Positions 1-41,177 of a stretch of DNA of 41,177 nucleotides are shown piece by piece. Position 1 is the first letter of the stretch, and each line of letters begins with the position of its first letter. The stretch is from positions 1 through 41,177 of the forward strand of contig JAFAZF010000049.1 of NCBI GenBank assembly GCA_019239915.1, written 5' to 3'. Made by a program: the position numbers and the translations under genes. Source of the stretch: Sphingomonadaceae bacterium (lineage in GTDB: Bacteria > Pseudomonadota > Alphaproteobacteria > Sphingomonadales > Sphingomonadaceae). The notes under the pieces are model-generated. The model was given only the letters and a program-made list of their open reading frames with translations, was not told where the DNA came from and ran no database searches.

Positions 1-85
1 AGAGGTGGCTCGGGGAATTTGAACAGTGGGGATGAGTGGATTGCCGGTCTGACAGCGGCCATGCTGGCCGCGAGCAGGAGGCAAG

Positions 86-394
86 ATGAGCAAGCGACTG
101 CGCCGGAACCACAGCCCGGCATTCAAGGCGAAGGTGGCTTTGGCCGCCGTGAAAGGCGAGAAGACGCTGGCCGAGCTGGCGCAGCAGTTTGACGTTCATC
201 CGAACCTGATCACGCAGTGGCGAGCGAAGCTGCTGGAGAGCGCGGCGGACGTGTTCGGCGCGGAGCAGTCCGCGCCCGAGCCGGCGGTCGACGTGAAGGT
301 GCTGCACGCCAAGATTGGCGAGTTGACGCTGGCGAATGATTTTTTGTCAGGTGCGCTCGGAAAGGCCGGACTGTTGCCGAGCGCAAAGCGATGA
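86..394 (+). CDS. IS3-family transposase OrfA (helix-turn-helix subunit)
   Basis: OrfA, 102 aa, is the DNA-binding half of an IS3-family transposase. It recognises the IS ends and in this family is also made as an OrfAB fusion. The N-terminal third is the usual HTH_Tnp_1 domain (KRLRRNHSPAFKAKVALAAV, then a recognition-helix stretch ending LITQW near residue 47), followed by a leucine-rich coiled-coil segment (residues 70-95). A GGAGG-like site (GCAGGAGGCAAG) lies just upstream of the ATG. The stop overlaps the orfB start by four bases (ATGA). A T-run near codon 85 is a potential -1 slip site. Length and layout match the family. Confidence 0.9.
   Translation: MSKRLRRNHSPAFKAKVALAAVKGEKTLAELAQQFDVHPNLITQWRAKLLESAADVFGAEQSAPEPAVDVKVLHAKIGELTLANDFLSGALGKAGLLPSAKR
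340..346 (+). promoter_or_regulatory. Putative -1 frameshift heptamer T_TTT_TTG in orfA
   Basis: Six T followed by G lie exactly in the X_XXY_YYZ register of orfA (codons TTT, TTG). The -1 frame is open from here into orfB, so a slip would give an OrfAB fusion, as known for IS3-family elements. A downstream stimulatory hairpin was not established. Confidence 0.45.
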
Positions 395-1215
395 TCGACC
401 GGGCACACTCGCTGCCGACAGCACGGCAGGCACAGCAGCTCGGGATCAGCCGTGGCAGCGTCTATTATCTGCCGCGGCCGGTGCCGGCCGCCGATCTCGG
501 CATCATGCGCCGGATCGACGAGCTGCACATGGCATATCCGTTCGCCGGCAGCCGGATGCTGCGGGATCTGCTTGGCGGCGAAGGCATCAAGGTCGGCCGC
601 CTGCACGTCGCGGCACTGATGAAGAAGATGGCGATCGCAGCGATCTACCGCCGGCCGAACACGTCGAAGCCGGCACCAGGTCACAAGATCTACCCCTACC
701 TGTTGCGCAAGCTGGTGGTGACCCGGCCGAACCAGGTCTGGGCCACCGACATCACGTACATCCCGATGGCGCGGGGCTTCGTGTACCTTGTCGCGATCGT
801 CGACTGGTTCAGCCGGCGCGTGCTGGCGTGGCGGGTGTCAATCACGCTGGAGGTCGACTTCTGCGTCAAGGCCTTGGAGGAAGCGCTGACGCGCTTCGGG
901 AAGCCCGACATCTTCAACACGGATCAGGGAAGCCAATTTACCAGCGCCGACTTCACCGCCGTCCTCAAGCGCGAGGAGATCACGATCAGCATGGACGGCA
1001 AGGGCTGCTGGCGCGACAACGTGTTCGTGGAGCGCCTCTGGCGCTCGGTAAAATACGAGGAGGTTTACCTTCACGCCTACGTGTCCGTGCCCGAAGCGAG
1101 GGCCGCGATCGGTCGCTACTTCGAATTTTACAACGCCGTTCGCCCGCACTCGAGCCTTGGTTGCCGAACACCGGACGCGATATACTTCAACCAGCCGCTT
1201 CTCGCAGCGGCATGA
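391..1215 (+). CDS. IS3-family transposase OrfB (DDE integrase core)
   Basis: OrfB, 274 aa, carries the catalytic rve/DDE integrase core that cuts and joins the IS ends. After an N-terminal HTH_21 segment (residues about 35-95, [14 protein letters not shown]) the catalytic triad is visible: Asp120 in the WATDITYI motif, Asp178 in NTDQGSQF and Glu214 in [15 protein letters not shown]. The C-terminal [11 protein letters not shown] motif is typical of IS3 members. The frame is -1 relative to orfA and its ATG overlaps the orfA stop, so expression is probably by translational coupling and/or frameshifting. No internal stop is present; length is normal. Confidence 0.93.
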
Positions 1216-1337
1216 TCACCTGCTGGCGATCCACTTAACGAGCCCGCGAGACCGTTCAGACAAACCGAGCCACCTCTTTGGTCGAGCCGCGTGGGACCCG
1301 CTGGAAGCTGCGTCGATCGCCATAACCCGCGAATTCG

Positions 1338-1586
1338 CTAGAGAAAGACTGAAAGCGTCATACAGATGAGGAGGAATGCCAGCGCTTCGTCCCAGTAAGT
1401 GAGGTCGCGGCAGGACACTTCTTGCCGAAACGCAAGCGCCAAGCCCACATCGATCATGCCCGCCAGGGCAGTAAGCAGTTCGGCGGTTCGGGCGATCCCG
1501 TTCTGTCACTGGGCGACCGAGAAGAGCGCAAGGAGCAGGGCCTTCAACCCGAACCTCTTCAGGCTATAGCTGTTTTCGGGAGACAT
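1338..1586 (-). pseudogene. Small membrane-protein pseudogene with one in-frame stop
   Basis: Read on the minus strand from an ATG at 1586, an 83-codon frame encodes a basic N-terminus, a hydrophobic helix (LKALLLALFSVAQ), then TGA at 1508-1506, and continues in the same frame with GIARTAELLTALAG, a conserved-looking LTYWDEALAFLL segment and a final hydrophobic stretch to a TAG at 1340-1338. The two hydrophobic segments and the aromatic-acidic YWDEA motif look like a short integral membrane protein, but I do not recognise the family. The single stop and neighbouring IS and exchanger decay suggest a dying gene. It could instead start downstream of the stop. Confidence 0.4.
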
Positions 1587-1672
1587 ATTGGATCCTTGCT
1601 GTGGGCGATCGGCACCCGAGCGTCTCCGGCCATAGCGGTGTTTGACCGAACGGACTGGGCGTAGCTCCAACT

Positions 1673-2681
1673 CTAATCCAGGAGCAGGACCGCCGTGAGG
1701 AAGACGAGGTAGAGGAATGCGATGCAGGCCAGGCGCCCCCCGGCGACTGTGCCCCGGCGGAACATCCCATTGAGGAGCACCATGGCCGTGGCCGTCACCG
1801 CGGCGGCAACCAGCAACTCGAGGCTCAGCAGCCAGGGCGTGAAGAAGATGCCGAACGCCGTGGGAATGGTCGCCTGGATCATCATCGCGCCGCTTATGTT
1901 CGCGAGCGCCAGCCTTTCTTTGCCCTGGCCGACCCAGATGAGCGCGTTCATCGTCTCGGGGAGTTCGGTGGCGATGGGACTGAGAAGCAGCGCGGTGACC
2001 TGTGGCGACATCCCGAGCATGGGACCGATTGCACCAAGCTGGTCGACGAACAGCCTGGATGCGAGGAAGATCACCGCGAGCGCCAAGCGGGTTTGAGCCA
2101 ACGCCCAGCTCAGGGCTGGATCATTGCTGCGGGGCCTGAACTTCAAGGGTTCGAGCTCGCCTTCATCGGCATCGGACTCGCCACGAAGCTCCTTTCACAC
2201 GTAGAGGCCGTATGCGCCGAGGAACAAGAGTCCTAGCCAGGGCTTCCAGTAAAAGGCGTCAAACCAAGCGCGATCTTCGCCATGAATATGGAGAGGAACC
2301 AAAGCTGGTCGCGACTCAGTCGGCGAGCGTTGACCTGGACGATCACCTCATCGCCTTCTCGCCTCAGATGTCCCCAGTGGAAGACAAGCGCCAAGCCGAC
2401 CTCCCATACGCTATCGTGGAGAGGGCCAACGGACCTCCGAGGGCGGCGCCGACGCCCAGCTCACGCTCCGCGTCGGATTTCCCGAAGGCGGTGGCTACGA
2501 AAGTGACTATGCTCTCTGGTAATGCGGTTCCGAACGCTGCGAGGATTGTTCCGGTCGCCGTCTGACCGATGTTGAGACGGCGGCCGGCCCATTCGACACC
2601 GTTCACGAAGAACTCGCATGCGAGATAGATCACCACCGCTGAGCCTATGAGCAGGGTGAAGGTCAGCCAGGCGGACGGCAT
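1673..2681 (-). pseudogene. Broken Na+/Ca2+ exchanger-type (CaCA) cation antiporter
   Basis: This is a CaCA-family inner-membrane cation/proton or cation/Na+ antiporter read from ATG 2681. The first alpha-repeat is recognisable (GTILAAFGTALPESIVTFVA, the family GTSLPE signature), as is the second (MSPQVTALLLSPIATELPETMNALIW). The frame breaks near 2403 (G-run), again near 2270 (GCC to GC), and a TGA stands at 2197-2195 where Trp would be expected (YV-stop-KELRGE). Joining the three frames gives about 336 residues, a normal family length. A Mn2+ riboswitch precedes it, so the ancestral gene probably exported Mn2+ or handled Ca2+/Mn2+. The two frameshifts could be sequencing error; the TGA is a base substitution. 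Confidence 0.85.
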
Positions 2682-2693
2682 TGGACTTTCCCG

Positions 2694-2737
2694 GGGATCG
2701 GTTTTCGACGCACGAACCGGTCGAGCGCACCGATCCC
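2694..2737 (-). promoter_or_regulatory. Probable expression-platform hairpin before the exchanger
   Basis: On the minus strand GGGATCGGT (2737-2729) is perfectly complementary to ACCGATCCC (2702-2694), which abuts the GGGAAAG ribosome-binding-like stretch just before the ATG at 2681. Between aptamer and start codon, this 9-bp stem is the natural candidate for the riboswitch expression platform. Confidence 0.45.
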
Positions 2738-2747
2738 GCGGGACGCT

Positions 2748-2859
2748 CGTCGGTTCATGGTCTCGCCAAACCGAAGTCACGCGCGCCACGGCCGGATGGC
2801 CAAGCTTGTTGACGTGCGTCCCGCTGTCGATTCGGGCGGCTACTCCCCAGGAACGGAGT
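2748..2859 (-). promoter_or_regulatory. yybP-ykoY manganese riboswitch aptamer
   Basis: Read on the minus strand, the three invariant blocks of the yybP-ykoY motif occur in order and with fitting spacing: GGGGAGTAG (2848-2840), ACGTCAACA (2815-2807) and GGCGAGACC (2767-2759). Flanking sequence can form the closing P1 stem (CCGTTCCT at 2856-2849 against ATGAACCG, near 2760-2752, imperfect). In other bacteria this aptamer binds Mn2+ and turns on Mn2+ exporters, including CaCA, TerC/Alx and P-type ATPase genes. Here it lies about 67 bases upstream of the exchanger start in the correct orientation. Confidence 0.85.
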
Positions 2860-3105
2860 GCGGGTTAACTTATGCTCATGCGGCGGTCAATGCCTTTAGA
2901 GACCCGTCGTTCGCCGTCGTTCTACATGACGCTTCCCCTTGCCGAAGCGGCCACCGGTAATGCGAGGGGCGCAACATACATAGCGCCGTTGACGCCGTCC
3001 GGATCACCTGACACGAGCCGAGAGCAACGTGGGTCACACCAGAGTCACAATTCACATGCCAAGCGACAGTAGTCGACAGCCCGAGCCCCGCTGACGCCCT
3101 TTAGG

Positions 3106-3160
3106 GACTGAGCGCTTCAGTCTCTCCTCGGCGCCAGCGGTGGCGCTGCCGAGGTGAGAG
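3106..3160 (+). promoter_or_regulatory. Structured leader; hairpin covers the ABC permease RBS
   Basis: Two adjacent hairpins precede the permease ATG at 3162. The first is GACTGA-GCGCT-TCAGTC (3106-3122). The second pairs CTCCTCGGC with GCCGAGGTGAG (about 3124-3159), enclosing an inner GCCA/TGGC stem; its 3' arm contains the GAGGTGAG Shine-Dalgarno sequence, so the start site would be masked when the hairpin forms. This suggests translational control by a ligand, protein or coupling. It matches no riboswitch class I know. The 2682-3161 gap as a whole holds no gene. Confidence 0.5.
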
Positions 3161-3161
3161 T

Positions 3162-4910
3162 ATGATTGCAACCACTAAGCCTCTCCGAGCGCGCCCATTC
3201 TCCCGCATCCTGCGCATCGCGCCGCCGAACCTCGCGGATCTCATCGCCTTCCTTCTCATCGCCGGCGGCATCGCGCTGCTGATGCGCGGCGCCATCGACG
3301 TCGCCCAGCCACTCTCCCAGCTGAAGGTCGCGCCGGTCACGCTCGATCCCCGCTACCTGCCCGGCTATGCGATCCTCACCACGCTGCGGATGTTCGCGGC
3401 ACTCGCCGCATCGACGATCTTCACGCTCGTGGTGGCGACGCTGGCGGCGCGCAGCCGCCGTGCCGAGCAGATCATCGTGCCGGCGCTCGACATCCTCCAG
3501 TCGGTGCCGATCCTGGGCTTCCTCACCTTCACCGTGACCTTCTTCTTGCGCCTGTTCCCGGGCCGGCTGCTCGGTGCCGAATGCGCGGCGATCTTCGCGA
3601 TCTTCACGAGCCAGGCCTGGAACATGGCGTTCAGCTTCTACCAGTCGCTGCGTTCGGTGCCGTCCGATCTCGAGGAGGTGACCCGTGGCTTCGGCCTGTC
3701 GCCGATGCGGCGCTTCCTGCGCCTCGAGCTGCCGTTCGCGATCCCGGGGTTGGTCTGGAACGCCATGATGTCGATGTCAGGCGGCTGGTTCTTCGTCGTG
3801 GCCTCGGAGGCGATCACGGTCGGCAACACGACGCTCGCGCTGCCGGGGATCGGCTCATGGCTTGCGCTCGCCATCCAACGGCAGGATGCGGTCGCGGTCG
3901 CCTGGGCGGTCGGCGCCATGGCGATCCTGATCCTGCTCTACGACCAGATGTTCTTCCGCCCGATCGTCGCATGGGCCGACCGCTTCCGCTTCGAGCAGAC
4001 CGCGAGCGCGGAGCGGCCAAGCAGCTGGGCCTATGACCTCTTCCGCCGCACACGCCTGCTGCCGGTGGTGCTCGCACCGCTGCTCGGCATCGGCCGGCTG
4101 TTGATGGCGATCGGGCCGAAAGCGCCGCTGCAGCCGAAGCCTGCCGGGGCCGCGCGCGACCCGAGCCGGGTCGGCGAACTGCTGTGGCGGACCGCGCTCG
4201 CGGCGCTGGTGCTGGGGTCGGCATGGCTGATCGTCGACTATGTCAGCCGCACGCTAAGCTGGGCCGAGGCCGGCCGCGCGGTGATCGACGCCTGCTACAC
4301 GCTGATCCGTGTCGTCGTACTGATCACCCTGGCAAGCATGGCCTGGGTGCCGATCGGCGTCTGGATCGGTTTGCGCCCGCGCTGGGCGGCGCGGCTGCAG
4401 CCGCTCGCGCAGTTTCTCGCCGCTTTTCCAGCAAACGTGCTCTTTCCCTTCGCGGTGCTGGCGATCGTACGCTGGCACCTCTCGCCGGCGATCGGGCTGT
4501 CGCCGCTGATGGTGCTGGGGACGCAATGGTACATCCTGTTCAACGTCATCGCCGGCGCGAGCGTGATCCCGACGGACATGCGCGAGGCGGCCTCGATGTT
4601 CGGCGTGCGCGGCTGGCAGTGGTGGCGCACCGTCGCGCTGCCGGCGATCTTTCCCTATTACGTCACCGGCGCACTGACCGCCTCGGGCGGCTCTTGGAAC
4701 GCCGCGATCGTCGCGGAGGCAGTGTCCTGGGGCAACCGCCATCTCGAGGCGGCCGGGCTCGGATCCTACATCGCCGACGCGACCGCCGCCGGCGACTATC
4801 CGCGCGTCGCGCTCGGCGTCGCGGTGATGTCGATCTTCGTCCTCGCCTTCAACCGCCTCGTCTGGCGGCGGCTCTATGCCTATGGCGAGCGCCGCTTCCG
4901 CCTCGCTTGA
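3162..4910 (+). CDS. ABC transporter permease, two fused NitT/TauT-type domains
   Basis: This 582-aa inner-membrane protein contains two tandem BPD_transp_1 permease domains in one chain. Each has its EAA loop, the docking site for the ATPase: residues about 166-196 (SVPSDLEEVTRGFGLSPMRR) and about 467-497 (DMREAASMFGVRGWQWWR). Roughly twelve hydrophobic segments are present, with a linker of basic and Pro-rich residues around 295-345. The family (nitrate/sulfonate/taurine-like importers) normally uses homodimeric single-domain permeases, so the fusion supplies both halves. The start follows GAGGTGAG. The ATPase gene follows after 15 bases; no periplasmic binding protein is adjacent, so the substrate is unknown. 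Confidence 0.92.
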   Translation: MIATTKPLRARPFSRILRIAPPNLADLIAFLLIAGGIALLMRGAIDVAQPLSQLKVAPVTLDPRYLPGYAILTTLRMFAALAASTIFTLVVATLAARSRRAEQIIVPALDILQSVPILGFLTFTVTFFLRLFPGRLLGAECAAIFAIFTSQAWNMAFSFYQSLRSVPSDLEEVTRGFGLSPMRRFLRLELPFAIPGLVWNAMMSMSGGWFFVVASEAITVGNTTLALPGIGSWLALAIQRQDAVAVAWAVGAMAILILLYDQMFFRPIVAWADRFRFEQTASAERPSSWAYDLFRRTRLLPVVLAPLLGIGRLLMAIGPKAPLQPKPAGAARDPSRVGELLWRTALAALVLGSAWLIVDYVSRTLSWAEAGRAVIDACYTLIRVVVLITLASMAWVPIGVWIGLRPRWAARLQPLAQFLAAFPANVLFPFAVLAIVRWHLSPAIGLSPLMVLGTQWYILFNVIAGASVIPTDMREAASMFGVRGWQWWRTVALPAIFPYYVTGALTASGGSWNAAIVAEAVSWGNRHLEAAGLGSYIADATAAGDYPRVALGVAVMSIFVLAFNRLVWRRLYAYGERRFRLA

Positions 4911-4925
4911 TCCAAGGAAACGCCC

Positions 4926-6239
4926 ATGGCCACCAGCACCGCAGGAACTTCCACGCCGCTCGTCGAGGTACGCGGCGTCAGTCATAAATATGGGCGCGCG
5001 GCGGGCACGGCGCAGGTCCTCCAGGATGTCGATCTCACGCTCCAGACCAATGAGGTCGTCGGCCTGCTCGGCCGCTCGGGCTCGGGCAAGTCGACGCTGC
5101 TGCGCTCGATCGCCGGCCTGATCCATCCGAGCGAGGGCCAGGTGCGTCTGGTGCACGGGGACGACGGCGGCCAGCCGAGCGTCGCCATGGTCTTCCAGAC
5201 GTTCGCGCTCTTCCCGTGGCTGACCGTCCTTCAGAATGTCGAACTCGGCCTCGAGGCGCAGCGGGTGCCGCCCGACGAACGGCGCACGCGCGCGCTCGCG
5301 GCGATCGACCTGATCGGCCTCGACGGGTTCGAGAACGCCTATCCCAAGGAGCTCTCCGGCGGCATGCGTCAGCGCGTCGGCCTCGCCCGCGCGATCGTCG
5401 TCAATCCGTCGCTGCTGCTGATGGACGAGCCCTTCTCCGCGCTCGACGTGCTCACCGCGGAGACGTTGCGCACCGATCTCCTCGATCTCTGGCTGGAAGG
5501 GCGCATGCCGATCAAGTCCATCCTGATCGTCACCCATAACATCGAGGAGGCCGTGCTGATGTGCGACCGCATCCTCGTCTTCTCGTCCAACCCCGGCCGC
5601 GTCGCCGCCGAGATCCGGGTCAAGCTGCCCCAGCCGCGCGACCGGCTCGATCCGGCATTTCGCGCTCTGGTCGATGACATCTATGCGCGAATGACGGTCA
5701 AGACCGTCGGCGCTCCAGTTCCGAAGGACGGCCTGTTCCCCGGCCTCGGCATCGCGATGGTGCTGCCGCGCGTTTCCACCAACGCGCTGGCCGGCCTCAT
5801 CGAGGAAGTCGACGCGCAGCCGTTCGACGGGAAGGCACCGCTCGCTGAGCTCGCTGACAGCCTCCAGCTCGAGGTTAACGAGCTGCTGCCGATGGCCGAG
5901 ACGCTCCAGCTCCTGCGCTTCGCGGAACTCACCGGTCCGGACATCAAGCTGACGCCTGCTGCACGCCGCTATGCGCAAGCCTCGGTGGACGATCGCAAAG
6001 CGCTGTTCAAGCAGGCGCTGCTCGCCCATGTCCCGCTCGCCCAACACATCCGTCGGATCCTCGACGAGCGCGGCTCGCACGACGCGCCGGCGCGGCGCTT
6101 CCGTGACGAGCTCGAGGATTACATGTCTCCCGACTATGCCGACGAGACGCTGCGCACCGTAACGCATTGGGGGCGATACGCTGAGATATTTGCGTTCGAC
6201 GAGGAGGACGACCGCTTTAGCCTGGATGATCCGGCATGA
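4926..6239 (+). CDS. ABC transporter ATPase with C-terminal AAA-associated domain
   Basis: This 437-aa protein is the cytoplasmic ATPase partner of the upstream fused permease. Walker A GRSGSGKST is at 49-57, the Q-loop Gln at 91 (VFQTFALFPW), the signature LSGGM at 143-147, Walker B LLLMDEP at 163-169 with catalytic Glu168, and the switch His at 204 (VTHNIEEA). Residues about 255-430 form an extra C-terminal domain of the type found on nitrate/sulfonate-like ATPases (AAA_assoc_C), probably a regulatory winged-helix-like region. An AAGGAAA ribosome binding site precedes the ATG, 15 bases after the permease stop, so the two are co-transcribed. All catalytic residues are intact. Confidence 0.93.
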   Translation: MATSTAGTSTPLVEVRGVSHKYGRAAGTAQVLQDVDLTLQTNEVVGLLGRSGSGKSTLLRSIAGLIHPSEGQVRLVHGDDGGQPSVAMVFQTFALFPWLTVLQNVELGLEAQRVPPDERRTRALAAIDLIGLDGFENAYPKELSGGMRQRVGLARAIVVNPSLLLMDEPFSALDVLTAETLRTDLLDLWLEGRMPIKSILIVTHNIEEAVLMCDRILVFSSNPGRVAAEIRVKLPQPRDRLDPAFRALVDDIYARMTVKTVGAPVPKDGLFPGLGIAMVLPRVSTNALAGLIEEVDAQPFDGKAPLAELADSLQLEVNELLPMAETLQLLRFAELTGPDIKLTPAARRYAQASVDDRKALFKQALLAHVPLAQHIRRILDERGSHDAPARRFRDELEDYMSPDYADETLRTVTHWGRYAEIFAFDEEDDRFSLDDPA

Positions 6240-6291
6240 TCACGCGCCCGCGTTCCGCGTGCTGTTCCAGAGCTGACGGGTGTGGAATTGA

Positions 6292-6504
6292 TCATCGCCA
6301 CTTCGCGCCCCAAAACTGCCATGAGTGAAAGCCGGCGCGACTGAGTCGCATAGATCCCCGCCGCAGCGATACGCGAATGCGAAGACCTGGAAAGCCGGCG
6401 CGTATCCAGAAGAAGAGCAGCAGCGTGATAAGATCCGCCGCGAGGAGCCAGAGCCCCGCGGGAAGTAGCGGCTCCCACCAAGAGACGACGGGCCTGCGCC
6501 TCAT
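6292..6504 (-). CDS. Possible small membrane protein
   Basis: A 70-codon frame downstream of the 6548-7258 membrane gene and on the same strand. Residues 8-35 are strongly hydrophobic (WWEPLLPAGLWLLAADLITL), followed by a basic tail rich in Arg, which fits a single-pass or hairpin inner-membrane protein with the tail inside. No good ribosome binding site is seen and I do not recognise a family. The rest of the 6240-6547 gap shows only a short CACGCG/CGCGTG hairpin just after the ATPase gene. It may be a chance frame. Confidence 0.3.
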   Translation of the reverse strand: MRRRPVVSWWEPLLPAGLWLLAADLITLLLFFWIRAGFPGLRIRVSLRRGSMRLSRAGFHSWQFWGAKWR

Positions 6505-6547
6505 CGCAAGTCTACACGGCCTTCAGCAAAAATCGGTCGCCCTCGCG

Positions 6548-7258
6548 CTACGAAAGGATGTTGACCGCCCGCGCCGCCACGAGAGCGATGGTCAGAAGCG
6601 AAACCGTCGACTCGAGCATCATCAGCAACTTCGCGCGCCGTGTAAGCGGCATCGTGTCCGTGGGCGAGAAGGCGGTAGCATTGGTGTAGCTCAGATAGAG
6701 ATAATCGATGAACCCGGGCGACCATCCCGCCGGCCGTGTCGCGCCGTCCATCGTCATCTGCGGGAACAGGAAGTCACATTTCTCGATGGCCGAAAGTCCG
6801 CGAGAGGCTGGGCCGCCGCGGTCGATGCTCCAAAACCACAGGCCGAACGCGATCACGTTCGTTCCCCAAATGTTGAGCGCGTCGAGCAGCAGCGTCTCGC
6901 CGGCCTTGCTCGCGGTGCCGTGGAGCAGGCGGTGGACCAGCTCCAGCAGCGCGCCGAAGTTGATCGCCGTGATCAGCGCGGTCAGCAGAAGCGCGGAGTG
7001 CCGGATGATCTTGCGGTGCCGGCAGATCCGCTCCCAATGCGCGTTCATGGTGGCGGTGCGGACGTTCGCTTGCGTCCAGGCGGTTGCGGCCGATAAAGGC
7101 ACCAGCAGCGCGAGCTCCAGCGTCGGCGCGAACCAGCGCGGTCCCACCGTGAGGTCATTGATCATCAGCAGCTGCAGGCCGGCAATCGCCGCCACGGACG
7201 CCCGCGCTAGCCAGAAGTCACCGCTCTGTGCGTGGATTGCACGAAGATGAATGCTCAT
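6548..7258 (-). CDS. Conserved multi-pass membrane protein, DUF1345-like
   Basis: The protein has 236 aa and five or six predicted membrane helices. The C-terminal part (FIDYLYLSYTNATAFSPTDT, then a long hydrophobic helix ending ARAVNIL) resembles the last two helices of DUF1345 or two-helix ion-channel-like proteins, where a short loop enters between helices; no TVGYG selectivity filter is visible, so a potassium channel is not supported. Function is unknown. It lies between the ABC transporter and the dme operon, convergent with the former. The start ATG follows no strong Shine-Dalgarno. No frameshift or stop is present. The interval 7259-7398 contains nothing I can assign. Confidence 0.7.
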   Translation of the reverse strand: MSIHLRAIHAQSGDFWLARASVAAIAGLQLLMINDLTVGPRWFAPTLELALLVPLSAATAWTQANVRTATMNAHWERICRHRKIIRHSALLLTALITAINFGALLELVHRLLHGTASKAGETLLLDALNIWGTNVIAFGLWFWSIDRGGPASRGLSAIEKCDFLFPQMTMDGATRPAGWSPGFIDYLYLSYTNATAFSPTDTMPLTRRAKLLMMLESTVSLLTIALVAARAVNILS

Positions 7259-7398
7259 CGGGTGCGACTAGGCAGACGAGCAAACCGGAATCCAGTGACA
7301 AGCTGGCGAGCTAAGTGATTTTCTCTGCCGGGTCCTTCACACATGGCATGTACATTGCGTCCGCTCATCCGATCGGTGTACGTCCGTGAAGTTGCTCA

Positions 7399-8660
7399 TC
7401 ATGCTGCTTCTCGGTTCACCTCAATCGTGAGGTGAGACAGCGCGGGGATGCGCGCGAGCCTGTCGCGGTAGAAGGCAGGAACGCGGTCAGCATTCGTCGC
7501 GATCGCAATAATTCCGCCAAGGTGGCCGGGTCCCAGTCGCCACAGGTGAAGGTCCACGACCTTGTCGCCTGCAAGCTCGATCTCGCAGCGTACGCGGTCG
7601 GCCGTGCCTGCGCCCGGCGTCATGTCGAGCAGGATCGAACCCGTGTCGCGTATTAGGCCGTAGGACCAGCTTGCGATCACGAACGCGCCGACGATGCCAG
7701 CGGCGGGGTCCATCCAAAGCCAACCGAAAGCGCGCGCGAGTAGCAACCCAACGATAACCAGCACCGACACGGCCGCGTCGGCGACCACATGGATGATGGC
7801 CGCGCGCATGTTGTTGTAGGATCGTGCTCGCCGTGGTCATGAGCGTGTTCCTCAAACGTCGCCTGGGCACCACGACCGGCCATCTGGACGTTGGCTGTAA
7901 AGGCGTGAGGCTCGGGTACCTCGTCGCGGCTCTCCAGATGGCCAGCCTGCGAGACCATCGCGAATTTCTGGCGCACTTCACCTGGCCGGACCGTTTCGAC
8001 CATCACCTCGTCTGCTATCGGTGCGCCATCCTCAGATACCAGCCGGAAGCGTGGTGGCACGCCGTCCTCGTGAATCGACAGCAGCATACGCCGGCCGCCG
8101 ATGCTCAGCCGTCGGACTTCCTCGTACTCATGATCGTCGCCGTCTTCATGGCCATGATGATGATGATGACGATGGCTATGGCCGTGCCCATGGTCGTGGC
8201 CGCCTCCACTCAAGAGCCACGCACTCGCAGCGTTGACGCAGAGTCCAAGCGCTGCGATCGGTATCGCCTCAGCGAAGTGGATCGACACTGGCCGAAACAG
8301 CCGGCTCACGGACTCGTAGCCTATTAGGAGGGCGATCATCGCCTGCACGATCGCGCTCGTGAAGCCGGCGAGATCGCCGAGCTTACCGGTGCCGAAGCTG
8401 AAGCGGGCATCGTGCGCGTAACGGCGCGAGAAGGTGTAGGCGAGCGCTGCCAGCAGCAGCGCGCCCGCGTGCGTGGACATGTGAAGTCCGTCCGCGACGG
8501 GGGCGATCGAGCCGAAAAGAACGCCGCCGACAATCTCTACCAGCATCATGACGCCGCACAGTCCGATCACGAACCAGGTCCGTCGTTCGTTGCGTTCGTG
8601 GCCTGCACCCAGGAATACATGGTCGTGCGAATACGGAGGGTTGTTGTCGGAGGTCGCCAT
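7399..8660 (-). pseudogene. dmeF: DmeF-type cation diffusion facilitator, frameshifted
   Basis: This is a CDF-family efflux pump (Co2+/Ni2+/Zn2+ out against H+). From ATG 8660 the N-terminal four helices are followed by a long cytoplasmic His-rich loop (GHDHGHGHSHRHHHHHGHED and a second HAHDHGEHD), a hallmark of DmeF. The frame is lost near 7817; in the next frame the protein resumes with YNNMRAAIIHVVADAAVSVL and the C-terminal cytoplasmic domain to 7399. Adding one base to a CC pair would restore a 420-residue protein, so this may be a sequencing error or a recent inactivation. It starts 8 bases after dmeR and is surely co-transcribed with it. Confidence 0.88.
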
Positions 8661-8668
8661 AATGGTTC

Positions 8669-8947
8669 CTATTTCGAGTAGCGGCGGATCACCGCCAGCA
8701 GCTCTTCCGCGCCGCCGACGCGTTCCTCGTCGGTGAGGCCGGGCCGAGCGACATGCGCCCTGAGATGCTCGGCAATGATCTCGTCCAGAAGGCCATTCAC
8801 CGCGCCGCGAACCGCCGCGACGAGGTGAAGCACCTCGGTGCAGCTCTTGTCCGCTTGCAGCGCGCGTTCCACCGCTCCCACCTGGCCAGCAATGCGGCGG
8901 ACGCGCGCGACCAAATCCATATTCTGCGTTCGGGAAAGGTGGCTCAT
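8669..8947 (-). CDS. dmeR: DmeR/RcnR-type Ni/Co-responsive repressor
   Basis: A 92-aa all-helical protein of the CsoR/RcnR/FrmR family (DUF156). The RcnR metal fingerprint His3-Cys35-His60-His64 is present with a one-residue offset: His3, Cys36 (KSCTEV), His61 and His65 (AEHLRAHV), which argues for Ni2+/Co2+ rather than Cu+ (CsoR) or formaldehyde (FrmR). Family members repress their own operon and release DNA on metal binding. It is the first gene of a dmeR-dmeF pair, as in rhizobia. A G-tract flanked by a perfect inverted repeat overlaps its start codon, presumably its operator. Confidence 0.88.
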   Translation of the reverse strand: MSHLSRTQNMDLVARVRRIAGQVGAVERALQADKSCTEVLHLVAAVRGAVNGLLDEIIAEHLRAHVARPGLTDEERVGGAEELLAVIRRYSK

Positions 8948-8976
8948 AGCCCTACCCCCTATGCCTATGAGCCACC
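8938..8976 (-). promoter_or_regulatory. Probable dmeR operator: 12-bp inverted repeat around a G-tract
   Basis: GGTGGCTCATAG (8938-8949) and CTATGAGCCACC (8965-8976) are perfect inverted repeats separated by 15 bases containing TACCCCCTA on the plus strand (TAGGGGGTA on the coding strand). RcnR-family repressors bind G/C-tracts flanked by AT-rich bases, so this is the likely DmeR site. One arm includes the dmeR start codon (8947-8945), so the mRNA could also fold the start into a hairpin. Confidence 0.6.
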
Positions 8977-9003
8977 ACGCGTCGACGGGGTGGTGAGGCG
9001 GTT

Positions 9004-9393
9004 TTACGGTGCGGCCGCCGGCCGGTCAGTCGCAATCATCGTCGCAACATCATCCAGAAATCGCTGATACTGCGCAGCCCCGCGTGCTTGCGCGGTCGCA
9101 TCCGGCGGCGGCAGACCCGCGGCCGTGATCAGCTGATGACGGATCAATCGCGACATGCCCTCCCACAGCATCTGCTGCGTGCGACCCGAACCGGCGATTG
9201 CCCGTTCGATGCGATCGAGCCGTATACGGATCGCCTCTTCATTTGGCGGCGCGCTCCGACGCGAGAACCACGCCTCAAGCGCCTCAACGAGGATCTCAGA
9301 ACGCGCGCGACCCCCACTGCGCGAGAGCGCCGAAAGGCGGCGCGAGAGATCATCCGGCAGGTACAGCTGATGACGGGTCTTCAAGCTTCTCAT
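9004..9393 (-). CDS. Ribbon-helix-helix (CopG-like) transfer-region protein
   Basis: A 129-aa protein whose first 50 residues are a ribbon-helix-helix DNA-binding fold: beta strand RHQLYLPDDLSRRL, then helices around SGGRARSEILVEALEAWF. The rest is helical and ends in an Ala/Pro-rich tail. Proteins of this type stand next to relaxase and coupling-protein genes in sphingomonad and rhizobial conjugative elements, where they may act as relaxosome accessory proteins or autoregulators; which of the two cannot be told here. It lies 77 bases downstream of the relaxase on the same strand. The neighbour expected next, traG/virD4, has been replaced by the dme operon. Confidence 0.75.
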   Translation of the reverse strand: MRSLKTRHQLYLPDDLSRRLSALSRSGGRARSEILVEALEAWFSRRSAPPNEEAIRIRLDRIERAIAGSGRTQQMLWEGMSRLIRHQLITAAGLPPPDATAQARGAAQYQRFLDDVATMIATDRPAAAP

Positions 9394-9470
9394 GCCTACG
9401 AAGTTAATCGCTGGCCGCGGCGCCGATCAGAGCGGTCACGCAGCAGCCGACAGCATGTCGCCGCACGTGA

Positions 9471-11495
9471 TCACGAAATGCTCTGCCCGCGGCCGCGCCC
9501 GATCGTCCAGCTGATAGCATCGCCGCGCATGATGCCGGACACCGCGCGACCCGCGTGGCGCTCGAGCACCGGGCGCCACGGCACGAGCGTGAATTCGCGG
9601 GATTTCTCGATGAGCGCATAGCGTCCGTACGCGAGCTCGACAGGTCGGCGGTAGATGCCCTCGACCTTCTCGCGCGATCGCGCCTCGGCATAGTCAAGAC
9701 CGAGTTCGCGACTGAGCCGCGCGGCGACGCGAGTCAGCTCGCGCTGGCGGAGCAAGCTCAGCATGTCGGAGCGGAACATGACCTCTTCACCGTCCCGGTC
9801 GGCGAGCCGCTGCTCGATCAGCCATTGCTGACGCTGATAGAGCGCTTGGCGTACCTCGCGCCCGAAGCCATGGTCGGCGATGTCGCTCGCCGAGTTTCCC
9901 GTCAATTCGGCGTCGAGCCAGGTCGGGGCCTGCGCCACGGTCTGTTTCTCCAGCGACACGGTGGAGAGCATTTCGATTCGGACCGGCTGCGCGGCAACGC
10001 GCGTGTGCTCGTGCGCGGCAACCCGATCGAAATGGTCGGGCGCGATCGTCCAGCTGCCGTCCGCCTCGCGCTCGACGCCAACGCCGGCGCGGCGCAGCGC
10101 CTCGAGCCGATGGATGTGCGCCTCCGCGAATGCCTCGCTCGCGCTCGGATCGTGGCGGAGATGGATGTCGTTGCTGTAGCGGTCCCCGTGTGCGGCGGCG
10201 ATCTCGGCGACGACGCGGTCCGCCGGTTTCACCTCTGCTCTCGCCGGCTGCAGCCGGACGATGCTGCCGGCGTGCGTCGCATCCTCGTTCGCGCCGATGT
10301 CGATGTAGTGCGTGCGGCCGTCGACACCGTCGATGATCAGATAGCGGCGGTGATGATTGTCGTCGGCGGCGCCACGCCGAATGACCTTGCCGACGATCGG
10401 GGCGGTCTGCTCGGACTCGTGAATTTCAAACAGCTCGCGTCGGCGATCGAGCATGGCGCCTGTGATCGCCTGATCCATGAGGCGGATGATGTCGCCGCGG
10501 CGGCCCATGTCGGCGAGGATCTGCTCGGCATCGGGTTTGAGCATCCAGCAAAGCGGGCCATCCTTGGTCGCGAGTTCCATCGCGTCGAGCTTGCGCACGC
10601 GGGCGACGAGCAGTTGCTGATATTCGGGATCGGCACTCGGGGTCAGGCGGAGGTCGAGCCTTCCCGCGCCCGCCCGCTGCAGGATCGCGCGGTCAAGCCG
10701 CGTCAGCCGCTCGGCGTCGATCTCTGCCTCGAGCTGCTGGCGGAGCTCGCGCTCGGTCTGCGGCCCGAGATCGCGGGTCATGATCTCGGAAGCGCGATGG
10801 CGAATGCCGTGCGCGATATAGTCGCCGGCGATGTTGAGCGTCTTGCCGTCCTCGGTGACGCCGCACACGAGGATATGGCTGTGAGGATGGCCCGTGTCGT
10901 GGTGATCGACCGCCACCCAGTCGAGTGTGGTACCGAGATCGCGCTCCATCTGCGCCATGAGATCGCGGGTGAAGCCATGCAGGCTTTCGAAGGCAGCCCC
11001 GTCCTCGGGCGCGACGATGAAGCGGAACTGGTGACGGTCCTCGCCGCAGCGCTCCAGATACGCCTTGCCGTCGGCCTCGTCGGTGAAGGTCGAATAGAGC
11101 CGCGCCGGCTGGCCATCGCGGGCGACGCCGTCGCGCTCGAGATATCGCATGTGGGCGGCAGCCGCCTTCCCCTTGCCGGCAAGCTTCACCACACGCGCCT
11201 TCACGGTCACGCGACGCGGCCGCACGCGCACGCCTAATCCGCGATCGAACGACCAGCCGGATCCGCGCGGAAAGCTGGCGGCGAGCTTGGCGCCGCGACC
11301 GCGCGCGTTGAAGCGCCCGGTCCGGGGCCGCGATGACGCAAAGGGCGCTGCGCCGGCAAGTCGGCGCGGATCGGCGCCGGCGCGGCGGATGCGGGTGACA
11401 AGCTCAGCGCGCAGTCGTGGCGCGCGAACGCGACCGCCTCCTCGTGCGCGTTGGCGCCCGAGCCGCGGCTCGAAGGGCAAGTCATCCTCTTCCAT
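9471..11495 (-). CDS. HUH relaxase / VirD2-like mobilization nuclease (DUF3363)
   Basis: The relaxase (674 aa from the ATG at 11495) nicks oriT and pilots the strand into the recipient. The HUH metal site is clear: HHDTGHPHSHI at about residues 198-208, and a candidate catalytic Tyr lies in HMRYLERDG near residue 118. An Arg-rich N-terminus precedes it, and the long C-terminal half is the DUF3363 region that ends ISWTIGRGRG, the usual family terminus, so the gene is complete. An upstream in-frame ATG at 11525 is possible, but MEEDDLPFEPRLGR matches family N-termini. It is part of the minus-strand transfer operon; a candidate oriT lies just upstream. Confidence 0.92.
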   Translation of the reverse strand: MEEDDLPFEPRLGRQRARGGGRVRAPRLRAELVTRIRRAGADPRRLAGAAPFASSRPRTGRFNARGRGAKLAASFPRGSGWSFDRGLGVRVRPRRVTVKARVVKLAGKGKAAAAHMRYLERDGVARDGQPARLYSTFTDEADGKAYLERCGEDRHQFRFIVAPEDGAAFESLHGFTRDLMAQMERDLGTTLDWVAVDHHDTGHPHSHILVCGVTEDGKTLNIAGDYIAHGIRHRASEIMTRDLGPQTERELRQQLEAEIDAERLTRLDRAILQRAGAGRLDLRLTPSADPEYQQLLVARVRKLDAMELATKDGPLCWMLKPDAEQILADMGRRGDIIRLMDQAITGAMLDRRRELFEIHESEQTAPIVGKVIRRGAADDNHHRRYLIIDGVDGRTHYIDIGANEDATHAGSIVRLQPARAEVKPADRVVAEIAAAHGDRYSNDIHLRHDPSASEAFAEAHIHRLEALRRAGVGVEREADGSWTIAPDHFDRVAAHEHTRVAAQPVRIEMLSTVSLEKQTVAQAPTWLDAELTGNSASDIADHGFGREVRQALYQRQQWLIEQRLADRDGEEVMFRSDMLSLLRQRELTRVAARLSRELGLDYAEARSREKVEGIYRRPVELAYGRYALIEKSREFTLVPWRPVLERHAGRAVSGIMRGDAISWTIGRGRGQSIS

Positions 11496-11656
11496 GATTC
11501 GCCGAAATCGGCGCGGCAGAAGCACCGCTCAAGTGTCTCGCGCGGGAGCGGCGGAAATCCGCCCCTCCCTTCCCTTTCCGGCTCGCAGAGTCTCCTGTCA
11601 GGCGGACCAGCGAGACAAAGCATCTCCCGAAAAACAGATGTGCAGACAACATCTTA

Positions 11657-11697
11657 GCACCAAAGGTGCGGCGAGCCGTGGCTCGCTTTATCTTGCA
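11657..11697 (+). other. Candidate oriT: tandem hairpins and nic-like sequence
   Basis: In the 296-base gap upstream of the relaxase, two perfect hairpins stand side by side, GCACC-AAA-GGTGC (11657-11669) and GCGAGCC-GT-GGCTCGC (11671-11686), followed by TATCTTGC (11690-11697), one change from the TATCCTGC nick core of RP4/Ti-type origins. Position beside the relaxase and the hairpin-plus-nick layout fit an oriT. The nick assignment is an inference. The rest of 11496-11791 holds no gene. Confidence 0.4.
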
Positions 11698-11791
11698 TTC
11701 CCTTACCCCTTCTCCTCCCCACCAAATCCAACGAAAAATGGAGGAGCGACGCCTGCCGACGCCGCCCCTCCCCCGTTCAAAATGCCCGCCG

Positions 11792-12151
11792 TTAGCGCGC
11801 ATTCGCGAACGCCTGTTCAGCCTCGCGCCGGCTCTCGAAATGCCGATGCGCGGTCATTCCGTGCGGCATTCCCTCGCCATCGACGATGCAGGTTGCCGCG
11901 AACCACTGGCCATCCAAACGCCCGAAAATCGCGATCCGCTCGAGCTCCAAATCGTCGCCATCGGCATCGATATAAGTGCCGAGCCAACGCTCATTTGCCC
12001 TTGCATCCCAGCAGAAATCGCTCTCCTCAGCGGCCAAAAACCGCTCCGCCAACGCCGCTCCGGCATCGCGTCCGAACTCGATTTCGAGCCCCGCGATCAG
12101 CTTCGCCATGACGCGATCCGAAGCCTCGCCGATGGTCTGAAACATGGTCAT
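11792..12151 (-). CDS. Conserved protein of unknown function in the transfer operon
   Basis: A 119-aa acidic protein chosen to start at the ATG at 12151, which has an AAGGAG ribosome binding site at a good distance; a longer frame upstream lacks one and is Arg/Pro-rich. No signal peptide or membrane helix is present. Visible features are aromatic and acidic segments (ESDFCWDARANERWLGTYID) and a C-terminal HFESRREAEQAFANAR helix. I do not recognise a family. It lies between the lytic transglycosylase and the relaxase on the same strand, so a role in transfer or as an element-borne accessory protein is likely but unproven. Confidence 0.7.
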   Translation of the reverse strand: MTMFQTIGEASDRVMAKLIAGLEIEFGRDAGAALAERFLAAEESDFCWDARANERWLGTYIDADGDDLELERIAIFGRLDGQWFAATCIVDGEGMPHGMTAHRHFESRREAEQAFANAR

Positions 12152-12261
12152 GACGATCTCCTTCTTCACGTCCTCGTCGTCGAGGACGCCTTGTCGGAGG
12201 CGGGCGGCGGGGCGGCTGTCAGGGCCGCGGAGCGCATGCGGAGCGCCGCGAAGCGGACGTG

Positions 12262-12296
12262 GGGGGAACCGATTTACGAAGTAAATTGGGGGGTAC
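12262..12296 (-). repeat. Paired GGGGGG(A/T)ACC repeats around an ATTTAC/GTAAAT palindrome
   Basis: On the plus strand GGGGGGAACC and GGGGGGTACC flank ATTTAC-GAA-GTAAAT (12272-12286). It lies in the 219-base gap (12152-12370) upstream of the unknown transfer gene. The symmetry suggests a protein-binding site or promoter control element; nothing links it to a specific regulator. Confidence 0.4.
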
Positions 12297-12350
12297 CCGC
12301 GGGCCTTGAGAGCCGCCCCGCCGCCCGCCATGCTGCCATGACACGAGACG

Positions 12351-12372
12351 AGCCCCTCCCCGGCCGGGGGCT
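12351..12372 (-). terminator. GC hairpin at the lytic transglycosylase stop
   Basis: AGCCCC and GGGGCT form a 6-bp stem with an inner CCGG, overlapping the TAG stop of the transglycosylase. No U-tract follows on the minus strand, so it is a weak intrinsic terminator or an mRNA-stabilising hairpin within the operon. Confidence 0.25.
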
Positions 12373-12979
12373 AGGGACCGCCGCCGCCCACCGCGAACAG
12401 CGCGCTCTGAAGACGCGATCGCGCCGGCTGCGATGCGCTCGTGACGAGATCATGGCGAAGCGCGAAGAGCAGCTGCCTGGGTTCGGTCGCTGTCGTAATC
12501 GCGACGGGGGATTGGCTGCTTATGACGGTGTTGAGGTAGGCGACGGTCTCGTGGGGGAGCCGGCGCTGCCCCGCCAGATAGGCGGCGTAGCGTTCCGGAC
12601 CGGCATTATAGGCGGCGATCATGCCGGGATAGCCGAACCGGTCGCGCAGCTGCTTCAGATAGAAGGTGCCGGCCAAGATATTGTCATGCGGATCATAGGG
12701 ATCGTCGCCCAGCCCAAGCTCTGATCGCATGTCCGCCCAGGTCGCTGGCATCAGCTGCATGAGCCCCATCGCGCCGGCAGGACTGGAGATCGCCTTGCCG
12801 TCGACGGTCGTCAAACCGTCGCTCTCGGCGCGCATCACCGATCTGATCAGCGCATCCGAGACCTCGAACCGCTGCGCCGCCTCATCGATTAGCGGCTGCC
12901 AGCGATCGACCGGCGAGGCATGGACTTCGCCGCTCACAAGCAGCGCACCAGCGACCAGCGCGCGCTTCAGCGGAGCCAC
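12371..12979 (-). CDS. Lytic transglycosylase (VirB1/SLT type)
   Basis: A periplasmic muramidase that locally opens peptidoglycan for the transfer apparatus. The likely GTG start at 12979 overlaps the end of the TraF gene and gives 202 aa beginning with a signal peptide (KRALVAGALLVSGEVHA). The SLT domain spans residues about 25-150: catalytic Glu52 in RAESDG, then PAGAMGLMQLMPATW, NILAGTFYLKQL and AYNAGPERY, all classic motifs. The longer frame from 13081 would put an Arg-rich segment before the signal and is not favoured. It is translationally coupled to TraF, consistent with a conjugation operon. Confidence 0.9.
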   Translation of the reverse strand: MAPLKRALVAGALLVSGEVHASPVDRWQPLIDEAAQRFEVSDALIRSVMRAESDGLTTVDGKAISSPAGAMGLMQLMPATWADMRSELGLGDDPYDPHDNILAGTFYLKQLRDRFGYPGMIAAYNAGPERYAAYLAGQRRLPHETVAYLNTVISSQSPVAITTATEPRQLLFALRHDLVTSASQPARSRLQSALFAVGGGGP

Positions 12980-13536
12980 AGCGGCACCGCTTTGCCGACG
13001 AGGGCGGATGCATTGACCGGCCCGAAATAGCGGCCGTCGAACGATGTCGGTGTGGGATTGAGCAGCAAATAGTCGCGCCAACCGAGTCTAAAACAGCCGC
13101 GCCACCAGGGCATCGGCCGCGCCGCACCGTCGCTGCGCAGACGCTCGGCGGCGACATGGCCGTCGACGGTAATGATCGCGTCACGCGCACAAACGAGGCT
13201 GCCATGTGCTGCCGCAATCCGCTTTACCAGCGGCACGCCGATGGGCAGATAGCCTCGGTCCGCGGCCAGCTGGCGAACCACAGCCGGCGTCTCCGCAGCG
13301 ACCATGTCGCCACGCTGGAACGGCACGCCCACCTCGACGAGATAGAGCCCGACGGGTGCGCTGGCGCTCGCGTTCCAGAGCAATCGCGGCCGTGGCGGCG
13401 TCTCGATCGTGCCGAAGAGCATGCCGATCAGGAGGCCGATGGCGGCGGCACGGCGATGCAGCTGCCGGCGTGCGCAGGCGCCGCAGCGAGCCGGCTGGAG
13501 CGCGGCGATGGGCGCCGCTCCCAGCACCTCAGTCAT
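12967..13536 (-). CDS. traF: TraF-type S26 signal peptidase of conjugation
   Basis: A 189-aa membrane-anchored serine protease of the S26/TraF family, which matures and cyclises pilin in RP4-like systems. A hydrophobic anchor (AAIGLLIGMLFGTI, residues 31-44) is followed by the catalytic Ser59 in the SAPVGLY box and the general-base Lys105 in PLVKRIAA. The C-terminal GRYFGPVNASALVGKA is the usual end of the fold. Its ATG overlaps the stop of the upstream HTH frame, and its stop overlaps the transglycosylase start, so the three are coupled. The gene looks intact although no pilin (trbC) is nearby. Confidence 0.88.
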   Translation of the reverse strand: MTEVLGAAPIAALQPARCGACARRQLHRRAAAIGLLIGMLFGTIETPPRPRLLWNASASAPVGLYLVEVGVPFQRGDMVAAETPAVVRQLAADRGYLPIGVPLVKRIAAAHGSLVCARDAIITVDGHVAAERLRSDGAARPMPWWRGCFRLGWRDYLLLNPTPTSFDGRYFGPVNASALVGKAVPLWLR

Positions 13537-13756
13537 GCGCCGGCCCCGCCGCGTTGCCGTCGCGCGACCAGCTATCGAGGTCGTCGATATGGTAGCGTAC
13601 GAAGCGGCAATGTCGCCGGACGCGCGGTCCCTAGCCGTCTGCGCGCAGCTGCTGGAGAGTCCGCGGACTCAAGCCCAGATAGAAGGCGGCCTGCTCGGTG
13701 TTGAGGAACGGGCTGCCTTTCTTGGCGCGCTGGGCGCGGCCGATCTCGTCTTCCAT
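13529..13756 (-). pseudogene. AlpA/excisionase-like HTH protein with in-frame TAG
   Basis: From ATG 13756 (GAGG upstream), 41 codons encode a typical MerR/AlpA-like helix-turn-helix (FLNTEQAAFYLGLSPRTLQQL) and stop at TAG 13633-13631. The same frame continues without further stops as GPRVRRHCRFVRYHIDDLDSW to TGA 13531-13529; that second part is exactly the wing that follows in intact homologues, so the TAG interrupts one gene of 75 residues. Such proteins regulate or direct excision of integrative elements. The stop overlaps the traF ATG. Loss of this regulator fits a dying element; a truncated product may still bind DNA. Confidence 0.75.
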
Positions 13757-13920
13757 GGAACCTCGATGCGTCATCCGGCGGCGGGAATGCCGTCGGTCGC
13801 GTCGAGCAATGGAGCGGAGCGACACGCCCGCGGAGGCTCGCAAAACGCACCCTGCGGTTTTCGATCCGGCGGCGCACTAGCCAGCCAAAGAGCTCAACGA
13901 GCTGCGCGGAAGATCGGCAC
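13757..13920 (-). other. Unassigned remnant between the transfer module and the pump fragment
   Basis: On the minus strand this stretch and its extension to about 13920 reads LVELFGWLVRRRIENRRVRF in one frame, faintly like the N-terminus of the DUF2840 proteins that often precede traF in this element type, but no continuous gene follows. It is best treated as degraded transfer-region DNA. Confidence 0.2.
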
Positions 13921-14682
13921 GTGAGGCGAACTTTCGCAGCTAAGTCACGGTTGCAAAAAGCGCAATTCTCTGCCGGCTTCTTCCTCAACGTGGTGCTGTT
14001 CGGCGTGCTCGCACTGCTGCCGCCAATGCTGGAGCGGCTGATGGGCTATCCGGTGGTGCTGACCGGGCTGGTCACGGCGCCGCGCGGGGTCGGCACACTT
14101 ATCTCGATGGGGCTGGTCAGCCGTATCCTGCGGCGGGTCGACGTCCGCATCGTGATCGTCGCCGGCTTGGCCATGGCATCCTTTTCGGTCTGGAATATGA
14201 GCGGCTTCTCGCTCGGCATGGACGCGCGGCTGGTGGTCGTGTCGGGCTTCGTGCAGGGCATCGGGACGGGCCTGCTCTTCGTCGCCCTGTCAACGGTGTC
14301 GTTCGGCACGCTCCCCGCTCGCCTGCGCAACGAGGGCGCCGGCATACTAATGCTCATCCGCAACATAGGCTCCGCGGCAGGCATCTCGATCCTACAGGTG
14401 CTGACGGTGCGGACGTCCGCTGCCGCGCACGCGCGGCTGGCCGAAGGCATCCGGCCGGACAATCCCATCCTCCAATCGAACATGCCGGGATTCGATTTCA
14501 ATGCACCGGCGGCGATCGCCGCCTTGAACGCCGAGATCGGCCGGCAGGCGGCGATGATCTCCTATATCGACGTGTTCTGGCTGCTGTTCATCCTCTCGCT
14601 ATGCATGATGCCGCTGATCTTCTTCGTGCGCCCGCCGCGCCGCGCAGCGACGAGCGAAGAGATCGCCCTGCACGTGAAATGA
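13921..14682 (+). pseudogene. 5'-truncated EmrB/QacA-type (DHA2) drug efflux gene
   Basis: Only the C-terminal half (about 240 of the usual 510 residues) of a 14-helix DHA2-family MFS exporter remains. Similarity to the family begins at about 13965 (FSAGFFLNVVLFGVLALLPP) and runs through the APRGVGTLISMG loop to the end; the first codons 13921-13962 are not pump sequence. The N-terminal half with the proton-relay and motif C is missing, so it cannot work. The truncation lies exactly at the edge of the transfer module, indicating insertion or deletion at that border. The stop overlaps the start of the outer-membrane factor gene, as in an emrAB-nodT operon. Confidence 0.88.
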
Positions 14683-16136
14683 CGATGCCGCATCGCCTCG
14701 CTCCCTTCCTCGCGCTCGCGACGCTCGGTGGCTGCGCCGTCGGCCCGAATTTCGAGCGTCCCGCCGCGCCGACGACGGCCGCTTATCGACCGGTCGCCGA
14801 GCAGCGCCCGACAGCGCCCGCCGAACCGGCGGCAGACCTCGGTGGTGGACCGCAATACGCCTGGTGGAAGGCGTTCGGTTCGGCCGACATGGATCGGCTC
14901 GTGGAGCAGGCGCTGGCGCACAATTTCAGCCTCGCCGCCGCCGACGCGACGCTTGCCGCCGCTGCGAACGAGACCCGCGCGATCGCCGGCGCACAACTGC
15001 CACAGATCGATGCCAATGCCCGCATCGAGCAGCAGCAGGTCAATCTCTCCGCCTTCGGGTTCGAACCGTCGCCGGCGCTCGGGCTTGGCGGCAACCCCGA
15101 GTTCCATCTCTATTCGGTGGGCGGCGGGATCGGCTACGATCTCGATTTGTTCGGCGGCCGCCGTCGCGAGACCGAACAGAGCCTGGCGCAGACCGACGCT
15201 GAGCGTCATCGCGCACAGGCTGCCCGCCTCGCCATCGCCGGCCGCGTCGTCAACCAGGTGCTGACGATCGCCGCGATCCGCAAGCAGATCGATGTCGCCG
15301 ATGCGCTGCTCGCCGACGACCAGCGCAACATCGACCTCACGCAGAGGCGCCAGCAGGCCGGCGAGGGCACGCTCGTCGAGGTGCTGAATGCCCAGGCACA
15401 GTTCACGAGCGATCGTGGCGCCATTCCGCAGCTCCGCCAGCAGCTCGACGAGGCACGCCACCTGCTCGCAACGCTCGTTGGGATCGCGCCCGTCGATCTC
15501 GGCGCGACCGATTTCGAGCTGGAGGCGATGCTGCTGCCCGCCGCTATCCCGGTGACGCTGCCCTCGGAGCTCGTCCACAAGCGGCCCGACATCTTGCAGG
15601 CCGAGGCCGATCTTCATGCCGCCACCGCCGCGATCGGCGTGGCGACGGCGAAGCTCTATCCTGACATCACGATCGGCGCGACGCTGGAGCAGGGTTCGCC
15701 GTCGACGGGTAACCTCCTCAAGAACGCATTCCGGGGCTACGATATCTTCGCTGGTCTCTCCGCGCCGATCTTCCACGGTGGGACGCTGAAGGCGGAGCGC
15801 GCCGCTGCCGTCGATCGCGCCCATGCCGCCGCCGCGACCTACCAGCAGACCGTGCTCGATGCGTTCCAGCAGATCGCCGACCTGCTCTCGGCGCTGCAGA
15901 GCGACGCGCGCTCGGTCACCAACCAGCGCGAGTCGGTGGATGTCGCGCAGCATTCGCTGCAACTCTCACGCCGAAGCTTCGAAACCGGTAACAGCGGCAT
16001 CCTGCAAGTGCTTGACTCGGAGAGACTCTATCAGCGCGCGACGACCGATCTCGTGCTCGCGCGCACCCGCCAGTATCTCAATGCCGCGCGTCTCTACGTG
16101 GCCACCGCGGGGGGCTGGAGTGCGCCGCCCGGCTGA
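14679..16136 (+). CDS. NodT-family outer-membrane efflux lipoprotein
   Basis: A 485-aa outer-membrane channel of tripartite efflux pumps (TolC/OprM/NodT superfamily). The ATG at 14679 overlaps the pump stop. A lipoprotein signal ends in the lipobox LGGC (Cys about residue 19), followed by VGPNFERP, the standard mature N-terminus. Two OEP repeats follow; landmarks are WWKAFG, YDLDLFGGRRRE, RPDILQAEADLHAA and FRGYDIFAGLSAPIFHGG. It would accept drugs from an EmrAB-type complex, but its cognate inner-membrane pump is truncated and the adaptor is missing, so it is now an orphan. It is convergent with the SDR gene, six bases apart. Confidence 0.92.
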   Translation: MTMPHRLAPFLALATLGGCAVGPNFERPAAPTTAAYRPVAEQRPTAPAEPAADLGGGPQYAWWKAFGSADMDRLVEQALAHNFSLAAADATLAAAANETRAIAGAQLPQIDANARIEQQQVNLSAFGFEPSPALGLGGNPEFHLYSVGGGIGYDLDLFGGRRRETEQSLAQTDAERHRAQAARLAIAGRVVNQVLTIAAIRKQIDVADALLADDQRNIDLTQRRQQAGEGTLVEVLNAQAQFTSDRGAIPQLRQQLDEARHLLATLVGIAPVDLGATDFELEAMLLPAAIPVTLPSELVHKRPDILQAEADLHAATAAIGVATAKLYPDITIGATLEQGSPSTGNLLKNAFRGYDIFAGLSAPIFHGGTLKAERAAAVDRAHAAAATYQQTVLDAFQQIADLLSALQSDARSVTNQRESVDVAQHSLQLSRRSFETGNSGILQVLDSERLYQRATTDLVLARTRQYLNAARLYVATAGGWSAPPG

Positions 16137-16142
16137 ACACCG

Positions 16143-16881
16143 TCAGGCGAGCGCGCCACCATCGACGGTGTGCAGCGATCCGGTGACGAAGGCGGCCTCG
16201 TCGCTCAGCAGCCACGCGACCAGCCCCGCCCGCCTCGTCGGGCCGGCCCGGACGGCCGAGCGGCGTCGCCTTCGCCTGCTCGATCAGACGTGGCGATATA
16301 GTGTCGCGACCGGGTCGGATCAGCGGCGTGTCGATCATGCCGGGCGCGACGCCGTTCACCCGGATGCCGGCCGCGCCATTCTCCTTTGCGGCCGCCACGA
16401 TCAGCGCGTTCATACCGCGCTTAGAGGCGCCGTAGGCGGCCATACGTGGCGTCGTGCGATGCGCGGCGATCGAGGTGACGCAGCAGATCGCACCGGTCAC
16501 CTCCCGCCCGCGCAAGTCGCGCAGCACCGCGCGCAGCACCAGCATGGTGCCGCGCAGGTTGACACGGATCATCCGATCAAACTCGTCGACATCGATCTCC
16601 GCGACCGGCTTGGGCGCGCCGATCACACCGGCACAATGCGCAAGCAGGTGCAGGCCGCCGAACCGTGCCTGCGCCGCCGCCACGAATGCGTCGCAGCCAT
16701 CCTCGGTGGCGATATCGGCGACGAGCGCGTGGAAGGCAGGGTTGTCCGGCCCGAAGCCCGGCCGCCGGTCTACACCGACCACCCGCGCGCCGCCCTCGAG
16801 CAGCCGAGCGGCGACGGCGGCACCGATGCCGCTCGCCGCGCCAGTGACAACCGCGACCCTGCCCGCGAAACGTTCCGCCAT
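16143..16881 (-). pseudogene. Short-chain dehydrogenase, frameshifted near the C-terminus
   Basis: A classical SDR of about 245 residues. The cofactor motif TGAASGIG, the YGASK catalytic pair (AAYGASKRG) and NGVAPGMIDTPL are present. An Asp (GVDRRPG) after the second strand suggests NAD+. The frame shifts at 16229-16231, where GGG stands for an expected GG: in the corrected frame the protein ends LVAWLLSDEAAFVTGSLHTV and DGG to TGA 16145-16143, as usual; uncorrected, it reads 267 residues with an Arg-rich tail overlapping the NodT gene. It is probably an intact gene misread by one base. It follows the TauD-like gene by 18 bases on the same strand and is likely the last gene of that operon. 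Confidence 0.85.
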
Positions 16882-16899
16882 GTCAGATCAGCCGCGCCG

Positions 16900-17772
16900 T
16901 CACCCTGGAGAAGTCGAAATGCGGCGCAATGCGGTCGGAAAGGCCGCCTCGATCGGCAAGCCGTCCAATGCGCCGATCCGCCACAGCTCGCGCCGATCGA
17001 ACGGATCATAATCGTGCGAACCATAGTGCAGTGTGCAGCGATTGTCCCAGATCACCATGTCGCCAGGTCGATGTGAGCGACGCACCGTGAACTCGGGCTG
17101 CGCGGAGATCTCGCGCAGATAGTCAAGCAACACCATGCTCTCCTTACGGCGAAGCTGCGGGATATGGGTCAGATAGCCGCTCGTCACGTAGAGGAATTCG
17201 CGGCCCGAATGCGGATGCCGGCAGACGATCGGATGCTCGATCGGCCTGGCGCCGGCGTCGCCGAGGCCCTTGAAGACGTGGACGCCGGTCAGCGTTCGCG
17301 CCAGCGCCTTGATCGGATCGGAGAGCGCCTCGAACGCAGCATATTGGTTGCTCCACAGCGTGTCGCCGCCGCGATGCGGCGTTTCGACGAGCTGAAACAT
17401 CGCCACCGCCTCGGGGATTTGCTGATAGGTAAAGTCGGCGTGCCACATGTCCGAGTAATTGTGCGTGTTGCGGCCCGGCACGGGCGTGATGAAACGGCCG
17501 AGCGAGGGAAAATCCTTATCGCGGCGCGGATCTTCGGGATCGAGGATGTTGAGCTCGCCGAACTTCGCGGCCACCGCGCACAGAGCTTCGGCCGAATGAT
17601 GCTGGCCGGGCAGAAAGAGCACCGAATAGTCGGTCAGCAGTGCGCGCAGCCGATCGAACAGCGCCGTGTCGTCGGTGCGCTCGGCGAGCCGCACGCCCCT
17701 GATCTCGGCGGCGAAGGTGCCGCCCTTCGGGACGATGTCGAGCGGCTCGGCCAGCTTCGTCTGCGCATTCAT
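16900..17772 (-). CDS. TauD/TfdA-family Fe(II)/2-oxoglutarate dioxygenase
   Basis: A 290-aa cytoplasmic oxygenase that couples 2-oxoglutarate decarboxylation to hydroxylation, often releasing a sulfonate, phenoxy or ether group. The iron facial triad is complete: His111-x-Asp113 in MWHADFTY and His249 in CTLHYGSHDY; the 2-oxoglutarate carboxylate Arg lies in RRELWRIG (261-265). VLFLPGQ and GGDTLWSN are the other conserved blocks. The substrate is unknown; the neighbours (ferredoxin, MFS importer, SDR) suggest a hydroxylation-then-oxidation step on an imported organic acid. No clear ribosome binding site precedes the ATG, so coupling to the upstream MFS gene is possible. Confidence 0.9.
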   Translation of the reverse strand: MNAQTKLAEPLDIVPKGGTFAAEIRGVRLAERTDDTALFDRLRALLTDYSVLFLPGQHHSAEALCAVAAKFGELNILDPEDPRRDKDFPSLGRFITPVPGRNTHNYSDMWHADFTYQQIPEAVAMFQLVETPHRGGDTLWSNQYAAFEALSDPIKALARTLTGVHVFKGLGDAGARPIEHPIVCRHPHSGREFLYVTSGYLTHIPQLRRKESMVLLDYLREISAQPEFTVRRSHRPGDMVIWDNRCTLHYGSHDYDPFDRRELWRIGALDGLPIEAAFPTALRRISTSPG

Positions 17773-17821
17773 GTTGTCGATATTGTCCGGCGAAACCCGC
17801 CGCGGTCAACGCGATCCCGCA

Positions 17822-19179
17822 TCACAGCGACATGGATCGGTGATCACGTCTCACTCCCTGCCGCTCGGCGACAAGTGTCCGCATCGGCCGCAGTCCGAAT
17901 GCGAAGGCGAGAGCGCACAGGGGTGCGAACACCGCGAAGTGGATCAGCAGGGCCAGCCACAATTTATGTTCGTCACCGAGGACGGTGTCGCCGGTAAACG
18001 CAATGATGGCAGGGCCGAGCCCGAAGCCGAGGATATTGTAGATCGCCAGGAACAGCGCCGAGACCTTGCCGCGCGCGCGCGGCGGCGAGGTAATCTGGAG
18101 CGCGGCCGCCGCCACCGCGATGAAGGACGAGATCGTCGCGATCACCAGCATCGCCGTGATTAGCAGCCATGTTGTGGTCGCCAGCGTCGCCGCGATCCCC
18201 GCGATCCCGAGCACGGCGGCAGCCCAGACGTAGAGGCGCAGATGCGCGTCGAGCACACCCTTGCGATAGAGATGATCGGCGAGATGGCCGCTGCCGACCA
18301 TGCCGATCAGGCCGCCGGCCAGCGAGACGACGCCCAGCGTGAAGCCAGTCCGGGCCAGGCTCCAGCCGTGGGTGCGGATGAGAAAGGACGGCACCCAAGC
18401 AAGCCAGCCCGCGCACAGGATGTTGAGCAGGCTGAACCCCAGAAAATGGGCGATATAGAAGCCGCGCCGCGCGCTGATCATCCGCAGCGTCTCGCCGAGA
18501 CCGCTCTCGCTTTCGGCTCGCCGGTCATGCTGCCGCGCCGGCTCGGCGACCAGGATCGCAAGCGCGCCGAACAGCAGGCCGGGCAGCGCCATTACGATGA
18601 TCGCGATCTGCCAGGGATGGAGGCCTTGAGTGAAGGGGACGCAATCCGGACAGGCGGTGATCCGATCGACGACCCAGGCGCCGCCCGCCAGCGAAGCGGC
18701 AGCGCCGACGATCGCGCCGGTCGAAAAGATTGAGAGCGTTCCGGCGAGACGCGCCGCCGGCACGGTGTCCGCGAGCAGCGAGTAGACCGCCGGCGCGAGC
18801 GCCCCTCCGACGCGCCGACCCCGATCCGCGCCAGCACCAGCTCGCCATAACTGTGCGACAGACCGGCGAGGCCCGCGAACAGCGACCAGAGCATCGCGCC
18901 GGCGAGGATGATGTTGCGGCGTGAGAAGCGATCGACCGCCGCTCCGAACGGCACCGAGCAGAACGTGAAGGCGATGACGAAGGCAAAGCCTTGAGCAAAG
19001 CTGACCTTGGTGTCGCTGACCTTCAGCGTCTCCTTGATCGGACCAACCAGCAGGTTGAGGATCTGTCGATCGAGGAACGCCGTCGCGTAGATCAGGATCA
19101 GGATCGGCAGCGCCGCGCGGCCGCGCAGCCCACTCCATCCTCGCGAGCGGACATCGGCCGGCTTTGCCCAACCGTCCAT
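17822..19179 (-). pseudogene. MFS importer, single-base frameshift
   Basis: A 12-helix MFS transporter of the spinster/ACS-like group, probably importing an organic anion. From ATG 19179 (GGGAGG upstream) it reads ILIYATAFLDRQILNLLVGP, the family start, to IGVGASEG at about 18805, where four C (plus strand 18802-18805) appear where five are needed. The next frame resumes with ALAPAVYSLLADTVPAARLAGTLS and runs to TGA at 17822. With one base added, a normal protein of about 452 residues results. Motif A is AAVDRFSRRN. It sits between the ferredoxin and dioxygenase genes, same strand. It may be functional if the shift is a sequencing artefact. Confidence 0.87.
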
Positions 19180-19229
19180 CACGCCTCCCTCTCCGGCCCG
19201 GGCTTCTCGACCCTGGGCCTCGCACTCGC

Positions 19230-19547
19230 TCAATCCTCTTCGGCGATCGTCACCTTCAGACCGTCGAGCGCATCGGTAACCGTAATCTGGCACGACAGGC
19301 GCGAATTCGCGTCGCGATGCTCCGAGCTGTCGAGCAGATCATTCTCGTCGTCGCTCATCTTCGGCAGCCTGTCCTTGAACGCGGGATCGATGTGGACATG
19401 GCAGGTCGCGCAGGAGCAACAGCCCCCGCACAGTGCCAGCAGCTCGTCGATGCCGTCGTCACGGATCACCTCCATCACCGACAGGCCGGACTTCGCCTCG
19501 ATGACGTGCTCCTCGCCTTCCCGCGTCACGACAATGAGTTTCGGCAT
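19230..19547 (-). CDS. Adrenodoxin-type [2Fe-2S] ferredoxin
   Basis: A 105-aa electron carrier for cytochrome P450 or Rieske-type oxygenases. The four cluster ligands match the adrenodoxin pattern: Cys40, Cys46, Cys49 ([11 protein letters not shown]) and Cys86 (LSCQ). The ATG at 19547 is chosen because GGAG lies 5-6 bases upstream; a GTG two codons earlier is less likely. Acidic residues between Cys49 and Cys86 ([10 protein letters not shown]) form the usual partner-docking helix. No P450 or reductase is present in the window, so its partner lies elsewhere. It is the first gene of a minus-strand run (ferredoxin, MFS, TauD-like, SDR) divergent from the hydratase fragment. Confidence 0.92.
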
Positions 19548-19697
19548 GATCACTCCACTGTTTCACTTCGACGAAAAGCGTTCGCGCAGCCAGCGAATGC
19601 CACTCTCTGCCCGCATGATGAGCTAGATAGGTAAGACGTTGCACGAACCAGCATCGCCGTGCAAGGAGCGCGACCGCAAGGGCGGAAGGAGCCATTC

Positions 19698-20150
19698 ATG
19701 AGCAGTGTCGGCACGTTCGCGATCGAGGACGGCATCGGGGTCATCACGATCGATTCGCCGCCGGTGAATGCGCTCGGCATCAACGTCCGAAAGGCGCTCG
19801 ACGAGGGTTTCCGGAAGTTCGATGCCGATCCGCAAGCCAAGGCGATCGTGCTGATCTGCGCCGGCCGCACCTTCTTCGCCGGCGCCGACATCTCCGAATT
19901 CGGCAAGCCGCCGCAGGCGCCTGGCCTCACCGAAGTGTTCGACATCATCGAGACCTCGTCCAAGCCGGTCGTCGCCGCGATCCACGGCACTGCGCTCGGC
20001 GGCGGCTATGAGCTCTCGCTGGTGTGCCATTATCGCATCGCCGTACCCTCGGCGAAGGTCGGGCTGCCCGAGGTCAATCTCGGCCTGCTGCCGGGTGCCG
20101 GCGGCACGCAGCGCCTGCCGCGGATCGTCGGCGCTGCGACCGCGCTCCAG
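19698..20150 (+). pseudogene. 3'-truncated enoyl-CoA hydratase/isomerase domain (FadJ-like)
   Basis: The first about 151 residues of a crotonase-fold enzyme, from an ATG with AGGAG upstream. The CoA/oxyanion motifs [15 protein letters not shown] and [15 protein letters not shown] are intact, then [18 protein letters not shown]. Family resemblance is to the hydratase domain of the large hydratase/3-hydroxyacyl-CoA dehydrogenase fusions (about 690 aa). Similarity ends abruptly at about 20150 (GAATALQ), after which the frame reads unrelated Arg/Leu-rich sequence to 20261. The missing dehydrogenase half was lost by insertion or deletion together with the adjacent mobile-looking segment (20151-20434). 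Confidence 0.85.
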
Positions 20151-20331
20151 CGGCGTGCCGGGCAGCCGCTCCTTGAGGTGCCGCTTCATTTCCCCGGGGA
20201 AACCGTCGCGAAGCTTCTCCGGCACCTGCATAAGCGCCGGACTTCACAGCCAATCCTCTAGACCATTGCACTGGCAAGGAGCGCGAACGGATCGGGTGAC
20301 GTTCGGACATCGGAGACGCGACTGGCATGGC

Positions 20332-20361
20332 TGACACTTTGCCCTGAAGGGTGAAGTGTCA
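20332..20361. repeat. 14-bp hairpin next to the truncation point
   Basis: TGACACTTTGCCCT and AGGGTGAAGTGTCA pair over 14 positions with two T-G wobbles and a 2-base loop. It lies in the 284-base gap (20151-20434) between the cut hydratase gene and the HTH-like gene. It could be a transposon end or a bidirectional terminator; no T-run follows on either strand. No other element is recognised in the gap. Confidence 0.45.
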
Positions 20362-20396
20362 TGGGTGGCAAAAATCATTCTGGTGGCCTCTGGGGA

Positions 20397-20426
20397 TTCA
20401 CAAGCACTCGGCGCTGTGCTTGATAT
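20397..20426 (+). promoter_or_regulatory. Possible promoter for a leaderless transcript
   Basis: TTCACA (20397-20402), an 18-base spacer and TGATAT (20421-20426) resemble sigma-70 elements (5/6 and weaker match). The predicted start point falls on or next to the ATG at 20435, which has no Shine-Dalgarno, so the mRNA may be leaderless. Confidence 0.35.
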
Positions 20427-20434
20427 GTTCCGTT

Positions 20435-21001
20435 ATGTCACCGTCGCCGACCCCGCAGCCGACCCTCGACCTGCCGCAGCTCATGGAGCGGCTGGCCGCG
20501 GACACCGTCCGGCCCCGCTATGCCTTCATGCTGCTCAACCTGGTGGCCCGCATCGCCGGCGAGTCCGGCCGGGCCGGTCCCTTCGTGCAAGAAGAGGGCG
20601 CGCTGGTGCCGCTGCGGGACTGGCTCTGCGACGCGCTCGCGCCGATGGCGCAGCGCGACCATCGCCGGATCGCGATTGTAGCCGCCGTCCGCGCCGAGCT
20701 CGCCGAGGCAGGTGAGCTCCCCGGCTCGCCGGAGGACGCGGAGCGCACGATCGAGCAGCGGGTCCGAGATCGTGTCCGCGCCTCCGGCCGCTCGAACGTC
20801 AGCCGTACGGTGTCCGAGCTCGTCCGCGCCGGGCTGATGAAGCGGCATTATCAGGGCTATCGCGTCGACCACGTCAACCGCGGCGCGCAGCGGCAGGCGG
20901 TCTACACGCTGCCGCCACATGTCCGGGCAGCGCTGTCCGGCCCGTCGGCCGGGATCGGCGCGCAGGCGTCGCGACCGCCTCAGCTCGCCCTGCGCTTCTG
21001 A
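20435..21001 (+). CDS. Conserved sphingomonad-type protein, winged-helix-like, unknown function
   Basis: A 188-aa protein beginning MSPSPTPQPTLDLPQLMERL. Residues about 25-75 are helical (YAFMLLNLVARIAG), and the centre (ASGRSNVSRTVSELVRAGLM, about 120-140) has the look of a winged-helix recognition region followed by a beta-like wing with RHYQGYRVDHVNRGAQRQAVYTL. This suggests a DNA-binding or plasmid/transposon-associated protein; I recall similar small proteins in sphingomonad accessory DNA but cannot name a family. The start was chosen because upstream codons are out of character; there is no ribosome binding site. It lies just after a truncation scar, so it may have arrived with the mobile segment. 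Confidence 0.7.
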   Translation: MSPSPTPQPTLDLPQLMERLAADTVRPRYAFMLLNLVARIAGESGRAGPFVQEEGALVPLRDWLCDALAPMAQRDHRRIAIVAAVRAELAEAGELPGSPEDAERTIEQRVRDRVRASGRSNVSRTVSELVRAGLMKRHYQGYRVDHVNRGAQRQAVYTLPPHVRAALSGPSAGIGAQASRPPQLALRF

Positions 21002-21107
21002 CAGCGAGCGAACCGCATACTTTTTTCGTGCCTCGCCAGGTGATCGGCGGTTAAGTGCGGAGCGGGACACGCCCGCAGCGAGCGGCCGGATTTCGGAAGG
21101 AAGCGCG

Positions 21108-21941
21108 ATGGGCGGGCATCTATTCGATCTCAGTGGCAAGACGGTGGTGGTGACGGGCGGCGGCCGGGGGATCGGGCGCGGCATCGTCCGCGCGCTCGCC
21201 CGTGCCAACGCCAATATCGTGATCTCGGGGCGTGGCGCCGGCCCGCTCGCCGAGACCGCCGAGGAGGTCGCCTCGATCGGCGCGCCGGCGATCGTGGTGC
21301 CCTGCGACGTCACCCGGATGGCAGACCTGCAGCATCTCGCCGATGCCGCGCTCGACCGCTTCGGTGCGATCCACGGCTGGATCAACAACGCCGGCAGCGC
21401 GTCACCCGGCGACGTCGGTCCGCTTATCGGCATCACCGAGCAGCAGTGGGATGCGGTCGTCGACCTCAACCTGAAGTGGACCTTCTTCGCCTGCCAGATC
21501 GCCGCCAAGGCGATGACCGATGGCGGCTCGATCGTGAACGTCACCTCGCGCAGCGCGTCGCAGCCCAATCCGATGACAGGCCAGTACGGCGCGGCCAAGG
21601 CTGGTGTCGAAAACCTCACCGCGACGATGGCGGTGGAGTGGGGCCATATGGGCATCCGCGTGAACGGCATCGCCCCCGGCGTGGTGGTCACCGAACAGAG
21701 ACTGAGCGAAGGCTCGATGAAATCGGAAAGCCGGCGCCAGCGGCAGATCGACACGGTGCCGCTGCGTCGCCTCGGCGTCGTCGACGATGTCGGCCCGCTC
21801 GCCGTCTATCTGGTCAGCGACGAGGCGCAGTGGATCAGCGGCGCGATCGTGCCGGTCAATGGCGGCAGCCGCGTGCCGGTGGGGTATCTGAGCTACCTCC
21901 ACCATGTGAACGAGCGCATGAAGGCGAAAGAAAGCGCCTGA
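21108..21941 (+). CDS. Short-chain dehydrogenase/reductase
   Basis: A complete classical SDR of 277 aa. The nucleotide-binding glycine motif is TGGGRGIG (16-23), the NNAG motif at 93-96, and the catalytic Ser147, Tyr160 and Lys164 lie in VTSRSASQPN and GQYGAAKAG. SGRG after the second strand suggests NADP(H). C-terminal AVYLVSDEAQWISGAIVPVNGG is standard, with a 25-residue tail (GYLSYLHHVNERMK) longer than usual. GGAAGGAAG precedes the ATG at 21108; the frame extends upstream but has no better start. It converges with the APH-like kinase gene after 10 bases. The substrate is unknown, likely an alcohol or ketone intermediate of the island. Confidence 0.93.
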   Translation: MGGHLFDLSGKTVVVTGGGRGIGRGIVRALARANANIVISGRGAGPLAETAEEVASIGAPAIVVPCDVTRMADLQHLADAALDRFGAIHGWINNAGSASPGDVGPLIGITEQQWDAVVDLNLKWTFFACQIAAKAMTDGGSIVNVTSRSASQPNPMTGQYGAAKAGVENLTATMAVEWGHMGIRVNGIAPGVVVTEQRLSEGSMKSESRRQRQIDTVPLRRLGVVDDVGPLAVYLVSDEAQWISGAIVPVNGGSRVPVGYLSYLHHVNERMKAKESA

Positions 21942-21951
21942 TCGCCGCGCC

Positions 21952-22989
21952 TCAGCCGAAGCGATCGATCGCCGCCAGCGCGCGCCCGAGATAGACGCGG
22001 TCGAGCTTGCCTTTCTCCGCCGCGTTGCCGGCATTGGCGCTTCCCGCCGCGGCGCGCTGGGCGATGCCATGGAAGATGCCGGCATTGCGGAAATGGGCAA
22101 ACACGAAATGGTAGGGCGTCAGACGCCGATCGCTTTGTGCATGCGCATAATAGTCGTCGAAGAACTCCACGGCCGTCGGCAGGCCGAGCGCAGCGAAATC
22201 CTTGCCCATCATGCCGCCATATTCGTCGAGCGTGGTCTCCCACATAAATGACCAGACATGGGCGAGATCGACCAGCGGATCGCCGACCGTGCACAATTCC
22301 CAGTCGATCACGGCGGCGAGGCCCGGGCCTTCCGGCGCATAGATGACGTTGTTGATCTTGTAATCACCGTGGACGATCGCGCTTTCCTCATCCTCGGGCA
22401 AATGGTCGCGCAGCCAGCCGACGACGCGGGCGACATCTCGATCCGTCTCGACGAGATCGCCCCACTGTCGCGTCCAAATGCTGAGCTGGCGGACGAGGTA
22501 ACGATCCGGTCGACGGAAGGAGCCGAGTCCGACTGTGTCGACATCGACCGCGTGCAGCGCCGCCAACACGCGCGAGAACTCAAGATAGTAGGCGCGGCGT
22601 TGTTCCTTCGGCACCTCGGGGAGAGCCGCGTCGTCGAACACCCGGCCGGCGACGCAACCCATCAGGTAGAACGGCGTACCGACGACGTCCGTCTCCTCGC
22701 GATAGAGGATTGGCTTCGGCACCGGCACCGGCGTTCCGTAAAGCGCCGAAAGGATGCGATATTCGCGGCCGACATCGTGCGCGCCGCGGACATGTTCGCC
22801 TGGCGGCCGCTTGCGTAGCACCATCCGCTCGCCCGCCGTATCGACAAAATAGGTGGGGTTGGACTGGCCGCCACCGATCCGCTGCAGCTTGAGCGGGCCG
22901 CTCGCCTGCGGCACCGCATCGGCGAGAAACGCCCGCAGTTTCGCCGGCTCGAAGTCGATGTCCGCTCTTGCCGGCGCATTCTCGCTCAC
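21952..22989 (-). CDS. APH-like phosphotransferase (ACAD10/11 N-terminal type)
   Basis: A 345-aa kinase-fold protein of the aminoglycoside-phosphotransferase superfamily, group found with acyl-CoA dehydrogenases and in degradation clusters; in ACAD10/11 the equivalent domain phosphorylates 4-hydroxyacyl-CoA. The P-loop-like IGGGQSNPTYFV (38-49), the Lys/Arg-rich MVLRKRPPG, the catalytic loop VHGDYKINNVIY and the metal-binding VIDWELCTVGDP are all present. The start is GTG at 22989 with AGGGA upstream; no better ATG exists. It is divergent from the SDR at 23119 across a 129-base gap in which I see no clear promoter. A role in hydroxy-acid removal is an inference from family context. Confidence 0.88.
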   Translation of the reverse strand: MSENAPARADIDFEPAKLRAFLADAVPQASGPLKLQRIGGGQSNPTYFVDTAGERMVLRKRPPGEHVRGAHDVGREYRILSALYGTPVPVPKPILYREETDVVGTPFYLMGCVAGRVFDDAALPEVPKEQRRAYYLEFSRVLAALHAVDVDTVGLGSFRRPDRYLVRQLSIWTRQWGDLVETDRDVARVVGWLRDHLPEDEESAIVHGDYKINNVIYAPEGPGLAAVIDWELCTVGDPLVDLAHVWSFMWETTLDEYGGMMGKDFAALGLPTAVEFFDDYYAHAQSDRRLTPYHFVFAHFRNAGIFHGIAQRAAAGSANAGNAAEKGKLDRVYLGRALAAIDRFG

Positions 22990-23118
22990 GCTTTGGTCCC
23001 TGGCTGTGAACGATCGCGCCTAGCCCAAGGGTCACGCGTCCGGAAAGCGAAAAGGCACGCGGATCGCTTGGCGCCAGACCGGCGCCTCGTCTAACCGGAC
23101 GGCAACGCGAGGGAGAGG

Positions 23119-23898
23119 ATGATGACCACAGGCCGCGTCGCGGGGAAGAAGGCACTCGTCACCGGTGGCGCGCAAGGGCTCGGTGCGGCAATCGCGCGGA
23201 TGCTGGCGCGGCAGGGCGCGCGCGTCGCAATCGCCGACGTCAACCTCGCTGGTGCCGAAGCGATTGCGCGCCAGATCGATGCGGAATGCGGGCGCGACAC
23301 AGCGTTCGCCTACCGGCTCGACGTAACCGACCCGGCCGGCTGGGGCGAGATCGCCGCGCGTGCCGGCGCCGACCTGGGCGGCCTTTCGGTGCTGGTCAAC
23401 AATGCCGGTATAGCCCCGATCGGCACGGTCGAGAGCCTCGATCTCGAGACGTGGCGCCGCACGATGGACATCAACGTCGATGGTGCCTTCCATGGCACGC
23501 GCGCGGCGCTGCCGCTGATGCGGGAAAGCCAGCCCGGCACGATCGTCAACATCTCATCGATCGCCGGCCTGATCGCGAGCCATGCCTTCGCCGCCTACAA
23601 CGCGTCCAAGGCGGCACTGTGGATGCTGACCAAGTCGATCGCGCTGCACTGCGCGCGCGAAGGCCTCGATATCCGCTGCAACTCGGTCCACCCGACCTTC
23701 GCAGACACGCCGCTGCTCGATAGCCTCGTCGCCGGCACGCGCGACGAACGAGAGGCCAAGCTCGCCCGCCAAATCCCACTCGGCCGCATCGCCACGCCCG
23801 ACGACATCGCCTATGCGGTGCTCTACCTCGCCTCCGACGAGAGCCGGATGATGACCGGCGCCGAGCTCAAGCTGGACGGCGGCATCTCGGCGATGTGA
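23119..23898 (+). CDS. Short-chain dehydrogenase, NAD-type
   Basis: A complete 259-aa SDR. TGGAQGLG at 15-22 binds the cofactor; Asp40 (IAD) at the end of the second strand predicts NAD+. NNAG is at 95-98, and Ser147, Tyr160 and Lys164 (AAYNASKAAL) are the catalytic triad. Similar enzymes include cyclic-alcohol and 3-alpha/20-beta-hydroxysteroid dehydrogenases, but the substrate cannot be read from sequence. GGGAGAGG precedes ATGATG, so the second ATG (23122) has better spacing. The lactonase gene starts 22 bases after the stop, on the same strand, suggesting an oxidation-then-ring-opening pair. Confidence 0.92.
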   Translation: MMTTGRVAGKKALVTGGAQGLGAAIARMLARQGARVAIADVNLAGAEAIARQIDAECGRDTAFAYRLDVTDPAGWGEIAARAGADLGGLSVLVNNAGIAPIGTVESLDLETWRRTMDINVDGAFHGTRAALPLMRESQPGTIVNISSIAGLIASHAFAAYNASKAALWMLTKSIALHCAREGLDIRCNSVHPTFADTPLLDSLVAGTRDEREAKLARQIPLGRIATPDDIAYAVLYLASDESRMMTGAELKLDGGISAM

Positions 23899-23920
23899 AC
23901 GACCATCGGGAGAGGATGGC

Positions 23921-24798
23921 ATGAGCGAGATGCGGTTCGAGGAAATTGCCGACGGGCTCGCCTTCCCCGAAGGGCGGTGGTGATGGCCGACGGATCGGTG
24001 ATCCTGGTGGAGATGGCCGCCGCGCGGATCACGCGCTGCTGGAACGGCCGCAAGGAGACCGTCGCCGAACCGGGAGGCGGCCCGAACGGCGCCGCGATCG
24101 GCCCCGACGGCGCGCTGTACGTCTGCAACAATGGCGGGGCCAACATGGCCGCATTCGGCTTCGACGACACCACGGTGGGCCCGGGCTGGATCGAGCGCAT
24201 CGATCTCGGCACCGGCCGGAGCGAGCGGCTCTACGAGGCCTGCGACGGCCGCTCGCTTTCCGCACCCAACGACATCGTCTTCGCCGCCGACGGCAGCTTC
24301 TGGTTTTCCGATCTCGGCAAGACCGTCGACCATCACCGCGAGCATGGCGGCCTCTATCTCGCTCGCGCGGACGGGAGCGTGATCAGCTGCGCCCACTATG
24401 GCCCGGTCCACTATAACGGCGTTGGTCTTTCTCCCGACGGCCGCACTGTCTACGCCGCCGAAACGCCCTCTGCGCGGCTCTATGCCTTCGATCTCGACGG
24501 CGACGGCAACGCAGGCAAACGGCGCATGATCGGCACCGCACCCGGCCCGGTGATGCTCGACAGCCTCGCGATCACCGCAGTGGGCAACATTGCCGTCGCG
24601 CAGCTGCTCAGGGGCGGCATCGCCACGTTCACTCCGGACGGCGGGGTGAGCGTGATCCGCTGCCCCGACCCCTTCACCACCAACATCGCGTTCGGCGGCG
24701 TCGACATGCGGGCCGCCTATCTCACGCAATCGAACGGTGGCCGTCTGATTCGCGCCGATTGGCCGGAAGCCGGGCTACGCCTCGCGTTCAACGGATAA
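23921..24798 (+). pseudogene. SMP-30/gluconolactonase-like hydrolase, frameshifted early
   Basis: A six-bladed beta-propeller lactonase (SMP-30/Gnl/LRE). The ATG at 23921 has GGGAGAGG upstream and encodes MRFEEIADGLAFPEG, the family N-terminus; at about 23975 a C is missing (GGCGG for GGCCGG) and the frame ends. The next frame continues with VVMADGSVILVEMAAARIT, then metal-site motifs GGGPNGAAIGPDGALYVCNNGG, LSAPNDIVFAADGSFWFSD and YNGVGLSPDG to 24798. One added base would give about 292 residues, normal for the family. It is probably functional if the shift is an artefact. The 3' end overlaps the convergent MFS gene by 24 bases. Confidence 0.87.
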
Positions 24799-26109
24799 TG
24801 TACCGGCACTCAACGAGCTTGCTCCCGAGGTGTCGAAAGCGGACGGGAGCGCATGCGCGGCGACCAGATAATGGCAGGCGGACCACAGCATCGCAACCGG
24901 GCCGACCAGCAGCGCGTAGCGAAGCGAATCCGCTCCGTGCGCAGCGGTCAACTTGTCGCTCAACCAGCCGACAAGCTGCGGCCCGACCCCCCAACCGAAC
25001 AGATTGATCGAGAAGAACAGGATCGCTGACGCGCGCGCCCGCGCGGCGGGCGGCACCAGCGTATGGATGAGCGCGATGCTCGGCCCATAATAGGTCGCGG
25101 TGAGCAACGCGGCCGGCACCAGCAGTCCAAGCGCCGCCGGCGCCGAGGGCGCAAGCAGGACCGCGACGGTGAACGGGGTCGACAGCGCCAGGAAGAGCGC
25201 GATGAGCCGGGCCGTCCAGCGCGGATCGCGATCGCCCATCCGGCCGATCAGCCAGCCGCCGCCGATGGTGCCGATGCCGCCGACAAGACCCTGCGTGATC
25301 GCAAGCGTCACACCGATCGTGGCGACCGGCATTGCGAAGGCTCGGCCGAACAGTGCCGGCAGCCAAACCGACGTCGCGGTACCGGCGATCACCGCCAGCA
25401 CATAGCCGATCAGAATATGGCGCAGCGACCGGTGCTTCCAGAACAGGCCGATCACCGCTCCGAGCGGCGGTCCTTCCGCAGCGCTCGCGTTCAGTCCATC
25501 GGATTGGCCACGCGACGGTTCGCGCAACGTAAAGAAAACCAGGGCCGCAGCCAGCACGCCCGGCAGGCAGACCGCGGCAAAGGTCCCTCGCCAACCGATA
25601 TGCTGACTGAGCAGGCCGCCGCCGAAAAGGCCCGCGAACAGGCCGATGTTCACGCTGAGCGAGAAGATGCTCATCGCCAGCGCGCGACGCACGCGAGGAT
25701 AGGCATCCGTGATGATCGAGTGCGCGGCCGGGTAGATGCCGGCCTCGCCGATCGCGACACCGATGCGCGCGAGCGCGAGCTGGAGAAAGCTGCGCGCCAC
25801 GCCGCACAATGCTGTCATTACCGAGAAGCACAGCAGCGACAGCACGATCAACCGGCGGCGGCTGCCACGATCGGCATAGGCGCCGATCGGGATCCCGCCG
25901 ATCGCATAGAAGGTTGCGAACGCCATGCCCGAGAGAAAGCCGAGTTGCGTGTCGCTGAGGTGCAATTCCTGCTTGATCGGCTGGATCAGAATCGAAAAGA
26001 TGTTACGATCCAGGACGTTGATCGAGCCGACAACGGTGAGGAGCGCCAGACTATAGGTCGCCGTGCCGAAGTTCGTGCTGTCGTCGCGCATCGACGGACG
26101 ACCTAGCAT
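24775..26109 (-). CDS. MFS transporter, spinster/ACS-like importer
   Basis: A 444-aa protein with 12 predicted helices. LLTVVGSINVLDRNIFSILI is the typical first helix of MFS organic-acid importers, motif A is GAYADRGSRRR (between helices 2 and 3), and IGEAGIYPAAHSIITDAYP is helix 4-5 of the group. It would import the carboxylic-acid or steroid-like substrate of the nearby SDRs; the specificity is unknown. The start was placed at the ATG at 26109 although 26091 (MRDDS) is possible. It is the last gene of a five-gene minus-strand run (29821 to 24775) and overlaps the lactonase tail by 24 bases. Confidence 0.9.
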   Translation of the reverse strand: MLGRPSMRDDSTNFGTATYSLALLTVVGSINVLDRNIFSILIQPIKQELHLSDTQLGFLSGMAFATFYAIGGIPIGAYADRGSRRRLIVLSLLCFSVMTALCGVARSFLQLALARIGVAIGEAGIYPAAHSIITDAYPRVRRALAMSIFSLSVNIGLFAGLFGGGLLSQHIGWRGTFAAVCLPGVLAAALVFFTLREPSRGQSDGLNASAAEGPPLGAVIGLFWKHRSLRHILIGYVLAVIAGTATSVWLPALFGRAFAMPVATIGVTLAITQGLVGGIGTIGGGWLIGRMGDRDPRWTARLIALFLALSTPFTVAVLLAPSAPAALGLLVPAALLTATYYGPSIALIHTLVPPAARARASAILFFSINLFGWGVGPQLVGWLSDKLTAAHGADSLRYALLVGPVAMLWSACHYLVAAHALPSAFDTSGASSLSAGTLSVEREA

Positions 26110-26158
26110 CAATGCCTAGCCGTTTCATAGGGTTTACCGGGCATGCCTTGCGCAGTGA

Positions 26159-26983
26159 TCAGGTTGCGGTCCGCCCATGCATCCGCGCGGCCGGAAAGCG
26201 CGAGTTGATCGTCACGCCACCATCTGCGCGCAGCTCGCTGCCGGTGATGAACGCCGCCTCGTCCGAAGCGAGAAACAGCGCGGCGGCGGCAATATCCTCG
26301 GGTCGGCCGTGGCGAGTGAGATGCCGCTCGCGCAGTGTGGCGCCCGCTTCCTCGTCCTCGATCAGCCGCTCGGCGACATCGGAGGTGATGATCAGCCCAA
26401 GCAGGATGGCGTTCACGCGAATGCCGTGCGGCGCATATTCGACCGCCATCGAGCGAGTGGTGGCGTTTATCGCGCCCTTGGCGGCGGTGTAGGCGTCCGC
26501 GCCCTCGACGCCGGCTATCGAGACCGTCGACGAGATGTTGACCACCGATCCGCCGCGCTTACCCGCGATCATTGCGGACAGGCTGTAGCGGCACATCCAG
26601 AAATAGCTGTAGAGCGCGCCGCGCCACAGGCTCTCCATGTCCGCCGTGGCGAGCCTGGTCACCGGCGCGTCGATCCGTGACGGCCCGCGCTGCAGCTCAG
26701 TCGGGCTGGCGTTGTTGACGAGGATATCGAGCCCGCCGAAAGCCTCGACGGTGCCGGCGACGAGCGTCTCGGCCCACTCCTCGATCGAAAGGTCGGCCGC
26801 CAGGAATCGCGCGACACCGCCGGCGGCCTCGATCTCGGCGACGATCGCGCGCCCTCGCTCCTCGCTGCGCCCGGTGACGACGACCTTTGCGCCTTCGCGC
26901 GCGAACCGGCGCGCGATCGCGGCACCGCACCCTGCGGTCGAGCCGGTCACCAATGCGGTTTTCCCCGCGAGCCGCGCGCTCAT
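26159..26983 (-). CDS. Short-chain dehydrogenase with variant glycine motif
   Basis: A 274-aa SDR. The cofactor motif reads TGSTAGCG (13-20), where the usual Ile before the last Gly is Cys. Thr-Gly-Arg after the second strand suggests NADP(H). NNAS replaces NNAG (90-93), and Ser151/152, Tyr165 and Lys169 (DAYTAAKGA) are in place. A 20-residue insertion around 95-120 (ELQRGPSRIDAPVTR) enlarges the substrate region. The C-terminus extends with SRFPAARMHGR. Its ATG overlaps the stop of the preceding SDR (ATGA), so the two are coupled and may act sequentially or as a heteromer. Confidence 0.9.
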   Translation of the reverse strand: MSARLAGKTALVTGSTAGCGAAIARRFAREGAKVVVTGRSEERGRAIVAEIEAAGGVARFLAADLSIEEWAETLVAGTVEAFGGLDILVNNASPTELQRGPSRIDAPVTRLATADMESLWRGALYSYFWMCRYSLSAMIAGKRGGSVVNISSTVSIAGVEGADAYTAAKGAINATTRSMAVEYAPHGIRVNAILLGLIITSDVAERLIEDEEAGATLRERHLTRHGRPEDIAAAALFLASDEAAFITGSELRADGGVTINSRFPAARMHGRTAT

Positions 26984-27747
26984 TGCGGGATACCGATGCG
27001 CGGGAAATAATGTGCGCCACCGTCCATCTTGATCGTCTCGCCGGTAACGTAGCGCGCTGCGTCGGAGGCGAGAAACACGGCGACGTCCGCCACCTCCTCC
27101 GGTGTCGCCACACGACCGATCGGTCGGGCCCGCGCGATCGCCGCGAGCGCCTCCTCGCCGGCCGCGCGAACGAGAAGATCGGTCCGGGTCGGGCCGGGGG
27201 CGACGCTGTTCACGCGGATACCCTTGCCGGCATATTCGTTCGAGGCGGTCTTGGTCAGACCGTCGACGGCATGTTTGCTCGCCGCGTAGAAGCCGCCACC
27301 CACGGTGCCGGTAAAGGCGGCCATCGAACCGATATTGACGATCGCGCCCCCGCCGGCGGCCAGCATGATGTTGAGTTCCGTCCGCATCGCGAGCCAGAGG
27401 CCGCGCACATTGACTGCAAACAGCGCGTCGAAATTATCGAGCGTCTGTTCGGCAAGTCGGGCGCCCTTCATCGCAGCGGCAAGCGAGTTCACGGCGATAT
27501 CGAGCCGACCGAAGCGCTCCAGGACGAACGCGCCGAGCGCATCCACCGACGAGGGATTGGCGACGTCGGCGCGGCAGAACGCCGCCTCACCACCCGCCAC
27601 GCGCACCGACGCCACGACTGCTTCGCCTTCCTCCGCGCGCCGGCCGGAGACGACGACCCGCGCGCCCGCACGCGCCAGCGCCTCCGCACAAGCGCGGCCG
27701 ATGCCCGACGTGCCACCGACGACGAGCGCGATCCTGCCGCCGAGCAC
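26980..27747 (-). CDS. Short-chain dehydrogenase with NSLA in place of NNAG
   Basis: An SDR of 255 aa from the GTG at 27747, eight bases after the DUF1214 stop; a longer frame would start inside that gene and has an atypical N-terminus. GGTSGIG (11-17) is the cofactor motif, VSGRRAE suggests NADP(H). The structural NNAG motif is replaced by NSLA (AVNSLAAAMKG), an unusual change, while the catalytic Ser, Tyr and Lys (FYAASKHAVD) remain. C-terminal ARYVTGETIKMDGG is standard. It lies within the five-gene minus-strand operon, overlapping the next SDR by four bases. Confidence 0.88.
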   Translation of the reverse strand: MLGGRIALVVGGTSGIGRACAEALARAGARVVVSGRRAEEGEAVVASVRVAGGEAAFCRADVANPSSVDALGAFVLERFGRLDIAVNSLAAAMKGARLAEQTLDNFDALFAVNVRGLWLAMRTELNIMLAAGGGAIVNIGSMAAFTGTVGGGFYAASKHAVDGLTKTASNEYAGKGIRVNSVAPGPTRTDLLVRAAGEEALAAIARARPIGRVATPEEVADVAVFLASDAARYVTGETIKMDGGAHYFPRIGIPQ

Positions 27748-27754
27748 GGCGCGC

Positions 27755-28966
27755 TCAGAAGCCGTAGCGGCGCAGCGAAGCGCGGCGGCGACGCTCGAGC
27801 GTCTCTTCACGCTGCTGCGGCGTTACGTGCGGCGTGTCCGGCGGCAAATGATCGCGGAGATCGGCCAGCGGCACCTTCGTCACCGTCGGAACCGCGCAGC
27901 GTTCGGTACGATACCAGCGCCATTGTGCCAGGCCGACGCCCGGATCCTGCGCATCGATCCAGTTGGGAACGCCGGGGTCTTCCAGCGACAGCACGAGGCG
28001 GATCTTGCCATCGGCATCACGCCGCGCCTGCCGGTCATTCAACGCGCTTTGATGATGACTATAGTCGAGGTTGTGCCACCAGAAATCGCTCAGCTGCAGG
28101 CTCCAGTAGAGCGCCTTCGGTATCTCGCATTCGATAACATACGCCTCGCTCGGACGAATATCATAAATATAGTCGAGATAATGAGCCTCAGGGTTGCCGC
28201 CCTTGTCGCCGACCTCTTGCGGCTTTTCGAGTGAAAGCGGCGCGAACGTCCTGCTCTCGCGCCCGCCGCGATCGACGATCACCCGGGTGCTGCCGATCGA
28301 GAAATCGATATGATGCGCGATGAAGCGGGCCGCCTTCTCGATGCGCAGCGCCACCTCGTCCTCGTCCATCACGATCCGCGCATCCGGCGCGCGATCGAGA
28401 CATTCGATGCGGATGTCGGTGAGGATTTCGCTTTCCCAATCGAGCGACACCTCGCGCATGTTGATAACGATATGGGGCGCAGCGCGATCGAGCTTCACCC
28501 AATTGCCGCCATGCGGCTCCGGCGAGAGGATAACCTCGAACGTCCCGTCCGGCCCGTATTCGATCGTGTCAAAATCGAGATTGGCGATATTCTTCGAGCT
28601 TTCATCGCCCCAGAAGCCGGCATTGAACTGTGCGTGCAACCAATGCGTCGTGCCGCGCTTGCCCCACAAGCGGTAGGTATGTGCGCCGTCGATCGAACAC
28701 CAGCGATAGAGAAAGTCTGCGCAAGGGAGGCCCCAGCCCAATTCAAACGGCAGGAATACCGAATGCACGTAGAGCGCCGGATAGTGATGGCGCGGCGCGA
28801 CATAGAGGCCGAACGCCGCGGTCTGCAGCACCTGCAGGAAATAATGCGCCTGCGCCCTGACCTTCGGGTCGCCGCTTTCGGGGGCTGCAAGAAACCGCGC
28901 CAGCCCGTCGCGAACGGCGGCATGGTAGGTGTCCCAGGCGCGGTCCGCGCGGCGTGCGTCAGGCAT
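27755..28966 (-). CDS. DUF1214-domain protein
   Basis: A 403-aa protein rich in Trp, His and acidic residues. The C-terminal third (PKALYWSLQLSDFWWHNLDY through LSLEDPGVPNWIDAQDPGVG) is the DUF1214 fold, and the middle (EYGPDGTFEVILSPEPHGGNW) resembles the neighbouring DUF1254-type beta region. Proteins of this kind recur in actinobacterial and sphingomonad steroid and terpenoid degradation clusters, but the activity is unknown. There is no signal peptide. GGAGAG precedes the ATG. It lies second in the five-gene operon, between two SDRs, so it probably belongs to the same pathway. Confidence 0.85.
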   Translation of the reverse strand: MPDARRADRAWDTYHAAVRDGLARFLAAPESGDPKVRAQAHYFLQVLQTAAFGLYVAPRHHYPALYVHSVFLPFELGWGLPCADFLYRWCSIDGAHTYRLWGKRGTTHWLHAQFNAGFWGDESSKNIANLDFDTIEYGPDGTFEVILSPEPHGGNWVKLDRAAPHIVINMREVSLDWESEILTDIRIECLDRAPDARIVMDEDEVALRIEKAARFIAHHIDFSIGSTRVIVDRGGRESRTFAPLSLEKPQEVGDKGGNPEAHYLDYIYDIRPSEAYVIECEIPKALYWSLQLSDFWWHNLDYSHHQSALNDRQARRDADGKIRLVLSLEDPGVPNWIDAQDPGVGLAQWRWYRTERCAVPTVTKVPLADLRDHLPPDTPHVTPQQREETLERRRRASLRRYGF

Positions 28967-29029
28967 GCATGCTCTCCAGCGAGGGCGGGAATGGCGGCCG
29001 CGCGGAGGACGCTGCGCAGTTCGCCGATC

Positions 29030-29821
29030 TCACGGGTACATGAGCATCCCGCCGTCGACCATGAAGGTCATGCCGGTCAGGAAGGAAGCGTCGTCGCTGG
29101 CGATGAACACCGCGACGCGGCCGCCATCCTTGTAGATGTCGCCCCAGCGGCGCATCGGCAGAACCTGGAGCGCCGCATTGCTTTCCTCCGGATGGATGCG
29201 GGCATGGTTCTGCAGCGCCTCGGTTTCGATGGCGGGATTGTAGACGTTGACGGTGATGCCATGCTGGCCCCACTCGCGCGCTGCCGTGCGGGTCAGGCCG
29301 CGGATCGCTTCCTTGCCGGCATTGTAGGCAACCGAGCCGGCGTTCCCCATCTGCCCCCAGTTCGAGCCGAAGTTGATCACCCGCCCGCGCCCGGACGCCT
29401 TGAGATGGGGGAAGGCCGCCTTCATGAAGCGATAGCTGGCGGTGACGCCGGTGAGCAGCGTGCGATCCCACTCGGCATCGCGGAAATCCTCGATCCCGGT
29501 GAGCACCGGCGAGGGATCGGGCTGCTCAAGCGTTCCGAATGCTTGGGCGTTGTTCACCAGGATGTCGAGACCGCCCCAAGTGTCGACGGCCTTGGCCACC
29601 GTCGCCTTGATATGATCGTGATTACCGACGTCGCAGACCGTGCCGATCGCCGTGCCGCCGGCGTCCGCGATTTCCTTGAGCGTTCCGTCGATCGAGCCCT
29701 GGCTACGCGAGGCGACGACCACCTTGGCGCCCTCCTTGGCAAACTCTACCGCGATGCCGCGTCCGATGCCGCGCCCCGAACCCGTCACGATCGCGACGCG
29801 CCCGTCGAGAATCTTCGCCAC
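29030..29821 (-). CDS. Short-chain dehydrogenase, first gene of the minus-strand operon
   Basis: An SDR of 263 aa from a GTG at 29821, favoured because GGAGGGAG lies eight bases upstream (an earlier TTG is too close). TGSGRGIG (13-20) is the cofactor motif, ASRS after the second strand suggests NADP(H). NNAQ replaces NNAG. The catalytic Ser (GSNWGQMG), Tyr and Lys (VAYNAGKEA) have normal spacing. An insertion around 95-115 (FGTLEQPDPSPVLTG) and the AIETEALQNHARIHPEE loop shape the active site. It leads the operon SDR, DUF1214, SDR, SDR, MFS and is divergent from the acyl-CoA synthetase. Confidence 0.92.
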   Translation of the reverse strand: MAKILDGRVAIVTGSGRGIGRGIAVEFAKEGAKVVVASRSQGSIDGTLKEIADAGGTAIGTVCDVGNHDHIKATVAKAVDTWGGLDILVNNAQAFGTLEQPDPSPVLTGIEDFRDAEWDRTLLTGVTASYRFMKAAFPHLKASGRGRVINFGSNWGQMGNAGSVAYNAGKEAIRGLTRTAAREWGQHGITVNVYNPAIETEALQNHARIHPEESNAALQVLPMRRWGDIYKDGGRVAVFIASDDASFLTGMTFMVDGGMLMYP

Positions 29822-29864
29822 CCGCAATCTCCCTCCAGATCATGGCCGCGCCGACAGGCGGCAG

Positions 29865-29945
29865 CTTATATACTTATATGTTCGGCCCATATGATCGCTA
29901 TCGATCCTCACATCCAGATGATTCGCGGGAAACTGAAAATATAAT
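29865..29945. promoter_or_regulatory. AT-rich divergent promoter region
   Basis: The 295-base gap 29822-30116 between the SDR operon (minus) and acyl-CoA synthetase (plus) contains the only strongly AT-rich stretch nearby. TATAAG-like boxes read leftward (29865-29877), and TATAAT reads rightward at 29940-29945. An ATATG-N7-CATAT inverted repeat (29876-29892) lies between them and may bind a shared regulator. No convincing -35 boxes were found. Confidence 0.45.
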
Positions 29946-30116
29946 TATTTGATCTGCGGTCCCTGGATCGTTTGGTGCGACGTCGCGGCCGCCGCACCAT
30001 CGCGGTGTGCGGAAATCTGCGAAACGCATCCAAGGTTTGACTGGTCATCCGCGGCGCGCCCTGCCACTGATCCCGGCGAACGGGCGTCGGGCGATCGCCG
30101 GGAGGAGGACAGACGC

Positions 30117-31615
30117 ATGACCGAGGTGCGCAGGCTTCCGGATGCGCTCAAGGTACGCGCCCAGCATCAGCTCGACGAGATCGCCCATGACGACGGCCGC
30201 CGCATGATCAGCTTTGCCGACTGGGATCGCGAGGCCGACGCGCTGGGCGGGGGGCTGGCCGCGCGAGGCTTGCGGCCCGGCGACCGCGTGCTGCTGCCGA
30301 TCAGCAACGCCAACGCCTTCGACATGCTGGTCGCGGTGCAGGGCGTACTGCGCGCCGGCGGCATCGCCTGCCCAGTCAATCCGCGCCTGATGCCGGACGA
30401 GATGGCCTTCTATGCTCGCCTGACCGAGCCGGCGATGACGATCACCGACATTCCCGAGCGGATGGCGGTGGCCGGCGCCGGCACGATCTTCGCGGTCGAC
30501 GCCGTGCCGAACGATCCCGGCGCGCTGCCGGACCAGAGCGCACTCGATCCGAAAGCAGATGCGATCATCCTGCAGACCTCCGGCACCACCGGCGGCAAGC
30601 TCAAAGGCGTCGTCATCGCGCACCCGGACGCGCTCGGCGACAGCGACGGGATCAGCCGCCAGCCCTCGAAATCGATGGCGCACGCGCTGCCGCTGACCGG
30701 CTCGGGCGGCGCGATGGCGGCAGGCCTGCTGCCGATCAAGACCGGCGCGACCTGCTACACGATGCGCAAGTTCGATCCGGAGGGCTTCCTCCGCCTGATG
30801 GTCGAAAAGAAGCCGGACACCGTCTTCCTGGTACCCGCTATGTTGCGCCTGATCCTCGATCTGCCGAACGTGCGCGATTTCGATCTTTCGGGAACCAAAT
30901 GGCTGATCACGGGATCGGCGCCGCTGCCGCATGATTCGGTGATGCGCTCGATCGATTTGTGGCCGCGCATCCGCATGCGCAACAGCTATGCCATGTCCGA
31001 GGGGGGCGCCGCACTCACCACGACGACACGCGAGCATCTCTTGAAACCCGGCTGCGTCGGCAAGATGATGACTCGCTCGAGTTGCGCGACGAGGCGGGCA
31101 ATGTCGTGCCGCAAGGCCAGACCGGCGAGGTCTACGGCCGCCAGGGCAAGCCGCGGCGCTACTGGCGCGACGAGAGCGCGAGCAGCGCCTCGTTTGTCGG
31201 CGGATGGACCCGATCCGGCGACCTCGGTTATGTGGATGCCGACGGAGACCTCATCCTGTGCGGTCGCTCCAAGGAGCTGATCATCCGCGGCGGCTACAAT
31301 ATCGCGCCGCTGGATATCGAGACGGTGCTGCACGACCATCCGGCGGTGAAGGACGCGGCCGTGGTCGGCGTCGCGCACGAGGTCCTCGGCGAGGATGTCG
31401 CCGCCGCCGTGACGCTGCTGAGCAGCGCGCAGGCGACGCCCGACGAGCTGCAGGCCTGGTGCCGCGAGCGTCTCGCCGACAACAAGGTGCCGCGCACGAT
31501 CCTGATCCTCGACACGCTGCCGCTCAACGCCAACGGCAAGTTCCTCAAGCGCGAGCTCAAGCCGCTACTCGAGAAAGCCGCAGCCGCGCGCAGGGCGATG
31601 GCAGCGGCGCGCTGA
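30117..31615 (+). pseudogene. FadD-type acyl-CoA synthetase, single-base frameshift
   Basis: An ANL-superfamily acid:CoA ligase (about 499 aa) that activates a carboxylic acid as acyl-AMP then acyl-CoA. GGGAGGAGG precedes the ATG at 30117. The phosphate-binding loop LQTSGTTGGKLKG, NSYAMSEGG (A5-like), then after the shift SGDLGYVDADGDL, RSKELIIRGGYNI and the catalytic Lys in NANGKFLKREL are all present. The frame breaks after 31070, where GACTCG stands for an expected GGACTCG; adding one G gives VGKMMDSLELRDEAGN, the normal family length. The C-terminal part is then read to 31615. Probably a functional gene misread. The SnoaL-like gene follows after 26 bases. Confidence 0.88.
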
Positions 31616-31641
31616 TCGATAACAGCAGGACAACGGAGAGA

Positions 31642-32067
31642 ATGATGCAGGTCGAGGACTATATTCACATCCAGGCGCTGGTGGCCCGCTACAGTGACGC
31701 CGCCAACCGGCAGGACCCGGTCGCAATGGCGGCCGTCTATGCGCCGCACGGCCGCCTGATCGCGTTCGGCAACGAGCCCTATGTCGGGCGCGAGAAGATC
31801 CAGGAGATCTTTCAGGGCTCGATGGGCCGGGTCGAATATCTCACGCAGATCTGCGCCGCCGGCATCATCGACATCCAGGGCGATTGGGCGACGGGACGCT
31901 GGACGGTCACCGAATTCGCCAAGCATAAGGACGGCGACAAGCTGACCTATTTCCAGGGCAGCTACGAGGACGTCATGGTCCGCACCCCCGAGGGCTGGCT
32001 GTTTGAGCAACGCATCCTCAAACGCACCGCGCAGGCGCGCTTCGAGGCTGCACTGCGGGCCTCCTGA
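31642..32067 (+). CDS. SnoaL-like / NTF2-fold protein
   Basis: A 141-aa alpha+beta-barrel protein of the SnoaL/NTF2 superfamily, which includes isomerases, dehydratases and ring-hydroxylase beta subunits. The opening IHIQALVARYSDAANRQD with an internal Tyr/Asp pair and the AVYAPHGRLIAFG strand match SnoaL_4. The barrel ends with TYFQGSYEDVMVRTPEGWLF. GGAGAG precedes the tandem ATGs. It follows the acyl-CoA synthetase by 26 bases and is probably co-transcribed, so an isomerase or hydratase role on the CoA ester is plausible; the sequence does not decide it. Confidence 0.88.
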   Translation: MMQVEDYIHIQALVARYSDAANRQDPVAMAAVYAPHGRLIAFGNEPYVGREKIQEIFQGSMGRVEYLTQICAAGIIDIQGDWATGRWTVTEFAKHKDGDKLTYFQGSYEDVMVRTPEGWLFEQRILKRTAQARFEAALRAS

Positions 32068-32090
32068 TATTCGGGGAATGTCAGCCGCGC

Positions 32091-32245
32091 TCAGAAGCGT
32101 TCGCCGACCATCTCCTCGCTGATCGTCCAGAGCCGCTTCGCCCGCTCGGCATCGAGCGCATAGCGGCGCACGCCGTTGCGCTCCTGAGACTGGTTGTCGA
32201 CCACCTCGGCAACGTGACAATCCTCGCAATACAGACCGCCGACCT
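32091..32245 (-). pseudogene. 3' fragment of the SDR split by IS630
   Basis: Reading the minus strand from 32245, the frame KVGGLYCEDCHVAEVVDNQS continues to RLWTISEEMVGERF and TGA (32093-32091). This is the C-terminal tail of oxidoreductases of the retinol-dehydrogenase/WWOX-like SDR group. Its first half is at 35274-36087. Joining 35274 to 32245 keeps the frame (APADKVGG) and yields 322 aa. Confidence 0.9.
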
Positions 32246-32335
32246 TATACCAATGCGCGCTGAGGCTGACTCACGTCCGGGATTCACAGGCTGCTGAAAA
32301 TCTGATTCGACGTTGCAGGCACATGGAGGCTTGCG

Positions 32336-32898
32336 ATGGCGGCAGCGGTTGACGTTCGATCCGACTACACATCGGCGGATTTGCGTCGCTGCGCGCGACG
32401 AAGTGGTGATGCTGATCAGGTCCGGCGTCTGTTGGCGGTGGCGCTGATACTGGACGGTGGGAGCCGGGGCGAAGCGGCGAAAGTTGCCGGCGTGACGCTG
32501 CAGATCGTGCGCGACTGGGTCTTGCGGTTCAACGCGAGCGGTCCCGATGGTCTGGCGACACGAAAGGCGCCGGAGCGGGCCTCGATCCTGAATGAGGAGC
32601 AGCGCGCCCGGCTTGCGGCGGTTGTCGAGGCGGGACCGATCCCTGCAGCGCATGGCGTGGTGCGCTGGCGGCTCGCCGATCTGGCGCAGTGGATCTGGGA
32701 TGAGTTCGCGCTCTCCGTCACGCGCCACACCCTCGGGCGCGAGCTTCGCGCGATGGGCTATCGCAAGCTCTCGGCGCGGCCCCGCCATCATGGCCAGAAG
32801 CCTGATGACATTGTCGATTTTAAAAAAGCTTCGCCGCCCGTCTGGCGCAGATCAAGAGGCGGCTACCGAGAGGAACGCCGATAGAGCTGTGGTGGCAG
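32336..32898 (+). pseudogene. IS630 transposase, N-terminal part
   Basis: The N-terminal DNA-binding half: a helix-turn-helix region (EAAKVAGVTLQIVRDWVLRF), then the second HTH (DLAQWIWDEFALSVTRHTLG). At 32822-32827 a run of six A followed by G changes frame: in the -1 frame the sequence goes on as SFAARLAQIKRRLPRGTPIE to LWWQ (32898), so the natural element probably uses -1 slippage there. The gene is then cut by the IS110-family insertion exactly before the first catalytic Asp (DEARVG), which resumes at 34760. Confidence 0.87.
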
Positions 32899-32956
32899 AT
32901 GCTATGAGGACGGACACAGGATGGGCTGAACGACTGACCGGCTGACGCCGGTAGGA

Positions 32957-33376
32957 TCATGCGGAGGGGCTGAAGCCTTCCTTGTGGGTGTGTCGGTCGA
33001 GATAACGCATGGTGATATCGTCGGTGATGTTGCCGGACGTCGTCGAGAAGTAGCCCCTCTGCCAGAAGCGTTGGCCCCAGTAGCGCTTGCGGATATGCTC
33101 GAACTCCTGCTGGATTTTGCGTGATGATCGGCCTTTGGCGCGGCGCACGAAGTCACTGACGGAGATCGACGGTGGGATCTCGACGAACATGTGGACGTGG
33201 TCGCTCGACAATGCGCCATTGATGATCGTGACGCCCATTTCGGCGCATACCTGCCGGATGATCTCGCGAACACGCAGGCGGACCTCGCCGCGCAGCACCT
33301 TGAAACGATATTTCGGCGCCCAGACGAGATGGTAGCGATGGTGGAATGTCGTGTGACAGCCGGTCGAATACCCCAT
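32957..33376 (-). CDS. tnpA: IS200/IS605-type TnpA, Y1 HUH transposase
   Basis: A 139-aa single-strand transposase. It has the HUH pair in SSDHVHMFVEI (His62 and His64 approximately) and the catalytic Tyr in QRGYFSTTSGN near residue 111, with FHHRYHLVWAPKYR at the N-terminus, all canonical. The gene is intact, unlike the two elements around it, so it is the youngest layer of the nest. Its start codon lies at the base of a perfect 29-bp hairpin in the leader, which would restrain translation or block read-through transcription. Confidence 0.93.
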   Translation of the reverse strand: MGYSTGCHTTFHHRYHLVWAPKYRFKVLRGEVRLRVREIIRQVCAEMGVTIINGALSSDHVHMFVEIPPSISVSDFVRRAKGRSSRKIQQEFEHIRKRYWGQRFWQRGYFSTTSGNITDDITMRYLDRHTHKEGFSPSA

Positions 33377-33447
33377 AGCCTGTATCCTCGGGAAAAGTGA
33401 GACTTATCGCCTACGGCGGTCTCACTTTTCCCGAGGATACAGGCTAT
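33375..33447 (-). repeat. Perfect 29-bp inverted repeat at the tnpA start
   Basis: Bases 33375-33403 are the exact reverse complement of 33419-33447; the 15-base loop contains a further CGCC/GGCG stem. The proximal arm includes two bases of the tnpA start codon. In IS200 a 5' leader hairpin is known to block read-through transcription and ribosome access; this one is unusually long and perfect. Confidence 0.85.
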
Positions 33448-33557
33448 CGGCCGAGTCCCAGGCTGAAGCCGGCATCCGACTGAAGTCGGAGGGGTTTCTC
33501 CTTACCGAGGACTCTAAAGTCTATCCTGTTGTGGTCCTCGAGCAAGGGAGCCGCATC

Positions 33558-34475
33558 ATGTCATTCCAGAGCAATATCATCCTTGTCGCCCTCGAACTGA
33601 GCAATTCAGTGTGGCTCGTCGGCACGCGTTTGCCCGGGGCGCAGAAAAGCCGAATGCACCGCGTCACAGCGGGCGACACGGCCAATTTGCTGACGCATCT
33701 AAGCAAGCTGCAAGCCAGCCATCAGGCAATGTCGAAGGGTGCTGCGCCTACCGAGTGCCGACGCCGGACGAGGAGGACGGTAAACGTAATTCACCGTGAA
33801 CGTGAGTATCTCGTGCAGGAACGAACGCGAATAGAGAACCGGATATTGGCGCTACTCGCAACCCAAGGCATCCGCTCACGGCCGTCATTGCGAAACTGGG
33901 AACGAGATCTCGCATCGCTCGAGACCGGCGACGGTCGCAAGCTTCCGCCTTGCCTGGCCGCCGAGGTACATCGGCTGCGGCTGCGCCTTGGCCTGGTGCT
34001 CGATCTCATCCGTGAGTTGGACGCGCAACGGAATGAGATTTTGGTGTCCGCTCCAGACGACGCGATCACATCCAAGGTCACTGCGCTGCGGACGATATAC
34101 GGCGTCGGCGACAATTTTGCCGCCGTTCTGGCGCGTGAGGTTTTCTACCGCCCGTTCGGAAATCGAAAGCAGCTCGCGAGCTATGTCGGCTTGGCACCCA
34201 TGCCCCATCAGAGTGGCGAAATGGATCGGGACCGGCGTATCGGTCGCGCGGGCAATGCGCGAGCACGCAAAACGCTCGTTCAGTTGGCGTGACTTTGGCT
34301 GCGGTATCAGCCTGAAAGCGAACTCGCCGCTTGGTTCCGCGAGCGCGTTGGCACCCTCCAAGGCCGAACCCGCCGGATCGCAATTGTCGCGATGGCGCGC
34401 AAGCTACCGATAGCGCTCTGGCGTTTTACAGAAACGGGAGAGATCCCCGCCGGAAGTAAGCTCAGAGCGGTATAG
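33558..34475 (+). pseudogene. IS110-family transposase, internally deleted with a stop
   Basis: From ATG 33558 (AAGGGAG upstream) it reads NIILVALELSNSVWLVGTRL, the IS110 N-terminus, but the central RuvC-like DEDD domain is largely deleted: after HLSKLQAS the sequence jumps to a frameshifted remnant RVPTPDEEDGKR and then HREREYLVQERTRIENRILA. The C-terminal Tnp_20 domain (IYGVGDNFAAVLAREVFYRP, YVGLAPMPHQSG) is kept, with TGA at 34290-34292 where Trp is expected, then LWLRYQPESELAAWF to TAG 34473-34475. About 80-90 residues are missing, so it is inactive. Confidence 0.88.
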
Positions 34476-34511
34476 GGATCGCCACCGGGTCACCGGCGGC
34501 GAAGCGAGGAG

Positions 34512-34627
34512 CACGACCGTCTTCGTCAATGGTAAAGCCAGACTGCCGCGTGGCAGGTTGGTCGTGTTCGATCGGGGCCTTGCCTCGTGCATGAGGCATT
34601 ATGGTTGCGGGTTCCACGCCGAACCCG
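34512..34627 (+). ncRNA. Candidate IS110 bridge-RNA region (structured 3' end)
   Basis: The 284-base stretch after the transposase (34476-34759) has no gene but three stem-loops. CACGACC (34512-34518) pairs with GGTCGTG (34560-34566) around an internal loop and an inner CTGCC/GGCAG hairpin; TGCCTC pairs with GAGGCA (34581-34598); CGGGTTC pairs with GAACCCG (34608-34627). IS1111-type IS110 elements encode their target- and donor-guiding bridge RNA in this 3' position. Guide loops have not been matched to the ends. Confidence 0.4.
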
Positions 34628-34759
34628 ACCGCATGTAAGGTTACGCAGCAAAAGCTGCCGCACACTGCCGCCCCAACTCGCTTGCAGGTCAACAAATGCA
34701 GGAGATCGACGTGATGAGCGCCGCGTCGCCGTAACTTGACATTCGAACCCTCATGTAAG

Positions 34760-35256
34760 GACGAGGCCCGTGTCGGCCAGCAGACCAAGCTCACCCGGCG
34801 TTGGGCCAAGCGTGGCACCCGCCCTTCGGCACCCAAGGATCAACGCCGCTCCTCAGCATGGCTCTTCGGTGCAATCTGCCCCGCTGAAGGCAAGGCCGCC
34901 GGCATCGTCATGCCCAATGCACCAGCGAGGCGATGGGCATGCATCTCGAGGAGATCGCCTTCCACGTCGCGCCAGGCGCACATGCCGTCCTGCTGCTCGA
35001 TCAGGCCGGATGGCACGGATCAGCCGAGCTGGTCGTGCCGCCCAACATCACCCTAATGCCGCTGCCGCCGAGATGCCCGGAACTCAACCCCGTCGAGAAC
35101 CTGTGGCAGTTCATGCGCGACAACTGGCTGTCGAACCGCATCTTCACATCCTACGACGACATCGTCGACCATTGCTGCTTCGCCTGGAACGCGCTCGTCG
35201 ATCAACCATGGCGCATCATGTCCATCGGACTCCGACAGTGGGCTCATGGGTTCTGA
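34760..35256 (+). pseudogene. IS630 transposase, C-terminal catalytic part
   Basis: Resumes at the first catalytic Asp (DEARVGQQTKLTRRWAKRGT), then GAICPAEGKAAGIVMP. The frame slips at about 34916 (one A missing in CCCAA) and continues with SEAMGMHLEEIAFHVAPGAH, VLLLDQAGWH (second Asp), LPPRCPELNPVENLWQFMRD (catalytic Glu in NPVEN) to AHGF and TGA 35254-35256, close to the right terminal repeat. With the N-terminal part at 32336-32898 it makes one full-length IS630 transposase of about 350 aa. Confidence 0.88.
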
Positions 35257-35273
35257 TCAATGCGCCTTGGTAT

Positions 35274-36087
35274 TATCGGCCGGCGCCAAGACGGCCGCCC
35301 AGACCGTGGTCGCCGCACCCTGCTCCAGCGTCTTGTAGCGATACGGCGCGCGGCCGGCTTCCTCCTCGCGCCTCGACATGTCGGCGACGAACTTGGCGAG
35401 GCGCTCGGTCGTCTCGGGCGTTCGATAGCGGCCGAGTTCGGTCTGGATACCGCCGGGGTGCAACGATGTCGCGCGCACGCCCCTGTCGCGATGACGGCGA
35501 TCGAACTCCACGCCGAAGAGGATGTTCGCGGTCTTGGCATAGCCGTAGGCCGCCATCGAATCGTAGGGTGTGCGTTCGAAGTTCGGATCGTCGAGATCGA
35601 TATCCGAGAAACGGTGGCCCGAAGAGGATAGGATCACCAGCCGCCCGCCCGGCCTGATCAGGCTCGCGATGCGGTTTGCGAACAGGAAATGGCCGAGATG
35701 GTTCACGCCGAACTGCGTCTCGAAGCCGTCCTGCGTCACGCCATAGGGCGTGGTCATCACGCCGGCATTGTTGATCACGACGTCGAACGGCCGCCCGTCG
35801 CGCAGCAGATCGTCGGTCGCGGCGCGGACGCTGGCGAGCGAGGCGAGATCCATCGCCCGCACCTCGAAACTGCCATCGCCTTCCCTCGCCGCCGCTGCGA
35901 CGCCGGCAGTCGCACGCGCAGTCTTATCGAGATCGCGCGCCAGGCCGACGACATCGGCGCCGTGCGCGATCAGCGCGCGCGCCGTCTCGACGCCGAGCCC
36001 CGCCGAGACGCCGGTGATCAGGATGCGCTTTCCCTGGAGGTCGACGCCTTCCAGCACATCCTCAGTCGTGGATTTGTTACTGAACAT
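35274..36087 (-). pseudogene. 5' part of the SDR split by IS630
   Basis: From ATG 36087 (GGAGACAG upstream) this encodes the first 271 residues of an SDR of the retinol-dehydrogenase/WWOX-like group. TGVSAGLG is the cofactor motif, VINNAGVM follows, and Ser (SSSGHRFSD), Tyr and Lys (AAYGYAKTANILF) are catalytic. At 35275-35274 the frame meets the IS630 right end and, uncorrected, stops four codons later. The remaining 51 codons are at 32245-32091. The ATG overlaps the cupin stop (TGATG), so it was translated from the DUF1330-cupin-SDR operon. A truncated product might be made but lacks the C-terminal substrate-loop region. Confidence 0.92.
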
Positions 36088-36530
36088 CACTGTCTCCGTT
36101 CATGCGGGGGCAGGCCGAACGCCACGCCGACTAGAGTGCAGCCCTGCGGCCCGGCGCTCCAGCTATGCTCGAGGCCCGGTATCAGCACGCAGTCGCCGGT
36201 CCTGAGAAGTGCTTCGCCATCCTCGGTGCCGACCGTTACCTCGCTCGCCACCACCACCTGATAATCGAGCGTGCTGGTGTGCTGCAGCTCGCCGCGCTCA
36301 CCAGCAGGAAGCGAAAAGCTCACCCATCGCGCGCCGCCGGGGGCGACCGCCAAATCGGTGAAGCGCGCGTCGACCGCCCGGCGCGGAACATCCAGCTCCG
36401 GCGGGCTCGCGACGGTCTCGGCGAGGATGTTGACCGCGAGCGTGGGCGTCACCGGCGCGGGATCGGCACTGCGCTCCTCGGCAATGGTGGAGCGGCCTTC
36501 CCCGTTCACTCCGATGCGATAGATTTTCAT
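36087..36530 (-). CDS. Cupin-domain protein
   Basis: A 147-aa small-barrel protein. The cupin motifs are partly visible: WVSFSLPAGERGELQHTSTLDYQVVV corresponds to motif 1 (one His and a Tyr/Asp instead of the full metal set) and LRTGDCVLIPGLEHSWSAGP to motif 2 with its His. A metal-binding isomerase, dioxygenase or sensor role is possible, but the reduced ligand set leaves this open. Its ATG overlaps the stop of the corrected DUF1330 frame and its stop overlaps the SDR start, so the three genes are translationally coupled. Confidence 0.85.
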   Translation of the reverse strand: MKIYRIGVNGEGRSTIAEERSADPAPVTPTLAVNILAETVASPPELDVPRRAVDARFTDLAVAPGGARWVSFSLPAGERGELQHTSTLDYQVVVASEVTVGTEDGEALLRTGDCVLIPGLEHSWSAGPQGCTLVGVAFGLPPHERRQ

Positions 36531-36831
36531 GCCGGCCCCCCTCCGTACAGCCCTCGAAGATCAGGAAGGTGAAGTCGGCGCCTTTCTCGCGATGCGCCCT
36601 GGCGACCCGATAGGCCTCGCTGTGATACCAGGCCTTGGCTTCCTCGAACGAAGGGTATTCGGCGAGGATCACAGCCTCGGCAGGCGGTCCCTCGACGACC
36701 TCGCAGCGCCCGCCGAGCGCGAGAAAACGCCGTTCCGCCGGACCCGGCACATCCGCTGCCTTCTCGATGTAGCGTGCCATCTCCGTCTCGTCGAAGACGC
36801 GATGGCGGATCGCCAGGATATAGGCGACCAT
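36527..36831 (-). pseudogene. DUF1330 protein, frameshifted at the C-terminus
   Basis: A dimeric ferredoxin-like alpha+beta-barrel protein of about 101 aa. ERRFLALGGRCEVVEGPPAE, then LAEYPSFEEAKAWYHSEAYR and the terminal FTFLIFEG are the family blocks. At 36551-36553 three G (minus strand) stand where four are expected; with one more, the protein ends LYGGGPA with a TGA that overlaps the cupin ATG. As written, the frame runs on 80 residues through the cupin gene, which is implausible. GGAGGGGAGGGG precedes the ATG. Biochemical function is unknown; it is common in degradation operons. Confidence 0.82.
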
Positions 36832-36882
36832 GGCCCCTCCCCTCCGAATAGCCGACTATTTGGAAAGTGTCTTATCGGAAAA

Positions 36883-36905
36883 GACGGGAGCGCAAAACTC
36901 CCGTC
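36883..36905 (-). terminator. Rho-independent terminator after the thiolase
   Basis: GACGGGAG and CTCCCGTC form a perfect 8-bp stem with a 7-base loop; on the minus strand it is followed by TTTTCC. It lies 13 bases downstream of the thiolase stop and separates that gene from the DUF1330 operon. Confidence 0.75.
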
Positions 36906-36918
36906 GGATGCTAAGATG

Positions 36919-38070
36919 TCAGAGCCGCTCGATGATCGTGACGTTGGCCTGACCGCCCGCCTCGCACATCGTTTGCAGACCGTAGCGGCCGCGGGTGCGC
37001 TCGAGCTCGTGCAGCAGGCTCGTCATCAGCCGCGCGCCGGTCGCGCCGAGCGGATGGCCTAGTGCGATCGCGCCACCATTGGGATTCACCTTCGCCGGGT
37101 CGCCGCCGAGTTCCCGGGTCCAGGCGATCGGCACCGGCGCGAACGCCTCGTTGATCTCGACGACGTCGATATCGTCGATCTTGAGTCCGGTCTTCTCCAG
37201 CGCGCGGCGGGTCGCCGGGATCGGCGCGGAAAGCACCATGACGGGATCGTCGGCCAATACGGTCATGTGATGGATGCGCGCACGTGGCGTGAGGTTGTGC
37301 GCCTTCACCGCCGCCTTCGAGGCGACCAGCAGGCCGGCCGAGCCGTCCGAAATCTGGCTGGCGACGGCAGCGGTGATGCGACCGCCTGGACGCAGCAACT
37401 GGAGCGAGGCCATGCGCTCGGCGCTGGTGTCGGCGCGCGGCGTCTCGTCGACGGCGAAATCACCGACGGGCAGAATTTCCCTCTCGAAATGGCCGGCGCC
37501 GATGGCGGCGATCGCGCGGCGGTGGCTCTCCAGCGAATAGGCCTCCATCTGCTCGCGCGAGATGTCCCACTTCTCGGCCATCAGCTCGGCGCCGCGAAAT
37601 TGCGACACCTCCTGGTTGCCGAAGCGCGCGTACCAGCCCTCCGAGCCCTCATACTGGTCGGGCATGCCGGCCTCCCGCGCGAGCAGCACGGACGAGTTCA
37701 TCGGGATGCGGCTCATATTCTGGAGGCCGCCGGCGAGCACGAGATCCTGCACGCCGGCCATCACCGCCTGCGCCGCAAAATGCACTGCCTGCTGCGAGGA
37801 ACCGCACTGGCGATCGACCGTCACACCCGGCACATGCAGCGGCAGGCCGGCGGCCAGCCAGGCAGTGCGCGCCATGTCGTGCGCCTGCGCACCGAGCGGA
37901 TCGAGCACCCCCCAGATCACGTCGTCCACCGCCCCGGGATCGACCCCGGCGCGCTCGACCGTGCCGCGCATCACCTGCGCGGCGAGATCGATCGGATGAA
38001 TCTGCGACAGCGAGCCGTTGCGGCGCCCGGTCGCAGTGCGGGCGGCGGAGACGATGTAGGCTTCTGGCAT
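36919..38070 (-). CDS. Thiolase (acetyl-CoA acetyltransferase)
   Basis: A complete 383-aa thiolase that cleaves 3-oxoacyl-CoA with CoA, or the reverse. The acylated Cys89 is in VDRQCGSSQQAVH, the His in NEAFAPV/GHPLGATGAR region (NPNGGAIALGHPLG), and the second catalytic Cys in MCEAGGQANV. The ATG at 38070 (MPEAYIVSAARTATG) is the family start; the frame upstream is not thiolase. It probably performs the last step of the ring- or side-chain degradation in this island. It is divergent from the GST gene and ends at a strong terminator. Confidence 0.93.
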   Translation of the reverse strand: MPEAYIVSAARTATGRRNGSLSQIHPIDLAAQVMRGTVERAGVDPGAVDDVIWGVLDPLGAQAHDMARTAWLAAGLPLHVPGVTVDRQCGSSQQAVHFAAQAVMAGVQDLVLAGGLQNMSRIPMNSSVLLAREAGMPDQYEGSEGWYARFGNQEVSQFRGAELMAEKWDISREQMEAYSLESHRRAIAAIGAGHFEREILPVGDFAVDETPRADTSAERMASLQLLRPGGRITAAVASQISDGSAGLLVASKAAVKAHNLTPRARIHHMTVLADDPVMVLSAPIPATRRALEKTGLKIDDIDVVEINEAFAPVPIAWTRELGGDPAKVNPNGGAIALGHPLGATGARLMTSLLHELERTRGRYGLQTMCEAGGQANVTIIERL

Positions 38071-38200
38071 CCTTGGGCCCTTCCGATTGCGTACCGGAGA
38101 CAAGTCCGGCAAGGCATATTGCCGAGCGAGGAAATCCGCTAGACGATTTGGGCGCCCCCCACAATCGCGGATGGTGGTTGCTGCGGAGGGAGCCACTGTC

Positions 38201-39031
38201 ATGCTGGTCGTGCATCATCTCGGCATATCGCAATCGGATCGCATCGTCTGGCTGTGCGAGGAGCTCGGCATTCCCTACGAGCTCGAACGCTATGATCGCG
38301 ATCCCGTGACTAGGCTCGCTCCGCCCGCCTATCGCGCGCTGACGCCCTACGGCACGGCGCCGGTGATCGTCGACAACGAGCTCACATTGGGCGAAACGGG
38401 AGCGATCGTCGAATATCTCGTTGCCGTGCACGGCGGCGGTCGCCTCTCGATCAAGCCGGGCGAGCCGGGCTACGCCGACTATCTTCACTGGTTTCATTTC
38501 GCCAACGGCTCGATGGTGCCGGCGGCAATCAACACGATGCTCGCATCGATCGTCGAGGGAGCGGACGCGGGGCTGCTCGCCTCGATCGCCGACCGGCTCG
38601 ACCGCGCTTTCGATCATGTCGAGGCGCGCCTCGGCGATGCGCCCTGGTTTGCCGGGGACAGTTTCACCGCCGCTGACGTCATGATGGTCTTCTCGCTGAC
38701 GACGATGCGCATCTTCGTGCCGCGCGATCTCGCCCCCTACCCTGCTATCCGCGCCTATCTCCAGCGCATCGGCGCGCGCCCGGCCTACCGGCACGCGATG
38801 GCGAAGGCCGATCCCGGCTTTGACGTGCCACTGAGCTATGGGCGCTTGCGATGGCCCTCAAGGACGATCCCGCGCGCCAGCAGGCGGACGCCTATCCGCT
38901 GCGCTTTGCAACGCGCATTCTCTACAGCGACATGGATGCCTTCCGGCACCTCAACAATGGCGCCACCGGCCGCTACCTTGAGGAAGGCCGCGCCGATCTC
39001 AACATGCGCGTGTTCGGCGTCGAGTGCATGA
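38201..39031 (+). CDS. Glutathione S-transferase, reading frame runs past its natural end
   Basis: A GST with an N-terminal thioredoxin-like domain (residues 1-80: MLVVHHLGISQSDRIVWLCE, PYGTAPVIVDNELTLGETGA with the cis-Pro and the glutathione-binding E-T/S pair) and an all-helical C-terminal domain (AGDSFTAADVMMVFSL, the N-capping box). GGAGGGAG precedes the ATG. Similarity ends at about residue 213 (ADPGFDVPLS, near 38840); the last 60 residues are Arg/Ser-rich and overlap the thioesterase gene out of frame, so a one-base error probably hides the true stop. A role in glutathione conjugation, or in isomerising or cleaving an ether or epoxide, is possible. Confidence 0.85.
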   Translation: MLVVHHLGISQSDRIVWLCEELGIPYELERYDRDPVTRLAPPAYRALTPYGTAPVIVDNELTLGETGAIVEYLVAVHGGGRLSIKPGEPGYADYLHWFHFANGSMVPAAINTMLASIVEGADAGLLASIADRLDRAFDHVEARLGDAPWFAGDSFTAADVMMVFSLTTMRIFVPRDLAPYPAIRAYLQRIGARPAYRHAMAKADPGFDVPLSYGRLRWPSRTIPRASRRTPIRCALQRAFSTATWMPSGTSTMAPPAATLRKAAPISTCACSASSA

Positions 39032-39288
39032 TCGATCCGCCCGGCGGGCTGCAACTGCTCTTCGCGACGACCACCGTCGACTATGTCCGCCAGGCCCATT
39101 ATCCGGGCACCGCCGAGATCGCGAGCGGCGTCGTCCGGATCGGCGGCAGTTCCTACGTCATCGCACAGGCCGCCTTCCAGGACGGGCGGTGTTTCGCGTT
39201 GGCCGAGGCGGTCATGGTCAAGGCGATCGCCGGTCGCCCCTCATCACTCCGCGAGCAGGAGCGAGACGCCCTGCGGGGATGCTTCTGA
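38851..39288 (+). CDS. Hotdog-fold acyl-CoA thioesterase
   Basis: A 145-aa 4HBT-type protein. ILYSDMDAFRHLNNGATGRY is the hotdog signature with the acidic active-site residue just before the central helix, and TTTVDYVRQAHYPGTAEIAS forms the long beta strands. It would hydrolyse acyl-CoA to release CoA during degradation or detoxify dead-end thioesters. It follows the GST, overlapping only that gene's apparent run-on, and is followed by the luciferase-like gene after 142 bases, all on the plus strand. Confidence 0.88.
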   Translation: MALKDDPARQQADAYPLRFATRILYSDMDAFRHLNNGATGRYLEEGRADLNMRVFGVECMIDPPGGLQLLFATTTVDYVRQAHYPGTAEIASGVVRIGGSSYVIAQAAFQDGRCFALAEAVMVKAIAGRPSSLREQERDALRGCF

Positions 39289-39430
39289 AGGCGTAACGAA
39301 GCGCCGGCGAGCGTCGCGGGCGCAAGATCGCATATGGAATGATCGGAGCTCGAGGCGCGCCCGTCGCTGGTGAGGAGCGGTCGCGCCGCCTAGGGAGATG
39401 CCGGAGGATGGCCGGCGCGAAGGGGCGACG

Positions 39431-40597
39431 ATGGACAAGCTGAAGCACGGCGTCTTCGTGGCGCCGTTCCACGACATGGACCGGGATCCGACGCTCGCGA
39501 TCCAGCGCGATCTCGAGTTGATGGAGTGGCTGGACCGGCTTGGCTTCGACGAGGCTTGGATCGGCGAGCATCATTCGGCCGGCTTCGAGACGATTTCCTC
39601 GCCCGAGTTGTTCATCGCCGCCGCCGCCGAGCGTACGCGCCGCATCCGTTTCGGCACCGGCGTCGTCTCGCTGCCGTATCACAACCCGCTGATGGTCGCG
39701 AACCGCATCGTTCAACTCAATCACATGACACGCGGGCGGGTGATGTTCGGAGTCGGCCCGGGGCTGCTGGCCTCGGATGCGGTCATGCTCGGCATCGATC
39801 CCGCCGTGCAGCGCGACCGGATGGTGCAGGCGCTGGACGTGATCTTGCGTCTGTTCGCCGGCGAAGCCGTGACAGAGAAAACCGACTGGTACGAGCTGGT
39901 CGATGCCCGGCTGCATCTTCTGCCCTACAGCCGCCCCCGGCCCGAAGTGGCAGTGGCGAGCGCCGCGACGCCTTCCGGCGGGCGGGTGGCGGGGCAATAT
40001 GGGCTCAGCATGTTGTGCGTCGCTGCCGGCGTGCTCGCGGGCTTCGACGCCTTGACGACGAACTGGGATATTGCCTGTGCCGTAGCGGAGCGCGACGGTC
40101 GCGCGATGTCGCGCGACAATCTGCGCGTCGTCCTGCCGATCCACCTCGCCGAGACGCGAGAGGCCGCCGCCGCCCAGTGCCGTGAGGGCCTGACGCGCTA
40201 CATCGACTATATGAACAATAACATGCCACGCTACAAGGTGCCGGACGGGATCGACATCGTCGAATGGTGGACCGGCGGCCACTACGGCGTGATCGGCACG
40301 CCGGACGATGCGATCGCGGCGATCCGGCGGCTACTTGACCAGCAACAGGGCTTCGGCACATTCCTCGCCATGCCGACCAATTTCGCGGACTGGCCGGCCT
40401 GCCGGCGCTCGCACGAACTCTATGCCGATCATGTTATGCCGCACTTCTGGGATGCGAACCGCGCGCGGCGCGCGTCCTATAGCTGGGTCACCGCCAACCA
40501 GCAGGAGCTGGTGACCAAACGCAGTGACGCAACCCGGCGCATGTTCGACCGGCACGAAGCCGAGGAAGCGGCCCGAAAGGCGGCCGATCGAGACTGA
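39431..40597 (+). CDS. Luciferase-like flavin-dependent monooxygenase (LLM class)
   Basis: A 388-aa TIM-barrel monooxygenase of the bacterial-luciferase superfamily. MDKLKHGVFVAPFHDMDRDP begins the barrel; FDEAWIGEHHSAGFETISSP is the usual substrate/flavin segment, FGTGVVSLPYHNPLMVANRI and GRVMFGVGPGLLASDA are flavin-binding strands. It uses reduced FMN from a separate reductase, not present here. Family members in catabolic clusters perform Baeyer-Villiger-like oxidations or hydroxylations of cyclic ketones and terpenoids, which fits the SDRs nearby. A purine-rich site precedes the ATG. It converges with the hydratase gene after 10 bases. Confidence 0.92.
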   Translation: MDKLKHGVFVAPFHDMDRDPTLAIQRDLELMEWLDRLGFDEAWIGEHHSAGFETISSPELFIAAAAERTRRIRFGTGVVSLPYHNPLMVANRIVQLNHMTRGRVMFGVGPGLLASDAVMLGIDPAVQRDRMVQALDVILRLFAGEAVTEKTDWYELVDARLHLLPYSRPRPEVAVASAATPSGGRVAGQYGLSMLCVAAGVLAGFDALTTNWDIACAVAERDGRAMSRDNLRVVLPIHLAETREAAAAQCREGLTRYIDYMNNNMPRYKVPDGIDIVEWWTGGHYGVIGTPDDAIAAIRRLLDQQQGFGTFLAMPTNFADWPACRRSHELYADHVMPHFWDANRARRASYSWVTANQQELVTKRSDATRRMFDRHEAEEAARKAADRD

Positions 40598-40607
40598 CGA
40601 CCTCTTC

Positions 40608-41177
40608 TCAGCGATGCGTAAAGCGCGGCGGGCGCTTCTCGACAAATGCCTTGCGCTTCTCGGCCGCATCCTCCGTTCGCTGCGATATCAGCACGGCGCG
40701 ATGCTCGAACTCCATTGCTGCCTCCAGGCTACCGGCCCCGAGATTGGCCCAGAGGGATTGCTTCGTCAGCCACAGGCCGATCGGAACATTGACCATGATT
40801 TCGCGCGCAAGCGCCATCACTTCGTCCATCAGGGCCGCGTCGTCGACGGTGCGGAGCACGAGTCCGATCTCGGCCGCCTCCTCGGCCAGCACCGCCCGCG
40901 CGGTGAGCAAAAGCTCGGCGGCACGCTGGCTCCCGACCGCGCGGGGCAACAGGTAGCTCATGCCGAGCTCGGCGCCGGTACCGGCATTGTGGATGGCATT
41001 GACGAACTTCGCGGAACGTCCCGCGACGGCAAGGTCGGCGGCGAGTGCGAGCGAATAGCCGATGCCGGCCGCCGGCCCGTTCACGGCCGCGATGACAGGC
41101 TGAGGCAGTGCTCTGAGACCGAGCGGGATGCGCGCCATCTCGGTCAGTGAGTAGCGCCCGTGGTGCACGACACCCAC
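40608..41177 (-). CDS. Enoyl-CoA hydratase/isomerase, 5' end outside the window
   Basis: The C-terminal 189 residues of a crotonase-fold enzyme; the start lies beyond 41177. The oxyanion-hole/CoA motif AAVNGPAAGIGYSLALAADL and the following FVNAIHNAGTGAELGMSYLL (acidic residue replacing or complementing the usual Glu) are visible, then a standard helical C-terminus KRKAFVEKRPPRFTHR. It probably hydrates or isomerises an unsaturated acyl-CoA before thiolysis. It converges with the luciferase-like gene. Confidence 0.92.
   Translation of the reverse strand: MGVVHHGRYSLTEMARIPLGLRALPQPVIAAVNGPAAGIGYSLALAADLAVAGRSAKFVNAIHNAGTGAELGMSYLLPRAVGSQRAAELLLTARAVLAEEAAEIGLVLRTVDDAALMDEVMALAREIMVNVPIGLWLTKQSLWANLGAGSLEAAMEFEHRAVLISQRTEDAAEKRKAFVEKRPPRFTHR

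Follow-up and report, generated by a model that had tools for sequence, protein, structure and literature searches.

ISPpu9 is an insertion sequence of the IS110 family. It is located in REP sequences (PMC8450116), and IS621 and other IS110-family elements combine a DEDD recombinase, an RNA guide with two strand-specific segments, and a repeated genomic target (passages of PMC11208160). ISEc11, ISPa11, and ISKpn4 of the IS1111 group have a tested seekRNA (passages of PMC11187229). For the ISPye46 arrays of Paracoccus yeei, passages of PMC11578231 have the authors leaving open whether insertion into IS256 or IS5 elements is preferential.

Here, we analyze a window, the whole 41,177-nucleotide stretch of contig JAFAZF010000049.1 from a Sphingomonadaceae bacterium, in which an IS110-family element interrupts an IS630 transposase gene. 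Sequence comparisons indicate that this element, now decayed, very probably belongs to a small clade of alphaproteobacterial RNA-guided elements specialized on IS630-family transposase genes.

Results

A four-level nest of insertion sequences

In the window, an SDR oxidoreductase gene contains an IS630-family element, which contains an IS110-family element, which in turn contains an intact IS200 element.

32091–32245, minus strand: 3′ part of the SDR gene, with MVGERF as its last residues before the stop; joined product gapless against an intact paralog
32246–32247 and 35274–35275: left and right copies of the TA target duplication, from sequence
32248–35273, plus strand: interrupted IS630-family element with ends TACCAA and (reverse complement) ATACCAA, set from uninterrupted relatives L007 and L009
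32336–32898, plus strand: left arm of the IS630 transposase (Pfam HTH domains), including a probable −1 frameshift run, TTTTAAAAAAG, at 32818–32828
32897–34757, plus strand: decayed, IS1111-like IS110-family element at a core AG within W-W-Q / D-E-A-R codons, from empty-site relatives, junctions, and Pfam Transposase_20
32926–33513, minus strand: intact IS200-type element with target TTTAG at 33514–33518 (minus strand), from other copies
32957–33376, minus strand: IS200 tnpA, 139 aa (Pfam Y1_Tnp, E 1.7e-41; NCBIfam transpos_IS200, E 4.2e-43)
33372–33450: inverted repeat (arms of 32 nt, 97%) covering the start of tnpA and the stretch directly upstream, from sequence
33558–34475, plus strand: remnant of IS110 tnp with a ~205-nt internal deletion and a TGA at 34290, from sequence
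34760–35256, plus strand: right arm of the IS630 transposase (Pfam DDE_3), whose first codon is the Asp of DEARVG
35274–36087, minus strand: 5′ part of the SDR gene, 271 codons ahead of the insert (Pfam adh_short, E 9.4e-23; in-frame join)

This nest and its junctions had been proposed in an initial annotation of the DNA and are borne out by the in-frame SDR join, by uninterrupted IS630 relatives, and by other IS200 copies. Joining 32091–32245 to 35274–36087 yields 969 bp encoding the claimed 322 amino acids plus a stop, and the joined protein aligns without gaps over 322/322 residues, at 78%, with a paralog in the same genome (G000:C67). The adh_short domain and full-length homologs of the joined protein identify it as an SDR oxidoreductase; the best NCBIfam match of the 5′ part, PRK06196 (E 4.4e-80), lies under the cut-off (269 of 414 bits). 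Rather than ending near 35260, the protein has a VGGxxCExC motif across the join and a GE(R/K)F terminus in every one of the 10 homologous loci retrieved at E up to 1e-100.

Two broader claims of that annotation fared less well. A DUF1330-cupin-SDR operon was said to have lost its terminal enzyme; truncation of the SDR gene stands and may have cost SDR function, but loss of the enzyme is too strong a statement, as the genome has two full-length paralogs (78% and 62%) at other loci. The supposed cupin gave no Pfam or NCBIfam match at E 0.001. The host–guest order IS630, IS110, IS200 also stands, but the SDR-first chronology is only partly supported, because nesting gives no date for the SDR insertion and an IS630 already bearing IS110 could have entered the gene later as a single unit mobilized in trans.

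The outermost element has the HTH and DDE_3 transposase domains of the IS630 family and a TA target, whose two copies are read from the sequence; the NCBIfam IS630 model matches both pieces, each under its whole-protein cut-off. An uninterrupted relative (G022) aligns to 32249–32898 and 34758–35273 as adjacent blocks with 2 nt in common. The frame changes at an A run in the left arm, a change shared by uninterrupted relatives (A run of 5 or more in 13 of 14). Because the run is shared with uninterrupted copies, we rejected decay as its origin; the frame change is probably programmed −1 frameshifting. An additional frameshift lies near 34915 in the right half.

The IS200 ends were set from a second copy in the genome (G000:C61, 97.6%) and from copies in other genomes. 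Assignment to IS200 (IS200/IS605) rests on a Y1 HUH transposase, ends common to other copies, and absence of a target duplication, and the spacing around TTTAG in the window equals that in the IS200-free left end of L035. As claimed, its tnpA is the only intact transposase of the nest. An Rfam search over 32000–36200 gave six sub-threshold matches, none at gathering score, five of them on the IS200 hairpin.

The split of IS630 between LWWQ and DEARVG by an IS110-family insert had been placed correctly, and the span given for the insert (32899–34759) differs from ours (32897–34757) solely in the repeated AG, which we assigned to the left end following the 7 bp + 3 bp convention of the literature. 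The tnp gene in the window is dead, having a ~205-nt internal deletion, a frame change, and a TGA. DEDD_Tnp_IS110 and Transposase_20 domains in L039, L078, and L094 mark the element as IS110 family in the broad sense; the window copy keeps only Transposase_20, and its DEDD domain is no longer detected. The element has these IS1111 traits: a long noncoding stretch after tnp that measures ~280 nt in the window and aligns among relatives, a 7-bp left and a 3-bp right extension (by sequence, AGATGCT before ATGAGG and GTA after CTCAT), and a candidate top-strand guide (34520–34527) 5′ of a candidate bottom-strand guide (34550–34557), an order kept in the alignment. The subterminal inverted repeats, at ~6 bp, fall short of the near-perfect 11–13 bp of IS1111 elements, with 6–7 of 12 positions matching in the window, L035, L039, and L078, and we therefore call the element IS1111-like rather than a strict IS1111 member.

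A recurrent insertion site in IS630 transposase genes

Of the 14 distinct loci at which an IS110 end survives, 12 have the relative of the window's IS110 element inserted at the codons W-[W/F]-Q / D-E of an IS630 transposase gene. This shared junction, which precedes the first catalytic Asp of the DDE domain, is occupied in Novosphingobium, Rhizobium, Aminobacter, Roseomonas, and a Rhizobiales genome, the relatives having been gathered with IS110-only or noncoding-region queries or with a query carrying 13–16 nt of flank. The other two loci (L034 and L037) have just 6–9 target nucleotides followed by unrelated DNA; the right flank of L042 has GCC in place of the Asp codon, and that of L079 reads D-E-S-R. 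The initial annotation had treated the IS110 position as incidental, a view overturned by recurrence of the site and its match to the guide described below. A class-level search was positive in 1 of 385 genomes, the window's own, and an order-level search in 1 of 377; misses are likely in these searches, because some scored just 2–5 candidates per genome. The noncoding motif was absent from the viral contigs searched.

A predicted guide RNA matches the target

The right-end noncoding region contains the following predicted elements.

34505–34660, plus strand: predicted bridge RNA / seekRNA, from an 11-sequence consensus fold
34520–34527, plus strand: candidate top-strand guide TCTTCGTC, pairing with GACGAGG right of the core with one G-U, from sequence comparison
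34550–34557, plus strand: candidate bottom-strand guide GTGGCAGG, whose sequence equals the left target through the core, from sequence comparison
34630–34640, plus strand: candidate donor guide CGCATGTAAGG, similar to the element's own right end CTCATGTAAGG, from sequence comparison

In the consensus fold, a single internal loop holds both candidate guides, and 6 of 26 pairs have changed on both sides. RNAs folded singly have modest energies (z −1.6 and −2.2). Two guide versions, GTGGCAG and GTTTCAG, occur with their own targets and fit the adjacent codons TGG-TGG-CAG and TGG-TTT-CAG; the L078 guide has a one-base mismatch to its target. Across the wider group, 9 of 12 elements carry a bottom-strand guide identical to the left target they occupy (79/84 positions, permuted mean 48.4, 0/200,000 permutations as high), in a test where the L092 and L097 guide words were shifted one base from the automatic register to end in AG, the L095 word, missed by the automatic pattern, was read by eye, and relatedness was ignored, as in all these permutations. 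The left ends of L095, L096, and L097 and the right ends of L092 and L095–L097 were also set by eye; without these four elements, agreement was 55/56 (mean 37.4; 180/200,000 permutations as high; p ~0.001). For the top-strand guide, with G-U pairs allowed and altered and by-eye rows removed, agreement was 61/70 (mean 53.0; 680/100,000; p ~0.007). This covariation rests largely on a pair of Microvirga cousins, whose IS110 elements are 90% identical and whose A-run length differs in guide and target alike (A6G and A5G), and on other cousins.

Alternative explanations

One ancient insertion of IS110 into IS630, after which the pair spread as a composite and diverged together, would make the site a matter of inheritance. 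IS630 flanks in most copies, the similar hosts of the window and L035, and possible movement in trans all fit such a history, but the host comparisons make it very unlikely. Two plasmids of one strain carry IS110 copies identical at 1460/1462 nt (99.9%) in IS630 hosts matching at 53/70 and 361/440 positions (76–82%). Divergence of host and IS110 is discordant both ways: the window and L042 are less alike in the host right arm (62.6%) than in IS110 (82.3%), whereas the window and L035 have hosts at 86–89% and IS110 at 79.7%. Interruption is polyphyletic in the host IS630 tree, which requires 6 changes for 7 interrupted rows, at least 5 of them forced by well-supported branches; the L035 host clusters with an uninterrupted copy (support 95/92), and 0/200 bootstrap trees have a single origin. 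Near-identical IS110 elements in diverged hosts and 6 changes for 7 rows thus indicate that the insertions are independent, and we rejected the single-origin composite as largely refuted. That the window records mainly local history, an ordinary pile-up in one gene without special targeting, might be suggested by a nest that is real and has mostly dead transposases, and IS nests are common in IS-rich DNA. The IS630-in-SDR and IS200 layers are fairly described in this way. In the IS110 layer the idea is refuted by the single codon junction used at 12 of 14 loci and by 15 more distant IS110 loci (42–47% aa), whose flanks gave no IS630 match when one IS630 subfamily was searched against them by tblastn (E up to 1e-4), and as an account of the locus it is highly improbable.

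Targeting might instead be real but set by protein or DNA features of the IS630 site, with the guide match a by-product. Consistent with this idea, the longest match of guide length, taken at any position of the noncoding region, does not reach significance alone against dinucleotide shuffles: it is equaled in 24–42/500 shuffles for five copies and 422/500 for L078 (bottom) and in 123–498/500 (top). Among elements at the IS630 site, moreover, the bottom guide covaries weakly with its target (6 elements, p 0.05) and the top guide not at all (8 elements, 62,314/100,000 permutations as high). Cousins with other left flanks, however, have a guide in the homologous position that matches their own flank, and the family mechanism is RNA-guided (passages of PMC11187229 and PMC11208160), leaving this explanation highly improbable.

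Discussion

By analogy with the published family mechanism, a bridge RNA (seekRNA) would be transcribed from the right-end noncoding region of IS110, carrying two guide segments, each complementary to a different strand (top or bottom) of the W-W/F-Q / D-E codons. The recombinase would then put circular IS110 into the AG core of this motif, splitting and disabling the IS630 transposase. In the window, the IS630 copy so interrupted lies within the SDR gene, and the left end of IS110 later received an IS200, a single-strand element. We propose that many IS630 copies present the target, and that it changes only within limits, because its residues are needed for catalysis, which may be the selective reason for the choice of IS630.

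A more speculative extension, which we regard as doubtful, is a guide-RNA arms race in which some IS630 lineages escape and the IS110 clade acts as a natural brake on IS630 spread. IS110 guides would track synonymous and conservative changes in the IS630 catalytic codons; escaped lineages, one amplified on a Rhizobium plasmid, would have W-W-A, W-F-E, W-Y-Q, or CAA-GAT where the guide-matched codons would stand; and related elements may aim at a second IS630 motif, the lysine codons at an A run. In 11 genomes or records of clade members and Microvirga cousins, a target pattern picked out 2 sites without an insertion, neither of which the resident guide matches exactly, and 7 sites read among 34 IS630 places on the T1473 plasmid comprised five W-W-A, one CAA-GAT, and one interrupted. 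This evidence for escape is suggestive only.

Specialization on IS630 would add to RNA-guided insertion a class of target, the coding core of a rival mobile element, which has little freedom to change. Guides and target codons that vary naturally across occupied and empty IS630 sites would open guide evolution, the tolerance of mismatches, and the control of IS copy number to testing. The locus also cautions that an insertion-sequence nest is not necessarily a random pile-up.

Comparison with known systems

The elements described here resemble IS621 in their DEDD recombinase, two strand-specific guide segments, and repeated genomic target (passages of PMC11208160), but IS621/REP elements target an extragenic palindrome rather than transposase codons, and the IS110 group, including IS621, mostly has its bridge RNA in the left end rather than the right. 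ISEc11, ISPa11, and ISKpn4 share the noncoding region downstream of tnp and the 7 bp + 3 bp terminal extensions, and IS1111 elements share the order of top-strand then bottom-strand guide (passages of PMC11187229); those three have other targets and published subterminal repeats of 11–13 bp, compared with ~6 bp here. ISPye46 is likewise an IS110-family element found together with other ISs, but with host families other than IS630, and the passages of PMC11578231 contain no guide analysis. IS630 is absent from the main texts of PMC11187229 and PMC11208160, and the passages of PMC11578231, PMC6053426, and PMC10214660 name no IS110-to-IS630 target. Among the matches listed, no title or abstract opening describes an IS110 aimed at IS630. 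IS110 elements aimed at other mobile DNA are already known, and an IS630 transposase target was not met in the portions of literature searched.

Inteins and self-splicing introns occupy conserved active-site codons, targets that a host gene cannot easily change, and splice out, so that the host protein is spared. Nothing in the present data points to splicing of the IS110 elements, which are alike in having a hard-to-change target. IS4321 and IS5075 of the IS1111 group target a noncoding transposon end, whereas here the target is coding sequence, the catalytic motif within a transposase gene.

The nested locus

The initial annotation described an SDR gene split by IS630, with the IS630 split by an IS110-family element that carries IS200, and this description was borne out at 32091-36087. 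When the region was read and translated, the SDR halves joined in frame to give a 322-aa product. Comparison of the spliced protein with intact homologues, a check proposed in that annotation, gave a gapless alignment over 322/322 residues with a paralogue encoded on a separate contig of this genome (78% identity), and 10/10 fetched homologous loci read through the join. The interrupted frame meets a stop five residues beyond the junction. A homologue search at E 1e-100 found matches in 8/118 genomes, and the window's genome holds two full-length paralogues (G000:C67:4728-5693, 78%; G000:C81:3850-4779, 62%). HTH and DDE_3 domains were found on the IS630 pieces. The nest is genuine and, taken alone, unremarkable.

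Features of the locus and its neighbors
29949-31615 (+), gene reading in two overlapping frames, 29949-31280 and 30959-31615
32248-35273, IS630, between TA copies
33372-33450, inverted repeat with 32-nt arms at the start of the IS200 tnpA
36087-36831 (-), DUF1330 frame extending 233 nt into the next gene

IS200 is intact, has a second copy on contig C61 (97.6%), and shares its ends with copies in other genomes; with TTTAG taken as pre-existing target, the spacing equals that at the left end of an IS200-free IS110 relative. A GAGG inside the inverted repeat may be the tnpA ribosome-binding site, and the C61 copy has an inverse match at the same place. The gene at 29949-31615, which we take from its sequence to be AMP-dependent ligase-like, reads as if frameshifted near 31040, as a pseudogene or through sequencing error. 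The gene after DUF1330, initially annotated as a cupin, had no Pfam or NCBIfam match at E 0.001.

A recurrent IS110 site in IS630 genes

Relatives were sought with four queries: the IS110 part alone, a related IS110 protein, that element plus 13-16 nt of flank, and the noncoding region alone. IS630 sequence lay at both IS110 ends in the window, L035 (Novosphingobium sp. B1), L039 and L040 (two plasmids of Rhizobium sp. B230/85), L042 (Aminobacter sp. SR38), and L078, which came from an order search around a Rhizobium and has an open IS110 frame. The junction was kept at the left end only in L036 and L073, and at the right end only in L041, L043, L079 (Roseomonas gilardii), and the decayed L075/L077 type. 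An IS630 junction was thus present in 12 of the 14 distinct loci with at least one IS110 end, counting L077 and three records sharing L075's match once with L075, counting the T1470 record together with L043 (T1473), and leaving out L038 and L076 as fragments without an end. The exceptions, L034 (right) and L037 (left), have only GACGAA or TGGTTTCAG, followed by unrelated DNA. For 15 less closely related IS110 loci (42-47% aa; L045-L053, L056, L059, L060, L067-L069), no IS630 match was found in the examined flanks.

Insert-free IS630 relatives show a vacant IS110 site with AG at the junction. Uninterrupted relatives occur in other genomes (G022, G065, G001) and on plasmids, and the right arm of the window's IS630 has matches in 295/72,556 plasmid records, a count that includes interrupted copies. 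The residues ahead of DEAR in 14 uninterrupted copies are W-W-Q, W-F-Q, W-F-E, or W-W-A. In an uninterrupted IS630, the DDE_3 match begins four residues ahead of the D of DEAR, which we take to be the first catalytic Asp of the IS630 transposase; IS110 therefore splits the gene just ahead of this residue. The right side of the junction encodes D-E-A-R in most loci and D-E-S-R in L079, and reads GCC-GAA-GCC in L042; one G is missing at the junction in L041 and L075. At the IS630 frame change, 13/14 uninterrupted copies have a run of at least five A (L012 has four). Six genes are annotated with a span of 1061 nt, the length needed for a -1 shift. A Rhizobium sp. T1473 plasmid has 34 IS630 places (L109, L114, L118, L122, L131-L133); among seven read, W-W-A precedes DEAR in five, CAA-GAT occurs in one, and one is IS110-interrupted.

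Independent insertions

Comparison of elements with their hosts indicates that the IS110 insertions into IS630 copies are independent. The L039 and L040 elements are identical at 1460/1462 nt, but their flanking IS630 sequences agree at just 53/70 and 361/440 nt. L042 and the window share 82.3% identity in IS110 and 62.6% in the host right arm, and L035 and the window share 86-89% in the hosts and 79.7% in IS110. A tree of 21 IS630 right arms (7 interrupted, 14 uninterrupted; L043 excluded as too short) requires six changes, at least five of them forced by well-supported branches, with poor support on 9/18 inner branches and unsure placement of the long branches L042 and L079. A single origin of interruption appeared in 0/200 bootstrap trees.

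A predicted guide RNA matching the target

The right-end noncoding region could be aligned across 11 elements. In its predicted consensus fold, both candidate guide segments occupy the loop between an outer and an inner stem; both sides changed in 6/26 pairs, with a small covariation term (-1.07). The bottom-strand guide, whose last letters are the core AG, is identical to the left flank of its own element in 9/12 elements, including cousins (IS110 elements with other left flanks); partial matches occur in L078 and L096 (6/7) and L092 (4/7).

Bottom-strand guides identical to the left flank
IS630-site elements: GTGGCAG (window, L035, L042); GTTTCAG (L039, L040)
Cousins: AAAAAAG (L093); GAAAAAG (L094); TAAAAAG (L095); GCCAAAG (L097)

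Across the 12 elements, the observed score was reached in 0/200,000 permutations. Equally high scores arose in 180/200,000 permutations without four cousins whose ends were set by eye and in 3346/200,000 for five less redundant elements; six IS630-site elements alone gave p 0.05. With altered and by-eye rows removed, the top-strand guide matched at 61/70 positions (permuted mean, 53.0; 680/100,000), and no covariation was seen within eight IS630-site elements (62,314/100,000). A third bottom-guide version, GTTCCAG, occurs in L041, L043, and L075, all of which have lost their left flanks; this version does not fit TGGTTCGAA, the sequence read in the uninterrupted copy closest to L041's host. 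The last 7-8 letters of the donor-side segment equal the element's right end in 9/10 elements (exception, L095), a match that is partly circular because the right ends of L092 and L095-L097 were recognized by eye.

Two Microvirga cousins (53-54% aa; L093 2200-4800 and L094 2200-5045) lie inside two different IS630-type genes, hosts whose identity is less secure because they were assigned at 25-35% identity (E 1e-7 to 1e-9). Their target is another motif, the lysine codons at an A-run, and their guides match it, differing along with the target (A6G, A5G). The left flanks of L092, L095, L096, and L097, on plasmids of Skermanella, Bradyrhizobium, Ancylobacter, and Roseomonas, are A-rich and similar to their own guides.

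Proposed mechanism and relation to known systems

In the family mechanism described in PMC11208160 and PMC11187229, base pairing of an RNA with both target and donor lets the recombinase insert a circular element. By analogy, we infer that the right-end RNA would be made and would direct IS110 insertion at the IS630 codons, a target that may have been selected because it is hard to change. The window's own IS110 is hardly able to act because its tnp has lost ~205 nt and no DEDD domain was detected. The nest brings to light a clade of elements, rare, sporadic, and probably RNA-guided, that strikes IS630 transposase genes at their catalytic codons.

In the predicted RNA the top guide lies 5' of the bottom guide, the same order as that described for IS1111-type elements (PMC11187229). 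No report of IS110 elements targeting IS630 was found in the literature searched. Other kinds of mobile DNA are already known as targets of IS110-family elements (Tn21-family ends, REP sequences, and possible IS256/IS5 insertions).
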